A stretch of DNA of 64,000 nt. Source: an uncultured Paracoccaceae bacterium (GTDB lineage Bacteria > Pseudomonadota > Alphaproteobacteria > Rhodobacterales > Rhodobacteraceae). Both the position numbers and the translations under genes were made by a program. Shown here piece after piece: positions 1 to 64,000 of the stretch. The notes beneath the pieces were generated by a model. It saw nothing but the letters and a program-made list of their open reading frames with translations, was not told the origin of the DNA and made no database searches. Every line of letters starts with the position of its first letter. Positions within the stretch are counted from its first letter, which is position 1. The stretch is taken from the NCBI GenBank assembly GCA_947492825.1, contig CANLNT010000001.1, positions 992,001 through 1,056,000 of the forward strand, given 5' to 3'.

Positions 1-1
1 G

Positions 2-595
2 CCGATCGGCACGGCAGCGGAGGCTGTGACCGTCTTGCGGGGCGCGGGCATTTGGAATGGTTTGCCGGCTTCGGTTCGGGCGCATTTGGAGGCGGGACAT
101 GCGGCAACTGCCTTGCCCGAGGCGCGCAATGTTCTGGTGGGGTCAAACGCACTGAGCGTGGCGGCGATGGCCCGTGCCGCAGGGGAATGCCGGGTGCTGG
201 AACCGGTTGAGGGCGATGTAGCGGATGCGGCCCGGGCGATTTGTGATCAGGCGGAACCGGGGGTCACGGTCTGGGGGGGTGAGACAACTGTGGTGCTGAA
301 AGGCACAGGCAAGGGGGGCCGCAATCAGGAGCTGGCCCTGCGGATCGCGCAGGAGGCGCGTGCGCGGGGCTGGGCTGACTGGGTCTGCCTGCAAGGCGGT
401 TCGGATGGGCGCGATGGGCCGACGGATACGGTAGGCGGTCTTGTCGATCAAGGGACCTTGGGGCGAATTGCGGACGCGGCGGGGCTTTTGGCGAACAATG
501 ACAGCTATGCCGCATTGCAAGAGGCGGGTGATCTTTTGATGACGGGTGCGACCGGAACCAATGTTGCTGATTTGGGTGTCTTGATCCGGGGGTGA
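2..595 (+). CDS. ttuD: Glycerate 2-kinase / hydroxypyruvate reductase, MOFRL family (C-terminal part)
   Basis: The reading frame is open from base 2, so the gene begins left of the window; 197 codons remain. The protein carries MOFRL-family hallmarks: GGRNQELAL, then GSDGRDGPTDTVGG and a terminal TGTNVADL. In this family these belong to the C-terminal domain of GckA/TtuD, which phosphorylates D-glycerate with ATP (older annotations: hydroxypyruvate reductase) in the cytoplasm, feeding glyoxylate, serine or tartrate carbon into central metabolism. The family is usually about 420 residues, so roughly half is missing. The gene ends just before a dispersed hairpin repeat at 625-669. The precise substrate cannot be told from this half. 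Confidence 0.85.
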   Translation, partial: PIGTAAEAVTVLRGAGIWNGLPASVRAHLEAGHAATALPEARNVLVGSNALSVAAMARAAGECRVLEPVEGDVADAARAICDQAEPGVTVWGGETTVVLKGTGKGGRNQELALRIAQEARARGWADWVCLQGGSDGRDGPTDTVGGLVDQGTLGRIADAAGLLANNDSYAALQEAGDLLMTGATGTNVADLGVLIRG

Positions 596-624
596 GGGGC
601 GGTACCCGCCCACCCACCCTTTTT

Positions 625-669
625 CGGGGCTTTGCCCCGGACCCCAGGATTATTTTAGCCAGAAGAAGG
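625..669. repeat. Dispersed 3'-end repeat, copy A, with hairpin
   Basis: A perfect 6-bp hairpin (625-630 with 634-639, loop TTT) is followed by ACCCC and the tail ATTATTTTAGCCAGAAGAA. The same tail recurs at 45.2, 56.7 and 59.0 kb and, diverged, at 23.7, 53.9 and 60.4 kb. It lies between two convergent genes and could terminate both. Confidence 0.7.
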
Positions 670-671
670 GC

Positions 672-1979
672 TTAGTCGACCGGCAGACCCGAGGGGACGC
701 TGTCCGGGCGACCAAGAGGGCGGGTTTCCGCAGTTGCGCCGGTGAGCGCGTGCAGGAACGCCTTGAGATCCGAGATCTCGGCATCGGTGACGGTGAAAGG
801 GCGCAGGTCACGCGCGGCGGCGACGCGCGCCATCTCTCTGGTGTCGGAACGGATCGCGAAGTCAGCGGCGGCGAGCCATGGGACGACGGGCAGTTGCGCC
901 ATGTCAGGGGTCCAGATGTCCTGGCCTGCGTGGTGGCGGATCATGGCATCCAGCGTCGGGAACGCGCCGTTGTGGCCATAGGGTGCCGTCAGCGCCACGT
1001 TGCGCAGGCTGGGGGTGCGGAACCGGTAAGCGTCGTCCAGCAGGTCGGTTTCGCCCATGCGGCCGACGTCGCGGGGCATTGGGTCAAACCGGCGGGTGCG
1101 GCCGGGGCCAAAGGCAGGGATGGCGAGGGCGTGAAAGCTTTGATCGGTGAAAAGCGGGCCTGCGTGGCAGGCAGCACAGCGCAATTGGGTAAAGAGCTGC
1201 CGCCCGCGTTCAGCGTCGTCGGGCAGGGGCATGCCTGCGAGCCATGCGTCATAAGCGCTGTCTGCACTGCGCCATTCGGTGGTGATGAACGCACCCAGCG
1301 CATTGCCGATCTCGACAATTGTCACCTCGGACGGGTGGTTGATGTGGTCAAAGGCGTCGACAAACATCGCGCCATATTCCGGTATTGTGCGGACCCTTTT
1401 GGCGATGATTGGCCAGCCGCGATCAATGCGGGTGCGCAGGGCGCCGATCACCTCATTTTCGCCGGGGTTGCCTGCCATCTCGAATTGCGCGGTCAGCGGG
1501 AACAGGGCCTGGGCTGCGACGATGTTGTCAAGGCCGGGGGGCAGCCATTCCTCTGCCGGTGAATCAAAGCCGTTGCCGTAGATGTCCGAGACCGAGAGCC
1601 GGCCGTCATGAAACAGAACCTCGACCGACTTGTGGCCCAGGTTCCACAGCGCGGGGGCGTTCCGAGGGATACGTTTGCGGATGCGGTCAGCGCCAATCCC
1701 CGGCGTGCGGTCGGGACCGACCCCTTCACCGCCTTCGCCGATGCCCAGTGACAGCCCATCACCACCGGCGTGGTCATGGTGGTGGCAGGTGCCACAGGCA
1801 ATATTACGGTTCCCTGACAGCAGCTTGTCATAGAACAAAAGTTGACCGAGGCGGGCTTGTGCCGGATCAGCCGGGATGTAATCGTCAGGGCTGATTTGGG
1901 CCGCGGCAGGGGCCGCGAGGAGACAAAAGAGATGCGCAAGATAGCGGTGGTTTTGTGCCTTTGGGCGAGCGCGGCGCAG
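672..1979 (-). CDS. Di-haem cytochrome c peroxidase / MauG-family protein (start unresolved)
   Basis: Two haem c attachment motifs, CGTCH (about residue 62 from the start used here) and CAACH (about residue 268), in the arrangement of bacterial di-haem cytochrome c peroxidases and MauG-like proteins. A hydrophobic stretch ending APAAAQ just before the mature part reads as a Sec signal peptide, so the protein is expected in the periplasm, reducing peroxide or oxidising a partner protein. No ATG, GTG or TTG lies near the signal peptide. The frame stays open to 2189, but that start would put about 80 implausible residues ahead of the signal and overlap the opposite-strand Sel1 gene by about 250 bp. 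The coordinate here uses a CTG at 1979 (Leu-Arg-Arg-Ala n-region). A rare start, or an error or mutation at the start codon, are both possible. Confidence 0.75.
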   Translation of the reverse strand: MRRARPKAQNHRYLAHLFCLLAAPAAAQISPDDYIPADPAQARLGQLLFYDKLLSGNRNIACGTCHHHDHAGGDGLSLGIGEGGEGVGPDRTPGIGADRIRKRIPRNAPALWNLGHKSVEVLFHDGRLSVSDIYGNGFDSPAEEWLPPGLDNIVAAQALFPLTAQFEMAGNPGENEVIGALRTRIDRGWPIIAKRVRTIPEYGAMFVDAFDHINHPSEVTIVEIGNALGAFITTEWRSADSAYDAWLAGMPLPDDAERGRQLFTQLRCAACHAGPLFTDQSFHALAIPAFGPGRTRRFDPMPRDVGRMGETDLLDDAYRFRTPSLRNVALTAPYGHNGAFPTLDAMIRHHAGQDIWTPDMAQLPVVPWLAAADFAIRSDTREMARVAAARDLRPFTVTDAEISDLKAFLHALTGATAETRPLGRPDSVPSGLPVD

Positions 1980-2402
1980 GCCAACATGGAAGAAGCGCGC
2001 GATTTGATGGAGGCGGGAGCCTTTGAAGAAGCGCGCGAGATGTTCGAGCTTTATGCGCGGTCGGGGAATGCGGACGCCGAGGAACTGATTGGCGTGATGT
2101 ACGCCATGGGTCTGGGTGTCCCGCGCGATGACGAGCGGGCGTTTGACTGGTATCTCAGGGCGTCGTTGAAAGGGCATCCGGGAGCGCAATCGGGCCTAGG
2201 CTGGTACTACGAAGTGGGACGCGGCTTGCCCGCGCCAGACATGGTCAGAGCCTATCTGTGGTATGCGCTGTCAGCAATAGGCGGCGACCCTGATGCGCTT
2301 GATTCACTGGAAGAAATCACCCCGCGACTGACCGCTGAAGAGCGCGCCCGGGCCGAAGTGTTGGTCGATGATTATCGGGTCTGGATGTATCCCTTTAAGT
2401 AG
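1932..2402 (+). CDS. Small secreted Sel1-repeat protein
   Basis: 156 residues: a short signal peptide (MRKIAVVLCLWASAAQA) followed by Sel1-like helical repeats (VMYAMGLGVPRDDERAFDWY and GWYYEVGRGLPAPDMVRAYLWY). Sel1 repeats build alpha-alpha superhelices for protein-protein contacts, often in the periplasm. The ATG at 1932 is chosen because GAGGAG lies about nine bases upstream and the signal peptide begins there; an upstream in-frame codon at 1842 has no such support. The 5' end overlaps the signal-peptide region of the opposite-strand cytochrome gene. No partner can be named. Confidence 0.8.
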   Translation: MRKIAVVLCLWASAAQANMEEARDLMEAGAFEEAREMFELYARSGNADAEELIGVMYAMGLGVPRDDERAFDWYLRASLKGHPGAQSGLGWYYEVGRGLPAPDMVRAYLWYALSAIGGDPDALDSLEEITPRLTAEERARAEVLVDDYRVWMYPFK

Positions 2403-2491
2403 TGCGTTGGTGACAAGCTCGGGCGTGAGGCGGAACGGCGGACAACTGATGATTTCGCAAAAGGTGTCAGAAAATGACCCGCGTTACATGG

Positions 2492-2509
2492 GTGTCACGC
2501 AACTGTCGC
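2492..2509 (+). promoter_or_regulatory. Candidate Pho box upstream of phoX
   Basis: GTGTCAC-GCAA-CTGTCGC: two 7-bp units in direct repeat with 4-bp spacing, the 11-bp periodicity of PhoB boxes (consensus CTGTCAT-N4-CTGTCAT). It lies about 60 bp before the phoX start. A further GTGTCAG at 2464 hints at a second, weaker site. Confidence 0.6.
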
Positions 2510-2568
2510 CTTAGGGACATGGGGCGGTTCTACTGATGCGGCAGCTTTTGCCAACATCGGAGACCGAC

Positions 2569-4455
2569 ATGAACGATAGCAACGCCACCCGCCATCTGAG
2601 CTGGGATGATTGGGACGAATTGCAACGCCCCGCGCCCGAAGCCACGGATTTCGAAGAGGTGATCGAGGCGGCACTATCACGCCGCGGATTCTTGGGCGGT
2701 CTGGTGGCGCTTGGGTCGGGGGCTGCGGTCTTTGGCCTCACCGGAACCACCTCTGCGCAGGCGCAAACCGCCAGCCGGTTTCCGTTTACACCGATCCCGA
2801 TCCAGACCGATTTTGATGTGCATGTGCCGGAAGGATATCGCTGGCAGGTGGTGGCGCGTTGGGGCGATCCGCTGTTTTCGGACGCGCCCGAATTCGACCC
2901 AGCGACCGGTGGCACGACGGAGAGCCAGCTGCGCGCATTTGGTGAGAACACCGATGGGATGGAATTATTCAATGTGGATGGCAAAGAGGTTATTGCGATC
3001 AACCACGAATATGCCAACACGGATGAGAACCTGCCGCAAAATGCGGATGGTAAGGTGCTAAGTGCGGATGATGTTGCCAAGCTGCAGGCATTGCAGGGGG
3101 TTTCTGTCATGGAAATCGCGCGGGGCCCTGAAGGCTGGGCCATCGTCAAGGACAGCCCATACAACCGCCGGATCACCCATAACACCGAAATGCGGATTGC
3201 TGGACCCGCAGCGGGGCATGACCTGCTGAAGACCGAAGCTGACCCAGCGGGTGTCCTGTCGCTGGGGACGTTCAACAATTGTGGGGCAGGGCGCACGCCA
3301 TGGGGCACCTACCTGACATGCGAAGAGAACTTTAACGGGTATTTCGGATCAACCGATCCCGCTTTGGAATTGCCCGATGGGTTCGCGCGCTATGGGATCG
3401 GGCTGGAAGGGCGCTATGCCTACGAGACGTTCGATCCGCGTTTTGACATCGCAACCAACCCCAATGAGCCAAATCGCGCAGGCTATGTGGTTGAGATTGA
3501 TCCAAGCGATGCCACTTCGGTGCCTGTCAAGCGCACCGCTCTGGGCCGGATCAAGCACGAAAATGCGGCCTTTGCCCTGTCAGCGACGGGCAACCCGGTT
3601 GTCTATCTGGGGGACGATGAGCGGGGCGAGTACTTGTACAAGTTCGTTTCGGACGGAGTATACGTCGAAGGTGGCGAGACCGAGGGTCTTTTGGACGAAG
3701 GTCAGCTTTATGTGGCGCGGTTTGATACCGACGGCACAGGCGTTTGGGTTGCGCTGGATGCCGAAAACACCGGCATGGATGCTGCGATGGTTTGTATTCA
3801 CACCCGCATGGCAGCCTCTGCCGCTGGTGGCACAACGATGGACCGGCCCGAGTGGGTTGCCGTCAGCCCGGTGCGGCCGGAGGCCTATTGCTGTTTGACC
3901 AACAATTCGCGCCGTGCTGCGGATTTCACCAACAAGGGTGGTGATCCGGTGGTTCCGGTCGCGGGATCCCCCAACCCCCGCGCCGAAAACCGCTATGGCC
4001 AGATCGTGCGCTGGTATCCGGTGGGCGGTGATCATGGCGCCGATCGTTTCACGTGGGATTTGTATGTGATGGCGGGCAACCCGTTGGTGCATGATGATCT
4101 GAACGCGGGGTCTGAAAACATCAACGCGGGCAACCTGTTTAATAGTCCTGACGGGATGCAAATTGACCAGAACGGCTTGATCTGGATCCAGACCGATGGC
4201 GACGACAGCAACGCAGAGGGCGCAACTGGCATGGGCAATAACCAGATGCTTGTGGGTGATCCCGTCTCGGGTGAGATTCAGCGGTTTCTGACTGGCCCGA
4301 ATGGGTCAGAAGTTACCGGGCTGACCTGGTCAAGCGATCGCAAGACCGCTTTTGTCGGCATTCAGCATCCGGGTGGAATGTGGCCTGATGGGACGGGGGT
4401 GCCACGGTCTGCTGTCATCGCCGTGACACGTGAAGATGGTGAGATGATCGGGTAG
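2569..4455 (+). CDS. phoX: PhoX-family alkaline phosphatase (DUF839)
   Basis: 628 residues. A twin-arginine signal (SRRGFLGG followed by a hydrophobic stretch and AQAQ) predicts export of the folded enzyme to the periplasm. The body is PhoX/DUF839: a beta-propeller phosphatase that binds Ca and Fe and releases phosphate from organic phosphomonoesters, typical of marine bacteria. Family-like segments include INHEYANTDENL, NNCGAGRTPWGTYLTCEEN and DGMQIDQNGLIWIQTDGDD. The start at 2569 is preferred because GGAG precedes it by about 7 bases; an in-frame ATG at 2536 has a weaker context. A Pho-box-like repeat upstream suggests induction under phosphate starvation. The gene is monocistronic and ends at a hairpin terminator. 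Confidence 0.93.
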   Translation: MNDSNATRHLSWDDWDELQRPAPEATDFEEVIEAALSRRGFLGGLVALGSGAAVFGLTGTTSAQAQTASRFPFTPIPIQTDFDVHVPEGYRWQVVARWGDPLFSDAPEFDPATGGTTESQLRAFGENTDGMELFNVDGKEVIAINHEYANTDENLPQNADGKVLSADDVAKLQALQGVSVMEIARGPEGWAIVKDSPYNRRITHNTEMRIAGPAAGHDLLKTEADPAGVLSLGTFNNCGAGRTPWGTYLTCEENFNGYFGSTDPALELPDGFARYGIGLEGRYAYETFDPRFDIATNPNEPNRAGYVVEIDPSDATSVPVKRTALGRIKHENAAFALSATGNPVVYLGDDERGEYLYKFVSDGVYVEGGETEGLLDEGQLYVARFDTDGTGVWVALDAENTGMDAAMVCIHTRMAASAAGGTTMDRPEWVAVSPVRPEAYCCLTNNSRRAADFTNKGGDPVVPVAGSPNPRAENRYGQIVRWYPVGGDHGADRFTWDLYVMAGNPLVHDDLNAGSENINAGNLFNSPDGMQIDQNGLIWIQTDGDDSNAEGATGMGNNQMLVGDPVSGEIQRFLTGPNGSEVTGLTWSSDRKTAFVGIQHPGGMWPDGTGVPRSAVIAVTREDGEMIG

Positions 4456-4481
4456 ACCCCAAATCCGTTTTTAGCAGTTCT

Positions 4482-4516
4482 GGCCCCGCGATACCCGTTG
4501 CGGGGTCAATTTTTTC
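4482..4516. terminator. Bidirectional terminator between phoX and the response regulator gene
   Basis: GGCCCCGC (4482-4489) pairs with GCGGGGTC (4500-4507) around a 10-nt loop, with a T-run directly after on the + strand. It sits between convergent genes. Confidence 0.75.
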
Positions 4517-4534
4517 CGGGGTCTGCGCATTTGC

Positions 4535-5176
4535 CTAAAGGCGCCCGGTGCCCTGCAGAACGCCGTGTTCCATCGCATAGCGGGTCAGGCCCGCCGTGGA
4601 AGAAATGCCCAACTTGCGCTTGATGTTCTGGCGGTGGGTCTCGACGGTGCGGACCGAGATATCAAGCGCGCTTGCGACGTCTTTGTTGGATTTGCCTTGT
4701 GCGAGTTCCAGCAGGATCGTCTGTTCACGTCCCGTTAAAGGCTCACGACCGTCCGCGATGTTGGGGGTCAGGGACTCGCTGGCACCGGTGCACAGATATT
4801 GTTTGCCCGACATCACGGTGCGGATGGCGGTGTGAATCTCTTCGGTCGGGACATCTTTCAGCACATAGCCCATCGCGCCATGGCGCAGAGCGGTCGAAAT
4901 ATATTCAGGGCTGTCATGCATCGACAGGATCAGCACCCGTGTCTGGGGGCGTTTTTCAAGGATCATTTCGGTTGCGGTAAGACCTGACAGGCCCGGCATG
5001 TTGAGGTCGAGCAGCATGACATCGGGGGCAAGTGTTTCCACTTGCGCCACCGCGTCCTGACCATTGGTCAGCACACCCACCACGTCGATGTCGTCATAGC
5101 TTTCAAGGATGGACTGGATACCTTCGGCGACCATCGGGTGATCATCCACGATCACGATGCGGGTAGGCTCGTTCAT
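4535..5176 (-). CDS. NarL/FixJ-family response regulator (LuxR-type HTH)
   Basis: 213 residues. Receiver domain with acidic pair D11-D12 and phospho-acceptor D57 (LLDLNMPG), then a LuxR-type helix-turn-helix at about 148-205 (LTGREQTILLELAQGKSNKD). It is translationally coupled to the upstream histidine kinase gene: the kinase stop and this ATG overlap in ATGA (5173-5176), which also fixes the start. It is the cytoplasmic output partner of that kinase and probably binds DNA as a dimer. The pair is divergent from a TRAP operon; inverted repeats in the shared promoter (6724-6739, 6748-6757) are candidate targets. I infer control of the TRAP genes from position only. Confidence 0.9.
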   Translation of the reverse strand: MNEPTRIVIVDDHPMVAEGIQSILESYDDIDVVGVLTNGQDAVAQVETLAPDVMLLDLNMPGLSGLTATEMILEKRPQTRVLILSMHDSPEYISTALRHGAMGYVLKDVPTEEIHTAIRTVMSGKQYLCTGASESLTPNIADGREPLTGREQTILLELAQGKSNKDVASALDISVRTVETHRQNIKRKLGISSTAGLTRYAMEHGVLQGTGRL

Positions 5177-6594
5177 GCGGCTTCTTTCCTTGCGTCGTTG
5201 GGTGTCAGCATATGGGTCAGTGGCACCTGGGCTGCAATGGTTGTGCCTTCGGTGCTGGACGTGATCTTGAGCGACCCGCCCAATTGTTCGATCCGTTCGG
5301 CCATGTTGCGCAGGCCAAGGCCGCGCGCGCCTTTGGGTGGCGGCCACTGCATGCCAGCGCCGTTGTCACGCACGGTCAGCAGCCCGCCCTTGCGATTGCC
5401 CTTGAGCGAGACAAAGACCGATGTCGCGCCGGCGTGACGCTCGATATTGGTCAACGCCTCTTGCGCGATCCGGTAAAGGGCGATGCGGGCTTCTTGGTCC
5501 AGACGGTTGCGGAACACCACGGTTTCAAAGGTGCAAACGATGCCAGTGCGGCTAGAGAAATCATCCGTTAGCGCCTGTAGGGCAGGGCCAAGGCCCAGAT
5601 CATCGAGCACACCGGGGCGCAGATCGCGGCTGATGCGGCGCACCTCTTGAATGGCACCGCCCAGACCGTCGATGCCCTTTTGCAGGGTCTCGCCCGCGGG
5701 GTTCTTGGCGAGGTTCAGTTTGCGGCGGGTGAGTTCCAGCGCATAGCGCACCCCCACAAGCATCTGACTGATCCCATCGTGCAGTTCGCGCGCCACGCGG
5801 CTGCGTTCTTCTTCCTGCGTGTCAATGATCCGCTGGGTCAGGTCCTTGAGTTTGGCATCGGCAAGGCGACGTTCGCGGATGTTCAGGACCAGCCCGGACA
5901 GGAACACGCCCAAAACGGCGGCCACAGCGATGGCAACGATATAAAGCGAGGTGCGTTCGATCCGCGCCTGCACATCCGCGCGCGACGCGGCAACAGTGGT
6001 CAGCACATCGTCAATGAAAATGCCGGTGCCGATGGCCCAACGCCAATCCTGCAATCCGTTCACATAGACAACCATGCGCCCAAGTTCCCCGGTTGAGGGT
6101 TTGGGCCAGTCAAAGCTGTGGTAACCGCCACCGGTGCGGGCGATGCGGATCAGCTCGTCGGTGATGGCCACACCGTTGCGGTCGGTCAGGCCCGACCAGT
6201 CACGCCCGATGAGATAGGTCTGGCGGGGAGCCACAAGATTTGTGCCGTCATAATCAAACACAAAGAAATAGCCGTCTTGGCCATAAAGCATGGCCGACAG
6301 TTCCTGTGTCACGAGCAACTTTGCGGCTTCGTCATCCGGGGCTGCGCGGCCGTAGGTGTTCACGAATGCGGTTCGGGCAATGGAAAGGTAATTCTTGAGT
6401 TCTTCACGTTTGGCCCCGATCAACTGCGCCTCGAGTGCTGCGATCTCGCGCTCTGCCAGCTGTCGCGATTGCGATGTGACAACCACAGCGATCAAAGAGA
6501 CGGCGAGGATCAAAGGAACCGTCGCCAGAAGGAACACCTTCTGCCCATAAGTCAGATCGAACGCATCGCGCAGGCGGGACCAGAGTTGGTGCAT
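5173..6594 (-). CDS. Cache-domain sensor histidine kinase (HisKA_3, NarL-type partner)
   Basis: 473 residues. Transmembrane helix 1 at about 18-40, a periplasmic single-Cache sensor at about 45-205 (DGYFFVFDYDGTNL and WRWAIGTGIFIDDV are typical), and helix 2 at about 217-238. The H-box is ARELHDGISQ with phospho-acceptor His272, then an HATPase domain (NIERHA, VRDNGAGMQ, GLGLRNMAERI). Cache sensors of this kind often detect small carboxylates. With the coupled response regulator and the divergent TRAP operon for an organic acid, the likely role is sensing the transporter's substrate outside the cytoplasm. The ligand is not determinable from sequence. Confidence 0.9.
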   Translation of the reverse strand: MHQLWSRLRDAFDLTYGQKVFLLATVPLILAVSLIAVVVTSQSRQLAEREIAALEAQLIGAKREELKNYLSIARTAFVNTYGRAAPDDEAAKLLVTQELSAMLYGQDGYFFVFDYDGTNLVAPRQTYLIGRDWSGLTDRNGVAITDELIRIARTGGGYHSFDWPKPSTGELGRMVVYVNGLQDWRWAIGTGIFIDDVLTTVAASRADVQARIERTSLYIVAIAVAAVLGVFLSGLVLNIRERRLADAKLKDLTQRIIDTQEEERSRVARELHDGISQMLVGVRYALELTRRKLNLAKNPAGETLQKGIDGLGGAIQEVRRISRDLRPGVLDDLGLGPALQALTDDFSSRTGIVCTFETVVFRNRLDQEARIALYRIAQEALTNIERHAGATSVFVSLKGNRKGGLLTVRDNGAGMQWPPPKGARGLGLRNMAERIEQLGGSLKITSSTEGTTIAAQVPLTHMLTPNDARKEAA

Positions 6595-6647
6595 GCATCC
6601 GGTTTTGCGGCGAATCGCCAGAGAATCAAAGACCCTCTCTGCGAATC

Positions 6648-6659
6648 GTGAGCGCTAAC
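6648..6659. promoter_or_regulatory. Near-perfect copy of the edd-promoter palindrome (LacI/CceR-like operator candidate)
   Basis: GTGAGCGCTAAC, 11 of 12 bases matching the perfect palindrome GTTAGCGCTAAC found before edd at 25541. It lies in the divergent promoter between the kinase gene and dctP. The central CG is typical of LacI-family operators. Confidence 0.4.
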
Positions 6660-6723
6660 GGTGGAAAAAGGGTTGCTGTTTTCGGGCGGATTGGTCCGGA
6701 ACACATGCCAAATTTGCTGTTTC

Positions 6724-6757
6724 TACGCAGTTCTGCGTATTCAAGTTGTGACGTCAC
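6724..6757. promoter_or_regulatory. Two palindromes in the TRAP/two-component divergent promoter
   Basis: TACGCA-GTTC-TGCGTA (6724-6739) is a perfect inverted repeat of the size bound by NarL-type dimers. GTGACGTCAC (6748-6757) is a perfect 10-bp palindrome eight bases further on. Both lie 70-110 bp before the dctP start and are the best candidates for regulator sites. Confidence 0.5.
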
Positions 6758-6829
6758 GTCGCTAGGCTCTGCCCACGAACCGAGCCCGGATTCCGGGCGC
6801 CGGCTGACGAAACCTATGGGAGGAATACA

Positions 6830-7912
6830 ATGGATCGTCGTTCATTTCTGAAAAATACAGCACTTGGCGGGACCGCAGCAGCGGCGACGACGCTGGCTGC
6901 ACCGGCCTATGCGCAGGGCAACCGCACGCTGACGCTGGTCACGACTTGGGGCCGCGGGTTGGCCGGTGTGCATGATGCTGCACAGCGCGCTGCTGACACG
7001 ATCACCGCCATGTCCGATGGCAGCCTGACGATTGATCTGAAGGCCGCTGGCGAACTGGTTGGCGCATTCGAAGTCTTCGACGCTGTGACCTCTGGTCAGG
7101 CGGACATGTACCACGGTGCTGACTACTACTTCATCAACCAGCACCCCGGCTATGCCTTTTACACCTCTGTTCCGTTTGGCATGACGCCGCAGGAACTTGT
7201 GAACTGGTACTACCACGGCGACGGCCATGCGCTGCATGACGAACTGGGCCAGATCTTTGGCCTCAAGTCGTTCCTGGCTGGTAACACAGGCCCGCAGGCT
7301 GGTGGTTGGTTTGCCAAGGAAATCGCTGGCCCCGAAGACTTCCAGGGTCTGAAATTCCGTATGCCGGGTCTGGGCGGTGAAGCGCTGGGCAAAATGGGCG
7401 CATCGGTACAGAACCTGCCAGGTGCAGAAGTGTATCAGGCGCTGGCATCCGGCGCGATTGACGGCACTGAGTGGATCGGTCCATGGGCCGACGAAAAGGC
7501 CGGTTTCCAGGAAATCACCAAGTTCTACTACACCGCTGGCATGCACGAGCCGGGTGCGGGTCTGTCGCTTGCGACGAACCGCGACGTGTTCGACAGCCTG
7601 TCACCAGCGCACCAGAAGATCATCGAGATCGCAGCCGGTGAAGCGCACCAGTGGAACCTGGGCCAGTTTATGGGCAACAACGGTGCGGCGCTGCAGCGTC
7701 TGCAGGCCGGTGGCGTCAAGGTTCTGGAATTCCCTGACAGCGTCTGGGATGCCATGGGTACAGCCGCAACCGAAACGCTTGACCAGTACAACGGTGACGA
7801 CATCTATGACCGCATCCGCGCGTCCTACAACACGTCGATGGCCGCGTCTTCTGGTTGGATCCAGCGTTCCGAAGGTGCCTATCGTGCACAACGCGACCGC
7901 GTGATGGGATAA
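6830..7912 (+). CDS. dctP: TRAP transporter substrate-binding protein, alpha-keto acid/lactate type (DctP family)
   Basis: 360 residues with a Tat-like signal (DRRSFLKNT and hydrophobic stretch ending AYA), so a periplasmic ligand-binding protein. The FRMPG motif (Arg177) and DGTEWIGPW (Glu214-Trp215) match the subgroup that includes TakP (alpha-keto acids) and lactate-binding TRAP proteins, where these residues contact the carboxylate and a metal ion. GGGAGGA lies about six bases before the ATG. First gene of dctP-Q-M; two strong hairpins follow it before dctQ, an arrangement that commonly makes binding protein more abundant than permease. The exact ligand is uncertain; a C2-C4 monocarboxylate or keto acid is my inference. 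Confidence 0.92.
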   Translation: MDRRSFLKNTALGGTAAAATTLAAPAYAQGNRTLTLVTTWGRGLAGVHDAAQRAADTITAMSDGSLTIDLKAAGELVGAFEVFDAVTSGQADMYHGADYYFINQHPGYAFYTSVPFGMTPQELVNWYYHGDGHALHDELGQIFGLKSFLAGNTGPQAGGWFAKEIAGPEDFQGLKFRMPGLGGEALGKMGASVQNLPGAEVYQALASGAIDGTEWIGPWADEKAGFQEITKFYYTAGMHEPGAGLSLATNRDVFDSLSPAHQKIIEIAAGEAHQWNLGQFMGNNGAALQRLQAGGVKVLEFPDSVWDAMGTAATETLDQYNGDDIYDRIRASYNTSMAASSGWIQRSEGAYRAQRDRVMG

Positions 7913-7919
7913 GCCATAT

Positions 7920-7997
7920 AAATCAATCGCTTGGGCGGCGTCCTTGCGGTTGATTTGTATCAAAGTTTGGGCCGGTTGTAGGTGCTATGACCGGCCC
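7920..7997 (+). promoter_or_regulatory. Two intercistronic stem-loops between dctP and dctQ
   Basis: Stem 1: 7920-7930 (AAATCAATCGC) with 7946-7956 (GCGGTTGATTT), 11 bp with one G-T pair. Stem 2: GGGCCGGT (7969-7976) with ACCGGCCC (7990-7997), 8 bp perfect. Neither has a strong T-run. They probably protect the dctP mRNA 3' end or attenuate transcription into dctQM. Confidence 0.65.
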
Positions 7998-8047
7998 AGA
8001 TCATCGCCGCATTTGAACAGGTGCGGTGACCTGACGACATAGGGGGG

Positions 8048-9016
8048 ATGACCATGGGATTGGTCGAAAGCTGGGGCGGAAATGCCTTGGGATGGTTCTT
8101 CGCACATTTGATCGAGGCACCTTACAACCTGATCTACGCCATCTTTAACCCGCAGCTTTGGCTGGCTTGGTTGCCGCATATGTCGTTCAATTCAAAGATT
8201 TCGGACCTTGAGGCGGCGGAATCGCTGCTTCGGTTCATCTACTACGGCGCCAGTTGGGAGCTGTTTTTCGTCTTTCTATTCATCTTTCTGGTCGTCACAG
8301 CTGTGGGACTGGTGCGCAACGCCTTCATGTGGTCCTGCGTGAAAGGCCTTGAAGGGTTTGCCAATGTTGTAGGTCGCACGGCGGCCTTTGCGGGCCTGCT
8401 GATGGTTCTGCAGCAGATTATCATCATCTTCATGCAGCGGGTCTTTGCGGTCTCGGAGATTTCGCTGGGCTTTGGTGTGGCGTTCAGCAAGGACGTCAGC
8501 TGGTGGTCAGAAGAGTTGAAGTTCTACAACGCCATTATCGTGTGCATGTGCGTGAGCTATACCTTTGTGCAAGGCGGGCATGTGCGGGTCGATCTGGTCT
8601 ATTCCGCGATCAGCCACCGCGCAAAGCGGATGATCGACATGATCGGGTCGATGGTCTTTATGGTGCCTGCTGCTGTGTTGACCTATTTCTACGGCTGGTT
8701 CTTCCTGTGGCGGCATCTGGTGACGCCAAAGATGTCGGCATCCGACGCGGCCAAGGATCTGGACAAGCTGCTGCCCAAGGCGCGTGCGCTCAAGTTCAAT
8801 GTCGAAACCATCGGGTTCAGCCCAAATGGGTTCAACGGCTATTTCCTGTTCAAAGTGCTGTTGGTTGCTTTCACGCTGCTGGTGGTCTTGCAGGCCGTCG
8901 CATTCTTCTTCCGCTCTTACCTTGAGTGGAAAGAAGGCCCCGAGAGCGCGGGCAAGAACCTAGACAAAGACCAGTTGGGCGATCCGGTCGCCGAAACTGT
9001 CGCAGAAATTCACTAG
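8048..9016 (+). CDS. dctQ: TRAP transporter small permease subunit (DctQ family, enlarged)
   Basis: 322 residues, clearly longer than the roughly 160-220 usual for DctQ. An N-terminal extension (with WLPHMSFNSKISDLEAAE) precedes the membrane segments at about 73-95, 110-140, 155-172 and 195-220, and a last helix lies near 276-297. The loop between the fourth and last helices (SDAAKDLDKLLPKARALKFN) is also extra. DctQ sits with DctM in the inner membrane and is required for TRAP uptake. GGGGGG precedes the ATG; an ATG two codons downstream is an alternative. It ends 12 bases before dctM. The enlargement matches the unusual size of the DctM next door, so the two probably co-evolved. Confidence 0.85.
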   Translation: MTMGLVESWGGNALGWFFAHLIEAPYNLIYAIFNPQLWLAWLPHMSFNSKISDLEAAESLLRFIYYGASWELFFVFLFIFLVVTAVGLVRNAFMWSCVKGLEGFANVVGRTAAFAGLLMVLQQIIIIFMQRVFAVSEISLGFGVAFSKDVSWWSEELKFYNAIIVCMCVSYTFVQGGHVRVDLVYSAISHRAKRMIDMIGSMVFMVPAAVLTYFYGWFFLWRHLVTPKMSASDAAKDLDKLLPKARALKFNVETIGFSPNGFNGYFLFKVLLVAFTLLVVLQAVAFFFRSYLEWKEGPESAGKNLDKDQLGDPVAETVAEIH

Positions 9017-9028
9017 GGGGCCGGGATC

Positions 9029-11383
9029 ATGCTTTTTGGATTAGATGGCGTCGAAGTCGGCCTGATCATCGTGTTCCTGACCTTGTTCGGGGCCATTCTG
9101 TCGGGGTTCCCGGTCGCCTTTGCGATCTCGGGTGCGGCGGTGATATCTTTTATCATTATTGCGTTGCTGGATGGTGGTGGATTGCTGATCCACATGGCTG
9201 TCGACAAGAGCAGTGAAGAGTTCAGGGCTCTGGTCGATACCGGGCTCAGGCCTGACAATATATCGGTGTTCAGTAATCCCGAGTTGCCAAGAATTGCCGA
9301 ACCATTGTTCCCCGGTGGTTGGGAAATGGCACTGGACCGCAATGTGTCCTTTGTCGTGAACCGGATGAACGAGCGGGTTTTGGCGGGCCAGTCGATTGAA
9401 ACGCTGTTGGCGGTGCTGATGTTCGTGATGATGGGCATCGTGCTGGAGCGCAGCCGGATCGCTGATGAGCTTTTGACCACAATGGCGCGGGTCTTTGGGC
9501 CATTGCCCGGTGGTCTGGCTGTGTCGATCGTGATCGTGGGGGCCTTTCTGGCCGCCTCGACCGGGATTGTGGGTGCGACGGTGGTGACGATGGGATTGTT
9601 GGCGCTGCCGACAATGTTGAAGAACGGCTATTCGCCAGAGCTGTCGACCGGTGTCATCGCGGCATCGGGCACCTTGGGTCAGATCATTCCGCCGTCGATC
9701 GTCATCGTGCTGTTAGGCACGTTGGCCGGTGACCTCTATTCTGCGGCGCAAGAAGAGCGCGCACGCGACGCGGGCTGTTCGGATGCACTGACCTTTCTGG
9801 GCGAGCCTGCAGTGGTTTCCGTCGGGACGCTGTTTCAGGCGGCTTTGCTGCCGGGGATCATGCTGGCGCTGCTTTATGCGCTTTACGCCTTTGGCTTTGC
9901 GCTGGTGAACCCAAAGAAAGCACCACCTGTTCAGATGGACGGTGCGGGCAATGGAGAGATCATCACCCGCAATGAGGCGCTGACTTGGTTCCTTGGTGTG
10001 CCGGTTGCTTTGCTGGTGCTGGTCATTGGTGCAGGGCAGGTGGGTGTCATGGGCAGCCAGTCGGTCATTGTAGACAGCTTTACTGACGCAGGCCAAACCG
10101 CAAGTCTGCGGACCAATGTGGGTGAGGAATGTGCCGCCTCGATGCTTGAACTGCATGGGCAAGAGGCTTGGAATACCGCACTTGCCGAGCAGGCCGCCAT
10201 TGACGAAGCCGGCGGTGTTGAACAGGCCCGCGAATTGACACCTGAAGAGCGTGAATCGCTGGTGATCGAACGTGTAGCCGATGCGCCGACACTGGGCACC
10301 GGCCTGACCGTTGCCGCCCTGCTGATGGGTTTGGTGCTGGTGATTGCGCGGGGTGTGGCACCCTCTGCTGATACACGTCCGCTTATCATCGGTGCGGTTG
10401 GTATCTTGCTGATGTTGCTCGCGGATGTGGCGCTGATTGGGCCGCTGACATCGCCCGGGGCCACAACGCTGATCATTGCGATCCCGCTGATCATTGCCTT
10501 CTACGGATTGCGGTATGCTGCTTTGTTGGCGTTCAGCAATGACATTCTGCGCGTGGTCTTCCCGCCGCTGGTGCTGATCGTTGCGGTTCTGGGGTCGATC
10601 CTTGGCGGGATCACCAACCCGACGCCCGCTGCGGCACTGGGTGCCGGTGGTGCGATCATGCTAGCCGCATTCCGCAAGTTGCAGGACGATGGCCGGTCAG
10701 GCCGGATGGTCTTGCTGACAGCGGGTGCCATCGTGGTCATGCTGCTGATCGGGGTCAACTTTGACATGCGGCTGGGGCAAGAGGTGGTGCTGTTCGAGAA
10801 CTACCTGGCTTATGCCGTCGCCTTTGGCTGCTTCCTCTTTGCGATGTTCGGCATTTGCTGGTCATGCTGGGTGCTCTTTGCAGGCGGTGTGCTGTCGCCG
10901 GTGGTCCGAGAGACCGCCAAGGTGACTTCGATGGTCTTTACGATCCTGATCGGGTCGCAGCTGTTGAACCTTGTGCTGATCTCATTCGGGGGAGAGCATT
11001 ATATTCAGGAGTTCCTGAAGTCGTTCGAGAACGAATGGACGGTGTTCCTGATCGTGATGCTGGTACTCTTTGTGCTGGGCTTCGTGCTGGACTTCTTGGA
11101 GATCATCTACATCGTGATCCCGATTGTGGGGCCGGTCATCTACGGCGGCACGTTTGACCCCAAGTGGGTGACGATCATGATCGCTGTGAACTTACAGACT
11201 TCATTCCTGACGCCGCCCTTTGGCTTTGCGCTGTTCTATCTGCGGGGCGTGGCCCCAAAAGAAATCACGACAGGCCAGATCTATCGCGGTGTGATGCCAT
11301 TCATCGGCATTCAGGTTGTGGGGCTGGCGCTATTGGCGTTCTTCCCGTGGGTCGTGACGATTGTGCCGAACCTGATCAACTAG
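9029..11383 (+). CDS. dctM: TRAP transporter large permease subunit (DctM family, about twice normal length)
   Basis: 784 residues against about 430 for ordinary DctM. DctM signatures are present: GIVGATVVTMGLLALPTML and ASGTLGQIIPPSIVIVLLG near residues 170-235, and NLQTSFLTPPFGFALFYLRG near 715. Between them are inserted hydrophilic segments (about 55-110, 235-260 and 350-420, the last rich in Glu) and extra hydrophobic spans, so the protein looks expanded rather than fused to a recognised second domain. It forms the Na+-driven translocation pathway in the inner membrane. A hairpin terminator follows at 11420. Confidence 0.9.
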   Translation: MLFGLDGVEVGLIIVFLTLFGAILSGFPVAFAISGAAVISFIIIALLDGGGLLIHMAVDKSSEEFRALVDTGLRPDNISVFSNPELPRIAEPLFPGGWEMALDRNVSFVVNRMNERVLAGQSIETLLAVLMFVMMGIVLERSRIADELLTTMARVFGPLPGGLAVSIVIVGAFLAASTGIVGATVVTMGLLALPTMLKNGYSPELSTGVIAASGTLGQIIPPSIVIVLLGTLAGDLYSAAQEERARDAGCSDALTFLGEPAVVSVGTLFQAALLPGIMLALLYALYAFGFALVNPKKAPPVQMDGAGNGEIITRNEALTWFLGVPVALLVLVIGAGQVGVMGSQSVIVDSFTDAGQTASLRTNVGEECAASMLELHGQEAWNTALAEQAAIDEAGGVEQARELTPEERESLVIERVADAPTLGTGLTVAALLMGLVLVIARGVAPSADTRPLIIGAVGILLMLLADVALIGPLTSPGATTLIIAIPLIIAFYGLRYAALLAFSNDILRVVFPPLVLIVAVLGSILGGITNPTPAAALGAGGAIMLAAFRKLQDDGRSGRMVLLTAGAIVVMLLIGVNFDMRLGQEVVLFENYLAYAVAFGCFLFAMFGICWSCWVLFAGGVLSPVVRETAKVTSMVFTILIGSQLLNLVLISFGGEHYIQEFLKSFENEWTVFLIVMLVLFVLGFVLDFLEIIYIVIPIVGPVIYGGTFDPKWVTIMIAVNLQTSFLTPPFGFALFYLRGVAPKEITTGQIYRGVMPFIGIQVVGLALLAFFPWVVTIVPNLIN

Positions 11384-11419
11384 TTCGTGTGCGGGCAGGT
11401 GGCTCAACTGACAGATGGA

Positions 11420-11450
11420 AAAGGGCGGTCCGCATGGGCCGCCCTTTCAG
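11420..11450 (+). terminator. Terminator after dctPQM
   Basis: AAAGGGCGG (11420-11428) pairs perfectly with CCGCCCTTT (11439-11447) around a 10-nt loop. It lies between convergent genes and could work in both directions. Confidence 0.8.
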
Positions 11451-11458
11451 CTTTCGCA

Positions 11459-11773
11459 CTACATCTCCATCATCTCAGCCACTTCGACCGAGCCAGAGCC
11501 ATCGATAACCATTGGGTTTTGGGCCGCATGGGCGCAAGCCGCCTCGTAGTTGTCAGCGGTGATAATTGTGTAGCCAGAAACCGGATTGGCGCCGCCGTTC
11601 TCGACGTGACCGGATGCAGAGACAGTGTGTGATTGACCGACCGGAGCCCCCGGATCCACCGTCGCCGCGCCCATGGTTTCGTACCACGCGCCCCAGGCAG
11701 CCATGGCCTTTTCGCCTTCTTCGGGGGTCTCGGGAATGCCGCCGCCGTGATAGACAAACAGATACTTTGGCAT
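11459..11773 (-). CDS. YCII-related small protein
   Basis: 104 residues with the YCII/DGPF-type fold: MPKYLFVYHGG at the start, GEKAMAAWGAWYETMG, and a C-terminal GYTIITADNYEAACAHA that fits the 'awe sub-sequence ... A..P' pattern of the family. The family is related to sigma-factor-associated YCII proteins and dimeric ferredoxin-like proteins; function is mostly unknown. GGAGG precedes the ATG at 11773; a further in-frame ATG at 11785 overlaps that ribosome-binding site and is not used here. It stands alone between the TRAP terminator and the dehydrogenase gene. Confidence 0.75.
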   Translation of the reverse strand: MPKYLFVYHGGGIPETPEEGEKAMAAWGAWYETMGAATVDPGAPVGQSHTVSASGHVENGGANPVSGYTIITADNYEAACAHAAQNPMVIDGSGSVEVAEMMEM

Positions 11774-11862
11774 GAAATCCTCCATTGCGTTAAAACCAGA
11801 TCAGTTTGCGACTGATTTGGGTTTCGATCAAGCGATGGAGGCTTTGGCCGGCGCAGCGGCGA

Positions 11863-14286
11863 TCAGCTCTGTACCCGCGCGAGGCTGGGATCATAAGGGG
11901 ACGCAGGGATCACCGTGGCGGGGATCATGTGGCCCAACACGTCAATCGCGCAGGTTTCGCCAGGGGCGGCGTGTGCTGCATCCACAAATGCATAAGCAAG
12001 GTTCAGACCGGTGCGGTGGCCCCAGTCGCCTGATGTGACAGTCCCGATGACCTGTCCGCCGTGCATCAGGGACGCGCCGCCGTGTGCCGGGGCGTCTTTG
12101 CTGGCAAGGCTGAGCGTGACCAAGCGTTTGGCCGGCGCCGGACGGGCGGCGAGGGCGGCTTTGCCGATGAAATCAGGTTTGTCCATCTGGACGAACCGAT
12201 TGAGGCCGGTTTCAAACGGATCAAATTCGGTCAGGATGTCGGCCTTCCAATGCAGATAACCTTTTTCCAAGCGCATGCTGTCGACGGCAAGCGCGCCAAA
12301 GTGCTTGAGGCCATGCGCCTCTCCCGCTTGGGTCAGTGCCAGATAGGCGGCGTAGAGTGATGCATTGGGGAGATGGATTTCATAAGCCAATTCACCGGAG
12401 AAGCTGACCGCCATGACGGTGGCGGGGGCGTGGCCGATGAAGCATTCGCGCACCGAGAGCCAGGGGAATGCGGCGGCGGACCAATCGGCGCGGCTGACTG
12501 TCTGCATGACCGCGCGCGCCTTGGGGCCTGCAAGGACAAGGATCGTTTGGTCATTGGTCAGGCTGCGGATTGTGACGTCTTCGTCTGGACCAATGTGCTG
12601 GGTCAACCAATCCATATCGTGAAATTCCGACGCGGCGGCAGAACCATACCAGATGCGGTCCGGGCCACGGTCAGAGGCGGGCAGGTTGGCAATTGTTGCC
12701 TCACCCTTGAGCATCCCATGGTGGTTGAGCAGATAGGCTAGCCCGACGCGATCCGGTGTGCGCGGCAGGCGGCCGCAGATCATGCGGTCTAGGAACGACT
12801 GCGCATCCGTGCCTGTGATCTCGAACCGATTGAAGCCGTTGACCTCTGACAGGCCGACGGCGTTTTGCACGGCGGAAACTTCTGCGGAGACGACATCAAA
12901 GCTTTCGTCGAAGCGGAAAGAGGGTGTGACGGTCAGGTCAGGGGCATAAAATTCTGCCCTTTCCCAGCCGTTCACCGTCGTGAAATGTGCGCCTACCGCC
13001 GCAAGCACGGGCGTGAGTGGTGTGGTCTTGGCCATGCGCCCGGCGGGGCGATGTTCGTTTGGAAAGTGAAAGCGGAATTCGTTCTGATAATCCTCGATCG
13101 CCTTGAGGGCTGTCAGTTCGACATTGGCGTGGCCGGTAAAGCGACGTGGATCAAGGCACCACGTGTCATAGCACGCCTCGCCATGCACGATTTGCTGGGC
13201 CAGCAGCCAGCCGTGACCGCCGCCTTCGCCAAGGCCTGCGCGCAGGCCGATGATGCAGAATGCGTTGCGTTTGCCGGGGATCGGGCCGAGGAGCGGTGCG
13301 CCGTCGATGGTATAGGTGATGGGGCCGTTGACGACGTTCTTGATACCGACGTCCATCAGGGCGGGCATCCGGGTGAATGCGCCCTCAAGCACGTCCGTGA
13401 TCCGGTCGAGGTCGTCAGGGCAGAGGTCATTTGAAAACTTGGGGTCGATCCCATCCATACCCCACGTGCGGCAGTCCTGTTCGTAGAACCCCAGCAGCAA
13501 CCCCTGCTTTTCCTGACGGCAGTAATAGTCGCTGATCGGGCAGCGGAGCAGGGGCATCCGGTGGCCGGCGTCGATGATGCCCTGGATGTCTTCGGTCACA
13601 AAATATTGGTGTTCCATCGACATAACAGGGTGATGAACGCCCATCATCGCGCCCACCTCGTTCACGCGGTAGCCGCAGGCGTTGACGACGATCTCGGCGC
13701 GGATATCGCCCTTGGTCGTGTGGACAGTCCAGCTGTGGTCCTTGTGTTGCGTCAGCGCGGTGACAGGGGTGTTGCGGTAGACCTCGGCCCCGGCTTTGCG
13801 GGCGCGGCGGGCAAGCGCTTGGCACAGGCTGGCGGGGTCAATGTCACCGTCGTTGCCATCCCATAGACCGCCCACAAGGTTGTCGGTCGAGATCAACGGA
13901 TGGCGGCGGGCGCATTCGGCAGCGTCGATGACTTCGAATTCCACGTCCATCCCGCGCGCCATGGATGAAAAGTGGCGGTAGCCGTCCATCTGGGCCTGCG
14001 TATTGGCCAGCCGGATGCCACCATCGCCGTGATTGTATTGTACGGGGTAATCAGGGTCGTCGCGTAATTCTTTGTAAAGGTTGATGGAATGTGTCTTGAG
14101 GCCGACCATCGTCTGGTTCATGCCAAAGTTGGTGACCTGAGCTGCGGAATGCCAAGTGGTGCCTGATGTCAGTTCATCCCGTTCGACAAGCACGACATCT
14201 GACCAACCTTCCTGCGTCAGATGGTAGAGGGTCGAGCAACCAGCGATCCCACCACCGATGACGACGACGCGTGCTTGCGATTTCAT
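11863..14286 (-). CDS. Dimethylglycine/sarcosine dehydrogenase-like FAD oxidoreductase with C-terminal GcvT domain
   Basis: 807 residues. N-terminal DAO-type FAD domain (VVVIGGGIAGCSTLYHL) with SGTTWHSA, where His46 corresponds to the histidine that carries covalent FAD in dimethylglycine and sarcosine dehydrogenases. Residues from about 380 form an FAO/aminomethyltransferase (GcvT) region that in this family hands the oxidised methyl group to tetrahydrofolate. The reaction would be oxidative demethylation of an N-methyl amine in the cytoplasm. Divergently transcribed from an MttB-family gene, with a LysR gene beyond, implying a methylated-amine demethylation pathway. The start at 14286 is chosen for AAGGGG just upstream. 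The substrate is unproven. Confidence 0.88.
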   Translation of the reverse strand: MKSQARVVVIGGGIAGCSTLYHLTQEGWSDVVLVERDELTSGTTWHSAAQVTNFGMNQTMVGLKTHSINLYKELRDDPDYPVQYNHGDGGIRLANTQAQMDGYRHFSSMARGMDVEFEVIDAAECARRHPLISTDNLVGGLWDGNDGDIDPASLCQALARRARKAGAEVYRNTPVTALTQHKDHSWTVHTTKGDIRAEIVVNACGYRVNEVGAMMGVHHPVMSMEHQYFVTEDIQGIIDAGHRMPLLRCPISDYYCRQEKQGLLLGFYEQDCRTWGMDGIDPKFSNDLCPDDLDRITDVLEGAFTRMPALMDVGIKNVVNGPITYTIDGAPLLGPIPGKRNAFCIIGLRAGLGEGGGHGWLLAQQIVHGEACYDTWCLDPRRFTGHANVELTALKAIEDYQNEFRFHFPNEHRPAGRMAKTTPLTPVLAAVGAHFTTVNGWERAEFYAPDLTVTPSFRFDESFDVVSAEVSAVQNAVGLSEVNGFNRFEITGTDAQSFLDRMICGRLPRTPDRVGLAYLLNHHGMLKGEATIANLPASDRGPDRIWYGSAAASEFHDMDWLTQHIGPDEDVTIRSLTNDQTILVLAGPKARAVMQTVSRADWSAAAFPWLSVRECFIGHAPATVMAVSFSGELAYEIHLPNASLYAAYLALTQAGEAHGLKHFGALAVDSMRLEKGYLHWKADILTEFDPFETGLNRFVQMDKPDFIGKAALAARPAPAKRLVTLSLASKDAPAHGGASLMHGGQVIGTVTSGDWGHRTGLNLAYAFVDAAHAAPGETCAIDVLGHMIPATVIPASPYDPSLARVQS

Positions 14287-14346
14287 GATGGCCCCTTGGT
14301 TGTTTGCAGGATTTTGCCGGGACGGCGCAGGCGGCGGCAACGGTAT

Positions 14347-14362
14347 TTTCGCGTATTCGAAA
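14347..14362. promoter_or_regulatory. TTTCG-N6-CGAAA site in the dehydrogenase/mttB divergent promoter
   Basis: Inverted repeat TTTCG-CGTATT-CGAAA. Closely related sites occur at the LysR gene promoter (16982-16998 and 17005-17020), so this is a candidate binding site of that regulator. Confidence 0.5.
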
Positions 14363-14457
14363 TAATAGAAACTGTATTTTGACTTTATGAAGGTGTGCCG
14401 GAAGTTCTTGCGCCAGGGTCAGACTGCATTTCCAATTGCGCAACGGGTGGACCGCAG

Positions 14458-15984
14458 ATGGCAGATGACAAACCAAAACGCGTGCGCAGCGGCCGCAAGG
14501 CGCGGTTAGCGCAACGGGCTGCTCCGCCAAAGATCAACCCTGCCCCGCCCGGACAGCCGGGCGGGCGCTATCAGCCGCTGACCAAAGTCGAAATGCGCGC
14601 CATCTATGACATCGCGCTGCAGCTGCTTGAAGAGCTTGGCATGGGCGAGGTGCCGCAACGGTTGTGGGATGATTTGATCGCCGCAGGTGCCGTTGATCTG
14701 GGCCAGGGGCGGATCGGGCTGCCTAAAGCGCTGGTTGAACGTAGCATCCAGACTGCGGCCAAAACCTTTCACCTGCATGGGCGCGATCCGGCGAGGTCGA
14801 TAGAGGTGGGTGGTGACAAGGTGTTCTTTGGCACCGGTGGGGCCGCGGTCAACACGCTTGATATGGACAGTGGGCTTTATCGCCCCTCGACGTTGCGCGA
14901 TCTACATGACTTTACCCGGTTGCAAGACACGTTGGACAACGTGGCATGGTTCACCCGCTGCTGCATCGCGACGGATGTGCCCGACCCCTATGATCTGGAC
15001 GTGAACACCGCCTATGCGCTGATCCGCAACACCACAAAGCCCGTGGCGACCGCGTTCACGCTGGCCGAACATGTGGCGCCGATTGTCCGGATGCTGGACA
15101 TCGCGGCAGGCGGTGAGGGCGCGTTTGCCGCGCGTCCGTTCCTGAAGGCGCATATCAGCCCGGTCATTTCGCCCATGCGGTTTGGTGAAGATGCGGTGGA
15201 TGTGGTCTATGAATGCATCGCCCACAACATTCCGATGTCCTGCATCACAGCAGCGCAAGCCGGGGCCACTGCGCCTGCGACACTGGCGGGGTTTCTGGCG
15301 CAATCCCTCGCTGAGACGATGGCAAGCCTCGTGATGGTCAATGTGATCTCTCCTGGCTTTCCAATGGTATTTTCCAACTGGCCCTTGGTGATTGATTTGC
15401 GCAGCGGGGCCTTTGCGGGCGGCGGGGGTGAAACGGTACTGATGAACGCGGCCTCGGCCCAATTGTCGAACTGGCTGGGCCTGCCATCAGGGGTGGCCGC
15501 GTCGATGACGGATGCCAAGGCCGTTGATGCACAGTACGGCGTCGAAAAAGGCATGACATCGCTTGCGGCGGCCCTCGCCGGCGGCAATTTGATCTATGAA
15601 AGCAGCGGCATGATGGCGGCACTTTTGGGGGTGAGTTTTGAGGCGTTCATAATGGACGACGAAATGCACAGCGCCACCTATCGCGCCCTGCGCGGAGTCG
15701 AAGTCACGACGGACAATTTGGGTTTTCAGGCGATATGTGACGCGATCCTTGGTGACGGTCATTTTCTGGGGGCTGATCAGACCTATGCAGCGATGGAGCG
15801 GGACTATCACTATCCGCAACTGGCTGACCGCGAACAGCCGCGGACATGGCAAGAAGCGGGTGCAACAGATGCATGGGACAGGGCCCGGGTGAAGGCGCGA
15901 GAGGTTCTGGAGGCCCATCACCCGCAATATCTGACCGCGGAACAGGACCGCGCAATCCGCGATCAGTTCGACATTCTGGATTAA
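14458..15984 (+). CDS. Trimethylamine methyltransferase (MttB) family protein, non-pyrrolysine
   Basis: 508 residues of the MttB superfamily, with no internal amber codon, so it is a member without pyrrolysine. In characterised relatives (for example MtgB for glycine betaine) such proteins move a methyl group from a quaternary amine to a corrinoid protein. The basic N-terminus (RVRSGRKARLAQRA) and VFFGTGGAAVNTLDMDSGLY are notable. The start at 14458 is favoured over 14395 because the extra residues look non-coding. Divergent from the FAD/GcvT dehydrogenase; its stop overlaps the stop of the convergent LysR gene by four bases. No corrinoid protein gene is in the window, so the methyl acceptor is an open question. 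Confidence 0.85.
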   Translation: MADDKPKRVRSGRKARLAQRAAPPKINPAPPGQPGGRYQPLTKVEMRAIYDIALQLLEELGMGEVPQRLWDDLIAAGAVDLGQGRIGLPKALVERSIQTAAKTFHLHGRDPARSIEVGGDKVFFGTGGAAVNTLDMDSGLYRPSTLRDLHDFTRLQDTLDNVAWFTRCCIATDVPDPYDLDVNTAYALIRNTTKPVATAFTLAEHVAPIVRMLDIAAGGEGAFAARPFLKAHISPVISPMRFGEDAVDVVYECIAHNIPMSCITAAQAGATAPATLAGFLAQSLAETMASLVMVNVISPGFPMVFSNWPLVIDLRSGAFAGGGGETVLMNAASAQLSNWLGLPSGVAASMTDAKAVDAQYGVEKGMTSLAAALAGGNLIYESSGMMAALLGVSFEAFIMDDEMHSATYRALRGVEVTTDNLGFQAICDAILGDGHFLGADQTYAAMERDYHYPQLADREQPRTWQEAGATDAWDRARVKAREVLEAHHPQYLTAEQDRAIRDQFDILD

Positions 15985-16943
15985 TCGATCAGGCGGTAGC
16001 TGTCGCGCAGCCAAGGGTAGGCGGCGACGGCAGGGCAAACCGCATGGGTTGCCAACAGGCTGCGCATGGCCGTGGCGATCCGCTGCGCCACATCCTTGGT
16101 TCGTGTGTTGGCCACGAAAATCGAAACGGTGCGGGCAAAGCCTTTGTTGGGGAAGGGTAGCAGCGCGATCTGCGGCTGAAACCGTTTGGCGCGCATGTAA
16201 TTGCCCGGTGTTGTGATGGCCCAGCCATCGCCTTGTGCAATCAGCGCCATCAGCGACGCGGTGCTGTCGAGTTCAAAGCTGTGCGGGAGTTTCAGGCGTA
16301 GGCGGCGCAACTGTGCTTCCACCATATGGCCGATGATCTGGCTGCGATTGTAGCGCAGGAACGGCAGTTCCGTGCGTCCGGCCACCAGATCCTCGGCCAA
16401 GACATCGGACCGGGCGGGGACGGCCAGCACAAACGGATCGCGCAAGAGTGGCAGTTCGGTCAGATCGGCGGGCGGCGTTGTTGGGCATGTTGCCAGCCCC
16501 AGATCAAGATCGCCCGCGCGCAAAAGATCGAGGATTTCATGGCTGACGCGTGTCATATGGGTGAAACGGCAGCCCGGCAGACTGCTTGCCAGCAGACGGG
16601 TGATGTCCGGGCCGATGTCATTTTCAAAGTCATCGATCATTGCAAAGCGCAGTTGTTGCAGCCCACCCGGTTGGGCGGTTGTCAGATCAGCGGTGGCGCG
16701 GTCGAGTGTTCCAAGCGCCTCTTCCACGGCTGCCAGAAATTGCAAGCCCGCGGTCGTCGGCACCATCGGGCGGCGGTCATGATCGATCAGCGACGTCGCA
16801 AGGTGGTCTTCGAGCCGGGCGAGGTGATGCGATACGGTGCTGATGGAAAGTCCCGTTTGGGCAGCGGCGGCCTGCAACGATCCGACACGGGCCACGGCGC
16901 AGAACACGCGCAGCCATTTGAGCGAGAGATCGGGGTGTTTCAT
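15981..16943 (-). CDS. LysR-family transcriptional regulator
   Basis: 320 residues. N-terminal winged HTH at about 6-65 (LKWLRVFCAVARVGSLQAAA, ISTVSHHLARLEDHL), then a LysR substrate-binding domain starting around 95. The ATG at 16943 begins the conserved HTH and has AGGAC upstream; the 16991 start would only add an unconserved tail. The gene is convergent with mttB (4-bp overlap of stops) and its promoter holds two TTTCG/CGAAA inverted repeats resembling the one in the dehydrogenase/mttB promoter. It is therefore the likely pathway regulator, responding to an amine or a breakdown product. Confidence 0.9.
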   Translation of the reverse strand: MKHPDLSLKWLRVFCAVARVGSLQAAAAQTGLSISTVSHHLARLEDHLATSLIDHDRRPMVPTTAGLQFLAAVEEALGTLDRATADLTTAQPGGLQQLRFAMIDDFENDIGPDITRLLASSLPGCRFTHMTRVSHEILDLLRAGDLDLGLATCPTTPPADLTELPLLRDPFVLAVPARSDVLAEDLVAGRTELPFLRYNRSQIIGHMVEAQLRRLRLKLPHSFELDSTASLMALIAQGDGWAITTPGNYMRAKRFQPQIALLPFPNKGFARTVSIFVANTRTKDVAQRIATAMRSLLATHAVCPAVAAYPWLRDSYRLID

Positions 16944-16981
16944 CAACTGTCCTTGTGGCGGTCGCACAAGGGTAGCACCGG

Positions 16982-17020
16982 TTTCGAGCAATGCGAAACT
17001 GCGATTTCAGGTTGTCGAAA
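16982..17020. promoter_or_regulatory. Two TTTCG/CGAAA inverted repeats before the LysR gene
   Basis: TTTCG-N7-CGAAA at 16982-16998 (contains a T-N11-A LysR core) and TTTCA-N6-CGAAA at 17005-17020. They share half-sites with 14347-14362. Likely autoregulatory sites. Confidence 0.5.
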
Positions 17021-17023
17021 CTG

Positions 17024-17851
17024 CTATTCGCCCGCAGGCTGGCTGCCGGGCAGGTTGATCTTGGCCACTTGTTCGGCGATCGGGTCGGTCGACAGCGGAT
17101 GCAGGGCGCTGTCATAGTCCTCTGGGTCACCAAGGTCCTGCCATTGGCCGCCACGAAAGACCTCGATCCCCTTAAAGCGCGCCTTGTAACCCATCTTGCG
17201 TGAACCCGGCACCCAGTAGCCAAGGTAGACATATGGCAGGTTCAACTCGCGCGCGATGGCGATGTGATCGAGGATCAAAAAGGTTCCGGGTGAGGCGCGG
17301 TCAAGGCTGGGGTCAAAGAAGGAATAGACCATCGACAGCCCGTCATCGAGGATATCGGTCAGGCAGGCGGCCAGCGGGTCGCTGCCCTCGGTGTTGAGGT
17401 CGGTGTATTCGATCACACGGCTGCGGACCGGAGTTTCCTCGATCATCGCGGCAAATTCGAACATGTCCATGTCAGCCATGCCGCCGTGTGCATGGCGATG
17501 GTCAAGGTAATCGCGGAACAAGGCATATTGTTCTTCGGTCGCCCACGGGGATGTCGCGCGGCGCTTGAGGTTGCTGTTGCGCTTGAGGACACGGCGCTGG
17601 CTGCGTGACGGGCTAAAATCCGCAACGCGAATCCGCGCGGACATGCAGGCCGAGCATTCGGCGCAAGAGGGGCGGTACAGCACGTTCTGGCTGCGGCGAA
17701 AGCCCTGTTTGGACAGCGTGTCGTTCAAAGGGCCAGCGGCGTCCCCTTGTAGGGCCGTGAACAACTTACGCTCCATCCTGCCGTCCAGATAGGGGCAGGG
17801 TTGCGGGGCCGTCACGTAGAATTGCGGCGCGATGGGAAGCGTGTGGCGCAT
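17024..17851 (-). CDS. bpt: Aspartate/glutamate leucyltransferase (bacterial N-end rule)
   Basis: 275 residues of the ATE/Bpt family, which attaches leucine from Leu-tRNA to N-terminal Asp or Glu and so marks proteins for ClpS/ClpAP degradation. Typical segments: [17 protein letters not shown], the cysteine cluster [15 protein letters not shown], and [19 protein letters not shown] near the C-terminus. The start at [12 protein letters not shown] matches the usual N-terminus; an ATG two codons earlier (17857) is equally possible. Neighbouring genes are also minus-strand, with the RDD gene 76 bp upstream. Confidence 0.92.
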
Positions 17852-17927
17852 ACCCATAGAGTGGTGGCAATTGCGGCGCGTGACAACCCCGCCAATCTGG
17901 GGAGGTTTGCAAAAGTTGACGGATTGC

Positions 17928-18374
17928 TTAACGGGCTGGTTTATTGATCGCCGTGGTGCCCAGAACAAGGTCACTGAGGCCTTGGCCGCGTGGGGTCAGA
18001 ACCATCGCGCCCATCGAGATTAATTGTAGCGGGGCCGTCACAACCGAGATGGTGTAGCCAACCGTGTGAAGGAATGCAGTGCCGGATGTCAGGCGCATCC
18101 CTTCGATGTCCCGCAACTCGATCGCCATCAAGCGCATCCCCCAGGTGGCAGAACCGCCCGCGATGGTGAACCAGCGATAGAAAAAGCCCACAAAGAGCAT
18201 CAGGAACGGGAAAAAGAAGATGCCCGTAAAGGCGGTGAACGGCAGGACCAGCAGACACAAAAGTGCGATCAGAACCACATCAACAACCCAGGCCAAGAGG
18301 CGCTTGAAAGGGACGCCTTGATAGAATGCGGGGGCCGTTTCGGGGTTTGGTAAGGTCATGGCGGTCGTCATCAT
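17928..18374 (-). CDS. RDD-family membrane protein
   Basis: About 148 residues. [19 protein letters not shown] shows the R-x4-D pattern of the RDD family at the start of the first membrane helix; two or three further hydrophobic helices follow ([18 protein letters not shown] and [19 protein letters not shown]), with [11 protein letters not shown] between them. RDD proteins are inner-membrane proteins; some act as Na+/H+ antiporters, most are uncharacterised. Start chosen at an ATG with GGACAAAG just before it; in-frame ATGs at 18371 and 18359 are alternatives. Confidence 0.8.
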
Positions 18375-18397
18375 CTTTGTCCGTTGCAAATAAGGAG

Positions 18398-18427
18398 GTG
18401 GGGCGGTCCGACCTGCGGACCACCCCG
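18398..18427 (-). terminator. Possible stem-loop after the DUF2852 gene
   Basis: GGGG-c-GGTCC (18400-18409) pairs with GGACC-a-CCCC (18417-18426), seven-base loop, one mismatch. It lies between the DUF2852 stop and the RDD start. No clear T-run follows, so termination is only possible. Confidence 0.35.
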
Positions 18428-18437
18428 GGGGGGAGAT

Positions 18438-18899
18438 TTAGGCGGCGTCGCGTGTGTCGTCGCCGTTGTCGTCGTCGTTGTGGCCATTGTCGTTAGACTT
18501 GGCGCGTTCATCCATGAACTGGTCGAACTCTGCCTTGTCCTTGGCTTCGCGCAGACGCTCCAGGAAGGCCTCAAAGTTGTCTTGCTCTTCTTCCAGGCGG
18601 CGCAGTGTCTCTGTCTTGTAGGCGTCAAAGGCCATGTTGCCCGAGCTGCCAGCCATCCGGCGCATGCCGTGGCGCATCCGCTTGGCGCGGCGACCGGTCA
18701 TCCCACCATGCTTTTTGAAGAACAGCATGTAGAACAACAGGGCGAGGCCGACGGGCCAGAAGAAGATAAAACCAAGCACGGTGGCACCGATCCATGCGGG
18801 CTTACCGCGTTCATCCAGCCAGCCCTCGGTCCGGGCAAACCAGTTCGGGCGATGATACTCGCTATGGTTCGTGGCAGTGTTGATATCAGCGGCGGTCAT
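18438..18899 (-). CDS. DUF2852 membrane protein
   Basis: 153 residues. One or two hydrophobic spans at about 35-62 (PAWIGATVLGFIFFWPVGLALLFYMLFF) followed by a basic stretch (RRAKRMRHGMRRM), a predicted coiled coil (LRRLEEEQDNFEAFLERLRE) and an acidic Asn/Asp-rich tail. This is the DUF2852 pattern found across alphaproteobacteria; function unknown. GGAGAGA before the ATG at 18899 supports the start. The promoter carries repeated TGTRAATGYTTTTYACA motifs (18944-19028), so expression is probably regulated by a dedicated factor. Confidence 0.82.
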   Translation of the reverse strand: MTAADINTATNHSEYHRPNWFARTEGWLDERGKPAWIGATVLGFIFFWPVGLALLFYMLFFKKHGGMTGRRAKRMRHGMRRMAGSSGNMAFDAYKTETLRRLEEEQDNFEAFLERLREAKDKAEFDQFMDERAKSNDNGHNDDDNGDDTRDAA

Positions 18900-18943
18900 G
18901 TGCGTGTCTCTCCTATGTGGTGGCCGGTGAAGCGGCCGGGGTA

Positions 18944-19028
18944 TGTAAATGCTTTTCACATTACCAAGATGGGCGCGTGACTGGCGCCTCGCAAGGGTCA
19001 ATGTGAATGTTTTTTACATTTTTCACAT
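18944..19028. promoter_or_regulatory. Repeated TGT-N11-ACA motif before the DUF2852 gene
   Basis: TGTAAATGCTTTTCACA at 18944-18960 and TGTGAATGTTTTTTACA at 19002-19018 fit TGTRAATGYTTTTYACA. TTTTTCACATAA follows at 19019, giving ATGTGAA (19001) and TTCACAT (19022) as an outer inverted repeat. Regulator unknown. Confidence 0.5.
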
Positions 19029-19083
19029 AACAGGCTGATTTTGCGCCTTTTTGCTGGCACTGGAGAAGGGGAATTGGCCGGCT

Positions 19084-19554
19084 TTATGAGGTGAAATCGG
19101 TCACTTGCGCGCCGGACAGGCGGATCAGATCGGCTGGTGCGATGGGAAAAACATGGCGCGGGGTGCCTGCGGCAGCATAGACCAAGTCGAAATCCGAAAG
19201 GCGTGGGTCGTAAAAGGCGCGGATCGGGTTGAGGTGCCCCACGGGTGCTACCCCGCCAATGGCGAACCCGGTTTGGGCGCGGATCAGCGCGGCGTCCGCT
19301 TTGCCCAATGGTTCCCCTGCGCAGAGTGCCGCCTTGGACGGGTCAACTTGGTGACCTCCAGCAGTGATGAAAAGGATCGCTTCGCCCGAAGTTTCGCCGC
19401 CAAAGATGATCGATTTGGCGATTTGATCCAATGCGCAGCCTACCGCATCAGCGGCCTGTTGCGCCGTCCGGGTCAGGTCAGACATCTCTAGCGGGGTCAC
19501 GTCCAGCCCTGCCTCTGACAGGGCGCGGGTGACACGTCTGAGGCTCTTGCTCAT
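19084..19554 (-). CDS. YbaK/EbsC family aminoacyl-tRNA deacylase
   Basis: 156 residues of the YbaK/ProX editing family, which hydrolyses mischarged aminoacyl-tRNA (for example Cys-tRNAPro) in the cytoplasm. AKSIIFGG, GHQVDPSKA and GFAIGGVAPVGH match the conserved core, including the lysine of the KSI/V segment and the GGV.P.GH loop. GAAGG eight bases before the ATG at 19554 sets the start. It is divergent from the gene at 19581, with 26 bp between the two starts. Confidence 0.88.
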   Translation of the reverse strand: MSKSLRRVTRALSEAGLDVTPLEMSDLTRTAQQAADAVGCALDQIAKSIIFGGETSGEAILFITAGGHQVDPSKAALCAGEPLGKADAALIRAQTGFAIGGVAPVGHLNPIRAFYDPRLSDFDLVYAAAGTPRHVFPIAPADLIRLSGAQVTDFTS

Positions 19555-19580
19555 GCGGGACCTTCTGCCTAGCTTGAGGC

Positions 19581-19964
19581 ATGACGACACACACCCCCGA
19601 TCCGCTGAAAGACGCCATATTGGTGGCCGAAATGCAAGTCTGGCAGGCGTTGGTTGCGGGGGACGCCGGGGCGGACGCTGCCTTGCTGTGTGACAGCTTT
19701 CTAGGCGTTTATGCGGATGGATTTGCAGACAAGGCGGTGCATACCGGGCAATTGGCGGACGGCCCGTCAGTCAAGACGTTCGCGTTGCACGACGTTCAGG
19801 TGCGCGCGCTGGGGGTGGATCATGCGTTGATCGCCTATCAGGCCGACTTCACGCGGGTTAACCGCAAGAGCGCTGAGCGCATGTTCGTGTCGTCCGTTTG
19901 GGAACGCCGGGGCGAGACTTGGATCAATCTATTCAGTCAGGACACAAGTTATGTCGCTGCTTGA
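19581..19964 (+). CDS. SnoaL-like / DUF4440 protein
   Basis: 127 residues with an NTF2-like (DUF4440) pattern: an N-terminal helix (EMQVWQALVAGDAGADAALLCD), FLGVYADG, and C-terminal strands ending in FVSSVWERRGETWINLFSQDT, the usual xSxVWxxxxGxWxxxxHQxT layout of the family. No catalytic assignment is possible. The last 14 bases overlap the glnE start, suggesting translational coupling. Confidence 0.75.
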   Translation: MTTHTPDPLKDAILVAEMQVWQALVAGDAGADAALLCDSFLGVYADGFADKAVHTGQLADGPSVKTFALHDVQVRALGVDHALIAYQADFTRVNRKSAERMFVSSVWERRGETWINLFSQDTSYVAA

Positions 19965-22707
19965 TCGCTTGACGCGTGTGCCGCGCGCCTTTGATCCCGA
20001 ACGTGCCGCCGAAGCGCCTGATCTTGGCGCGGATGCCCGCGCGCTGTTGCAGGGCACCGCGGGCTGCAGCCCTTATTTGAGCGGTTTGATGCAGCGCGAG
20101 GCGGCTTGGCTGGAGCTTGCTTTGCCTGATCCAGAAGGTGCGGTTGCCGCACTTCTGAACGAGATTGCGGATATTTCACTGCCAGAATTGGCGGTGCATC
20201 TGCGGGTCGCCAAGCGTCGGATCGCATTGATTGTGGCGTTGGCTGATCTGGGCGGCGTCTGGCCGCTAGAGGTGGTCACGCAAACCTTGACCGACTTCGC
20301 CAATGCCGCGGTTGATCGCTGCCTCAAAGCGCTTGTCGCCGCCGAAATTGCGCGCGGCAAAGTGCCGGGGCTGGATGAGGCTGATGCGATCACCGCAGGC
20401 GGGCTGTGTGCTCTGGCGATGGGCAAAATGGGCGCGGGCGAGCTGAATTATTCCAGTGACATCGACCTTATCGTGCTGTTCGACGAAACCCGGTTTGCGC
20501 CGGACGACTACCATGATGCACGGGCCAGCTTCATTCGAGCGACGCGGCGGATGACAGCCATTCTGTCGGAAGTAACTGGCGAGGGATATGTATTCCGCAC
20601 CGATCTGCGGCTGCGGCCTGATGCAAGCGTGACACCTGTTTGCCTGTCGATGGAAGCCGCTGAGCGGTATTATGAAAGTGTCGGGCGCACATGGGAAAGG
20701 GCGGCCTATATCAAGGCCGCGCCATCCGCTGGCGACGTCGCAGCGGGACAGCGGTTTCTGGACACCTTGCGCCCCTTTGTCTGGCGCAAACATCTGGATT
20801 TCGCAGCGATTCAGGACGCCCATGACATGCGGCTGCGTATTCGGGACCACAAAGGACTGGGTGGGGCCTTGGTGCTTGAGGGGCACAATATGAAGCTGGG
20901 ACGCGGCGGTATCCGCGAGATTGAGTTCTTTACCCAGACACGGCAATTGATTGCGGGCGGGCGCGACGCCTCTCTGCGTTTGCGCGGTACGGGCGAGGGG
21001 CTGCGCGCGCTTGCGACTGCGGGTTGGGTCAAAGATGACGTGGCAGAGGGCCTTTTGGGCCATTACAGGTCGCATCGTGACATTGAACATCGTATCCAGA
21101 TGATTGGTGATCAGCAGACCCATGCGCTGCCTACGGACAAAGAGGGATTTGCCCGATTGGCCGCAATGATGGACAGCGATGTGGCTGATTTGCGCAATGA
21201 TTTGCGCGCGCGGCTGGAAGAGGTGCACGCGTTGACCGAAGGGTTCTTTGCCCCTGATGCGGCACCAGCACCTGATGCCGCCTGGGGGCAAGAGGTGACA
21301 GCGCGTTGGCCGACATATCCGGCGTTGCGATCCGACCGGGCGGGCGAGATTTTCAAGCGTTTGTGGCCAGATGTGCAAGCCCGATTGAAGGACGCGGCGC
21401 GCCCCGACGAGGCGCTGGCACAGTTTGACAGATTTCTTGCGGGGCTGCCTGCAGGCGTGCAGCTGTTTTCGCTGTTCGAGGCCAACCCGCAACTGAGCCA
21501 GTTGATCGTGGATATCTGTGCCACAGCGCCTGCGCTGGCCAGCTATTTGTCGCGGAATGCAGGCGTCTTTGATGCGGTTATTGGCGGCAGCTTCTTTGAT
21601 CCATGGCCTGGTGTGGCTCAACTGACTAGTCGCTTGGGCAAGGTGCTGGAACAGGCCAGTGATTATGAGGCGCAGTTGAATGCGGCCCGGCTGTGGGCCA
21701 AAGAATGGCACTTTGGCGTGGGAGTGCATCATCTGCGTGGGCTGATTGATGCCGACGAAAGCGGTCAGCGATATGCCGATCTGGCCGAGGCGGTTGTGGC
21801 CGCGTTGTGGCCGGTTGTGGTGGCCGAATTTGTGCGCAAGCACGGCGATATGCCTGGAAAAGGTGCCGTTGTGCTGGGCATGGGGTCGCTGGGGGCAGGG
21901 CAATTGCATGCGCTGTCGGATCTTGATCTGATCATGATCTATGACCCTGACGGTGTTGATGCCTCAGAAGGTAAGCGGCCGCTGGCGACGCGGCCCTATT
22001 ATGCGCGGCTGACACAGGCGCTGGTGACGGCATTAACCGCGCCAATGGGCGAGGGACGGCTTTATGAAGTCGATATGCGCTTACGTCCTTCCGGACGGCA
22101 AGGGCCGGTTGCGACCTCGATTGAAGCGTTTGAAGCCTATCAGCGCGATGAGGCCTGGACTTGGGAACATCTGGCGCTGACCCGTGCGCGCGCAGTAGCC
22201 GGATCAAAGGTCTTGGGCAGCCGTGTCGAGGCGTTTCGAAAGACCTTACTGCAGGATAAAGGTCAGGCGGCGCGGGTGCTGCCCGATGTGGCCGAAATGC
22301 GCGCGCGGCTTGCAGGTGCCAAGCCGGCCGAGTCGGTCTGGGACGCCAAAGATGGAGCGGGGCGTTTGCAAGATATCGCGCTTTTTGCGCAGACGGCTGC
22401 CTTGCAGGCCGGTGCATCCGCGCGTGCGACGGTGGCGCAACTGGGGGCAGGTGTCGCGAACGGCTGGCTGAACGCCGCGGAGGGCGCGGCATTGCGCGAG
22501 GCCGCGGGCCATTTTTGGCGCGTGCAGGCCGCTGGACGCCTGTTGGCGGGTGGGGTGTTTGACCCAGACGCCGTGGGTGAAGGCGGACGCAGGTTCGTGT
22601 TGCGAGAAACGGGGTTCAGTTCCATGAGAGCATTGCAAAAAGCGCTGGCCGCCCAGTCCGAGCAGGTTGCCGCCATCATTGCAAATCGGCTGGAGCAGGA
22701 CAGATGA
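19951..22707 (+). CDS. glnE: Bifunctional glutamine synthetase adenylyltransferase/deadenylase
   Basis: 918 residues, normal for GlnE. Two nucleotidyltransferase modules are visible: AMGKMGAGELNYSSDIDLI with its D-x-D near residues 151-170 (deadenylylation half) and GMGSLGAGQLHALSDLDLI near 645-663 (adenylylation half), each followed by the characteristic LRLRPDA or MRLRPSG segment and a GlnD-PII-uridylyltransferase-like helical domain. GlnE reversibly adenylylates glutamine synthetase in response to PII and glutamine. It overlaps the gene before it by 14 bp and the one after it by 4 bp (ATGA). Confidence 0.96.
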   Translation: MSLLDRLTRVPRAFDPERAAEAPDLGADARALLQGTAGCSPYLSGLMQREAAWLELALPDPEGAVAALLNEIADISLPELAVHLRVAKRRIALIVALADLGGVWPLEVVTQTLTDFANAAVDRCLKALVAAEIARGKVPGLDEADAITAGGLCALAMGKMGAGELNYSSDIDLIVLFDETRFAPDDYHDARASFIRATRRMTAILSEVTGEGYVFRTDLRLRPDASVTPVCLSMEAAERYYESVGRTWERAAYIKAAPSAGDVAAGQRFLDTLRPFVWRKHLDFAAIQDAHDMRLRIRDHKGLGGALVLEGHNMKLGRGGIREIEFFTQTRQLIAGGRDASLRLRGTGEGLRALATAGWVKDDVAEGLLGHYRSHRDIEHRIQMIGDQQTHALPTDKEGFARLAAMMDSDVADLRNDLRARLEEVHALTEGFFAPDAAPAPDAAWGQEVTARWPTYPALRSDRAGEIFKRLWPDVQARLKDAARPDEALAQFDRFLAGLPAGVQLFSLFEANPQLSQLIVDICATAPALASYLSRNAGVFDAVIGGSFFDPWPGVAQLTSRLGKVLEQASDYEAQLNAARLWAKEWHFGVGVHHLRGLIDADESGQRYADLAEAVVAALWPVVVAEFVRKHGDMPGKGAVVLGMGSLGAGQLHALSDLDLIMIYDPDGVDASEGKRPLATRPYYARLTQALVTALTAPMGEGRLYEVDMRLRPSGRQGPVATSIEAFEAYQRDEAWTWEHLALTRARAVAGSKVLGSRVEAFRKTLLQDKGQAARVLPDVAEMRARLAGAKPAESVWDAKDGAGRLQDIALFAQTAALQAGASARATVAQLGAGVANGWLNAAEGAALREAAGHFWRVQAAGRLLAGGVFDPDAVGEGGRRFVLRETGFSSMRALQKALAAQSEQVAAIIANRLEQDR

Positions 22708-22970
22708 AAGGCGATGCACGAGATCCCAAGGCATTGATCCGCGAGGCCTATCGCATCGACGGGATCACGGCATCGGAATGTCGCACAATTTTCCTCGACT
22801 GGGCGCTGGGGCTGCCGACGGAGCATGACACCAAGGCCGAGGTGCAGGCCTTGCTGGTGCAATACGCGGAGCAGCCCAGCGACCACCCGATGACATTGAC
22901 CCTTTTGGCAGCATTGCAGGATGCGGGCCCCGCGCGTCGGCGCGGGGGCCGTGCAGGGCGCGGGCTTTAG
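22704..22970 (+). CDS. Small conserved-looking hypothetical protein downstream of glnE
   Basis: 88 residues, translationally coupled to glnE by an ATGA overlap. Acidic helical body (SECRTIFLDWALGLP, EVQALLVQYAEQ) and an Arg/Gly-rich tail. I do not recognise a family. The coupling and coding-like sequence argue it is real; a role linked to GlnE is only suggested by position. Its stop overlaps the stop of the convergent eda gene by four bases. Confidence 0.7.
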   Translation: MKGDARDPKALIREAYRIDGITASECRTIFLDWALGLPTEHDTKAEVQALLVQYAEQPSDHPMTLTLLAALQDAGPARRRGGRAGRGL

Positions 22971-23608
22971 CGTGGAAGTGCGGCGGCCTCTGCCGCGAGG
23001 GCTGTGATCTTGTCCCAGTCACCGGCCGCAACGGCATCTTTGGGGGCGACCCAAGAACCACCCACGCAAAGCGTGTTGGAGAGCGACAGGTAATCATTGG
23101 CATTCTTAAGGCTGACGCCGCCTGTCGGGCAAAAGCTGACCTGCGGGATCGGTGCGCCAATGGCCTTGAGTGCGGGCGCGCCGCCGTTCGCCTCTGCCGG
23201 GAAAAATTTTTGTACGGTGTATCCGCGCTCTAGCAGGCGCATCGCTTCGGAGGAGGTGGCTGCACCGGGCAAAAGCGGCAGGTCATTGGCCTCGCAAGCG
23301 TCCAGCAGGATGTCCGTGGCCCCCGGTGAGACGCCAAATTGCGCGCCTGCAGCTTTGGCGGCTTCGACGTCTTTGGGGGTCAGCAATGTGCCCGCCCCGA
23401 CCACGCCACCGGGCACGGCAGCCATTTCGCGGATCGCATCAAGTGCGGCTGGCGTGCGCAGCGTCACCTCGAGCGCGGGCAACCCGCCTGCGACCAAGGC
23501 CTGTGCAAGACCTGCGGCCTGACCTGCGTCGTCAATAACCAGAACGGGCACAACAGGAGCCATCAAACAGAGAGCGCGGTTTTTGTCAGATGCGGTTTGC
23601 GGGGTCAT
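22967..23608 (-). CDS. eda: KDPG/KHG aldolase (Entner-Doudoroff)
   Basis: 213 residues. Class I aldolase splitting 2-keto-3-deoxy-6-phosphogluconate to pyruvate and glyceraldehyde 3-phosphate. Glu47 (LEVTLRT) and the Schiff-base Lys134 (VQKFFPAE) are present, with FCPTGGV as the phosphate loop. AAGGACAAG before the ATG at 23608 fixes the start; longer in-frame starts run into the intergenic repeat. It follows edd with an 82-bp gap that contains a dispersed repeat, and is presumably co-transcribed from the edd promoter. Confidence 0.95.
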   Translation of the reverse strand: MTPQTASDKNRALCLMAPVVPVLVIDDAGQAAGLAQALVAGGLPALEVTLRTPAALDAIREMAAVPGGVVGAGTLLTPKDVEAAKAAGAQFGVSPGATDILLDACEANDLPLLPGAATSSEAMRLLERGYTVQKFFPAEANGGAPALKAIGAPIPQVSFCPTGGVSLKNANDYLSLSNTLCVGGSWVAPKDAVAAGDWDKITALAAEAAALPR

Positions 23609-23634
23609 GGTCTTGTCCTTTTTGAGCGAGTGCC

Positions 23635-23690
23635 GATTATTCGACGAATAATCGTGCCTCCGGCGGGCATATTTGATTTCAAAAGAAATG
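23635..23690. repeat. Dispersed 3'-end repeat, copy F, between edd and eda
   Basis: Perfect 9-bp inverted repeat GATTATTCG-A-CGAATAATC (23635-23653), then GCCTCCGGCGGGCATATTT and an AAAAGAAATG tail ending exactly at the edd stop codon. A close relative lies at 53888-53936. Confidence 0.65.
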
Positions 23691-25496
23691 TCAGACGCAA
23701 ACACCCGCGCCATCAGCGGCGAGGCCGACATTCTTGCGAAACACCTCGAAAAGTTCGCGGCCCACGCCGGTGCCATTGCCGGTCAGGTCGGCGGTGGCGA
23801 CAGGGCGGCTGTCCAGATCAACACCGATCACGTCGATGGTGCCTTTGGTGGCATCAAGGCGAACAATGTCGCCATCTGTGATCCTTCCTATCGGGCCGCC
23901 GTCTGCGGCCTCTGGGCAGAGGTGAATGGCCGAAGGTACCTTGCCCGACGCGCCAGACATGCGTCCGTCAGTGACCAGCGCCACACGTTGACCACGGCCT
24001 TGCATCACCGACAGTATCGGTGTCAGCCCGTGCAATTCCGGCATGCCGTTGGATTTGGGCCCTTGAAAGCGCACCACGACCACGACATCGTCGGTCAACT
24101 CGCCTGCCTTGAAGGCCTCTTTGACGGCATCCTGGGTATGAAAGACGCGGGCGGGGGCCTCGATGATATGGCGGTCTTCTGACACGGCAGAGGATTTCAT
24201 CACGCCGCGTCCAAGATTTCCGGCCAGTTGAGTCAGGCCACCGTGATGGCTGAAGGGGTCAGAGACAGGGCGAAGGATCTTGTCATTCAGTGTATCCTTG
24301 GTGCCGGGGGCATAGGCAACGCGGTCGCCGTCGAGCTTGGGTTCCTGCGTGTAGCGTTCCAGCCCGTCGCCTGCGACGGTTTTGGTGTCGTCATGCAAGA
24401 GACCTGCATTGAGCAACTCGCCAATCATATAGCCGAGGCCACCTGCGGCATGGAAGTGGTTCACGTCGGCAAGCCCGTTGGGGTAGACCTTGGCCATCAA
24501 CGGCACCACATCGGAAATATCCGAGAAGTCCTGAAGATCCAGAATGACGCCTGCGGCCCGGGCCATAGCGGGCAGGTGGATCACAAGATTGGTCGACCCC
24601 CCCGTTGCCATCAACCCCACAAGCCCATTCACAAAGGCGCGTTCGTCAAGGATGTCAGACGCAGGTGTATACTGATTGCCAAGTGCCGTGATCTGGGCGG
24701 CGCGTTCAACGCCCGCCACGGTCAGCGCTTCGCGCAACGGCGTGCCGGGGTTCACGAAAGACGCGCCAGGCATATGCAGCCCCATGAATTCCATCAGCAT
24801 CTGGTTGGTATTGGCGGTGCCATAGAAGGTGCAGGTGCCGGGGCCATGGTAGCTGGCCATTTCAGCCTTCATAAGCTCTTCACGGCCGATATTGCCTTTG
24901 GCGAATTCCTGCCGCACGGCCTGTTTTTCGTCATTGGGCAGACCAGAGACCATCGGACCGGCGGGCAGGAAGATCGACGGGATATAGCCGAAGGTGGCTG
25001 CTGCGATAATCAAGCCCGGCACGATCTTGTCACAGACACCAAGATAAAGGGCTGCGTCAAATGTGTTGTGGGACAGGCCGACGCCTGCGGCCAGTGCGAT
25101 CACGTCGCGCGAAAAAAGCGACAGTTCCATGCCTGTCTGGCCCTGTGTCACGCCATCACACATGGCGGGCACGCCGCCTGCGACCTGCGCTGTCGCGCCT
25201 GCCGCCTGTGCGGCCTTGCGAATAAGGTTCGGGTAGGTTTCGAACGGCTGATGAGCCGACAGCATATCGTTATAGGCGGTAATGATCCCCAGATTGGGGG
25301 CGGATTCGGCGACCAGCGCGCCCTTTTGTTCACCCATCGCGGCATAGGCATGGGCCTGATTGCCGCAGGTCAGATGCGCGCGACGCGGGCCAGCGGCGGC
25401 TGCCGCGGCCATGCTATCAAGGTATTTCCGGCGCGGCCCCTCGGATCGGGCGCGGATGCGGTCGGTGACTTCGGCAATCTTGGGATGCAGTGCCAT
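23691..25496 (-). CDS. edd: 6-Phosphogluconate dehydratase (Entner-Doudoroff)
   Basis: 601 residues of the IlvD/Edd family. Cysteines expected to bind the iron-sulfur cluster are seen in [27 protein letters not shown] and [10 protein letters not shown]-terminal [14 protein letters not shown] is diagnostic. It dehydrates 6-phosphogluconate to KDPG in the cytoplasm; eda follows. The start at 25496 (GAGGAT upstream) gives the standard N-terminus. A perfect LacI-type palindrome lies 45 bp upstream (25541-25552), implying repression or activation by a CceR/PckR-like regulator. Confidence 0.96.
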
Positions 25497-25540
25497 AATA
25501 TCCTCGCAAGGGCTGGTTTCGGGTTCCCATAACACGTCCG

Positions 25541-25552
25541 GTTAGCGCTAAC
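25541..25552. promoter_or_regulatory. Perfect palindrome GTTAGCGCTAAC upstream of edd (LacI-family operator candidate)
   Basis: 12-bp perfect palindrome with a central CG, in the 74-bp gap between the divergent edd and rlmI-like genes. In alphaproteobacteria the LacI-family regulators CceR/PckR control Entner-Doudoroff genes through palindromes of this kind; assignment here is inference. Confidence 0.55.
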
Positions 25553-25570
25553 AATCGTAGAAAGGAACGC

Positions 25571-26824
25571 ATGGCAGAGGCCGCGTTTGGCCCTTCCAAG
25601 GCGCGGGCGGGCGGGGTATGGGGCAGTATGACAGAGCCAACTTACCCCATTGTCCGCCTGACACCAAAAGCCGATGCGCGTGCCGTGCGCCACGGGTTCC
25701 CTTGGGTCTATGCCAATGAACTTGTGACGGACCGGCGCACCCGCAAATTGCCGGGCGGGTCCCTCGCGGTGCTTGAAGACAGCAACCGCGTGACGATGGG
25801 GGTGGTTGCGGTCAATCCGGCCAGCAAGATTATCTGTCGGATGCTTGACCGTGACCCAGCCGCCATCATTGATGAGGCGTGGTTTGCTTCCCGGTTGTCT
25901 TCGGCGCTGGCGCATCGCGATAAGCTTTATACTGAACCGTTCTACCGCTTGGTCCATGCAGAAAGCGACGGCCTGCCGGGGGTGATTATTGACCGCTTTG
26001 GCGATGTCGCGGTGGTGCAGCCCAACGCGGCATGGGCGGATGCGTTGATTGAACCGCTTGTGGCCGCGCTGCAAAGCGTGACCGGGGTTGGCACGGTTGT
26101 GTTGAACGGAACGGGACGGGCGCGCAATCTGGAAGGGCTGGATGATGTCACACGCGTGGCTGCCGGGGCCGCGCCAGAGGCACCGATCCCGGTGCCGATG
26201 AACGGTGCCATCTATATGGCCGACGTGATGGGGGGGCAGAAGACCGGGCTTTTCTATGATCAACGTCCGAACCATGCCTTTGCTGCATCTCTTGCTCACG
26301 GTGCGCGGGTGTTGGATGTCTTTTCGCATGTGGGCGGCTTTGGGCTGGCCTGTCTGGCGGGCGGGGCGTCCAAAGTGTTGGCCGTTGACGGGTCTGCCGC
26401 CGCACTGGAACTTGCCGATGCGGGGGCCAAGGCCAGCGGCGTGGCGGAGCGCTTTGCCACCCGCAAGGGCGATGCCTTTGACGTGTTGACCGCGCTGGCC
26501 GAAGAGGGTGAAACCTTTGATATGGTGATCTGTGATCCACCCGCATTTGCGCCTAACCGGCAGGCCTTGGACGCGGGCTTGCGCGCTTATGAACGCGTCG
26601 CGCGTCTTGCGGCCCCGCTGGTGACCGAGGGTGGTTATCTGGGGCTGTGTTCCTGCAGCCATGCCGCTGACCTGACCAAATTTCGCAACGCCAGCGCCCG
26701 CGGGATCGGGCGTGGCGGCAGGCGCGGGCAGATTGTGCATACCGGATTTGCCGGGCCGGACCATCCGCTGATGCCGCATCTGGCCGAAAGCGGATACCTC
26801 AAGGCGGTGATCTTCCGCCTATGA
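25571..26824 (+). CDS. rlmI: RlmI-like class I rRNA (cytosine-C5) methyltransferase
   Basis: 417 residues. N-terminal PUA-like part (VRHGFPWVYANELV), the EEHD-like linker (GLPGVIIDRFGD), a Rossmann SAM site (VLDVFSHVGGFGL) and VICDPPAFA as catalytic loop IV, closing with GYLGLCSCSHA. RlmI methylates a cytosine of 23S rRNA; the exact base for this homologue is assumed. The ATG at 25571 has AAGGAACGC before it; a second ATG at 25628 would remove a poorly conserved 19-residue lead. The PIN gene overlaps its end by four bases. Confidence 0.88.
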   Translation: MAEAAFGPSKARAGGVWGSMTEPTYPIVRLTPKADARAVRHGFPWVYANELVTDRRTRKLPGGSLAVLEDSNRVTMGVVAVNPASKIICRMLDRDPAAIIDEAWFASRLSSALAHRDKLYTEPFYRLVHAESDGLPGVIIDRFGDVAVVQPNAAWADALIEPLVAALQSVTGVGTVVLNGTGRARNLEGLDDVTRVAAGAAPEAPIPVPMNGAIYMADVMGGQKTGLFYDQRPNHAFAASLAHGARVLDVFSHVGGFGLACLAGGASKVLAVDGSAAALELADAGAKASGVAERFATRKGDAFDVLTALAEEGETFDMVICDPPAFAPNRQALDAGLRAYERVARLAAPLVTEGGYLGLCSCSHAADLTKFRNASARGIGRGGRRGQIVHTGFAGPDHPLMPHLAESGYLKAVIFRL

Positions 26825-27366
26825 GGATGCTGCTGGATGCCTGCGTGCTGTATCCAACTGTCATGCGCGAGGTGTTGATCGGCTGCGCGCGCGCTGGCCT
26901 ATATGAACCGCGCTGGTCGCCACGCATTCTGGAGGAATGGGCGCGGGCGGCGATGAAGTTGGGACCAGAGGGTGAGGTGATTGCACGGGGCGAGATCGCA
27001 GCCTTGCGCGCTGACTATCCGCAGGCAGAGATAACGGTGCCAGCGGGCAAGCTGGCGCAGTTCTGGCTTCCGGACCCTGATGACATCCACGTGCTGGCGG
27101 CGGCAGTCGTGGGGTCCTGCGACGGGATCGTGACGGCGAATGCCAAAGATTTTCCGGGGAACTTGCTGGCGGAAGAAGGGCTTTTTCGTGCGGACCCTGA
27201 TGGCTTTCTGATCCGGCTTTATGATGAGGCCCCAGATCAGGTCCGGGGCGTCGGCGACAGCGTGCTGGCAGAGGCGCGGCGGCTATCTGGCGAGGATTGG
27301 ACCATGCGTGCGCTGATGAAAAAGGCGCGGTTACCGCGACTGGGAAAGCGGCTGGCGGCAGCATAG
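26821..27366 (+). CDS. PIN-domain protein (putative ribonuclease)
   Basis: 181 residues, translationally coupled to the rRNA methyltransferase gene (ATGA). PIN-fold acidic residues are visible: LLDACVLYP (first Asp), LPDPDDIHVLAAA (Asp pair) and GIVTANAKDFP. This is the longer PIN_3-type family common in Rhodobacterales. No small antitoxin gene precedes it, so a VapBC toxin is unlikely; pairing with an rRNA methyltransferase suggests RNA processing, but this is inference. Confidence 0.8.
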   Translation: MRMLLDACVLYPTVMREVLIGCARAGLYEPRWSPRILEEWARAAMKLGPEGEVIARGEIAALRADYPQAEITVPAGKLAQFWLPDPDDIHVLAAAVVGSCDGIVTANAKDFPGNLLAEEGLFRADPDGFLIRLYDEAPDQVRGVGDSVLAEARRLSGEDWTMRALMKKARLPRLGKRLAAA

Positions 27367-27376
27367 CGCCAATGAC

Positions 27377-27853
27377 TTATCTGCTGGCGCGCATCGGCAA
27401 GACCAGACCCCATTTCGTCTTTTGAGGCGGCCCGTCTGGCCGAAACCCAAGTTTGGTGTAGGCGGATATGGCGCGTTTATTTTCGGGGTGCGGGTCTGTG
27501 GCAATGACCGGCGCGCCAGCGTCAAAGAGCGCCTGCATGCGCGCACCAATGAATGCGGTTCCGTGCCCGCAGCCGATCAGATCGGGTTCACCGATATACT
27601 GATCAATCCCGCGCGCACCGGCGGGCAGATAGGCGAAATGGTGCTCGTCCCAACCGTGGACGGTGTAGTCCTGCATATAGGCAAATGAGCGGTCAGCGAT
27701 CGAGACGATCCAGCGGGCAACTCGCGGGTCGGCGAGGTCGTCGGCGTCATAAGGCGCATCGGTATCCCACCATGCGGCAACGTGAGGATTGGCTTGCCAT
27801 CCCATCAGCAGGTCCAGATCATCCAGCGTTGCCTTGCGGAAACTGTAAGTCAT
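27377..27853 (-). CDS. GNAT-family N-acetyltransferase
   Basis: 158 residues. FRKATLDDLDLLMGWQANPHVAAWW is the first motif of the aminoglycoside 6'-acetyltransferase/siderophore acetyltransferase branch. DQYIGEPDLIGCGHGTAFI is the acetyl-CoA binding region (usually G-x-G-x-G/A), followed by DPHPENKRAISAYTKLGF. It transfers acetyl from CoA to an amine or hydroxyl; substrate unknown. Resistance should not be inferred from the fold alone. Convergent with the PIN gene, 10 bp apart. Confidence 0.85.
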   Translation of the reverse strand: MTYSFRKATLDDLDLLMGWQANPHVAAWWDTDAPYDADDLADPRVARWIVSIADRSFAYMQDYTVHGWDEHHFAYLPAGARGIDQYIGEPDLIGCGHGTAFIGARMQALFDAGAPVIATDPHPENKRAISAYTKLGFRPDGPPQKTKWGLVLPMRASR

Positions 27854-27890
27854 CGTGCAGGGCCGGTCGGCGCGCTATCGCGGAGCGCGT

Positions 27891-28574
27891 TCATCCGACC
27901 CATTTTGCTTCATTCGCCTCAATCGCGGCGATGCGTTCGGGCGTCTTGGGATGGCTGAGCATCCATGCAGGTGTCGCAGCCCCACGCGTGCCGGTGATGG
28001 TTTCCAACTTGCCAAAAAGCGATTTTTGCGGGGCGGTGCCGATCCCTGCCTTGACCAGTAGGGCAGAGGCATAGGCGTCCGCTTCAAATTCATCGACGCG
28101 GGACAGACGGGCAGCCAGCAGAGTCATCAATCCGCTCGCAATCAACGCGCCGATACCGGGCAAGAAACGATTTAACACCATTGCCAGCGCTGTGCGCGCA
28201 GCATTCTGGCCGGAGAAGTCGATCATGCGACGGCGGGCGTGGCCAAGTGCAACATGGCCCAATTCGTGCGCGATGACGCTGGCTAGCTCTTCTGCGGAAA
28301 CGGCGCCGGCACGGTATTTGTTCAAGAACCCACGGGTGATGAAGATCCGCCCATCAGGTGCGGCCAGCCCGTTGATCGGTTCAATCTCGTAGATGTGGAC
28401 CTTGATGCGCGGCAACTCTAGCGCCTCGGCCATTTGGTTGCACAGCACGCGGAGGACCGGATCGGTTAGCTCTTTTGATTTCTCGTCAAGTTCGCGCCCC
28501 AGCCGCCACACGGACAGGCGATACATCACAAAGCCATAAAGCACGGCCAGCAAGATAGGGGTTAGCTTTAACAT
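27891..28574 (-). CDS. M48-family zinc metalloprotease
   Basis: 227 residues. An N-terminal membrane helix (residues 3-20) precedes the HELGH zinc motif (His103, Glu104, His107), with the third ligand in DEFEADAYA. This resembles HtpX/Oma1-type proteases that clear misfolded membrane proteins. The hydrophobic stretch LPGIGALIASGLMTLLAARL lies between the two zinc elements. It precedes, and may be transcribed with, the GNAT gene (37-bp gap). Confidence 0.88.
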   Translation of the reverse strand: MLKLTPILLAVLYGFVMYRLSVWRLGRELDEKSKELTDPVLRVLCNQMAEALELPRIKVHIYEIEPINGLAAPDGRIFITRGFLNKYRAGAVSAEELASVIAHELGHVALGHARRRMIDFSGQNAARTALAMVLNRFLPGIGALIASGLMTLLAARLSRVDEFEADAYASALLVKAGIGTAPQKSLFGKLETITGTRGAATPAWMLSHPKTPERIAAIEANEAKWVG

Positions 28575-28604
28575 GATGGATATATAGGATGCTTGTCCCC
28601 GATT

Positions 28605-29750
28605 TCACCGGGTCAGCAGTGCGGTATCGTGCCGCGACAGGCGTTCGCAACCATCTGAAGTCACCAAAACCGAATGGCCCAGGGTCATGGCAAGTCCCGC
28701 GTTACTATCCATCAAGATCATATGCAAAAAGAACACCTGATTTTCGCGCATCAATGTTGGGTTGCCAGCGGTGAACATCGGAAAATCTACCCAGATCGGG
28801 TTATAGATTGCGCCCATGCCATATCCGCAGGCCTGTAGCCGGGCGTGGCCGAACCCGGCCCTGTCGAACACGTCGCAATGGGCAGCGTGGACATCGCCCA
28901 TTGGTGCGCCGGGTTTGATTGCGGCCTCACAGGCCAGAAGCGCCTGTTCCGCCGCGGCATGCATCCGGCGTTGCGCATCGGTCGGAGTGCCGATGATCAC
29001 CGTGCGCATCATCGCGGCGTGATAACGCGCATAAGCGCCCGACCATTCGAGCGTCAGTTGATCAGAGGCATCCAGATGACGGCGGCCTGAATAGTAGCGA
29101 CACAAAAGCGCCCCAGGACCAGAGCCGATCACGAACTCATTGCCTGCATAGTCGCCGCCGCCTTTGAACACCGCACCTTGCATGGCGGCCAGAATGTCGC
29201 CTTCGAACCTGCCTGCGCGGGTGATGGCAAGAGCTGCATCAAGGGCGTCGTCAGACAAGGCCGCTGCGCGGCGGTGCATCGCGACCTCTGCGAGGGATTT
29301 GTCGCGGCGCAGGTCGCGGATCAGGTCTGGCGCTTGCACTAGACCGGGCAGGGCATGCCGCAAAAGCTGGCCGTTGTGGTCCGTCAGCCCGGCGGTCGCG
29401 TTTTCAAACCCGATACGGCCGGTGACGCCAAGATCGGCCAACAGACGAGCGAGATCATCAGCCGGATTGCTATCGTAGCTTTGAGACCAGATGTGAATGT
29501 GACTGTCGGGCAGGGTGCTTGTCAGCTGCGCCTGCCGCAGATCGGGCATCCGTGTCAGCAAGTGCAGATCGCCCGAGGCCGTCAGCACAAGGCATTGGAA
29601 CATGGCAAAGCCAAAGGTGTCGTAGCCGCAAATCCAGAAATGGCTTTCAGGCGCGAACATCAAAAGCGCGTCAAAGCCTGCGTCCTGCATGGCGGAATGG
29701 GCGCGCGATTGTCGCGCGGCATATTCGGCGGGATCAAAGTGCAAGGTCAT
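28605..29750 (-). CDS. M24-fold peptidase-like protein without canonical metal ligands (DoeA/creatinase-like)
   Basis: 381 residues. N-terminal creatinase domain (FDALLMFAPESHFWICGYD), then the pita-bread M24 domain. The usual metal-binding D-x-G...D-x-T-R region reads LTLEWSGAYARYHAAMMRT, and the last ligand region reads LGHSVLVTSDGCE, so the classic Asp/Glu metal ligands are missing. The EWSG...RYH pattern recalls ectoine hydrolase (DoeA/EutD) and creatinase relatives. It probably hydrolyses a small C-N substrate rather than peptides. The start is uncertain: ATG at 29750 used here, TTG at 29807 overlaps the MOSC gene by 26 bp. Confidence 0.75.
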   Translation of the reverse strand: MTLHFDPAEYAARQSRAHSAMQDAGFDALLMFAPESHFWICGYDTFGFAMFQCLVLTASGDLHLLTRMPDLRQAQLTSTLPDSHIHIWSQSYDSNPADDLARLLADLGVTGRIGFENATAGLTDHNGQLLRHALPGLVQAPDLIRDLRRDKSLAEVAMHRRAAALSDDALDAALAITRAGRFEGDILAAMQGAVFKGGGDYAGNEFVIGSGPGALLCRYYSGRRHLDASDQLTLEWSGAYARYHAAMMRTVIIGTPTDAQRRMHAAAEQALLACEAAIKPGAPMGDVHAAHCDVFDRAGFGHARLQACGYGMGAIYNPIWVDFPMFTAGNPTLMRENQVFFLHMILMDSNAGLAMTLGHSVLVTSDGCERLSRHDTALLTR

Positions 29751-29781
29751 GGCGTGACGCTGCGGTGCAAAAGCACTTGCG

Positions 29782-30423
29782 TCAATCGCGTTCTGCGTCT
29801 TCGCCAAGGTGGTGACGCGCCAGTTCGTGCATCCCGTAATGTGCGGGGATCGTCAGCAAACGCCTAAGATATGCGGCATCCATGTCTTTTTGCGCATATC
29901 GCCGCAGGTGATCCACCACGCTGATCCGGTCACCGTCAAACGGCATGTGCCGCACTGGATCAAATGCACTCACCGCGCCAGATCGTAGCACCCGCGCATA
30001 GGCGCCAGGGTGGCCCGACGCCAAAAAACGTTTCACCCCGCCAGGGTCGCCAATGCGGGCGGCAAACGTCACACAGGGCACGCGCGGCGCGGTAATTTGC
30101 AAAGTGACCGTGCCCACCTCTAGCTGATCGCCAAGGGCAAGATCGGCGCTATCCAGCGCGTCGATCAGCATGTTTTCCCCCATGAAACCGGCAGGAAGCG
30201 GCGTGTTCAATGTAGATTGCCACCAAAGCCGGTCAGCCTCACCCAGCAGATAGATCGCTTGATCCGGGCCGCCGTGGTGGGCGGTGTCGACGATCACATC
30301 GCCTTCCGCACCTTTGGGTGTCACATTGACTGCACCGGCTTGTGGCACCTTGAAGTGTCCGGTGCGGCCCGACTTGGCTTTGATCGGCTCGGATTGCCCG
30401 GTGCAGATGGCGGCGAGGCGCAT
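29782..30423 (-). CDS. MOSC-domain protein
   Basis: 213 residues with the YiiM-type MOSC fold: GAEGDVIVDTAHHGGPDQAIYLL, GFMGENMLI and the cysteine-containing APRVPCVTFAARIG. MOSC proteins handle molybdenum-cofactor sulfur or detoxify N-hydroxylated compounds; the conserved Cys is the expected sulfur carrier. The ATG sits directly against the stop of the upstream CoxE-type gene (shared base 30423), so the two are translationally coupled. Confidence 0.85.
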   Translation of the reverse strand: MRLAAICTGQSEPIKAKSGRTGHFKVPQAGAVNVTPKGAEGDVIVDTAHHGGPDQAIYLLGEADRLWWQSTLNTPLPAGFMGENMLIDALDSADLALGDQLEVGTVTLQITAPRVPCVTFAARIGDPGGVKRFLASGHPGAYARVLRSGAVSAFDPVRHMPFDGDRISVVDHLRRYAQKDMDAAYLRRLLTIPAHYGMHELARHHLGEDAERD

Positions 30424-31607
30424 CAGGTCAGGACCTTCATGCCACGCTCAATCCCCGACAGTGTCATTGGCACCATGCGGTCCGCGCCAAAAATATCCTG
30501 AATCATCGCGATCGACTGCGTATAGGGCCAATAATGTTCGGGCAACGGATTGATCCACAGATGGTTCGGCCATTGGTCGCGGGCACGGGCCAGCCATGTG
30601 CTGCCTGCTTCGGCGTTCATATGTTCATTGGCACCGCCGGGATAGGCGATTTCATAAGGCGACATCGACGCATCGCCCACAAAAATGCATTTGTAGTCGG
30701 CACCATAGGTGCGCAATAGGTCCCAAGTGGGCGTTTGCGCGTTCCAGCGACGGCGATTGTCGCGCCAAACGCCTTCATACAGACAGTTGTGGAAATAGAA
30801 GTGCTCAAGATGCTTGAACTCCACCTTGGCGGCGCTGAACAGCTCTTCCACCACTTTGATGTGCGGATCCATTGACCCGCCAACGTCAAGAAACAAAAGC
30901 ACTTTTACGGCATTGCGCCGCTCTGGCCGGGTTTGCACATCAAGATAGCCGTGTTCAGCCGTCTTGCGGATCGTGCCCTGCAGATCAAGCTCGTCCGCGG
31001 CCCCGTCGCGGGCCCAACGGCGCAGGCGCTTCAGGGCCACCTTGATGTTGCGGGTGCCCAGTTCAACGCTGTCATCCAGGTTGCGAAATTCGCGTTTGTC
31101 CCAGACCTTGACCGCCCGCTGGTGGCGGCTGTCATTCTGGCCGATGCGCACACCTTCGGGATTATAGCCATAAGCGCCAAAGGGAGAGGTGCCAGCGGTG
31201 CCAACCCATTTTGAGCCGCCCTGATGTCGCCCCTTTTGTTCTTCAAGCCGTTTCTTGAGCGTTTCCATTAGCTTATCGAACCCGCCTAAAGCTTCAATTT
31301 CGGCTTTTTCTTCGGCGCTCAGATGTTTTTCGGCCATCTTGGTCAGCCAGTCGGCAGGGACGTCGACGGCGTCCATCGCGGCGCTGTCTGGGATGGTTTC
31401 CAACCCCTCGAAGGTCGCTGCAAAGGCCTGATCAAAGCGATCAAGGTGGCGTTCGTCCTTGACCATAATGGTGCGGGCCAGAAAGTAGAAAGCCTCGATG
31501 TCGTAGGTGGCAAGGCCTGCCTTCATGCCTTCGAGAAAGGCCAGAAATTCGCGCAAGCTGACTGGGACATTGGCCCGGCGCAGATTGTCGAAGAAGGGCA
31601 GGAACAT
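30423..31607 (-). CDS. VWA-domain CoxE-like protein
   Basis: 394 residues. C-terminal von Willebrand A domain with the MIDAS motif FLDVGGSMD (D-x-G-x-S) and later FVGDASMSP. N-terminal helical half with FFDNLRRANVPVSLREFLAFLEG, typical of CoxE-like partners of MoxR ATPases. Such pairs load metals or cofactors into, or remodel, protein complexes. The MoxR gene of this cluster is at 33502-34341 on the same strand. The start at 31607 lies two bases after the stop of a 56-residue membrane protein gene; an upstream ATG at 31643 is less likely. Confidence 0.85.
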   Translation of the reverse strand: MFLPFFDNLRRANVPVSLREFLAFLEGMKAGLATYDIEAFYFLARTIMVKDERHLDRFDQAFAATFEGLETIPDSAAMDAVDVPADWLTKMAEKHLSAEEKAEIEALGGFDKLMETLKKRLEEQKGRHQGGSKWVGTAGTSPFGAYGYNPEGVRIGQNDSRHQRAVKVWDKREFRNLDDSVELGTRNIKVALKRLRRWARDGAADELDLQGTIRKTAEHGYLDVQTRPERRNAVKVLLFLDVGGSMDPHIKVVEELFSAAKVEFKHLEHFYFHNCLYEGVWRDNRRRWNAQTPTWDLLRTYGADYKCIFVGDASMSPYEIAYPGGANEHMNAEAGSTWLARARDQWPNHLWINPLPEHYWPYTQSIAMIQDIFGADRMVPMTLSGIERGMKVLT

Positions 31608-31608
31608 G

Positions 31609-31779
31609 TCAGGTGTAGCTGCGTTCGATAAAGACCAGCACAAAAAGCCCGATCAACCCAAAGATCATGGCAAATACAGCCGCCCACTGCAGCAGGTCAC
31701 GGGTGTTGCCACCGCGGGCCTTGGCGCGAAATGCACCAAAGGCCGCACCAAACAGAAGGCCTGCAAGCGGAAAGATCAT
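31609..31779 (-). CDS. 56-residue membrane protein between DUF2927 and CoxE genes
   Basis: Short gene: ATG at 31779-31777 preceded by AAGGGACTTCGCCG (Shine-Dalgarno), stop TGA at 31611-31609, followed after one base by the CoxE-type ATG. The peptide has two hydrophobic spans (about 2-15 and 31-50; the second contains AVFAMIFGLIGLFVLVFI) separated by a basic, polar turn (RAKARGGNTRD). The coupling and ribosome-binding site argue it is genuine. Function unknown; an inner-membrane partner of the CoxE/MoxR machinery is a guess from position. Confidence 0.65.
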   Translation of the reverse strand: MIFPLAGLLFGAAFGAFRAKARGGNTRDLLQWAAVFAMIFGLIGLFVLVFIERSYT

Positions 31780-31791
31780 CGGCGAAGTCCC

Positions 31792-33138
31792 TTAGAAGGG
31801 GCGCAGCGCCGCAATCTCTGCCAGACGGGCCTGCACGTTCAAATCAGAGCCAAAGCCGTAGCGCGCCCAACCCAGACTGTCCAGACGCACGGATTCCGCC
31901 TCGACCGTGTTGCCGGTCATTGCCAATGCCTCTGCCTTGAACATCATCAGCGTGGCCATCAGGGCCGCGTTTTGATGCCTGCGGGCCACAGGGATCGCTT
32001 CTTCGGCAAGTGTCAGCGTGGTTTGGGCATCGCCTGCTGCCAGTGCAAAAGCCGCCTTTTGCACCGCGATATGGGCTGTGTGCACGGATGTCACCGGGTC
32101 CGCGCGATAGACAGCTTCTGCGGCGTTAAAGGAGGCAAGGGCTGCCGCTGAATCGTGACCCACTTGCAAGCGCCCGTTGGCATAGAGCGCAAATCCCGCG
32201 CGCGTGTCGCGCCAGCCAAACGCCTCGCCCAGTTGGATCGCGCGAGCGGCGGCCTGACGGCGGCGGCCCGGTGTGCTGCCAGAGGTCAGCGCGGTTTCCA
32301 TCGCCGTAATCCAGTCGCGCGACGTGTCGGTCAGCGCAGGCGCGCCTGCGCGTTGCCCACGTGGATTGAGCCGCGCCAGCAGGGCAGGCAGCCGTTCAGC
32401 CACGTCCGCCCGGGTCATGCCACTGGATAGCTCTGGCGCATAGAAGGCGCGCAGCACGAGCATGTCAAAGCCGGTCAGCACAGTATGAATGTTGTCATCA
32501 TTGAACACACTGTCGGGCAGGCGATAGAGATCGTTCAGCGGCCCCAATGCCTGCGCGAGTTCTTCGTGCAGACAGTCGCGGATTTCCTGCGGGGCGGCAT
32601 CGGATGGCACAAAAATCACCGCGCGTTCGCGGCGCGTCAGCGTTGTCCAATCCACCTGACTGGTGTGGCGAGCCAACAGGAATTCATCCCAGCTGGTGAT
32701 GCGTGGCACGACAAAACAGGCGGCGCGCGGAACGGCGCGTTGTAGCTGGGCCTGCGGGATCGCCTCGACCGTGATGGCCGCTTGGGGTGCGTTGGTGAGT
32801 GTAATGTCGATGCCCGCCTCATTGCGCAGGCGGGTCAGCAAGGCATCGAGATCCGTGGTCATGCTGTCGGACGGGGTGCCAGCCATGCGCACAGTGATCG
32901 GCCCTTCGAACCGGGACATCACGGGGATTGTGCGTCCGCTTTCCATCCGAAAGCTCAGATCAAGGAAATCCTGCGCCATTTCGGCGTTGGAGCGCGTGGC
33001 GGGGGTGACTGTTTCAGTCACGAAAGCCTTCATCGGGGGCAGGGAGTTGACCAGCGCCACCGCGCGCGATGGCGGGGCATCCGGGATCGGGGCGCAGGAC
33101 GTCAAAACGCCAAGCGCAAAGGCAGCCAATCGGTTCAC
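31792..33138 (-). CDS. DUF2927 lipoprotein
   Basis: 448 residues from a GTG at 33138. The N-terminus (VNRLAAFALGVLTSCAPIP) is a lipoprotein signal with lipobox LTSC. The middle matches DUF2927: FVVPRITSWDEFLLAR, then DCLHEELAQALGPLNDLYRLPDSVFNDD. The C-terminal third is helical, TPR-like (ALFNAAEAVYR and LAEEAIPVARR-like stretches). GGGGGC precedes the start. It lies inside the MoxR-to-CoxE gene order and is separated from the membrane-protein gene by 12 bp, so it is probably expressed with them. The DUF2927 part resembles a metalloprotease-like domain with HEE but activity is unproven. Confidence 0.8.
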   Translation of the reverse strand: MNRLAAFALGVLTSCAPIPDAPPSRAVALVNSLPPMKAFVTETVTPATRSNAEMAQDFLDLSFRMESGRTIPVMSRFEGPITVRMAGTPSDSMTTDLDALLTRLRNEAGIDITLTNAPQAAITVEAIPQAQLQRAVPRAACFVVPRITSWDEFLLARHTSQVDWTTLTRRERAVIFVPSDAAPQEIRDCLHEELAQALGPLNDLYRLPDSVFNDDNIHTVLTGFDMLVLRAFYAPELSSGMTRADVAERLPALLARLNPRGQRAGAPALTDTSRDWITAMETALTSGSTPGRRRQAAARAIQLGEAFGWRDTRAGFALYANGRLQVGHDSAAALASFNAAEAVYRADPVTSVHTAHIAVQKAAFALAAGDAQTTLTLAEEAIPVARRHQNAALMATLMMFKAEALAMTGNTVEAESVRLDSLGWARYGFGSDLNVQARLAEIAALRPF

Positions 33139-33254
33139 GTGTTTGCCCCCCGGTTGGGGCAGGTCGGGTCTGAAACGGTCCGCACGCCAGCAATATCCGC
33201 CAGGATGGCGGGGCTGAACTGGCATAGGTCGACCGGCATATTTGCCTTGGTCAC
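33135..33254 (-). CDS. Possible 39-residue leader peptide coupled to the DUF2927 gene
   Basis: A GTG at 33254 is preceded by GAGGAG with six-base spacing; the frame ends in TGA overlapping the DUF2927 GTG (GTGA, 33138-33135). The peptide contains MPVDLCQFSPAILADIAGV and two cysteines. The ribosome-binding site and overlap suggest translation; no family is recognised and it could simply be a leader. Confidence 0.35.
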   Translation of the reverse strand: MTKANMPVDLCQFSPAILADIAGVRTVSDPTCPNRGANT

Positions 33255-33501
33255 TCTGCTCTCCTCAATATCGTCAGCCCCGTCTGCCTTGGAACTGCGG
33301 CCCCTTCTTGACGCGATTTGGGCAATGCCAAGATCACGCCTGTGGGCCACCCGATTAACTATGGCAGACCGGGGTTAAGCGACTGATAATTTGAGAAGAG
33401 TCCGGGAAAATCGTCTGGCGTTGCGCGAAAGACTCATTTCCCTTGTGGCGCCAGTCAATTGGCCCACAAAATCTGGCTCGTTTCGGGTGACGTAAGGGGA
33501 C
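33255..33501. other. Intergenic DNA between MoxR and the DUF2927 genes
   Basis: About 250 bases (360 if the possible leader is not real). No gene, strong hairpin or recognised operator seen; it probably carries the promoter for the DUF2927-CoxE group. Confidence 0.5.
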
Positions 33502-34341
33502 CTAGCGCGCGCCACGGGCCATAAAGGCGAGCCGTTCGAACAGATGCACATCCTGTTCGTTCTTCAACAGCGCACCATGTAATCTTGGCAAGGCGTTGGC
33601 CCCATCCCGCCGCAGATCCTCCGCCGTAAGGTCCTCTGCCAGCAGCAATTTCAGCCAATCCAACACTTCGGAGGTGGATGGCTTTTTCTTGAGGCCTTGA
33701 GTCTCGCGCACTTCGTAGAATTGGGTCAGGGCGGCGGTCAGCAACGCATCCTTGATGCCGGGGTGGTGCACGGCGACGATCTTGCGCAGCGTCTCGACCT
33801 CGGGGAAGCGAATGTAGTGGAAAAAGCAGCGGCGCAAAAAGGCGTCGGGCAGTTCTTTTTCGTTGTTCGACGTAATAATGACAATTGGTCGCACTTTTGC
33901 GGCCACCGTCTCTCCGGTCTCGTAGACGTGGAACTCCATCTTATCGAGCTCTTGCAGCAGATCGTTGGGAAATTCGATATCGGCCTTGTCGATCTCATCA
34001 ATCAGCAGCACGACCTTGCCGTCAGCGGCAAAGGCCTGCCACAGCTTGCCGCGCTTGATGTAATTGGCGACATCGTGGACCTTTTCATCGCCCAATTGGC
34101 TGTCGCGCAAACGGCTGACGGCGTCATATTCATACAGGCCCTGCTGGGCTTTGGTGGTCGACTTGATATGCCATTCGATCATCGGCAGACCCAGTGCGGC
34201 GCTGACCTGTCGGGCCAGTTCGGTTTTGCCGGTGCCGGGTTCGCCCTTGACCAGCAACGGACGTTCGAGTGTCACCGCGGCATTCACCGCCATGGTCAGT
34301 TCGTCAGTTGCCACATAGGCGTCTGTGCCTTCAAATTTCAT
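33502..34341 (-). CDS. MoxR-family AAA ATPase
   Basis: 279 residues. Walker A GEPGTGKT near residue 33-40, Walker B VVLLIDEIDKAD near 110-121, sensor 1 VIITSNNEKELPDAFLRRC. This is the MoxR/CoxD type: an AAA ring chaperone that works with a VWA/CoxE partner to insert metals or activate complexes. The partner here is at 30423-31607, separated by a DUF2927 lipoprotein and a small membrane protein rather than adjacent. ATG at 34341 with GGTGGGA upstream; an upstream ATG (34386) gives 15 extra residues. Confidence 0.93.
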   Translation of the reverse strand: MKFEGTDAYVATDELTMAVNAAVTLERPLLVKGEPGTGKTELARQVSAALGLPMIEWHIKSTTKAQQGLYEYDAVSRLRDSQLGDEKVHDVANYIKRGKLWQAFAADGKVVLLIDEIDKADIEFPNDLLQELDKMEFHVYETGETVAAKVRPIVIITSNNEKELPDAFLRRCFFHYIRFPEVETLRKIVAVHHPGIKDALLTAALTQFYEVRETQGLKKKPSTSEVLDWLKLLLAEDLTAEDLRRDGANALPRLHGALLKNEQDVHLFERLAFMARGAR

Positions 34342-34527
34342 GTCTTTTCCCACCTGTTCGCCGCGCAACTTACCAGCTTCGTCCAACCCTTCAACACATC
34401 GTTTTCAAGACGTTTTGGGGGTGACATGCGGCACGCATGGGGCTAAACGAAGCCAAGTTTTGAGGGGAACCGTTGTATGTCAGGACCAGCAGAAGAAATG
34501 ACAGGCAACACATTGAGAGGGGAAGCA

Positions 34528-34950
34528 ATGAAAGCCGAGGTTTTCTTGCCTGACGATTACCGTCCCGCTGAGGACGAACCATTTATGAACGACCGCCAAA
34601 CTGAATATTTCCGTCGCAAGTTGCTGGATTGGAAATCAGAGATTATGGATGATAGCCGCGATACCGTGGCGTCCATGAAAGACCAGACGCGCAACATTCC
34701 CGATGTGGCAGACCGCGCATCCGAGGAAACCGACCGCGCGTTGGAATTGCGCACCCGCGACCGTGAGCGCAAGCTTGTTGCCAAGATTGATGCGGCCCTG
34801 CGCCGGATTGACGAAGGTGAATATGGCTATTGCAGCATCACCGGCGAGCCGATTTCGTTGAAGCGTTTGGATGCGCGTCCGATCGCCACAATGAGCCTTG
34901 AGGCGCAAGAGCGTCACGAGCGGGGCGAGAAGGTCCATCGCAAAGACTAA
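34528..34950 (+). CDS. dksA: RNA polymerase-binding protein DksA, single-cysteine type
   Basis: 140 residues. Coiled-coil region with DRASEETDRALELRTRDRER and the DVADRAS tip acidic/Ala positions, then GYCSITGEPISLKRLDARP, where only one of the four zinc-binding cysteines of E. coli DksA remains. Single-cysteine DksA is known from Rhodobacter sphaeroides and works without zinc. It binds the secondary channel of RNA polymerase and, with ppGpp, tunes rRNA and amino-acid promoters. The start at 34528 follows GAGAGGGGAAGC and gives the family N-terminus MKAEVFLPDDYRPAEDEPFM; 34477 also has a ribosome-binding site. Confidence 0.92.
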   Translation: MKAEVFLPDDYRPAEDEPFMNDRQTEYFRRKLLDWKSEIMDDSRDTVASMKDQTRNIPDVADRASEETDRALELRTRDRERKLVAKIDAALRRIDEGEYGYCSITGEPISLKRLDARPIATMSLEAQERHERGEKVHRKD

Positions 34951-34954
34951 GCCT

Positions 34955-36037
34955 GTGACCCAGGCCCACACGGTGGCCGGCGGCGGGATCGCCGGTCTGG
35001 CCGCTGCGGCCGCGTTGGCCCAGAAAGGGGCGAGCGTTACAGTACACGAACGCGCGCCGGTCTTACGGACCCAAGGTGCGGGTTTGCAGATTTCCCCCAA
35101 CGGTGGCCGGGTATTGGAGGCGCTGGGTTTGGGGCAGGCACTGGCCGAAAAATCCATAAAATCTCAGGCAGTTGTGCCGCGTGACGGTTTTACAGGTCGT
35201 GTTGTCGCACGGTTCGCGTTGCCGCAAGACGCGCCGGGGTTCCGGATGCTGCACCGGGGTGATTTGCTGGCAATGCTGGCCAAGGCTTGTGTTGATGCAG
35301 GTGTTGAGGTTGTGACCGGCAGCATACTAACCCCTGACATAGCACCGGCGACCGGGCGGCTTTTGGCGGCAGATGGGCTGCATTCGGCGTTTCGCCCCGT
35401 TTTGAACGGGTTGGGCACGCCATTCTTTACTCGTCAGATCGCGTGGCGCGCCATTGTCGACGGCGACGCGGCACCAGAGGCAACCATTTGGATGCTGCCG
35501 GGGCGGCATGTGGTCAGCTATCCTTTGCCGGGTGGCAAGATCAATATTGTCGCGGTGCAAGAACGCGATGCTTGGGCGGAAGAAGGGTGGTCTCATGCAG
35601 ATGATCCGGCCCATGTAAGGTCTGCGTTCAGTGATGCAGCTTCGCCGTTGAAAGCGTTGTTATCGCAAATAAAAGACGTCAATCTGTGGGGACTCTTCAG
35701 GCACGAGGTGGCGGAGACCTGGGCCGAAGACGAAATTTATCTTTTAGGTGACGCAGCTCATCCAACATTGCCGTTTCTGGCGCAGGGCGCGAACCTTGCA
35801 CTTGAGGATGCCTGGGTTCTGGCGCGGTGTTTGACGGAAGGTGGCGACTACCAAAAGCTGCGTCAGGCGCGGGTGAAACGGGCGATTGCGGCGGCCAATG
35901 CGAATGCGGTGAATTATCACTTGCGCGGTGTGCGGCGGGCGGCATCGCATGGCGTGTTGCGTGGGATCAGTGCCGTGGCACCAAACGCATTTCCATCAAG
36001 GTTATCATGGCTTTACGACCATGACGTCACCCGCTAG
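34955..36037 (+). CDS. FAD-dependent aromatic-ring hydroxylase-like monooxygenase
   Basis: 360 residues. GGGIAGLAAAAALAQKGASV (Rossmann, after a GTG start), AGLQISPNGGRVLEALGLG, the DG-motif region AADGLHSAFRP and the GD motif YLLGDAAHPTLPFLAQGAN, all typical of class A flavoprotein hydroxylases (salicylate/6-hydroxynicotinate type). It uses NAD(P)H and O2 to hydroxylate a ring; substrate unknown. The GTG at 34955 comes four bases after dksA; an ATG at 34898 would overlap dksA. Last bases overlap the convergent gene. Confidence 0.85.
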   Translation: MTQAHTVAGGGIAGLAAAAALAQKGASVTVHERAPVLRTQGAGLQISPNGGRVLEALGLGQALAEKSIKSQAVVPRDGFTGRVVARFALPQDAPGFRMLHRGDLLAMLAKACVDAGVEVVTGSILTPDIAPATGRLLAADGLHSAFRPVLNGLGTPFFTRQIAWRAIVDGDAAPEATIWMLPGRHVVSYPLPGGKINIVAVQERDAWAEEGWSHADDPAHVRSAFSDAASPLKALLSQIKDVNLWGLFRHEVAETWAEDEIYLLGDAAHPTLPFLAQGANLALEDAWVLARCLTEGGDYQKLRQARVKRAIAAANANAVNYHLRGVRRAASHGVLRGISAVAPNAFPSRLSWLYDHDVTR

Positions 36038-36365
36038 GCCAGTTTGACCCCGCCTCTGATGTAGCGCGTTCCAGCACCTCCATCGTTTCGAAATCGACGC
36101 GGTAGACATCGTCTTCTATCCGGAAATAAACCCATCCGTCGCGGGCATCGGGCAGGCCGTACCAGCGGGCGTTAAGCAGCATGGAATACTTGCCGCGTTC
36201 AAGGATTTCGCCGATCTCAACCGGGGGTGGGCCGAGCTCTTTTGTGGTCTTGGGAACGCTGATGATCTTGGCTGTCGCACAGCCCGCGCCGGTGTTGGCG
36301 GTCAGGCACTGAGCTTGCAAAATGGAAGGCAGGAAAGCCAATAATATGAATGTGATACGCAACAT
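36027..36365 (-). CDS. Small secreted hypothetical protein
   Basis: 112 residues with a signal peptide (MLRITFILLAFLPSILQAQC); cysteines follow at the cleavage site and in GAGCATA. A short C-terminal beta-rich part (GWVYFRIEDDVYRVDFETMEV). Not recognised as a named family. Lies three bases after the xthA stop on the same strand and may be co-transcribed with it; 3' end overlaps the FAD monooxygenase by 11 bp. Confidence 0.7.
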   Translation of the reverse strand: MLRITFILLAFLPSILQAQCLTANTGAGCATAKIISVPKTTKELGPPPVEIGEILERGKYSMLLNARWYGLPDARDGWVYFRIEDDVYRVDFETMEVLERATSEAGSNWPSG

Positions 36366-36368
36366 TCC

Positions 36369-37175
36369 TCAAGCCGCCAGATCGATCCAGACAGGCACAT
36401 GATCTGAGGGTTTTTCGCGGCCTCTGACAGCGCTTTCGATCCAGCAGCTTTGCAGCAGGTCGGCGCATTGTGGGGTCAGCAGGAAATGGTCAATGCGGAT
36501 GCCGTCGTTACGGTCCCAAGCACCGGCCTGATAGTCCCAGAAGGAGTAATGGCCGTCGCCATGGGTGGTGGCGCGAAAAGCCTCTGTGAATCCAAGGTGT
36601 TGGATGCGGCGGAAGGCCTCGCGGCTGGGCAAGCGGTGCAGCGCGTCGTTGACCCAAGCCTCTGGCCGTTTGGCGTCTTCGGGTTGCGGGATGATGTTGT
36701 AATCACCGGCCATGAGTGCCGGAACCTCATCTGCCATAAGTGTCTGAGCGCGTTTATAAAGTCGCTCCATCCAGTCCATTTTGTAGGCGTATTTGCCGCC
36801 CGCAACAGGGCTGCCATCTTGGTTGATTTCGACCGGATTACCGTTGGGCAGATAAAGCCCGCAGATACGTACCGGGGTGTCGCCCATGACGGTTGCTTCG
36901 ATCCAGCGGGCCTGTTCGTCGGTGTCATCGCCGGGCAAGCCACGGGTCACATCCTCGAGCGGGATTTTGGATAGGATTGCAACACCGTTGAAGCCTTTTT
37001 GTCCATGAGTTTCAACGATATAGCCCATATCCTCGAAGTGTTCGCGAGGGAAATTTTCATCGACCGACTTGATCTCTTGCAAAAGCGCGACGTCGGGTTG
37101 GCTTTCGTTCAGCCAGTCGGTCAATGCACTGATGCGCGCCTTGATGCCGTTGATGTTAAATGTCGCGATTTTCAT
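36369..37175 (-). CDS. xthA: Exodeoxyribonuclease III
   Basis: 268 residues. FNINGIKAR (Asn7), LLQEIKSVD (Glu34), AGDYNIIP and SDHVPVW with the catalytic Asp/His match XthA, a Mg-dependent AP endonuclease and 3'-exonuclease for base-excision repair. The ATG at 37175 has GAGGC upstream; longer in-frame starts would run into the upstream 11-bp repeat. An array of 11-bp repeats (37204-37259) precedes the gene. Confidence 0.95.
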   Translation of the reverse strand: MKIATFNINGIKARISALTDWLNESQPDVALLQEIKSVDENFPREHFEDMGYIVETHGQKGFNGVAILSKIPLEDVTRGLPGDDTDEQARWIEATVMGDTPVRICGLYLPNGNPVEINQDGSPVAGGKYAYKMDWMERLYKRAQTLMADEVPALMAGDYNIIPQPEDAKRPEAWVNDALHRLPSREAFRRIQHLGFTEAFRATTHGDGHYSFWDYQAGAWDRNDGIRIDHFLLTPQCADLLQSCWIESAVRGREKPSDHVPVWIDLAA

Positions 37176-37203
37176 GATTTGCCTCACTGCCTGTGGCAAT
37201 TTT

Positions 37204-37259
37204 GAACCATGCAGAACCCATACACAACCCGTACACGACCCATGCACAACCTGTATGCA
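37204..37259. repeat. Imperfect 11-bp tandem repeats upstream of xthA
   Basis: Units GAACCATGCA, GAACCCATACA, CAACCCGTACA, CGACCCATGCA and CAACCTGTATGCA in a row, one per helical turn. A candidate binding array for an oligomeric regulator, or a simple local duplication. Confidence 0.6.
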
Positions 37260-37301
37260 CATCGTCCGGACGCCGATCACCCACTACACATCTAAACAGC
37301 A

Positions 37302-37333
37302 AAAAGGGCCGCACCATGTGGTGCGACCCTTTG
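37302..37333 (-). terminator. Terminator after the DUF7282-like gene
   Basis: AAAGGG-c-CGCACCA / TGGTGCG-a-CCCTTT (37303-37332): 13-bp stem with one mismatch. On the minus strand it is followed by TTTTTGC. Confidence 0.8.
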
Positions 37334-37352
37334 ATCCGTTAACCGACTGGCG

Positions 37353-37709
37353 TTAGCTGTCGTCGCTCACATCCAATGCGATCCATGCATCCGCTTCCAT
37401 CGGTGTCGTGATGGGGCCCGCATAGAGCACGGCGGCAATATCGGTTGTGTTCGCTGCCGGATCCAGCGGCACGACCAGGTCGTCATTTGCGCCTTCCGAC
37501 ACTTCAACGGTGCCCAGCACCTCGCCAAGTTCGCCACCGGCGTAGTCATAGATGACCACAAAACCGTCGGCATCTGACGTCACCAGGTTCAGTTCGATGG
37601 TGTTGTTGTCTTCGACCAATGTCTGAAAACCAAAGTTGTTTGCGTAGGCGGCGGTTGTGCCCAGTGCAAGCGTTGCGGCAAGGGCGGTTGTTTTCATAAG
37701 GGTGTTCAT
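37353..37709 (-). CDS. Small secreted DUF7282-like protein
   Basis: 118 residues with a signal peptide (MNTLMKTTALAATLALGTTAAYA). The mature part, with GFVVIYDYAGGELGEVLG and AVLYAGPITTPMEAD, resembles the DUF7282 beta-domain found in halophilic archaea and marine bacteria. Acidic mature protein. Function unknown. A strong terminator follows; a 250-bp untranscribed-looking upstream gap holds its promoter. Confidence 0.75.
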   Translation of the reverse strand: MNTLMKTTALAATLALGTTAAYANNFGFQTLVEDNNTIELNLVTSDADGFVVIYDYAGGELGEVLGTVEVSEGANDDLVVPLDPAANTTDIAAVLYAGPITTPMEADAWIALDVSDDS

Positions 37710-37959
37710 AAGAGCATCCTTTCTGGTTTGCTATGAGCGACGAAGTATGCCGTCGCTTTCTGCTATGGTGTCACAACAGTGGGGGCGCAAATTCGTTTCA
37801 TGATGCAGGGAAAAAATTTTCGAAAACTCTACAGCCCATTGGAAATAAACGGATAAAAGTAGTTTTTCGTCGAAATTGTGCCTCTCTGAGTTGGTAATAT
37901 TCTGTCAGTCACAATCTGTCATGCGCGGCGTTCTGTCGCCTTGTCGCAGACTCGTTTCG

Positions 37960-38286
37960 TCACATGGAAAACGAGGTGCCGCAGCCGCATGAAGAAGATG
38001 CATTGGGATTGTTAATCACAAACCGCGCGCCGATGAGTTCTTCGGTAAAGTCAATTTCGGCATCGGTCAGGAACGGCAGCGAGACAGAGTCGATCACCAC
38101 CTTTTCGCCGGCGCCTTCAAGGACCAGATCATCGTCTTTCACCTCATCAAGGTCGATTTCATACTGAAAGCCGGAGCAGCCGCCGCCTTCAACCGCGATG
38201 CGGAGCGCCTTGCCTTGGTCAGAGGCGCCGATTTCGGCAAGCCGTTCAAAGGCGCGGGTGGTGACTTTGGGGGGAAGGGTCAGCAT
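37960..38286 (-). CDS. erpA: HesB/IscA-family iron-sulfur insertion protein (ErpA-like)
   Basis: 108 residues, A-type iron-sulfur carrier. Three conserved cysteines: Cys37 (GGGCSGFQY), Cys100 and Cys102 (SSCGCGTSF). It receives Fe-S clusters and hands them to apo-proteins. Divergent from dgt with 73 bp between starts, as often in Rhodobacterales. Only one IscA-type gene is visible here; ErpA or IscA assignment is by similarity of sequence features. Confidence 0.92.
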   Translation of the reverse strand: MLTLPPKVTTRAFERLAEIGASDQGKALRIAVEGGGCSGFQYEIDLDEVKDDDLVLEGAGEKVVIDSVSLPFLTDAEIDFTEELIGARFVINNPNASSSCGCGTSFSM

Positions 38287-38359
38287 GAAGGAACCTATCG
38301 GTCTGGTGTCGCTTCAGATATAGAGGCGGCAGGCAAAGACGACAAGGCAGGGCAGGGAC

Positions 38360-39559
38360 ATGGCAGCCCCATATGCGACCGATCCGGCGAATGCGCGGGG
38401 GCGGCTTTATGCAGAGGAAGAGAGCAACTTTCGCTCTCCGTTTCAGCGCGACCGGGACCGGATCATTCATGCGAGCGCGTTTCGCAGGCTGAAACATAAG
38501 ACGCAGGTGTTTATTGAGCACGAGGGCGATTATTTCCGCACCCGGCTGACCCATTCGATTGAGGTGGCACAGGTGGCACGGACGGTGGCGGCGGCGTTGA
38601 ACCTGAATGTGGAACTGACCGAGGCCATCGCACTTGCCCATGATCTGGGGCACACGCCTTTTGGCCATACCGGCGAAGAGGCGCTGGACCGGCTGATGCA
38701 GCCCTTTGGCGGGTTTGACCACAATGCGCAGGCCTTGCGGATCGTGACCGATCTGGAGCGGCATTATGCAGAGTGGGACGGGCTGAACCTGACCTGGGAA
38801 ACGCTGGAAGGCATTGCCAAACATAACGGGCCTGTGACGTCCCTGCGGGCCGACGGTCCCGTGACAGGGGATATTCCCTGGGCGCTGGCCGCGTACAATA
38901 CGCGCCATGATCTGGAACTGCACACCCATGCCAGCGCAGAGGCGCAGGTTGCTGCACTTGCCGATGACATTGCCTATAACAATCACGATCTGCATGACGG
39001 ATTGCGGGCAGAGCTGTTCAGCACCGATGAGCTTGCCGAATTGCCAGTGCTCATGGACTGCTTTGCGCGGGTAGATAAGCTGTATCCGGGGTTGAATTAT
39101 TATCGCCGCAGGCACGAGGCCTTGCGCCGGTTCTTCGGTGTGTTGGTCGAAGACGTGATCTTGGTCAGCCGCCGCAATCTGGCAGAGGCCAACCCGGGTT
39201 CCGTCGCGGATGTGCGCCATGCGGGGCGGATGATGGTGCAATTCACGCCTGCCCTGTGGGAGGATCTCAAGGTGATCCGCCGGTTCCTGTTTGAACGCAT
39301 GTACCGCGCGCCTGCGGTGGTCGAGATGCGGGTGGCGGTGACCAAGATGATTGACGAGCTGTTCCCGTTCTTTCTGTCGAACCCATCAGAGCTGCCCAAG
39401 CAGTGGCGCAAGGATGTGCAAGAGGTAGCGGATATGGAAGGGTTGGCGCGGATCGTGGCGGATTACATTGCGGGCATGACTGACCGCTTTGCCATTCAGG
39501 AACACAAGCGGTTGATAGGCGGCACACCGGTGCCAGCGGGGGTGACAGATGGCGACTGA
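38360..39559 (+). CDS. dgt: Deoxyguanosinetriphosphate triphosphohydrolase-like protein
   Basis: 399 residues of the HD superfamily. RRLKHKTQVFIEHEGDYFRTRLTHS and IALAHDLGHTPFGHTGE carry the H...HD metal site, and ALADDIAYNNHDLHDG gives the later Asp. It hydrolyses dNTPs to nucleoside and triphosphate, balancing pools in the cytoplasm. ATG follows GGGACAGGG-like sequence. Its end overlaps the next gene by 11 bp. Confidence 0.93.
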   Translation: MAAPYATDPANARGRLYAEEESNFRSPFQRDRDRIIHASAFRRLKHKTQVFIEHEGDYFRTRLTHSIEVAQVARTVAAALNLNVELTEAIALAHDLGHTPFGHTGEEALDRLMQPFGGFDHNAQALRIVTDLERHYAEWDGLNLTWETLEGIAKHNGPVTSLRADGPVTGDIPWALAAYNTRHDLELHTHASAEAQVAALADDIAYNNHDLHDGLRAELFSTDELAELPVLMDCFARVDKLYPGLNYYRRRHEALRRFFGVLVEDVILVSRRNLAEANPGSVADVRHAGRMMVQFTPALWEDLKVIRRFLFERMYRAPAVVEMRVAVTKMIDELFPFFLSNPSELPKQWRKDVQEVADMEGLARIVADYIAGMTDRFAIQEHKRLIGGTPVPAGVTDGD

Positions 39560-41387
39560 ACAGCTTGCAGATGGGGCCATGGCCCCGGTAGTGGCCTTTG
39601 CACTGGTCGGGGCCCTGGGTGTCGGCAGCCAGTGGCTGGCGTGGCGGCTGCGGATGCCTGCGATTGTGCTGATGCTGGCGGCGGGCATTCTGGTGGGGCC
39701 GGTATTTGGCGTCTTTGACCCCACCCGCGACATTGGGCCGTTGATGGGGCCGATGATCAGTATCGCGGTGGCGATTATTCTGTTTGAGGGCGGGCTGACG
39801 CTGAACTTTCACCAGTTGCGGGATGCAGCGGTCGGGGTCAAACGGCTGGTCTTTGTGGGCGCGCCCTTGGGCTGGATCACGAGCGCGCTGGCGCTCCACT
39901 ATGGGGCCGGGCTGTCGTGGCAGACCTCGGCAGTCTTCGGCGGGATCATGATTGTCACGGGGCCCACGGTGATCGCACCTTTGTTGCGCACGGCCCGCCT
40001 TTCACGCAGGCCAGCGGCCTTGTTGCAATGGGAGGCCATTGTGAATGACCCCATTGGCGCGTTGGCGGCGGTGCTGGCGTTCGAGGTGGTTGTGGTGCTG
40101 AACACAGCCACAGCGGTGGGCGCTGCGGTCAGTGATCTGGTGATCGGGATCGGTATTGCCACCGTTCTGGGGGCAGCGGGCGGATACGGGCTGTCGGCGG
40201 CGTTCAAGCGCGGGTTGGTGTCGGAATACATGAAGGTGCCGGTGCTGTTCGCCCTGCTGTTGGCGGTCTTTGGCGTCTCGGACGCGGTGCTGCATGAAAG
40301 TGGATTGCTGGCGGTGACGATCATGGGGATCGTGATCGCCAATGCCGACCTGCCGTCTTACGTGGAACTGCGGCGGTTCAAGGAACATGCCACGGTCTTG
40401 CTGGTGTCGGGTGTCTTCATCCTGCTGGCGGCGGGGTTGGATTTTTCGGCCTTACAAGCGCTGGACTGGCGCGCGGCGGTGTTTGTGGCCGCCGTGGTGC
40501 TGGTGGCGCGGCCTTTGACGGTCTTTGTGTCATTGGCCGGGTCGGGGCTGCCGTGGCGGGAACAGGCGCTGGTGGCCTTTACCGGGCCGCGCGGCGTGGT
40601 GCTGGTTGCGGTGGCGGGGCTCTTTGGTGAGCGGCTGTTGTCGCTGGGGCTGGAGGACGCGGCGTTGATCGCGCCGCTGGCCTTTGTGCTGGTGGCGTTC
40701 ACCGTGGTGCTGCACGGGTTCACGCTGGCCCCCTTTGCGCGGGCCTTGGGGCTGACCGGGGCGGATACGCCCGGTGTCATCATTATCGGCGGGTCAGAGT
40801 GGTCAACAGCGCTGGCTGAAGCATTGACGCGGGCCGAGGTGCCGGTCTTGATGACGGACCCCAACTTTGGACATCTGAGGGGCGCGCGGGCAGCAGGCAT
40901 TCCGACCTATAGCGGTGACATTCTGTCAGAAGGGGCGGAGCAGCGGTTGGAGCTGGTCAGCTATGCCACCTTGGTCGCCGCGACCGATAACGATGCCTAC
41001 AACACACTGGTGGCGACCGATCTGGCGCCAGAGTTCGGGCGCGACAACGTGTTTCAGATCGCGCGGGCGAAGTCGGACAACGCGCGGCATCAGCTGCCCA
41101 GCACGCTGGGTGGCAAGGGGATGGGGCTGGACGCCACCTTTGCCGAGATGGAGAGGATGTTCCGCGCAGGCTGGACCTTTCGGACCACGCGGCTGACGGA
41201 TGAATTCACCTTTGACGATTGGCGCAATGAACGGGCAGATGCGCGGCTGGTGGCGCGGATTTCACCCAAGGGCGAGATCAAGCTGATCGCTCGCGATGAG
41301 GATGTGAAGCCTGCGCCGGATGTGCGGGTGCTGGCGTTCCGTCCGCCCGAGAGTTCTGGTGATGCCCAGCAGCCGCCAGCGGAGTAA
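39549..41387 (+). CDS. CPA1-type cation/proton antiporter with TrkA-N domain
   Basis: 612 residues. About 12-13 hydrophobic segments across residues 8-400, with the antiporter ND motif seen as VNDPIGALAAV and the usual GPTVIAPLLR. A C-terminal Rossmann RCK/TrkA-N domain (IIIGGSEWSTALAEALTRA, VAATDNDAYN) likely senses nucleotides. It exchanges Na+ or K+ for H+ in the inner membrane. Overlaps dgt by 11 bp. High-G+C codon use. Confidence 0.88.
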   Translation: MATEQLADGAMAPVVAFALVGALGVGSQWLAWRLRMPAIVLMLAAGILVGPVFGVFDPTRDIGPLMGPMISIAVAIILFEGGLTLNFHQLRDAAVGVKRLVFVGAPLGWITSALALHYGAGLSWQTSAVFGGIMIVTGPTVIAPLLRTARLSRRPAALLQWEAIVNDPIGALAAVLAFEVVVVLNTATAVGAAVSDLVIGIGIATVLGAAGGYGLSAAFKRGLVSEYMKVPVLFALLLAVFGVSDAVLHESGLLAVTIMGIVIANADLPSYVELRRFKEHATVLLVSGVFILLAAGLDFSALQALDWRAAVFVAAVVLVARPLTVFVSLAGSGLPWREQALVAFTGPRGVVLVAVAGLFGERLLSLGLEDAALIAPLAFVLVAFTVVLHGFTLAPFARALGLTGADTPGVIIIGGSEWSTALAEALTRAEVPVLMTDPNFGHLRGARAAGIPTYSGDILSEGAEQRLELVSYATLVAATDNDAYNTLVATDLAPEFGRDNVFQIARAKSDNARHQLPSTLGGKGMGLDATFAEMERMFRAGWTFRTTRLTDEFTFDDWRNERADARLVARISPKGEIKLIARDEDVKPAPDVRVLAFRPPESSGDAQQPPAE

Positions 41388-41628
41388 GCGGAGGCAGACC
41401 ACCCGTGGCGGGACAGCGATCTTTCGTCGAACGATCGCCGTTGTTCCTTGTGCATTTAGGGCGTGGATATCCGAATTCGATCAACCGGTTGCGTCGGGCA
41501 ATACTGTCTCGAACCTCATGTCTTTCTGACTCTCAACCGATGGCCGGGTCCTGGTCGGTGGGTAGGACGGACGGAAAGGGTTGCCGTCCGCACTTTGCCT
41601 GCGCGACAACAGGACATATACAAGTGGT
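41388..41628. other. Intergenic DNA before an A+T-richer patch
   Basis: About 240 bases, no credible gene. Contains GCGATC-N11-GATCGC (41430-41452) and GGACGG-N9-CCGTCC near 41565-41590, the latter a possible terminator. Base composition falls toward 41600. Confidence 0.5.
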
Positions 41629-41967
41629 ATGCAATCGCGCCTCGAAGCATTAGACCCGGAACTTGCCAAACAGCTCGACTTTGTGAGTTTTGATGAAGCA
41701 AAGAACAGAGTGATGTTGATACTTTCGGACGGACTGGCATCGTTGCCGAAAAAGGTAGTTCGGTACCTTCCAAAGGATTTTGGAGTTCATTCTTACACAG
41801 ACTTCCAAGATCACGTTGACGCTCTTGATGATCGTTATCTGTCTGCGGAAGTAGCCGGAAATCACGAGGACGCAAGTGCGTATTTTATGGCGGCTCGATT
41901 CATGTCTGCAGTGATCTCGTGGCAAGCAGCCAGCAATCATTTTGATCTTTGCGAAGCGGCCTATTAG
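41629..41967 (+). CDS. Orphan hypothetical protein in A+T-richer DNA
   Basis: 112 residues, soluble, acidic, helix-rich (LEALDPELAKQLDFVSFDEAKNR, VVRYLPKDFGVH, FMAARFMSAVISWQAASNHF). No family recognised. The DNA is visibly richer in A+T than the genes on each side and codons differ, so it may have been acquired. No obvious strong ribosome-binding site precedes ATG 41629. It stands alone on the + strand next to the 42.1-kb inverted repeat. Confidence 0.5.
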   Translation: MQSRLEALDPELAKQLDFVSFDEAKNRVMLILSDGLASLPKKVVRYLPKDFGVHSYTDFQDHVDALDDRYLSAEVAGNHEDASAYFMAARFMSAVISWQAASNHFDLCEAAY

Positions 41968-42333
41968 GCGCACTTCTCCAAAAGCTGATCTTCAACCCAA
42001 GTTGTCGAAAGGGCGCCGAGGCAGGACGCCCCCAACGTCACCTGGCGCGCAACAGAACAGCACAGCGCTCCACCGCCCGGCGCAAGTCCGGGCACTGCCC
42101 GACCTCCCCCAGGAGGGCAGTTTTGCAACCTTTCAAGCAGAATGACGTCAGACCTATGGTGATGCCCCGCGCCACGGGACCGTTGCGGATGCCCTCCAGG
42201 TCGGGCAGTGCCCGGACTTGGCCTGATGTCTTCGAAATGGCGCAAAGCCGTCCTTTGTCGCTTCACGCAGCGGCAGAGGTGTGCCGCTGGGCAGCAGGGC
42301 CGCAAGAGCGGTGCGGATCGCTCGCACCAAACG
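41968..42333. other. Non-coding stretch containing a long inverted repeat
   Basis: About 370 bases with no convincing gene. A 31-bp imperfect inverted repeat occupies 42083-42220 (separate entry). Short frames on both strands here lack ribosome-binding sites or family features. Confidence 0.6.
42083..42220. repeat. Long inverted repeat, MITE-like
   Basis: A perfect 23-bp arm at 42083-42105 reappears reverse-complemented at 42198-42220. After a 6-nt bulge on the left the match continues for 8 more bases (42112-42119 with 42190-42197). Each arm also contains its own palindrome CGGGCA-C-TGCCCG. About 70 bp separates the arms. No transposase or clear target duplication is visible. Confidence 0.7.
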
Positions 42334-43521
42334 TTAGGGCAGCAGGCCCGCGGGGTCGACGGATTGCAGGCCGCGGCGGGTTTCGAAGTGCAGGAAGCTG
42401 GGATCGCCTGCGCGCACTTTGCCGATGGTCTGGCCACGGCTGACGCTATCGCCCTTGGCGACGGTCAGACCGTCGATGTTAGTGTAGACCGTCAGTAGGT
42501 TATCGGCGTGTTGGATCACAACAATCGCCATGCCATTGGTGTTGGTGGTCGTCGCCGCGACATTGCCACTGTCGGCGGCTTTGACCGGGGTTCCGGCGGC
42601 TGCGCCGATGTCGATGCCTTCGTTGCGGCCCGGGGCGTATTCACGGATGACCGGGCCCTCGATCGGGCGCAAGAGGCGGGCATTGGTATTGCTGGCCGCA
42701 GGCGCGGGCGTGGTCGCCGCCCCGGTGTCCGGGGTGGGCGGTGCGGGCAGCGCCTCTGCCGCGGCGGCGGGGGTTTCGGCAGGCAGCGGGGCCGAGGCAC
42801 TTGGCGGCGTCGGCGTTGGGGTGCCGGCACCGGGGTCGGTGACAGGGGCGGGGGCCGCAACGGGTCGGCGGCTGCCGGGTTGCGGGATAAGCAGGAAGGC
42901 ACCTTCGCGGACAGTCAGATCAGAGCCGAGGCTGTTCCATTCGGCGATGTTGGACACCGGAACGCCATAGAGCCGCGAGATCGAAAACACGGTTTCGCCG
43001 CGCTGCACCTTGTGGCGGATCGGTTCCGCACCGGTGGTGGTTGGGGCCGGGGCTGCAACCGGGGTTGGCGCGGCGGCAGCAGGCCGGTCGTCCACACGGT
43101 CCAGCGCCGTTGTTGCAATGGCCGCCACATCAAGCGGCTGACCGGGGGTGGCAGGTGACGCACCGGTTGCGGGCGAAGGTTCGGCCACGCGGCTGGGCAG
43201 GGCCATCAATTCGCCTGCGCGCAGACCGGTGTCAGGGGCGATGCCGTTAAAGCGCGCCAGCTCTCCTGCGTTCAGGCCCAAACGCTGCGCGACAGAGGCC
43301 ACGGTATCGCCCGTTCGCGCCACGGCGACCTGATAGTTCGGATAAGAGATCACGCCACGATCATCAGGGGCAGGGCGGTCGGGCAGATTTTCAACCGCCG
43401 CAGAGGTGTCAAAGCCATTGCCGATGTCGCGCAGGTCAAAATCGGGCAGGCCGCCTTCGCAAGCCGCCAAAAGGGCAATGGCACCCGTGGTCATCATGAA
43501 CCGAAAGGGGGGGCGTGTCAT
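42334..43521 (-). CDS. nlpD: NlpD/EnvC-like M23 lipoprotein with LysM domains
   Basis: 395 residues. Lipoprotein signal with lipobox LLAAC (Cys21), two LysM peptidoglycan-binding repeats (VARTGDTVASVAQRLGL and VQRGETVFSISRLYGV), a Pro/Ala-rich linker, then a LytM (M23) domain. The metal-site HxxxD is replaced by NEGID and only LHFE remains, so the peptidase is degenerate. Family members of this type activate cell-wall amidases instead. Last gene of surE-pcm-nlpD, 51 bp after pcm. Confidence 0.9.
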   Translation of the reverse strand: MTRPPFRFMMTTGAIALLAACEGGLPDFDLRDIGNGFDTSAAVENLPDRPAPDDRGVISYPNYQVAVARTGDTVASVAQRLGLNAGELARFNGIAPDTGLRAGELMALPSRVAEPSPATGASPATPGQPLDVAAIATTALDRVDDRPAAAAPTPVAAPAPTTTGAEPIRHKVQRGETVFSISRLYGVPVSNIAEWNSLGSDLTVREGAFLLIPQPGSRRPVAAPAPVTDPGAGTPTPTPPSASAPLPAETPAAAAEALPAPPTPDTGAATTPAPAASNTNARLLRPIEGPVIREYAPGRNEGIDIGAAAGTPVKAADSGNVAATTTNTNGMAIVVIQHADNLLTVYTNIDGLTVAKGDSVSRGQTIGKVRAGDPSFLHFETRRGLQSVDPAGLLP

Positions 43522-43572
43522 GTCTGCTCTCCTGTGGTGCCGCGCCCCTTGTTGTCCGGGGTCGTCGGCGTT

Positions 43573-44211
43573 CTAATCCTGTCCCAGCCCTTCGAGCAAG
43601 GGCACAAAGCGCACCTGGCGCAGCTCGTCATAGTCAAAACCTGTTTCGTTCCGGGTGACCCGGATCAGCGATTGCACCGCGTCTGACTGACCCACGGGCA
43701 AGACCATGATACCGCCCACACGCAGTTGCGCCAAGAGGGGGCTGGGGGGGTCTTCTGCCGCCGCCGTCAGCAGAATGCGGTCAAAGGGCGCCTGATCGGG
43801 CAAGCCATGGCTGCCATCTGCGGCAAAGGCGGTGATATTGGTGATGTCCTGGTTGTCAAAGACGCTTTGCGCCTCGGCCACCAGCCGTTTGTGGCGGTCG
43901 ACCGTATAGACCCGGCGCGCGAGCTGCGAAAGGATCGCCGCCTGATAGCCCGAGCCTGTCCCCACTTCGAGCACCTTGTGACGCGGTTGCACATCCAGCG
44001 CCTGCGTCATGATGCCCACGACTGATGGCTGGCTGATGGTCTGGCCGCAGTTGATCGGCAGCGGCATGTCTTCATAGGCGCGGTCGGCAAAGAGCCCTTT
44101 GACAAAGGCAGCACGGTCGACCTTTTCCATTGCGGTCAGCACGCGGGCATCGGTGACGCCCTTGGAGCGGAGCGCGTAAAGGAATTGCATTTTGGTCTGC
44201 GCGTCGGTCAT
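43573..44211 (-). CDS. pcm: Protein-L-isoaspartate O-methyltransferase
   Basis: 212 residues. Residues [21 protein letters not shown], then the SAM-binding [16 protein letters not shown] and later [10 protein letters not shown], match Pcm, which methylates isoaspartyl residues so that damaged proteins can be repaired. ATG overlaps the surE stop in ATGA (44208-44211), fixing the start. Confidence 0.94.
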
Positions 44212-44993
44212 GCAAAGAGGTCCTGCATGGCCGCAAGGCTGGCATGGTCGGTGAGGTCCGCGCGCATTGGCGTGACAGAGGTATAGCCGTCGAGGTTGGC
44301 ATGAACATCGGTGCCGGGGACGGTTGCGACGTGCTGCGGGCCGCCCTTGATCCACAGGTACGTGCGGCCATTGGGGGCGGTGCTGGGTTCCATCCCGAAC
44401 GCCGCACCGGGACGCAGGCCCTGGGCCACCATCCGTGCGCCTTTGACGTCTGCGGCAGGGATCGGGGGAAAGTTGACGTTATAGAACATCTGGTAGCTGT
44501 CGCCGCCCCATTCCGCACGGTCCAGCAGGGTTTGCACCAGATCAGCGCCATGCTGCGCGGCAGCCTCGAACGGGTCTTCAAGACTGGCATTGTCGGGACC
44601 GAAAAACTGCGAAAGGGCAATGGCGGGGACGCCTTGCAGGGCGGCTTCCATCGCGGCACCGATGGTGCCGGAGTAGAGCGTGTTGTCAGCGGCGTTGTTG
44701 CCACGGTTGACGCCCGAGAGGATCAGGTCAGGGCGCGCGTGGGGCATGACGTGGTAGAGGGCGGCCAGCACACAATCCGCAGGCGAGCCTTCGGCGGCAA
44801 AGCGGCGGGGGCCGAGTTCAGAGATCATCATCGGCTTGGTGTAACTGATGCAGTGGCCGACGCCGGATTGTTCAAAGGCGGGGGCCACGGTCCAGACCTC
44901 GCCATCGGTCCCGGCGAGTGTGCTGGCGATGACATGCAGCGTGGCAAGACCCGGTGCGTTGATGCCGTCGTCATTGGTGATGAGAATGCGCAT
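44208..44993 (-). CDS. surE: 5'/3'-nucleotidase SurE
   Basis: 261 residues. N-terminal [16 protein letters not shown] is diagnostic and carries the metal-binding Asp pair (Asp8-Asp9); VNRGNN and [11 protein letters not shown] complete the site. SurE dephosphorylates nucleotides in the cytoplasm and is linked to survival in stationary phase. First gene of surE-pcm-nlpD; a dispersed repeat copy lies upstream. Confidence 0.96.
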
Positions 44994-45313
44994 GTGTGCC
45001 CCCGGGGTGTGGTTGTGACCGGTTTAGGCGGCATGGCGGGCGAAGGGAAGCGGCGGCGTGGCGGAAGGGCGGCCCTGTGGCGTTGCTGCGTCAGGACGGG
45101 GGTGCCGCTGTTGTCCTGCGGGCAAGGCGCCCCACCCGCCGTCCCGGTTCTTCGGGGGCGTGCGTGCGCGGGGGTGGTTCATGTCGGAGCCTCCGGCGGG
45201 GATATTTTTGGCCAGAAGAATGGAGACCCGCGCGCAGGATCGACCCGTGCGGGTATGCGGTTTTGCAAATCAAAATTGCTGCCGTCACCCGGTGGCAGTT
45301 GAGATGTGGTCGA
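44994..45313. other. Intergenic DNA holding dispersed repeat copy B
   Basis: About 320 bases between surE and the SDR gene (same strand). Most is the repeat at 45102-45220; the rest holds the surE promoter and no gene that I can support. Confidence 0.6.
45102..45220. repeat. Dispersed long repeat, copy B
   Basis: GTGCCGCTG, then hairpin TTGTCC-TGC-GGGCAA (45111-45125), GGCGCCCCACCCGCCGTCCC, a variable middle and the tail ATATTTTTGGCCAGAAGAA (45202-45220). Aligns with copies at 56590 and 58906. Confidence 0.75.
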
Positions 45314-45970
45314 TCAGAGTGCAGCACCCGGTTGCAGGATGGCGGGCAGGAGGCGGGCTGCCTCGGACGCAGGGCTTGCAAGTGCTGCGCGGTCTTCACC
45401 TGGATAGAACCGCGCGCGGGTGGCGGTGGCCGTGGGGTTGGGGGTCAGGATGCTGACCTGCGGGCCGATCTTTGCGGTTTCCGCCTGCCAGCTGCGGGCA
45501 AGGGCGATGCCCGCACCTTTGGTGGCGCCGTAAGCGCCGAAAAACTGCGCCCCGGCGCGGGGATCGTCGAGGAAGACCGCATGGCCCGCAACACCCAGAA
45601 GCGGGGCGACGTAGGCAATCAGGCGTTGTGTGGCAGTCACGTTGACGGCGAGCGATTTGTCCAGGTCCTTGGGGCCGATGTGATCGGCTGGTGCAAGGGG
45701 TGCGGCGTGGATCGCGGCATGGACCCAAAGGTCGAGGCTGCCCCAGCGGTCAAAGATGCCGCGGCAGAGCTGCTGCATGGCCGCATCCACGGTGATGTCC
45801 ATGGGGGCCAGTGTGGCCGACCCGCCCGCAGACTGGATCTGGTCGTCCAGTTCCTCGAGCGCGCCGGTGGTCTTGGCCACGGCAATGACATGGTGGGTCG
45901 GGGCCAGAGCGGCGGCGATGGCGGCACCCAGGCCACGAGAGGCACCGGTGATGAGGGCTGTTTTGGTCAT
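45314..45970 (-). CDS. Short-chain dehydrogenase/reductase
   Basis: 218 residues. TGASRGLGAAIAAAL (TGxxxGxG cofactor loop) near residues 8-22 and YGATK (catalytic Tyr and Lys). The usual catalytic Ser is not obvious: that strand reads VFLDDPRAG. The NAG-like motif is replaced by HAAIHA. So it may be a divergent or weak reductase. NAD(P) specificity not determinable. Confidence 0.85.
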   Translation of the reverse strand: MTKTALITGASRGLGAAIAAALAPTHHVIAVAKTTGALEELDDQIQSAGGSATLAPMDITVDAAMQQLCRGIFDRWGSLDLWVHAAIHAAPLAPADHIGPKDLDKSLAVNVTATQRLIAYVAPLLGVAGHAVFLDDPRAGAQFFGAYGATKGAGIALARSWQAETAKIGPQVSILTPNPTATATRARFYPGEDRAALASPASEAARLLPAILQPGAAL

Positions 45971-46010
45971 GTGCCCGCTTTAGGACGTGGTGCGCGAATT
46001 GGCAATTGCC

Positions 46011-46274
46011 TTAGCCCGGGATCTGCAGGGTGTGGGTTGTCCCCCGCGCGTCGGCGAGCACGATCTGGCTGTCATCAAGGGCGGTGACGGTGAGGCCAAA
46101 GGCGCTGTCGCCGGTGGTGACACGCTCAATCTCGCCTTGGCCGTTGCGCAAGAGAGCCGCACCGCCGGTACTGTCAGAGATCAGCCCGATTAGGGCCACG
46201 CCATCTAGGGGCAAGGCATCGGGGATGGCAGCGGCTGCAGCCACGTTTGCAGGGGTTTGGTCGGCGGAGGCCAT
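46011..46274 (-). CDS. Small hypothetical protein
   Basis: 87 residues. The C-terminal half (ALIGLISDSTGGAALLRNGQG, VTALDDSQIVLADARG) looks like a small beta-domain of the PilP/GspC type, as seen in secretion or pilus proteins. Low-complexity Ala-rich N-terminus. Start chosen at an ATG at 46274; 46298 is also possible. Function not assigned. Confidence 0.6.
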   Translation of the reverse strand: MASADQTPANVAAAAAIPDALPLDGVALIGLISDSTGGAALLRNGQGEIERVTTGDSAFGLTVTALDDSQIVLADARGTTHTLQIPG

Positions 46275-46398
46275 GAACGCTCTTTCACTTTTGCGCACCA
46301 GCTAACGATGTGATGCGCCGGCGATATGGGCGTTGTGGAAGGGGGCTGCAAGGGGGGCGCGCTGCAATGCGGCATTGCACCACGGACATCGGTCAATT

Positions 46399-46794
46399 TC
46401 AGCCGAATAGCAGTGTGCCATCCTCTTTCAAAAGCGGGCCGGTGGGCTGGTTTTCCAAAAGCGGCAGCACCGCCTCCGAGGGGCGGCACAGGGCGACACC
46501 GCGCGGGGTGCACACGATCGGGCGGTTGACGAGGATCGGATCGGCGATCATCGCATCAAGGATCGTGTCGTCGTCTGAATCTGGCAGCCCGCGTGCCTCT
46601 GCATCGGTCTTTTGGGTGCGCAGGGCGGTCTGCGGTGTCAGACCAGCGGCGGCAAAGAGCGCCTGCAGTTGTGGGCGGGTCCAGCCTGTTTCGAGGTATG
46701 CGATGACAATCGGGTCAGTTCCGGTGGCGCGGATCGCGGCCAACACGTTACGCGAGGTGCCGCAGTTGGGGTTGTGATGAATGACGGTTGTTAT
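46399..46794 (-). CDS. arsC: ArsC-type arsenate reductase with non-canonical start (ATA)
   Basis: 131 residues if initiated at ATA (46794). The frame upstream of the first canonical start (GTG 46746) encodes ITTVIHHNPNCGTSRN, the ArsC N-terminus with catalytic Cys and the C-x-T-S-R loop. Initiation at 46746 would remove the active site. There is no ATG, GTG or TTG from the preceding stop to 46746. ATAACAACC differs by one base from the expected ATGACAACC. ArsC reduces arsenate with glutaredoxin/glutathione; ArsC-like proteins also occur without arsenic role. Either an AUA/AUU start or a lost start. Confidence 0.75.
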   Translation of the reverse strand: MTTVIHHNPNCGTSRNVLAAIRATGTDPIVIAYLETGWTRPQLQALFAAAGLTPQTALRTQKTDAEARGLPDSDDDTILDAMIADPILVNRPIVCTPRGVALCRPSEAVLPLLENQPTGPLLKEDGTLLFG

Positions 46795-46893
46795 GGCGCG
46801 ACGCTGCCTTCTGACGTGGGTTTGCGCGGAACGTATCGCGAGGTTCGGATTGAGAGCAACCGATCATTAATGGAGTTGGGGTAAGGCTTTGGC

Positions 46894-47337
46894 ATGTCAC
46901 CACCCATGCGCCAACCCGCCCAGTATCAGCCGCGCCAGCCCATGTCTGGCGTCGGTCCCCAGTTTGAAGATTCGGGCCTTTTTGCCGGACAAATGGTGCG
47001 GGTGCACCTGCATCTGACGCCTGATGTGCGGCTGAATACGCGACAGGATGTGGTCGCAACGGGGCTGACCGGCAATGGAATCACGTTTGACGTTCTGTTT
47101 GCGGGGCGGCGCAAGGCTGCGGCGCAACCGCTTATGGCGGCTCTGGCAGCAATGCGGAAAACAGCGGCGGGCGGTAGCGGCGCACGACTGGCCATTCAGA
47201 TTGATGGCGTTTGGCGCACCACGTTTGCCACTGATCCATCTGGCTGGGATCAACGCAGGCGGCAATTGGTGGCGGCGATGTGGGTTGTCACGCTGAACGG
47301 ACGCAAGCAGCAGTTCGGTGAACGTCCCCGGCGGTAG
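46894..47337 (+). CDS. Hypothetical protein
   Basis: 147 residues, Gln/Pro-rich start (MRQPAQYQPRQPMSG), then a beta-rich middle (VRVHLHLTPDVRL, GNGITFDVLFAGRR) and an Ala-rich helix. No family recognised. AAGG lies eight bases before the ATG. Plausible gene because of composition; low-medium confidence. Followed by a 240-bp gap. Confidence 0.5.
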   Translation: MSPPMRQPAQYQPRQPMSGVGPQFEDSGLFAGQMVRVHLHLTPDVRLNTRQDVVATGLTGNGITFDVLFAGRRKAAAQPLMAALAAMRKTAAGGSGARLAIQIDGVWRTTFATDPSGWDQRRRQLVAAMWVVTLNGRKQQFGERPRR

Positions 47338-47540
47338 TATCTTTGCGCGTGAGAATAGCGGCGCTTGCGTCGATGTCGCCCGGGGGCGGGGGCGCCGCCC
47401 CTGGTGACAATACCCGCAGCCCTGCGATTTAGATCAGGGTGCCCAACGTTTCGGCAAAACCCCGGCACGAGTAAGGTGGTGAAAAGAATTCGCCCCAAAG
47501 GCTTGTCGCCACCTCTGTTGGTCGTGCTAAAGTTGACCAT

Positions 47541-47556
47541 AGGTCAGGTCTGACCT
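47541..47556. promoter_or_regulatory. Palindrome before the 47581 gene
   Basis: AGGTCAG-GT-CTGACCT, 7-bp perfect arms, 25 bases before the TTG start. A candidate operator; binding factor unknown. Confidence 0.45.
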
Positions 47557-47580
47557 GCGACCAATCCTCGGGAGGGTAAT

Positions 47581-48177
47581 TTGAGCATCAGGGACTTTGT
47601 GAACAAATCTATGCCGGAGCCGATCCGGCATAACGCGGCCGTGGGCGATATCCGGCCCTTGTGGGACAGGCCGCGCAAGTTGCGGCTGAAGAACCAAGGC
47701 ACTGTCGCCTCTGACGGAACCGCGTTGCAGAACACGCTGCTGTATTACATCGCGGGGCTGACCACCTTTTGCGGGTTGCGCCATGTCCCTGTGATCACGG
47801 GCTACATGAGCGGTTGTTATCTGTTTCGGTATCGCCGCAATGGCGATATGCGGGTCGCGCATGTGGGTACGCATGATGCCAATGCCGAATTGAGTACGCG
47901 GGCCAAGGATGCTTGGAAAGCCTATGCGGCACAGCCGCATATCACGGAAATCTATGGCTTTGATCCGATCCGCGATGTGTCCGACAACCTGATGCGCACG
48001 ACGATCGGGCAGGGGCCGGACCCCAAGATTTTTGGTGCATGGGATCCAAATGGCATCGCCTATATCGGGATGTCAGTGGATGACCCGGCGATCCCTGGCA
48101 ACAGGCTTGTCACTGGGGTTGAACCGGCCCCGATGCGCAGTTGGGCAATGATCGCGCACGACACCAAGATGCAGTAG
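47581..48177 (+). CDS. Unrecognised protein, 198 residues
   Basis: TTG start with GGGAGGG just upstream. Soluble protein of mixed alpha/beta pattern: QNTLLYYIAGLTTFCGL, GYMSGCYLFRYRRNGDMRVAHV, KDAWKAYAAQPHITEIYGFDP, WDPNGIAYIGMSVDDPAIPG. No signal peptide or membrane helix. I do not recognise a family. It converges on an unrelated-looking membrane protein gene (48192), 14 bp apart. A palindrome lies just upstream. Confidence 0.65.
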   Translation: MSIRDFVNKSMPEPIRHNAAVGDIRPLWDRPRKLRLKNQGTVASDGTALQNTLLYYIAGLTTFCGLRHVPVITGYMSGCYLFRYRRNGDMRVAHVGTHDANAELSTRAKDAWKAYAAQPHITEIYGFDPIRDVSDNLMRTTIGQGPDPKIFGAWDPNGIAYIGMSVDDPAIPGNRLVTGVEPAPMRSWAMIAHDTKMQ

Positions 48178-48191
48178 CGTACGGGTTTGGA

Positions 48192-49451
48192 TCAGTTCGC
48201 GGCAGGGTCCGCGACGTCGACTTGGAAGGTCAGGGGACTGGCGGATGTATCCGCCGGTCGCACAATGAGGGTATTGCGGCCTGGTGCCACCGCCACTGAT
48301 GCGCGGCCCTGACCGACAAAGGACCCAACGATGGTGCCATCGCGCAGCACATCGACCGTTGCGGGGGCATCGAAGATGCGGCGGCGCAGGCCCTTGGGAT
48401 CGGGTTGCAGGAACCATTCCACCACCAAGGGGCCGGGGGTGGCGGTGGTGGTCTGATCTGTCAACAACGGTGCGGACAGATTGGTGTTGTAGTCAGGGTA
48501 GGCCAGAAAGTAGGTCTGCCATGTCAGCAGGCCAATCGCGGCAAGGATCAGCGGGGCCAAAATCAGCGTCACCCAGGGACGTTTGTCAAATTGCGGCTGA
48601 CCGCCCGAGGTTTGTGAGCCGCTGATGATCGCCGGGACTGGTTTGCCGAAGCCAAGGGCGTCGGCCATCGGTTCAAGGCGGCGGTTCAACTCTGCCGCAG
48701 GGATCGACGACCGGATTTCAACCGTGACCGGCGCGGGTTTGTGCGAGACGTAGAGCCCGAAGCCCAGCCCGTTCAGGCTGCCGTTTGAGACATAGGCCGG
48801 GCCGCGGACCGACATGCCGATATTCAAGATCATGTTGGTGCGGGCGTCAAAGCGGCGCAAGAGGTCCAGAAAATCGGGCAGCGTCGTCGCACCTTGAAGG
48901 CGTTCGACATGCGCCACGTCGCGATGCTCGTACGAAATAAAGCCATCGTCAAGCGACATGATTTCGGGCGGCCCCCATTCGGCGAGCGTGTTTTCGATAC
49001 CCTTTGCAAGGTTCGCGGTGGACCAATTGCCGGGACGATAGACGACGCCTGTGCTGCGATACCGCCACGGGTCGCCTGACATCGGCACACAATCCCAAGT
49101 CTTGAGAAATGCAGCCTCGACCGTTTGGGAATCATCGCCGTCGCGCAGCGGGACGTCGATATCAAGGATCCCGTCCATGCGCCGAAAGCTCACTTCGGTG
49201 TGCACGTCGCCGTCAAAACCAAACAGCCGGATTTCTTTCGAATTGGCCCAGTTCTGCCGCAGAAGATCGGCCCAATCGCTGGCCTTTCGGGTGCGAATGG
49301 ATTCGCGGGCCTCGCCCAAGACCACAATATTCACGTCCCATCCGTCTTTGACGTGGTATTCCTGAGCAGTGCTATGCGCGATGTCGATGAAAGTGTCGAC
49401 ATTGAGCGGTGATTTCGGGACGCAAAGGAATGTAACACTGGATTCAGACAT
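48192..49451 (-). CDS. Unrecognised single-pass membrane protein, 419 residues
   Basis: N-terminal cytoplasmic part of about 285 residues with no signal (WDVNIVVLGEAR, RLFGFDGDVHTEVSF, FLDLLRRFDARTNMIL), one membrane helix at about 292-314 (WVTLILAPLILAAIGLLTW), then an approximately 100-residue outer domain (VVEWFLQPDPKGLRRRIFDAP, VAPGRNTLIVRPAD) that looks beta-sandwich-like. Family not recognised. Start at 49451 chosen as the ATG of MSESS. Convergent with the gene at 47581. Confidence 0.7.
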   Translation of the reverse strand: MSESSVTFLCVPKSPLNVDTFIDIAHSTAQEYHVKDGWDVNIVVLGEARESIRTRKASDWADLLRQNWANSKEIRLFGFDGDVHTEVSFRRMDGILDIDVPLRDGDDSQTVEAAFLKTWDCVPMSGDPWRYRSTGVVYRPGNWSTANLAKGIENTLAEWGPPEIMSLDDGFISYEHRDVAHVERLQGATTLPDFLDLLRRFDARTNMILNIGMSVRGPAYVSNGSLNGLGFGLYVSHKPAPVTVEIRSSIPAAELNRRLEPMADALGFGKPVPAIISGSQTSGGQPQFDKRPWVTLILAPLILAAIGLLTWQTYFLAYPDYNTNLSAPLLTDQTTTATPGPLVVEWFLQPDPKGLRRRIFDAPATVDVLRDGTIVGSFVGQGRASVAVAPGRNTLIVRPADTSASPLTFQVDVADPAAN

Positions 49452-49529
49452 AATGCATGACCGGATTGCTAAATGTCGCAATCATCACCGCATTTCTATG
49501 GGGCAATCAAGTCTGGATCGTGCGCGCCG

Positions 49530-51002
49530 CTATTCCGCGGCCTGTTTCGCCTGAAAGCCCTGTTCGATCATGTCAGAGGGTGACACCGGGTATTCGCCTG
49601 AAAAGCAGGCGTCGCAATAGGCGGGGGCGGAGGCGTCGCGACCCTTGGCCTCGCCCACGGCGCGGTAGAGGCCGTCGAGGGTAATGAACCGCAGGCTGTC
49701 GACGCCCAGATGATCGCGCATTTCCTCTTCGGTCATGGTAGCGGCCAGCAGTTTTTCGCGTTCGGGCGTGTCGACGCCATAAAAGCAGGGCCAGGCGGTG
49801 GGGGGGCTTGCGATGCGGAAATGCACCTCTGCGGCACCGGCATCAAGGATCATTTCCTTGATTTTGCGGCTGGTGGTCCCGCGTACGACGCTGTCGTCCA
49901 CAAGGATCACGCGCTTGCCCTTGATTAGGGCGCGATTGACGTTGAGTTTCAGGCGCACACCCATGTTGCGGATCTGTTCGGTGGGCTCAATGAAGGTGCG
50001 GCCCATGTAGTTGTTGCGGATGATGCCCATCGCATAGGGGATGCCGCTTTGCAGGCTATAGCCGATCGCCGCAGGTGTACCGGAATCGGGCACCGGACAG
50101 ACCAGGTCAGCCTCGACCGGGGCTTCTTTTGCCAGTTCGCGGCCGATGTTTTCGCGGGTTTCATAGACAGAACGGCCGCCCAGAGAGCTATCGGGGCGGC
50201 TGAAATAAACGTGTTCAAAGATGCAAAAGCGCGATTTTGCGGGGCGGAAGGGGTGGTGGCTTTCGACACCGCGTTCAGCGGTGATCACGACCATTTCGCC
50301 CGGTTCGATTTCACGAACAAATTCGGCCCCGATGATGTCAAGCGCACAGGTTTCGGACGCCAGCGCCCAGCCATCGGCAACCTTGCCCAAGACCAGAGGG
50401 CGCACGCCAAGGGGGTCGCGGCAGCCGATCAGCTTGGTCCGGGTCATGGCGACCACGGAGAACGCACCTTCGACCTTGCGCAGGGCTTCTTCCATGCGGT
50501 CAGGGATCGTGCGGCCCATGGAGCGAGCCATCAGGTGGATGATGCATTCGCTGTCCGAGGAACTTTGGAAGATCGAGCCGCGCTCGATCAACTCGCGCCG
50601 CAGGGACATCGCGTTGGTGATATTGCCGTTGTGGGCAATCGCAGCCCCGCCCATGGAAAATTCGCCAAAGAAGGGTTGGACGTCGCGGATCGCGGTCTGG
50701 CCCTTGTTGCCGGCGGTGGAATAGCGGACGTGGCCGATGCCGACGGTGCCGGGCAATTGCGCCATCATCGCAGGTGAGGTGAAGTTGTCACGCACCAGAC
50801 CCATGCGGCGAGCTTGGTTGAATCCGGTCTCGGGGTCGTGGGTGACGATGCCGCCTGCCTCTTGCCCGCGGTGTTGCAGGGCGTGCAGACCGAGGGCTAC
50901 AAAATTGGCTGCATCGGTGACGCCGACGACGCCAAAAACGCCGCATTCCTCCCGCAATTTATCGTCATCAAACGGATGGGCGGGGGGCAGGGTGTCGGTC
51001 AC
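49530..51002 (-). CDS. purF: Amidophosphoribosyltransferase
   Basis: 490 residues. N-terminal nucleophile Cys (REECGVFGVV, Cys20 after a short propeptide), glutaminase HGNITNA, and the PRPP loop VILVDDSVVRGTT. First step of purine synthesis: transfers ammonia from glutamine to PRPP in the cytoplasm. The GTG at 51002 (VTDTLPPAHPFDDDK) is taken as start; ATG 51041 is possible. cvpA, its usual neighbour, is separated by a VPLPA-CTERM gene. Confidence 0.95.
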   Translation of the reverse strand: MTDTLPPAHPFDDDKLREECGVFGVVGVTDAANFVALGLHALQHRGQEAGGIVTHDPETGFNQARRMGLVRDNFTSPAMMAQLPGTVGIGHVRYSTAGNKGQTAIRDVQPFFGEFSMGGAAIAHNGNITNAMSLRRELIERGSIFQSSSDSECIIHLMARSMGRTIPDRMEEALRKVEGAFSVVAMTRTKLIGCRDPLGVRPLVLGKVADGWALASETCALDIIGAEFVREIEPGEMVVITAERGVESHHPFRPAKSRFCIFEHVYFSRPDSSLGGRSVYETRENIGRELAKEAPVEADLVCPVPDSGTPAAIGYSLQSGIPYAMGIIRNNYMGRTFIEPTEQIRNMGVRLKLNVNRALIKGKRVILVDDSVVRGTTSRKIKEMILDAGAAEVHFRIASPPTAWPCFYGVDTPEREKLLAATMTEEEMRDHLGVDSLRFITLDGLYRAVGEAKGRDASAPAYCDACFSGEYPVSPSDMIEQGFQAKQAAE

Positions 51003-51160
51003 GGGCGGCAGCCTTCGAATCCGGGAACAGATGGGCACCATGTAGCGGGTTGCGACGGCAGTGTCACGGGGGAGATATGACAGAATTGCGACAGCGCAGG
51101 CGGGGTGGTTCCAAAGGGTGACAGGTTGGGCGTTTATGTCTGCAGGCGGCGGCAGAGATA

Positions 51161-51192
51161 AAAACGGCGCGCCGGAAAAGGCGCGCCGTTTT
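51161..51192 (-). terminator. Strong terminator after the VPLPA-CTERM gene
   Basis: AAAACGGCGCGCC (51161-51173) pairs perfectly with GGCGCGCCGTTTT (51180-51192), loop GGAAAA. Separates the VPLPA gene from purF. Confidence 0.85.
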
Positions 51193-51215
51193 CGAAATGT
51201 GGGTAAGGTGTGCTG

Positions 51216-51806
51216 TCAGCGACGGCGGCGCAGTGCCAAGAGGCCCAGACCCGTCAGCAGGAGCGCACCGCCAGCAGGCAACGGCACAGGCGGGATATTG
51301 ATTGCGTTGACCGTAATGCCGCCCACTTTGACACCACGATTGCCCGGCGCATTGGGTTGGACACCAAAGATCGTAAAGCTGGAGACACCACCTGTCGGGA
51401 TCAGGCTGGAGAAGTTCAGCGTTGTGAAGCTGTTGCCGAGGCCGGCGGGCACCGTGAAGACGGTGGAGACACCGTTGATGATCACGCCGAATTGTTCGGC
51501 TTGCGGTCCTGCCTCGAACACCAGTCCGGAAATTTGGTCAACCAGAATGCCGCCAAAGTCGAACGTCAGGCTTTCGCCCAGACCCAACCGTCCGCCTTCG
51601 GGGTTGCCGGTTACGCCCAGACCGTTGTTGGTAACGGCCACATTGCCACCGCCACTGGTCACGGTCAAATCCACGCCACCAGAGGTGTAGCTGACCGAGC
51701 TGCCATTGGGCCCGCCTGCCTGAAAATTGTAGTTCACCGTTGCAGCCGAGGCAGCAGTGGCCATCAGGCCGAGAGCAAAGAGTGTCGAAATCAGACGCTT
51801 CATCAT
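51216..51806 (-). CDS. VPLPA-CTERM sorting-domain protein
   Basis: 196 residues. Sec signal peptide (MMKRLISTLFALGLMATAASA), a Gly/Asn/Val-rich beta-type body, and a C-terminal tripartite signal: VPLPAGG, a hydrophobic helix (ALLLTGLGLLAL) and RRRR. This is the VPLPA-CTERM type processed by a roseobacter exosortase (not in the window), which anchors or exports the protein. AAGGA precedes the start. Own strong terminator; inserted between cvpA and purF. Confidence 0.9.
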   Translation of the reverse strand: MMKRLISTLFALGLMATAASAATVNYNFQAGGPNGSSVSYTSGGVDLTVTSGGGNVAVTNNGLGVTGNPEGGRLGLGESLTFDFGGILVDQISGLVFEAGPQAEQFGVIINGVSTVFTVPAGLGNSFTTLNFSSLIPTGGVSSFTIFGVQPNAPGNRGVKVGGITVNAINIPPVPLPAGGALLLTGLGLLALRRRR

Positions 51807-51891
51807 CGCAAATCCTTTGGGCACGCAAAATCGCGCGCGTTAAGGGTTTGCTAACCTTGAATTATGACCGAATAGGGGCGAAAGCCGTGCC

Positions 51892-52452
51892 TTATTGCGG
51901 CGCGGAACATGCACCGACCAGCTGTTCATACTGAACCGTTAGCCAACCTAGCGCTGCTTCGGGGTCGCGATCCTCGATCTGCCCCGTCATCCGGGCAAAG
52001 ACCTTGGCAGAGCGGCTGTCTTCGATCATCGGGATGTCCTGAGCAGAGAGCACCGTTTGATAAACAAAGAATGCCACAGCCACCAGAAGGATGCCGCGCA
52101 GCACCCCAAAGAGGAACCCCGCGCCCTGGTCCAGCCCATTCAGGGCAGAGCGTTGCACCAAGGAGGAAAAGAGCGGCGTGAAAATCGACACAACCACCAG
52201 AGACACAGCAAAAACAGCGGCAAAGGCGGCGATGATCGACAGCTCGCAGCTGTCGCCGATGAAATCACCGATGACCGGGATTTGGCGGACCAACGGTTCG
52301 GCTTGATCGGCAAAGATGAAGGCGAGGATCGTGGCGCCGATCCAGCCTGCGATAGACATAGCTTCGCGCACAAATCCACGGCTATAGGCCAAAAGCGCCG
52401 AGACGACGATGACTGCGGCGACGACGCCATCAACAATGGTGAAACCTTCCAA
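51892..52452 (-). CDS. cvpA: CvpA-family membrane protein
   Basis: 186 residues with four hydrophobic helices (about 4-22, 30-48, 72-96, 114-134) and the CvpA arrangement VREAMSIAGWIGATILA and QRSALNGLDQGAGFLFGVLRG. Linked to colicin V production in E. coli and to envelope stress elsewhere; exact role is unclear. Follows radA by 12 bp on the same strand. Confidence 0.9.
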   Translation of the reverse strand: MEGFTIVDGVVAAVIVVSALLAYSRGFVREAMSIAGWIGATILAFIFADQAEPLVRQIPVIGDFIGDSCELSIIAAFAAVFAVSLVVVSIFTPLFSSLVQRSALNGLDQGAGFLFGVLRGILLVAVAFFVYQTVLSAQDIPMIEDSRSAKVFARMTGQIEDRDPEAALGWLTVQYEQLVGACSAPQ

Positions 52453-52464
52453 CGGTCCGCTCCT

Positions 52465-53838
52465 TCATTCGGGTCCGCGTTCGCCGAACACCGTTGTCAC
52501 AAAATCGACCAGCGTTTGCGGGGTGCGCAAATCCAGCCCTGCCGCGGGCGGTGCTTTCACCTGTTGCGGCATGATTGCGGAGGTAAAACCAAGTTTCTGC
52601 GCTTCTTTCAATCTATTTTCCGTTTGCACGCAGGGTCTGAGCGCGCCCGAGAGCGAGATTTCACCAAAAAGAACGGCGTCTTTGGGCAGACTGGCATCTT
52701 CCCGCGCAGAGACGAGGGCGGCGGCCACAGCCAGATCGGCGGCGGGTTCTGTGATGCGCAAACCGCCTGCTACATTGAGGTAGACGTCCAATCCGGTGAA
52801 CGGGACACCGGCGCGGGATTCGAGGACCGCAAGGATCATTGCAAGGCGCGATCCGTCCCATCCGACCACTGACCGGCGCGGTTGGCTGTGTGGCGAAGGG
52901 GCCACAAGGGCCTGGATCTCGCACAGGACAGGGCGCGAGCCTTCGATACCTGCAAAGACCACGGAACCGGGCGCGGGATCGCCCCGTTCGGACAAAAAGA
53001 GGGCCGATGGGTTCTTAACCTCGGCCAGCCCTTTGCCGGTCATCTCGAAGACGCCGATTTCGTCTGCGGGACCGAAACGGTTCTTGACCGAGCGCAGGAT
53101 ACGGAACTGGTGGCCGCGCTCTCCTTCGAAATAAAGCACGGTGTCGACCATGTGTTCGACGACGCGGGGCCCGGCGATGGCGCCTTCCTTGGTGACATGG
53201 CCGACCATGACCACGGCCATGCCATTGCGTTTGGCAAATGTTGTCAGCTCGTGTGCGCTGCTGCGGACCTGAGAGACCGAGCCAGGCGCGCTGTCGACGT
53301 TGTCGGCCCACATGGTCTGGATCGAATCGATGATTGCAAGGTCGGGTTTTTCGGCGTCCAGCGTGGTGAGGATGTCGCGCAGGTTGGTTTCGGAGGCCAG
53401 TTGCACAGGACTTTCGGTCAGGCCAAGACGGCGGGCGCGCATTTGAACCTGGGCGTTTGATTCCTCACCCGAGATATAGATGACCTTGAGGCCATTGCGG
53501 GCAAAACGGGCAGCGGCTTGCAAGAGCAGGGTTGATTTGCCGATGCCGGGGTCACCACCGACCAGCAAGGCAGAGGCTTTGGTCAAACCGCCGCCGAGGA
53601 CGCGGTCAAGCTCTCCTACGCCCGAGAGGGTGCGGGGTGGTTCGGCCTCTGCGGTGGCAAGGTCCGTGAGCGGGATAGACTTGCCACGCATCCCGCCGAG
53701 CGACTTTTTCTTGGGACCAGAGACGAGTGCCTTGTCTTCGTGAATGGTGTTCCATTCGCCACATGCTTCGCATTTGCCGGACCACTTGGAGGTGACGGCA
53801 CCGCAAGCGGAACAGGAGAAGGAAAGGTCTTTGGCCAT
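52465..53838 (-). CDS. radA: DNA repair protein RadA (Sms)
   Basis: 457 residues. N-terminal zinc finger (CSACG ... CEACG), RecA-like Walker A (GGDPGIGKST), the RadA-specific KNRFG motif and a C-terminal Lon-like domain (LDVYLNVAGGLRITEPAADLA). RadA promotes branch migration in recombination repair. M at 53838 preferred over 53844 by two residues; difference is minor. Operon partner cvpA. Confidence 0.95.
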   Translation of the reverse strand: MAKDLSFSCSACGAVTSKWSGKCEACGEWNTIHEDKALVSGPKKKSLGGMRGKSIPLTDLATAEAEPPRTLSGVGELDRVLGGGLTKASALLVGGDPGIGKSTLLLQAAARFARNGLKVIYISGEESNAQVQMRARRLGLTESPVQLASETNLRDILTTLDAEKPDLAIIDSIQTMWADNVDSAPGSVSQVRSSAHELTTFAKRNGMAVVMVGHVTKEGAIAGPRVVEHMVDTVLYFEGERGHQFRILRSVKNRFGPADEIGVFEMTGKGLAEVKNPSALFLSERGDPAPGSVVFAGIEGSRPVLCEIQALVAPSPHSQPRRSVVGWDGSRLAMILAVLESRAGVPFTGLDVYLNVAGGLRITEPAADLAVAAALVSAREDASLPKDAVLFGEISLSGALRPCVQTENRLKEAQKLGFTSAIMPQQVKAPPAAGLDLRTPQTLVDFVTTVFGERGPE

Positions 53839-53887
53839 GTTCACCTTTTGGACTGGTGTGCTGCGGCTGGCAAGAGGCGCGACTAGT

Positions 53888-53936
53888 CGTCGAATAATCG
53901 GATGCCTTCGGCGGTCATATTTTATTCGGAAGAAAG
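53888..53936. repeat. Dispersed 3'-end repeat, copy G
   Basis: CGAATAATCG, GCCTTCGGCGG, CATATTTTATTC and GGAAGAAAG in the same order as the edd-eda copy (23645-23690), but the outer inverted repeat is decayed. The tail encodes the last codons and stop of the pqiA-like gene. Confidence 0.5.
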
Positions 53937-54365
53937 CGGTTTGGTCAGCGCCGAGATGGCGATGGAGGCGAGGATGCAGGCGGTGAACATATACAGCCCC
54001 CAGGCGGTTTCGACCTTTCCGATGCCGACGCCTTTCGCCACCACGATGTAGAGCGCGATGAGGAAGATGTCAGCCATCGCCAGTTTGCCCATCCAAGACA
54101 GGAAGGGCAGCAGTCTCGGGCTGAGGAGGTGGAAGTGGGTCAGCGCCAGACCGATGGTTTTCAGATAGGGCGCAAAGAGCGCGAAGGCGGTGACCATGAG
54201 GGCCAGAAAGATGTCGCTGCCCCAAAGAGATTGCAGGCCCGAGATCACTGAGATTTCGGACAGGCCAAAGAGCGGTAGCAGCCCCGCGCGCATCAGTGGT
54301 GCGAACCACGCGATGGGAAACAGGATCAGCAGGGAGAGGTTGGCCCATTTGAGGGTGGTTTGCAT
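53922..54365 (-). CDS. Paraquat-inducible protein A-like membrane protein
   Basis: 147 residues with four hydrophobic helices at about 7-25, 45-65, 85-108 and 120-139 (SLLILFPIAWFAPLM, LPFLSWMGKLAMADIFLIAL). This is the short PqiA family common in Rhodobacterales; the SWMGKLAMADIF segment is the family core. Inner-membrane; function likely in lipid/envelope homeostasis by analogy with E. coli PqiA. C-terminal residues come from the dispersed repeat. Confidence 0.78.
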   Translation of the reverse strand: MQTTLKWANLSLLILFPIAWFAPLMRAGLLPLFGLSEISVISGLQSLWGSDIFLALMVTAFALFAPYLKTIGLALTHFHLLSPRLLPFLSWMGKLAMADIFLIALYIVVAKGVGIGKVETAWGLYMFTACILASIAISALTKPLSSE

Positions 54366-54419
54366 CGTGGCCTCGCAGGTTTTGACCCGGTTTAAGGGAC
54401 GCAGTTTGCGGTGGCCAGT

Positions 54420-55187
54420 CTATTCTGCGGCGGGTTTTGCGGGCAGGTTGACGACGTTGTCTTCAGCCGCGTCAGGGTGTTCCATGGCATAGCCCAGGAC
54501 CGGCAGGGCGGCTTGCAGTTTTTCGTCAAGCTGCGCCAATTGGCTGGCCACGATAGATTCCTCGACATCAACCTGCTGCGCCCAGGTGCGGATCTGGCTG
54601 GTGACATGCAGCGCCTCGACAATCCGTTCCTGCTGGCGTTCCGCCTCTTCCTGGCGCTGTTGCAGGAAGGCTTTCGCACGGGCGACTTTTTCGTCCGAGT
54701 AGACTTCGGACAAATGGCGTGCCTGTTGCGACATTTGTGCGGCCACTTCCAGTACATCAGGTTCGAGCTGTTCCAGATCAGGGTGGTCGCGGAGATAGCC
54801 GAGGCGTTCGCGCACCGCATCAAATTCAGAACTGAGGCTGAAGAGACCAGCCCGGTCGGCAGTATGGGCGAGATGATAGGCGCGGGCCACGTCGTCCATT
54901 GACATGTGGAACTGGCGGTGGCTGTGCTCGAGTGCCGCGACACGGGCCGAGGTCGGCAGAAAGAAGGCCATGGCGCACAAAAGGCTGGTGCCGCCGATTT
55001 GCAGCCATTGGCCTGCTGAGTCGTAGGTGACGGCACCGAATGTGGCGGTCATGGACAGCCAGGGCGCGTAGCCAAAAGTGCTCAATAATGTGTAGATCAA
55101 TGCGGCTGTCCCAAGGACCGCGACGGCGGCCAGTGCGATCAGGTGAAGCAGACGGGCCGCGCCCAAAACAGATGACTTAATAAACAT
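54420..55187 (-). CDS. Membrane protein with cytoplasmic coiled coil
   Basis: 255 residues. Two membrane helices (residues 10-37 and 58-78), then a mostly helical acidic domain with a long predicted coiled coil (residues about 150-200, KAFLQQRQEEAERQQERIVEA). Function unknown; in Rhodobacterales homologues are loosely labelled 'DNA repair protein', which the sequence here does not prove. Start at 55187 follows GGGGGAAAATGCGGC. Lies just upstream of the PqiA-like gene. Confidence 0.65.
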   Translation of the reverse strand: MFIKSSVLGAARLLHLIALAAVAVLGTAALIYTLLSTFGYAPWLSMTATFGAVTYDSAGQWLQIGGTSLLCAMAFFLPTSARVAALEHSHRQFHMSMDDVARAYHLAHTADRAGLFSLSSEFDAVRERLGYLRDHPDLEQLEPDVLEVAAQMSQQARHLSEVYSDEKVARAKAFLQQRQEEAERQQERIVEALHVTSQIRTWAQQVDVEESIVASQLAQLDEKLQAALPVLGYAMEHPDAAEDNVVNLPAKPAAE

Positions 55188-55504
55188 GCCGCATTTTCCC
55201 CCGAAACGCAGTTCTCCAAACACTGGTCGAGGATAAGCGATTAACCATTTGCGTCTACAGGGAAAAATTCACGAAAAGAAACCACGGGTTGCTGTGATGC
55301 ATTGGTGATCGGACTGTTACTGAGTTCGAAACAATGCGGGGCGTACATATGGCAGGGGTGGTATGTTGTGGGCGCGGCGGCGCAGGATGTTGCGGTGCTT
55401 TGTGCGCTTGGTATTGCTGCGCAATGCGGATGTGTTGCGTCAGACCGGGTGGTTATTGCAGGGCTACGTCGCGCTAAGTGGTTCGAAACACGGGCGAATC
55501 GCGG
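55188..55504. other. Intergenic DNA between the coiled-coil protein and alr
   Basis: About 320 bases. Two GTTCGAAACA-like words (55323-55332 and 55480-55489) are the only repetition I see; no convincing gene or hairpin. Confidence 0.5.
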
Positions 55505-56542
55505 TCAGATCGCGGCGTATTGGCGCGAGTAACGCTGACCCAGAGAGGTCAGGATCTCGTACCCGATGGTGCCGGCAGCCGTCGCCAGAGCATCAACGCC
55601 CTGGTGGGGGCCGAGGATAGTCAGAAAGCCGGGGTCGTCGTCGCAATCGGTGACATCCACCGTGATCAGGTCCATCGAGACACGGCCAACGAGCGGGCAG
55701 GGTTGGCCGCCATGCCAGAGCGTGGCACGGCCCGACAAGGCACGGATCAGACCATCAGCATAGCCTGCGGCCACGGTGGCGATGCGCGCGGGGCGCGGGG
55801 TTTGATAGCTGTTGCCGTAGCCCACAACCTCTTCGGGGGCCAAGTTGCGGATCTGGATCACCGGCAGATCGAGGCGGGCCACAGGGCGGGCATCGGCAAA
55901 GGGCGCGCCGCCGTAGAGGCCGACGCCGGGGCGCGTGACGTCAAAGTGGTACTTTGGTCCCATCAGGATCCCGCCGGTGGCGGCGAGGCTGCGTGGGGTG
56001 CTGATGCCGTCTGTCATCTGGTGAAAGACGTCCAGTTGGTAGGGGTTCATCGGGTGGTCGGGTTCATCGGCGCAGGCCAGATGCGACATAACAAGCGTCG
56101 GCCCGGCGCGCATCACGTCAGCCGCGGTCGTGGCCCAATCATCCCATTCCATGCCAAGGCGATTCATGCCGGTGTCGAGCTGCACGCCAAAAGCATGGCC
56201 GGGCAAGGTGGTGAAATGACGGTGGACTTGCGCTACGGAATTCAAAAGCGGGGTCAGCGCATGATCACGCAGCAATGCGGTGTCGCCATCCATGTGGCCG
56301 GAGAAGACCGAGATTGCGGGGCCGGGGCCAAGCGCCTGTCGGACGTCGGCACCCTCTTCGGCAGCGGCCACGAAGAACTGGCGCGCGCCAGCCTGTGCCA
56401 GCGCGGTGGCAACACGAGCGGCGCCCAGACCATAGCCATCGGCCTTGACCACGGCGGCGGTCTCGACGGTCGTCATGGCGTCAACCGCTTGCCAGTTGGC
56501 AGTGACGGCGGCGAGGTCGATGGTGAGGTGTCCGGTGCTCAT
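55505..56542 (-). CDS. alr: Alanine racemase
   Basis: 345 residues. PLP lysine Lys33 in [19 protein letters not shown] in the middle, and catalytic tyrosine region near [24 protein letters not shown]. Converts L- to D-alanine for peptidoglycan. ATG at 56542. Convergent with nothing; a long dispersed repeat lies just upstream. Confidence 0.95.
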
Positions 56543-56589
56543 GTCCGCCTTTTGGCATCAGATCGCCTGCGGTGCAATCGGGGAGCGAC

Positions 56590-56726
56590 GTGCGCCGCTG
56601 TTTGGGCAAAGCCCAAAGGCGCCCCGCCCACCGTCCCGGTTGGTTTAGTGGGGTCCAGTCAGGCGTATCGGTTGGTTTCGTGGGGGCCAGCCCCCACACC
56701 CCCGGGATTATTTTGGCCAGAAGAAG
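56590..56726. repeat. Dispersed long repeat, copy C
   Basis: GTGCGCCGCTG, hairpin TTTGGGC-AAA-GCCCAAA (56601-56617), GGCGCCCCGCCCACCGTCCC, then hairpin GTGGGGGC-CA-GCCCCCAC (56680-56697) and the tail ATTATTTTGGCCAGAAGAA. Sequence of the first hairpin differs from copies B and D while pairing is kept. Confidence 0.75.
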
Positions 56727-56770
56727 ATCTGGGTTTGGGCGCGTTCGTTTTGCGCGAAATGGGCCTGCTC

Positions 56771-57541
56771 CTATTCAATGGGGGTGGTGAGGTTGTAGGT
56801 TTGTTGCTGGTCGGGGGTGAGCAGGTAAATCTCATCCGGCGGTGTGACCAGCGCGTGTTGCATCAAGAGCGGGTCCACGCCCATGTCCGAGAGGTAGGTC
56901 ATGACCTCACCCTGACCGCGCTGGATGTCTGAGACCGCGAGGAAGGCTGGCAGGGCGGTGTTTTCGCCAAAGTAGTGTTGGTGCACGCCAATGAGCGCGT
57001 CCGCGTGCGCCGTGCGGGTGGGGCCAGCGGCCAGCAGGTAAGGGCAGGCAGAGAGGCAGATGTCACTGGCGGTCATTTCGGTGTTGATCCCCGCCGCGCG
57101 CAGGCTGCGGCCGATGGCGAGTGCGTCGACCACCGAGCCGCCAGGGCTGTTGAGGAACGCCGTGACTGGCGGAATGGTTTGGGTGTCCAGAAAGTCGGCG
57201 AAACGCTGGGCATCGCCGGGGGCGATATCCCCGGTGAGGGTGATCACTGGGTCGCCGTTCCAGTCGGCGGCGACAAAGTCGAGCCTGCTGGGCATGTCGG
57301 TAGTGGCGGGAATGGGCCTTGTGCCGGGGGCGGGGGCGCGCGGGGCAAGCTCTGCCGGGGCAAAGCGGCGCGTCTGATCGCCCGGTCCTATGGGTTGGGT
57401 CAGTTGCGGTGCGTCAGAGGGTGACAGAAGCGTAGGCAACACGCGGGTCAGGTCAGCGCCAATCAGGACGGCTGCAAAACCGATCTGGGCCGCAAAGATC
57501 CAGCGCAGGGTGCGCCCGGTATTGGGATTAAGTGCTGTCAT
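56771..57541 (-). CDS. Periplasmic ClpP-fold serine-protease-like protein (COG3904-like)
   Basis: 256 residues. An N-terminal signal anchor (residues 12-30), a Pro-rich linker (about 60-85), then a ClpP/crotonase-like domain: VTAFLNSPGGSVVDALAIG (131-145), DICLSACPYLLAAG with candidate nucleophile Ser164, and ALIGVHQHY with His187 at the ClpP histidine position. Predicted to act outside the cytoplasm, possibly on membrane or envelope proteins. Coupled to the upstream coiled-coil membrane protein gene by ATGA. Protease activity is inferred, not shown. Confidence 0.75.
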   Translation of the reverse strand: MTALNPNTGRTLRWIFAAQIGFAAVLIGADLTRVLPTLLSPSDAPQLTQPIGPGDQTRRFAPAELAPRAPAPGTRPIPATTDMPSRLDFVAADWNGDPVITLTGDIAPGDAQRFADFLDTQTIPPVTAFLNSPGGSVVDALAIGRSLRAAGINTEMTASDICLSACPYLLAAGPTRTAHADALIGVHQHYFGENTALPAFLAVSDIQRGQGEVMTYLSDMGVDPLLMQHALVTPPDEIYLLTPDQQQTYNLTTPIE

Positions 57542-58830
57542 TCGACCGCGCGGGGTTTGGGTGGGGTTTTATCGGTGGCGGCGGCCGGGCGCGCGGGGTG
57601 GTCGGGGGACATGGTGCTGTCAATATCCTTGAGGGCGACCATTGCGGCGCGCAGTTCCGACAGGGTCAGGCTGTCTTCGGTGGCTGTGCCGTCGCGTGCG
57701 GCACGGATGGCGCCTTGAGTGATGGTGACGATCAGCACCAGCACCGCTGGCAGCAGGTCAATGGCGATGGCCCCGGCCCATGAGGGGACAAAGTTGCGGG
57801 CGTAGAGGATCACCGCGTCCGCCGCAGAGATCGGCGTATAGGTGGTTTCTGCCGGTGGGGTCATGTCGATCACGGATTGGGCTGCGGTTTCGAGCACGGC
57901 GGCGCGCTGGCCCAGCACGGTAAGGACACTATCGATCGTGGCCTGTTGCCCTTGCCGGGTCGAAGCGTCGGAGCCATCAAGTTGTGGTAGCACCACGCTG
58001 TCGGACAGATCACGCGCGGCGCGCTGGACCAGCGGGGCCACGGATAATTGCCGCAACTGGGTGATGATATTGGCCAGGCGCACGGCCTCTTCACTGAAAA
58101 GGACCGAGCGCTGTTCGACGGGGCCTTGTTCGACCGTCAGCGCGCGCATCCGGGTAAGGATCTGGTTGCCGTCGGCGAAGGCCTGGCTGACGAGGTTTTC
58201 CTGTGTGGTGATCTGTGCCTCGAGTGCGGCGAGTTCGTCGGATTTCTGGCGCAGGAGGCGGAAGACGGCGCCTTGACCGGCAAAGCCCGAAAGTTGGCCG
58301 GTGGCCTCTTGTTCGGAGAGATCATCAAAGGACTGGCGCACGCGGGCGACATCGCGGGCCAGGCTTTGGGCGGATTGCGTGATCTCATTGGTGCGTTCCA
58401 GCGCCTGTTGGTAGTCTTGCACGGTTTCAGCCAGATGCTGTTCGACAGCGGCGGCCCCGGCAAGTGCTGCAGCGTTCAGCCAGGATGACATGGCGATGAT
58501 GGCACCCGAGCCCAGGCACATGGCCAGAAACAGGCCCATGCGGGCGGCCCCAGTGCGCACGGCGGGCATCAGGCGCATCATGTATGACCAGAAGACGAAG
58601 ATGCCGACCGAGACGGCGACCGAATAGGCAAGGGCGGCAAAGACCGACAGCGCGCCGTTGTCATCCAACAAAGAAGAGACGCCAAGATAGGTGTAGATGC
58701 CAGAAGCAACGGCGAGCACCCCAAGGGCGGTGCCGGTGATGTTGTCGAGCCAGCCGAGTTGATTTTCCAGGTCGCGGGCGTTGCGAACGCCGCGGGCCTG
58801 CGCACGGCTGAGGTTGCTGTCGTCGGTCAT
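57538..58830 (-). CDS. Polytopic membrane protein with long central coiled coil
   Basis: 430 residues. Three membrane helices near the N-terminus (about 30-50, 60-85, 96-120), a roughly 200-residue helical/coiled-coil region (about 125-330, e.g. AETVQDYQQALERTNEITQ, DELAALEAQITTQENLVSQA), and a final helix (about 355-378). The topology puts the coiled coil on the outer face, opposite an anchored serine-protease-like partner encoded by the coupled downstream gene. No family recognised; resembles chemoreceptor- or phage-shock-like layouts only in outline. Confidence 0.7.
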   Translation of the reverse strand: MTDDSNLSRAQARGVRNARDLENQLGWLDNITGTALGVLAVASGIYTYLGVSSLLDDNGALSVFAALAYSVAVSVGIFVFWSYMMRLMPAVRTGAARMGLFLAMCLGSGAIIAMSSWLNAAALAGAAAVEQHLAETVQDYQQALERTNEITQSAQSLARDVARVRQSFDDLSEQEATGQLSGFAGQGAVFRLLRQKSDELAALEAQITTQENLVSQAFADGNQILTRMRALTVEQGPVEQRSVLFSEEAVRLANIITQLRQLSVAPLVQRAARDLSDSVVLPQLDGSDASTRQGQQATIDSVLTVLGQRAAVLETAAQSVIDMTPPAETTYTPISAADAVILYARNFVPSWAGAIAIDLLPAVLVLIVTITQGAIRAARDGTATEDSLTLSELRAAMVALKDIDSTMSPDHPARPAAATDKTPPKPRAVE

Positions 58831-58905
58831 TGGGTCCCCCTTGGTCCTTGGGAAGATAGGGAATGCGGGGCGGGATGCAAATTAGGGATCGTCGGGGGCA
58901 GGCCG

Positions 58906-59031
58906 GTGCGCCGCTGTTGCGCTGACGCGCAAGGCGCCCCGCCCACCGTCCCGGACGCGTGCGATGGGTCATATCGCACCGGGGGGGTTTGCACCCTAGG
59001 ACCCCCGCAGGATATTTCGGGCCAGAAGAAG
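58906..59031. repeat. Dispersed long repeat, copy D
   Basis: GTGCGCCGCTG, hairpin TTGCGC-TGAC-GCGCAA (58917-58932), GGCGCCCCGCCCACCGTCCC, middle, and the tail ATATTTCGGGCCAGAAGAA. Matches copies B and C with a different but still paired stem. Confidence 0.75.
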
Positions 59032-59157
59032 ATGATGCAGTAGGATGTGGCCGCAGGGCTGCGGCCTGTGGATTTTCTGGCTGCGGGGTGAAATAGGTCT
59101 CTGACTTGTTTTGATGACGTGTATATTTTGCAAAAAACCGCGTGTGGTGAGGGATTG

Positions 59158-60330
59158 ATGGGCATTTTTCGTGAATTGATTTCGGAATTGGAGAAGCCAA
59201 GAGCGGCGCGGCCGTTCGGGTCTGGCTGGTTGTCGGGCTCGCTGGCGTTGCTGGCGGGGATTGCGGGGCTTTTGATGGTGCTGTTGCGCTGGTATCCCGA
59301 GACGTTTTCATATCCTGAGATTGCGTTCATCCACGAAAGCGGTGTGATGACCGTGGTGCTGCGGGTGGTGCTGCTGTTTGGCTATGCACTGTCGCTGATC
59401 AGTTTGATCCTGTCGGACAAGCGGGTTCTTGGCTGGACGGCGCTGGGCCTGACTGTGGTCGTGTCGCTAATGGCAACGACGCAGCCCGATACCAGCGGGG
59501 CGGGGCCGCAGGCGCTTTATTTCGGGCTCGATTATTTCATCATCAATGTCTTGGTGGTGGGATTTCTATTTGTCCCGCTTGAGCGGTTCTTTCCTGCGCG
59601 CGCGGAACAGACCGTGTTTCGCGGCGAGTGGCGGGAGGATATGTTCTACTACCTCGTGAGCTCGATGTTGGTGCAGATCTTGGGGTTCATCACGCTTGCC
59701 CCCACCAATTTCGTCAACGAGACCATCCAGCTGGATGGCATCCGGTCCTATATCGGGTCGCAGCCGTTCTGGTTGCAGGTGGTGGTGATCATGGCGGCCA
59801 CGGATTTTGTGCAATATTGGACCCACCGCGCGTTCCACACCTTTCCGGTGTTGTGGCGGTTCCACGCGATCCATCATTCCACCAAGGCGATGGATTGGCT
59901 GGCCGGTGCGCGGATGCATTTCATCGAGATTGCCATTTTGCGCGGGCTGACGGCGGTGCCGATGTTCACGCTTGGCTTTGATCCGGCGGCGATCCAGGCC
60001 TATCTGCTGATCGTCTACTTTTCGTCCTCGTTTATCCATTCCAACATTGGTTGGAAGTTCGGGTTTATCGAGCGGTTCTTTGTGACCCCACGCTTTCACC
60101 ATTGGCATCACGGGTCGGACCGGGAGGCGATTGATATCAATTATTCCTCTCACTTCCCGATCTATGACTGGCTGTTCGGGACGCATCACTTGCCCGAAGA
60201 CCGCTGGCCAGAGAATTACGGGGTGATCGGGAATACGGTGCCAAAGGGCTATTGGAAGCAGTTCATCTATCCGTTTCAGAAGCCCAAGGTGGAAGATCCC
60301 AAAAGTCAAGCGGGTACGCCAGCTGAATAG
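59158..60330 (+). CDS. Fatty acid hydroxylase / sterol desaturase family membrane protein
   Basis: 390 residues. Several membrane helices and the histidine-box set of the family: HRAFH, HAIHHS and HHWHH, which bind a di-iron centre that hydroxylates or desaturates a lipid chain. GAGGG precedes ATG 59158; an in-frame codon at 59119 is less likely. Transcribed toward the AKR gene, with a dispersed hairpin between them. Lipid substrate unknown. Confidence 0.88.
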   Translation: MGIFRELISELEKPRAARPFGSGWLSGSLALLAGIAGLLMVLLRWYPETFSYPEIAFIHESGVMTVVLRVVLLFGYALSLISLILSDKRVLGWTALGLTVVVSLMATTQPDTSGAGPQALYFGLDYFIINVLVVGFLFVPLERFFPARAEQTVFRGEWREDMFYYLVSSMLVQILGFITLAPTNFVNETIQLDGIRSYIGSQPFWLQVVVIMAATDFVQYWTHRAFHTFPVLWRFHAIHHSTKAMDWLAGARMHFIEIAILRGLTAVPMFTLGFDPAAIQAYLLIVYFSSSFIHSNIGWKFGFIERFFVTPRFHHWHHGSDREAIDINYSSHFPIYDWLFGTHHLPEDRWPENYGVIGNTVPKGYWKQFIYPFQKPKVEDPKSQAGTPAE

Positions 60331-60336
60331 GGCAGA

Positions 60337-60390
60337 CTGGGGGTTTGGCACCCCCAGACCCCCGCCGCATATTTTCATTCAAAAGAAATG
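60337..60390. repeat. Dispersed 3'-end repeat, copy E
   Basis: CTGGGGGT-TTGGC-ACCCCCAG, a perfect 8-bp hairpin (60337-60357), then ACCCCCGCCGCATATTTTC and ATTCAAAAGAAATG. Sits between two convergent gene ends and probably terminates both. Confidence 0.7.
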
Positions 60391-61380
60391 CTAGCGTTGC
60401 TGCGGTGGACCTTCTGGCGGGCGGTTCAGCAGGGTTTCGATCTGAGACATTTGGGCTTGCGTCAGCGGGCCGTGGTCTAGCGCGCCGCAGAGGTCGGTGA
60501 CCTGTTCGGGTGTCCGGAAGCCGGGGATCGGGATCGCATTGGGGCTGCGTGCCCAGAGCCAGGCAATGGCACCTTGAGCCAGGCTGCGGTTGTCCGAGGT
60601 GAGGATGTCGCGGACTGCATCAAGCGCAGTCAGGCGGTCGGGGGCGATGCGGCCATCTGCAAAATGGCCATTCCAGCTTTGATTGGACGAGCGCACGTCG
60701 TTCTTGGAGAATTCGGCACTGGCGTCGTAGCGCCCGCCGAGGATGCCCATCGCCAGCGGCGAACGGATCAGCGCGGCGATGCCGGCGGCCCGGGTTGCCG
60801 GCACCATGTGTTCGGCGGCGAAAAAGACGTTCATCGCGTGTTCGACGGCGGTGAAGCCGGGGCGGTCGGCAAAGGCCCGTGTGCGGTCAGGAAAGTCCGT
60901 GGACCAACCGTAGCTGCCGATGCGGCCTGCGCTGTAGAGCCCGTCCAGCAGATCGAAGATCGGGGCGGCGCGTTCGATAGGGAGTTCGTTGAGGTGCAGC
61001 AACACAAGGTCGATGTGATCCCGGCGTAGGCGTTTGTGAGAGGCGTCAAGGCTGGCGCGGATCGCTTCGGGGTCCGTCACTTCGCCAGTGATCGCACGGT
61101 TGGCAGGGTCGATGCCGATGCCAATTTTGGTGACGATGGCGACATCGGGGCGGTCGTGCAGGGCGTTGCCAAGCACGGTTTCAGAGTGTCCGGTGCCATA
61201 GGCCTGAGCTGTGTCGAAGAGGCGGATGCGGTGGTCAACTGCAGCGTGGATGGCGGCGGTTGAGGTTTTATCGTCAACCTCGCCCCAGCCGACGGGGTTG
61301 CCGTTTGCGCTGAACGGGCCGCCGATGGCCCAGCAGCCAAGGCCGAGTGTGGGTTCGGTGGGCAATGTGATGGCGGGCAT
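60391..61380 (-). CDS. Aldo/keto reductase
   Basis: 329 residues. LGLGCWAIGGPF at the start, catalytic Asp-Tyr (RLFDTAQAYGTGHSE, with conserved Tyr), and IVTKIGIG; NADPH-dependent reduction of carbonyls. Preceded by a MerR-type gene whose stop lies one base before this ATG, so regulator and reductase form a unit. AAAGGAAGACTGAC precedes the ATG. Confidence 0.92.
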   Translation of the reverse strand: MPAITLPTEPTLGLGCWAIGGPFSANGNPVGWGEVDDKTSTAAIHAAVDHRIRLFDTAQAYGTGHSETVLGNALHDRPDVAIVTKIGIGIDPANRAITGEVTDPEAIRASLDASHKRLRRDHIDLVLLHLNELPIERAAPIFDLLDGLYSAGRIGSYGWSTDFPDRTRAFADRPGFTAVEHAMNVFFAAEHMVPATRAAGIAALIRSPLAMGILGGRYDASAEFSKNDVRSSNQSWNGHFADGRIAPDRLTALDAVRDILTSDNRSLAQGAIAWLWARSPNAIPIPGFRTPEQVTDLCGALDHGPLTQAQMSQIETLLNRPPEGPPQQR

Positions 61381-61381
61381 G

Positions 61382-61750
61382 TCAGTCTTCCTTTGTGCCG
61401 GAATAATGGGCGATCTTGTGGGCGAGGTATTGCGCGCAGGCGTCGAGTTCGGTTTGCCGCCGCGCCAGTGTGTGGGCATGGCGTTGCATGATTTGCAGGC
61501 GCATTTGGCGGTTGGCGGGGGTGTCTGCATCGGCAGCATGGGCGGATTGCGCAAAGCGCTTGATCTCGGGCAAGGGCATGCCGGTGGCGCGCAGATGTTT
61601 GAGCGTCTTGAGCCAGTCGACATCCGAGGGCGAGAAGTCGCGCCAGCCACGCGCATCGCGGGCAATTGGCGGCAACATGCCGGATTTGGCGTAGAACCGG
61701 ATAGTATCAGCAGAGAGGCCAGAGGCGGTGGCGGCGTTTTTGATCAACAT
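61382..61750 (-). CDS. MerR-family transcriptional regulator
   Basis: 122 residues. MerR winged-helix region (LSADTIRFYAKSGMLPPI, RGWRDFSPSDVDWLKTLKHLR) and a C-terminal coiled coil. Lacks obvious metal-binding cysteines, so it likely senses an organic or redox signal. A perfect palindrome TTGGAG-TGG-CTCCAA lies 19-33 bp upstream (61769-61783). Overlap-free coupling to the AKR gene (one-base gap) argues that it controls its own operon. Confidence 0.88.
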   Translation of the reverse strand: MLIKNAATASGLSADTIRFYAKSGMLPPIARDARGWRDFSPSDVDWLKTLKHLRATGMPLPEIKRFAQSAHAADADTPANRQMRLQIMQRHAHTLARRQTELDACAQYLAHKIAHYSGTKED

Positions 61751-61768
61751 AAGACAAGGGGTAGCGTA

Positions 61769-61783
61769 TTGGAGTGGCTCCAA
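61769..61783. promoter_or_regulatory. MerR-type operator before the MerR-AKR operon
   Basis: TTGGAG-TGG-CTCCAA, 6-bp perfect inverted repeat, typical of MerR sites placed in a long spacer between -35 and -10. Confidence 0.6.
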
Positions 61784-61973
61784 GTCAAGCCCGCATTAGC
61801 GGGGACGCGTCGTTGGATCGCCTATGCGTTACAGGAATGGCCTTTTTCGCTTGGTCAGCGTTCCGTCCACGGCGCTGGCTTTTTCGAGATTTGCCATTTG
61901 GGCGCCATTGATCTGGGGGCCTCGTCCCTTATTGCAGGCAGCGAGGGCAATGTGATTGTGAATTGCTGTGTGC

Positions 61974-62672
61974 CTAGACGGAATAGTCGTCGATCAGAGG
62001 GCTTGGTTTGGCAAAACGGACTAAATCGTCTTTGTTCTGGATGGTGATATGGTTTCCGTTCACCACAACCCCGTAAGGCTGCAGACCTTTGAAGGCGCGG
62101 CTGAGGTTCTCTGGGGTCATACCCAGGAATGACGCGAGCCTGCGCTTTTCAAGCTGCAGTTCGAACCCATCCGCACCATTCATCTTTTGATGTTGCCGCA
62201 GGAGATAATTGGCGAGCCTTTCAAGCGAGGTTCGCAGTTTGAGGTCTTTTTGGGACTTCACAACCGACCTGTAGCACTGGGCGAGTTCGGTCACGATGGC
62301 GCGGGCAAAATTGTTGTCGACATCAAAGACGTTACGGACGTCTTGACTGGGAATCAGCGCGATCCGGCTTTTTTCGACCGTTTTGGCGGACATCAGATAG
62401 GGCGCATCCTTGATTGTCGCAGCAAGAATGAAGGTGGACACGGGCCGTACCGTGGCCATCGAGGTTTCACGCCCGTTCCACATTGATGTCAATTCAACAG
62501 AGCCGGTGAGTATGACGTGCAGGAAATCGCTCGGGTCGCCTTCGATGATTAGATCAATCTGCGGCGGAAAGTTCTGCACATAAGAGCCGCGCATCAGCGC
62601 GTCAAAATGCGCATCCGACATTTCGCGAAAAAGGTGAAGCCCACGGATATCCGGGTAATCCGACTCGGGCAT
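61974..62672 (-). CDS. narR: Crp/Fnr-family regulator of NarR type
   Basis: 232 residues. cAMP-like sensor fold (DLIIEGDPSDFLHVILTGSVEL) and Crp-type HTH with FNR-type recognition helix (TPENLSRAF, E..SR). The N-terminal cysteine cluster of oxygen-sensing Fnr is missing, so it is not an iron-sulfur Fnr; the position divergent from narK matches Paracoccus NarR, which activates nar genes in response to nitrate/nitrite. Two FNR-type boxes lie in its promoter, suggesting autocontrol. ATG 62672 is used. Confidence 0.85.
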   Translation of the reverse strand: MPESDYPDIRGLHLFREMSDAHFDALMRGSYVQNFPPQIDLIIEGDPSDFLHVILTGSVELTSMWNGRETSMATVRPVSTFILAATIKDAPYLMSAKTVEKSRIALIPSQDVRNVFDVDNNFARAIVTELAQCYRSVVKSQKDLKLRTSLERLANYLLRQHQKMNGADGFELQLEKRRLASFLGMTPENLSRAFKGLQPYGVVVNGNHITIQNKDDLVRFAKPSPLIDDYSV

Positions 62673-62697
62673 GCCGATATGCAAGGGACGCTCCTGT

Positions 62698-62711
62698 TTG
62701 ATAACGATCAA
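62698..62711. promoter_or_regulatory. Perfect FNR-type box before narR
   Basis: TTGAT-AACG-ATCAA, exact match to the consensus TTGAT-N4-ATCAA, 26 bases upstream of the narR start. Confidence 0.75.
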
Positions 62712-62719
62712 TCGTATAA

Positions 62720-62733
62720 TTGACAAATATCAA
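62720..62733. promoter_or_regulatory. Second FNR-type box before narR (one mismatch)
   Basis: TTGAC-AAAT-ATCAA, nine of ten half-site bases match. Centre 22 bp from the first box, two helical turns. Confidence 0.55.
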
Positions 62734-62834
62734 GAGTACAATTGTCTTATGCCGCCACATCCCTTGATCCACCGTATCGAGCGACATGAGATTTGTGGTT
62801 AAGATATTTATTTCAAACAACAAATTTTCGTTTC

Positions 62835-62848
62835 TTGATCTGAATCAA
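62835..62848. promoter_or_regulatory. Perfect FNR-type box before narK
   Basis: TTGAT-CTGA-ATCAA inside a longer palindrome CTTGATCTGAATCAAG, 81 bases before the narK start. Probable activator site for NarR or FNR. Confidence 0.75.
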
Positions 62849-62928
62849 GCTATTGCGTTTCGCCATCTGATCACTCTTTGCGCAAGGCGCTCACCCTTCT
62901 GGCTGAGCGCAGGAGCCAAAGGGGACAG

Positions 62929-64000
62929 ATGATGGAACTACACAATAAGGCCACCGCCCTGTGGTCGAATTTCTTTAACGTAAAGATGGTGCAGATCAGG
63001 ACCTTCCACATGACGTGGTTTGCGTTCTTTTCGTGCTTCTTTGCGTGGTTCGGGATCGCGCCGTTGATGAGCGTCGTCCGCGATGAGCTGGGATTGACGC
63101 CAAACCAGATTGGCTGGGCGATTATCGGCTCGGTCTCGATGACGATTTTTGCCCGACTGTTCATTGGCTGGCTGTGTGATCGGATCGGGCCGCGGAAATC
63201 CTATACCTGGTTGTTGCTGATCGGGTCGTTGCCTGTGATGGGCATCGGTCTGGCGCAGAGCTTTGAGACCTTTCTGCTTTTTCGGGTTTTGATCGGCGGC
63301 ATCGGTGCTGCCTTTGTGATTACCCAATACCACACATCCGTGATGTTTGCCCCCAACGTGGTGGGACAGGCCAATGCCACATCTGCTGGCTGGGGCAACC
63401 TTGGTGGCGGTGTCACGCAGTTTGTCATGCCGCTTTTGTTCTCTGTCATGGTGCTTGGGTTTGGCTTTTCCGAGGCCGTGGGCTGGCGTTTGTCCATGGT
63501 TGTGGTGGGGGTCATCATCTTCCTGACGGGGATTGGCTACTACTTCCTGACGCAGGATGCGCCGGACGGAAATTTTGATGACCTGCGGGCGCAGGGCAAA
63601 ATGGAAGAGAAGAAGAAGGTCACCGGCAACTACCTGCACGCCCTGAAAGACCCCCGCGTCTGGGTGTTGTTCGTGATCTATGGCGCGTGTTTCGGCATCG
63701 AGCTGACGGTGAACAACGTCGCCGCCCTTTACTTTATGGACTACTTTGATCTGAACCTTGTGACTGCTGGTTTTGTGGCCGCGTCATTTGGTCTGATGAA
63801 CTTGTTCGCCCGTACATTGGGCGGCCTTTTCGGGGACAACTTCGGATCGCTTTGGGGTTTGAAGGGCCGCGCGTTCTGGCTGTTTATCTGCCTGTTCTTT
63901 GAAGGCTGCGCCTTGATGGTGTTCAGCCAGATGAACGTGCTGTTTCTGGCCTTGCCTGCGCTGATCGTGTTCTCGCTTTTCACGCAGATGGCCGAGGGTG
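62929..64000 (+). CDS. narK: NarK-family nitrate/nitrite MFS transporter (5' part)
   Basis: 357 codons, open to the window edge, so the C-terminus is missing. ATG with GGGGACAG upstream; a second ATG follows directly. Twelve-helix MFS fold with the motif GWLCDRIGPR between helices 2 and 3 and the nitrate signature SAGWGNLGGGV. Moves nitrate in and/or nitrite out across the inner membrane. Perfect FNR box 81 bp upstream, divergent narR. A nitrate reductase operon (narGHJI) may follow beyond the window. Confidence 0.93.
   Translation, partial: MMELHNKATALWSNFFNVKMVQIRTFHMTWFAFFSCFFAWFGIAPLMSVVRDELGLTPNQIGWAIIGSVSMTIFARLFIGWLCDRIGPRKSYTWLLLIGSLPVMGIGLAQSFETFLLFRVLIGGIGAAFVITQYHTSVMFAPNVVGQANATSAGWGNLGGGVTQFVMPLLFSVMVLGFGFSEAVGWRLSMVVVGVIIFLTGIGYYFLTQDAPDGNFDDLRAQGKMEEKKKVTGNYLHALKDPRVWVLFVIYGACFGIELTVNNVAALYFMDYFDLNLVTAGFVAASFGLMNLFARTLGGLFGDNFGSLWGLKGRAFWLFICLFFEGCALMVFSQMNVLFLALPALIVFSLFTQMAEG

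Follow-up and report, generated by a model that had tools for sequence, protein, structure and literature searches.

The window, a 64-kb stretch of DNA from a marine bacterium (C1:992001-1056000), carries an mttB homologue transcribed divergently from an FAD/GcvT gene and convergently with a lysR gene, together with palindromic sites in front of these genes. In window positions, the features are:

11863 to 14286, minus strand: gcvT-type gene, 807 aa, predicted from Pfam and solved relatives to encode an FAD-dependent, dimethylglycine dehydrogenase (DMGDH)-like demethylase with a tetrahydrofolate-binding GcvT domain
14347 to 14362, no strand assigned: palindrome TTTCGCGTATTCGAAA in the gcvT-mttB promoter region, a likely (predicted) LysR site
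14458 to 15984, plus strand: non-pyrrolysine mttB homologue (PF06253), 508 aa from the ATG at 14458, in an ORF that opens at the GTG at 14395
15981 to 16943, minus strand: LysR-family regulator (PF00126, PF03466), 320 aa from the ATG at 16943, convergent with mttB
16982 to 16998, no strand assigned: palindrome TTTCGAGCAATGCGAAA upstream of lysR
17005 to 17020, no strand assigned: imperfect copy TTTCAGGTTGTCGAAA, with one mismatch, upstream of lysR

The mttB product matches PF06253 with 365.6 bits (cut-off 25) over positions 2-490 of 500, so that the domain spans the whole protein, and its nearest solved relatives are MtgB (191 bits) and MttB (161 bits). An in-frame TAG is absent and the pyrrolysine column holds a methionine that is invariant across the clade members sampled, which bears out an earlier note, made from the DNA letters, that had called the protein an MttB homologue without pyrrolysine. 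A structure model built from an alignment of the window with the fetched genome loci reached a pLDDT of 86.6 and was matched by VIA-align to 7xcl and 7xcn with Z scores of 50.3 and 50.0 (465 and 453 residues, rmsd 2.3-2.4), and to MtgB with a Z of 49; the predicted fold is the MttB-type TIM barrel. With columns named as in PMC9842639, the active-site residues D336, K338, Q343 and Y364 are those of Methanosarcina barkeri MttB. Two columns named in the MttB-MttC contact are changed in the clade (E225 to R, G372 to L), which could point to a different corrinoid partner. Its predicted activity is quaternary amine:corrinoid methyl transfer.

The divergent gene encodes, in this order, PF01266 (DAO), PF16350 (FAO_M), PF01571 (GCV_T) and PF08669 (GCV_T_C), the layout of the dimethylglycine dehydrogenase family. 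Its best solved relative is dimethylglycine dehydrogenase 4pab (494 bits over 794 residues), whose covalent-FAD histidine (TWH) and HQY motif are both aligned in the product; among the NCBIfam families listed, none reached its cut-off. The third gene has the HTH_1 and substrate-binding domains that place it in the LysR family.

Of 198 genomes of the family, 40 carry an orthologue of the window MttB, taken as a protein of at least 60% identity; the next clade is clearly set apart, at about 45%. The orthologue clade also reaches a few genomes in other alphaproteobacterial families, and it occurs on plasmids from Leisingera, Ruegeria, Roseobacter and Mesorhizobium. A gcvT gene stands beside mttB in 47 of the 51 loci of relatives and in none of 39 control loci (20 loci of other MttB clades and 19 random ones); the pairing that the earlier note had proposed between mttB and an FAD/GcvT dehydrogenase is therefore a lasting one. 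About 30 of the 51 loci have the LysR gene, which occupies the same place in many relatives; beyond gcvT and lysR, mttB has no fixed neighbour. Two further candidates for membership were rejected: the TRAP transporter at 6830-11383, for which relatives gave only scattered, weak TRAP matches, and the small ORF at 11459-11785, which none of the relatives compared matched. The mttB, FAD/GcvT and lysR genes form a genuine conserved unit.

A shared TTTCG-N6/7-CGAAA motif had been described at all three upstream sites. It is exact at 14347 and 16982, while the copy at 17005 departs from it by one mismatch. These two exact matches compare with 0.20 expected, and none of 100 shuffles reached 2. Genome-wide, however, the exact motif has 16 sites against 12 for a reversed-pattern control, close enough that the exact word alone proves nothing. 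The remaining sites are mostly within ORFs or in front of unrelated genes, and no further target was accepted for a wider regulon. What lifts the palindrome above chance is its position and its conservation in relatives. In 8 of 31 orthologous gcvT-mttB intergenic regions, a copy with at most one mismatch begins 55-85 nt away from the start of gcvT (200 dinucleotide shuffles gave a mean of 0.2 and a maximum of 2), near copies occur in 4 of 17 lysR upstream regions against 0.47 in shuffles (maximum 3), and wherever the palindrome is well formed its arms read TTTCGA. These predicted sites support a single LysR-type regulator for gcvT-mttB and for lysR itself. Together with the conserved synteny, they lend good support to the proposal that the unit serves aerobic N-demethylation and is governed by a single LysR regulator.

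Phylogenetically, the window MttB forms its own branch (support 100/99), sister to a clade with the MttB of the Ruegeria pomeroyi megaplasmid. Characterised MtgB proteins fall elsewhere in the tree: a paralogue in the same genome, at C1:1475208, groups with S. meliloti MtgB and Desulfitobacterium hafniense DSY3156 and shares 61% identity with the S. meliloti gene that adjoins mtgC, which served as the MtgB reference. By its separate clade, its 28% identity to MtgB and the methionine at the pyrrolysine column, the window protein is, on sequence grounds, not MtgB. These data bear directly on the idea that the unit is a second, redundant glycine betaine demethylase, with the FAD/GcvT enzyme acting as an ordinary dimethylglycine dehydrogenase. 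In its favour, no substrate of this route is better demonstrated in roseobacters than glycine betaine, the levels of two MttBs increase in R. pomeroyi on N-osmolytes (PMC12478193), the partner enzyme resembles DMGDH, and betaine-type ABC transporters adjoin the unit in several relatives. Against it stand the dedicated MtgB orthologue, the distance and different active-site residues of the window protein, and the sulfonate genes described below, for which glycine betaine has no need. We consider such redundancy unlikely and, since the genome has its separate MtgB, take the substrate to be probably another compound.

As the earlier note had observed, the window holds no corrinoid-protein gene: the only PF02607 places in the genome, C1:1399923 and C1:1098113, both lie outside its 64 kb. 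The note had concluded that the methyl acceptor was unclear, and had named a corrinoid partner with a demonstrated role, encoded at some other place, as the finding that would speak against it. A candidate for such a partner is present. The genome has five MttB paralogues but a single stand-alone corrinoid protein, MtgC (C1:1399869-1400570, 233 aa), which carries the GDIHDIGKN motif with PF02310 and PF02607, is followed by a DUF1638 gene, and lies about 390 kb from the unit. MetF2 and MtgD are adjacent and intact at C1:1423747-1425806, a stop within one search match falling where the reading frame ends. As a partner, the other PF02607 protein (C1:1097921-1098754, 277 aa) was rejected, given its weak domain score and a sequence that, read by eye, resembles a B12-type regulator.

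This arrangement has a precedent in R. pomeroyi, where an MtgBCD / split methionine synthase system was shown genetically for glycine betaine, and where mutation of mtgC or mtgD abolishes growth on glycine betaine, also when methionine is supplied (PMC12478193). The authors of that study consider that several MttBs probably share one MtgC and expect the extra MttBs to have other substrates. From this precedent and the genome content we infer that MtgC also serves the window MttB. Both MtgC and MtgD occur in 40 of 40 family genomes with the clade, and among the 158 without it MtgC is missing in 14 and MtgD in 10 (Fisher p 0.04 for MtgC), although the co-occurrence is weak evidence because MtgC is near-universal in the family (184/198). 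Some genomes with MttBs of other clades have no MtgC match (e.g. G136, 97% complete), perhaps through assembly gaps. In one relative (L064), MetF2-MtgD adjoins the mttB-gcvT pair. Taken with the MtgC and MetF2-MtgD genes of the genome, the R. pomeroyi precedent and the 40/40 co-occurrence, this leads us to regard the lack of a local corrinoid gene as ordinary for these bacteria, and published work largely explains the puzzle of a corrinoid-less MttB.

One could still suppose that this MttB works independently of corrinoid and passes the methyl group straight to folate through its GcvT partner, as mttB is tightly paired with a folate enzyme and none of the 51 loci has a linked corrinoid gene (for MtgC, within about 9 kb of mttB). 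Yet GcvT-type enzymes accept an oxidised methylene, not a methyl group, and we know of no MttB relative that acts without a corrinoid. With MtgC and MtgD in every family carrier and a fold that matches the MttB-MttC complex, we hold direct transfer to be very improbable.

Our main reading is therefore a two-step demethylation of a quaternary ammonium compound through the common MtgC, under LysR control, to which we assign a probability of roughly 0.74. Mechanistically, the MttB would, without pyrrolysine, take a methyl group from the quaternary amine and hand it to the Co(I) of MtgC, which would be shared with the split methionine synthase and with the remaining MttBs of the genome. MtgD would then move the methyl to tetrahydrofolate and MetF2 would oxidise the resulting methyl-THF. 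In the second of the two steps as we order them, the FAD/GcvT enzyme would oxidise a methyl of the tertiary amine left behind, yielding methylene-THF. In the gcvT-mttB promoter and ahead of lysR, the LysR protein would bind palindromes of the form TTTCGa-N4/5-tCGAAA and so control both.

A lead on the substrate comes from the surroundings of the unit in relatives. In Leisingera methylohalidivorans (L107), the genes that come after gcvT on its strand encode a regulator, CuyA (527 bits, cut-off 450), a DegT aminotransferase, CuyB (272 bits, cut-off 190), an HpsN-like dehydrogenase and a putative exporter of sulfate; a betaine-type ABC transporter flanks the unit on the opposite side. At L070, degT, an hpsN-like gene, cuyA (528 bits) and cuyB (246 bits) directly follow mttB on the same strand, and at L078 an hpsN-like gene, cuyA and cuyB lie beyond lysR. 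At a locus from another family (L161), an xsc-like gene, gcvT and cuyA (517 bits) succeed one another, separated by 12 and 51 bp, and nearby are degT, cuyB (232 bits) and a transporter of the ProXVW type. Betaine-type transporters are also found at L053, L075, L111 and L159. The HpsN-like proteins score 542-758 bits as (R)-DHPS dehydrogenases against 237-249 bits as histidinol dehydrogenases. Any sulfonate gene (cuyA, cuyB or hpsN-like) occurs near the unit in 7 of 51 loci and in none of the 39 controls. At least two module genes stand near the unit at 8 of the 51 loci and at none of the 39 controls (p 0.008); this test leans in favour, its queries having been drawn from clade loci, and gives p 0.044 once the query-supplying loci are left out.

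This context weakly suggests an N-methylated aminosulfonate or a similar zwitterion as substrate. In its specific form, the clade would demethylate an N-methylated C3 aminosulfonate (cysteinolic-acid or cysteate betaine) as a corrinoid-dependent entry to sulfonate degradation, running from the transporter through MttB, FAD/GcvT and the HpsN-like dehydrogenase to CuyB and CuyA. We advance this only tentatively, as a possibility that more probably fails than holds. We know of no proof of an N-methylated C3 aminosulfonate in the sea, and the library searched yielded nothing linking MttB with these sulfonate genes and nothing usable on N-methylated cysteinolate or cysteate betaines. The window genome carries an ordinary DHPS operon and Xsc; it has neither CuyA nor CuyB, and nothing in it closely matches the binding protein of the transporter found in relatives (29%), so the lead is a hypothesis for the clade and a weaker one for this genome.

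The sulfonate neighbours may instead reflect chance or ecological clustering around a unit with some other betaine substrate, an explanation that competes with the substrate lead and leaves the mechanism untouched. CuyB is not significantly enriched in clade-carrying genomes (11/40 against 32/158), and the hpsN gene at L045 resembles part of an ordinary DHPS operon; the missing CuyA and CuyB of the window genome also fit. It accounts less easily for the same-strand, near-gapless rows at L070 and L161, for the recurrence of subsets in different arrangements, and for the contrast with the control loci, and we give it somewhat less than an even chance. Carnitine, gamma-butyrobetaine or another betaine of a CoA route would suit two Ruegeria plasmids, on which the unit adjoins genes for a carnitinyl-CoA dehydratase, a CoA ligase, an acyl-CoA dehydrogenase and a GlxA-type regulator. 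However, these are only 2 of 51 loci, both Ruegeria and identically arranged, whereas the cysteate-type genes recur in more loci and in differing order; such a substrate seems to us improbable, slightly more so than redundancy with MtgB.

Taken globally, the unit is a well conserved addition to the aerobic MttB systems that share a corrinoid protein. The apparent paradox of an MttB without a corrinoid is removed, and one of the many roseobacter MttB paralogues becomes a testable case, with its own regulator, its own partner enzyme and a common corrinoid carrier. The substrate is now the more interesting point, and what appears new is the placement of the unit beside sulfonate genes in relatives, some with a betaine-type ABC transporter. 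If the sulfonate link is true, it would suggest that the ocean contains methylated sulfonates of a kind so far overlooked, and vitamin-B12-dependent methyl transfer would be joined to the marine sulfur cycle.

Among known systems, MtgBCD of R. pomeroyi (PMC12478193) is alike in being an aerobic alphaproteobacterial MttB-family system whose genes are dispersed over the genome, with a single stand-alone MtgC accompanied by DUF1638 and with MtgD beside MetF2. The window MttB differs in its separate clade (28% to MtgB), in having an FAD/GcvT partner and a LysR gene to itself, and very likely in its substrate. D. hafniense MtgB (DSY3156, PDB 2qne/9yce) shares PF06253, the lack of pyrrolysine, the fold (Z 49) and the D336, K338 and Q343 columns, but is only 27-28% identical; the window protein has Met where it has Leu at the pyrrolysine column and Tyr where it has Leu at 364, and the window mttB does not adjoin corrinoid or pterin methyltransferase genes. 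M. barkeri MttB with MttC (7xcn) agrees in fold (Z 50) and keeps Tyr364, D336, K338 and Q343, whereas the window protein lacks pyrrolysine and is changed at columns 225 and 372. Mammalian dimethylglycine dehydrogenase (4pab, 5l46) has the same FAD and GcvT layout, covalent-FAD histidine and HQY motif; the FAD/GcvT product of the window is a predicted enzyme and, unlike it, is paired with the mttB clade in nearly all loci.

Two neighbours of the mttB unit in the window stand out, one for its length and one for its lack of Pfam and NCBIfam matches:

6830-11383, TRAP transporter set, including DctM at 9029-11383
11459-11785, minus strand, small ORF of 108 aa after gcvT

The DctM protein has 784 aa, far above the usual length, and probably carries a large insertion, since its Pfam match falls into two separate stretches. 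The small ORF has no match in Pfam or NCBIfam and no counterpart among the relatives compared, and by eye its predicted product resembles YCII-type proteins.

Further rows of related content lie elsewhere in the window's genome and in relatives:

G000:C2:569384-578998 (L012), operon-like row in which another MttB paralogue is joined by a GMC oxidoreductase, a TRAP transporter and a second FAD/GcvT gene
G000:C1:2426500-2434230 (L168), DHPS-type operon with TRAP, hpsN, SDR, Zn-alcohol dehydrogenase, UspA and sulfopyruvate decarboxylase subunits
L161, 1-17741, dense cluster of aldehyde dehydrogenase, LLM oxidoreductase, Xsc-like, gcvT, cuyA, mttB, agmatinase-like ureohydrolase, degT, cuyB and ProXVW
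L112, 7007-17303, gene row on the Ruegeria pomeroyi megaplasmid, in the order LysR, MttB, class III aminotransferase, two FAD/GcvT genes, Xsc-like TPP enzyme

MttBs akin to the L012 paralogue also lie close to the window clade's mttB-gcvT pair at two loci (L050 and L062). An hpsN-SDR-comDE row similar to the DHPS-type operon directly follows mttB at L045. The ureohydrolase of L161, present in L053 too, has no role in the proposed pathway.

A few genomes, including G136 (97% complete) and G160, lack an MtgC match despite encoding MtgD and MttBs of other clades, reflecting either assembly gaps or another corrinoid partner.

The megaplasmid MttB belongs to a sister clade of the window MttB (41%), and the Xsc-like enzyme in its row scores 401, under the NCBIfam cut-off of 620. 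With three demethylases, the aminotransferase and the Xsc-like enzyme, this locus would suit a stepwise breakdown of N-trimethyltaurine.
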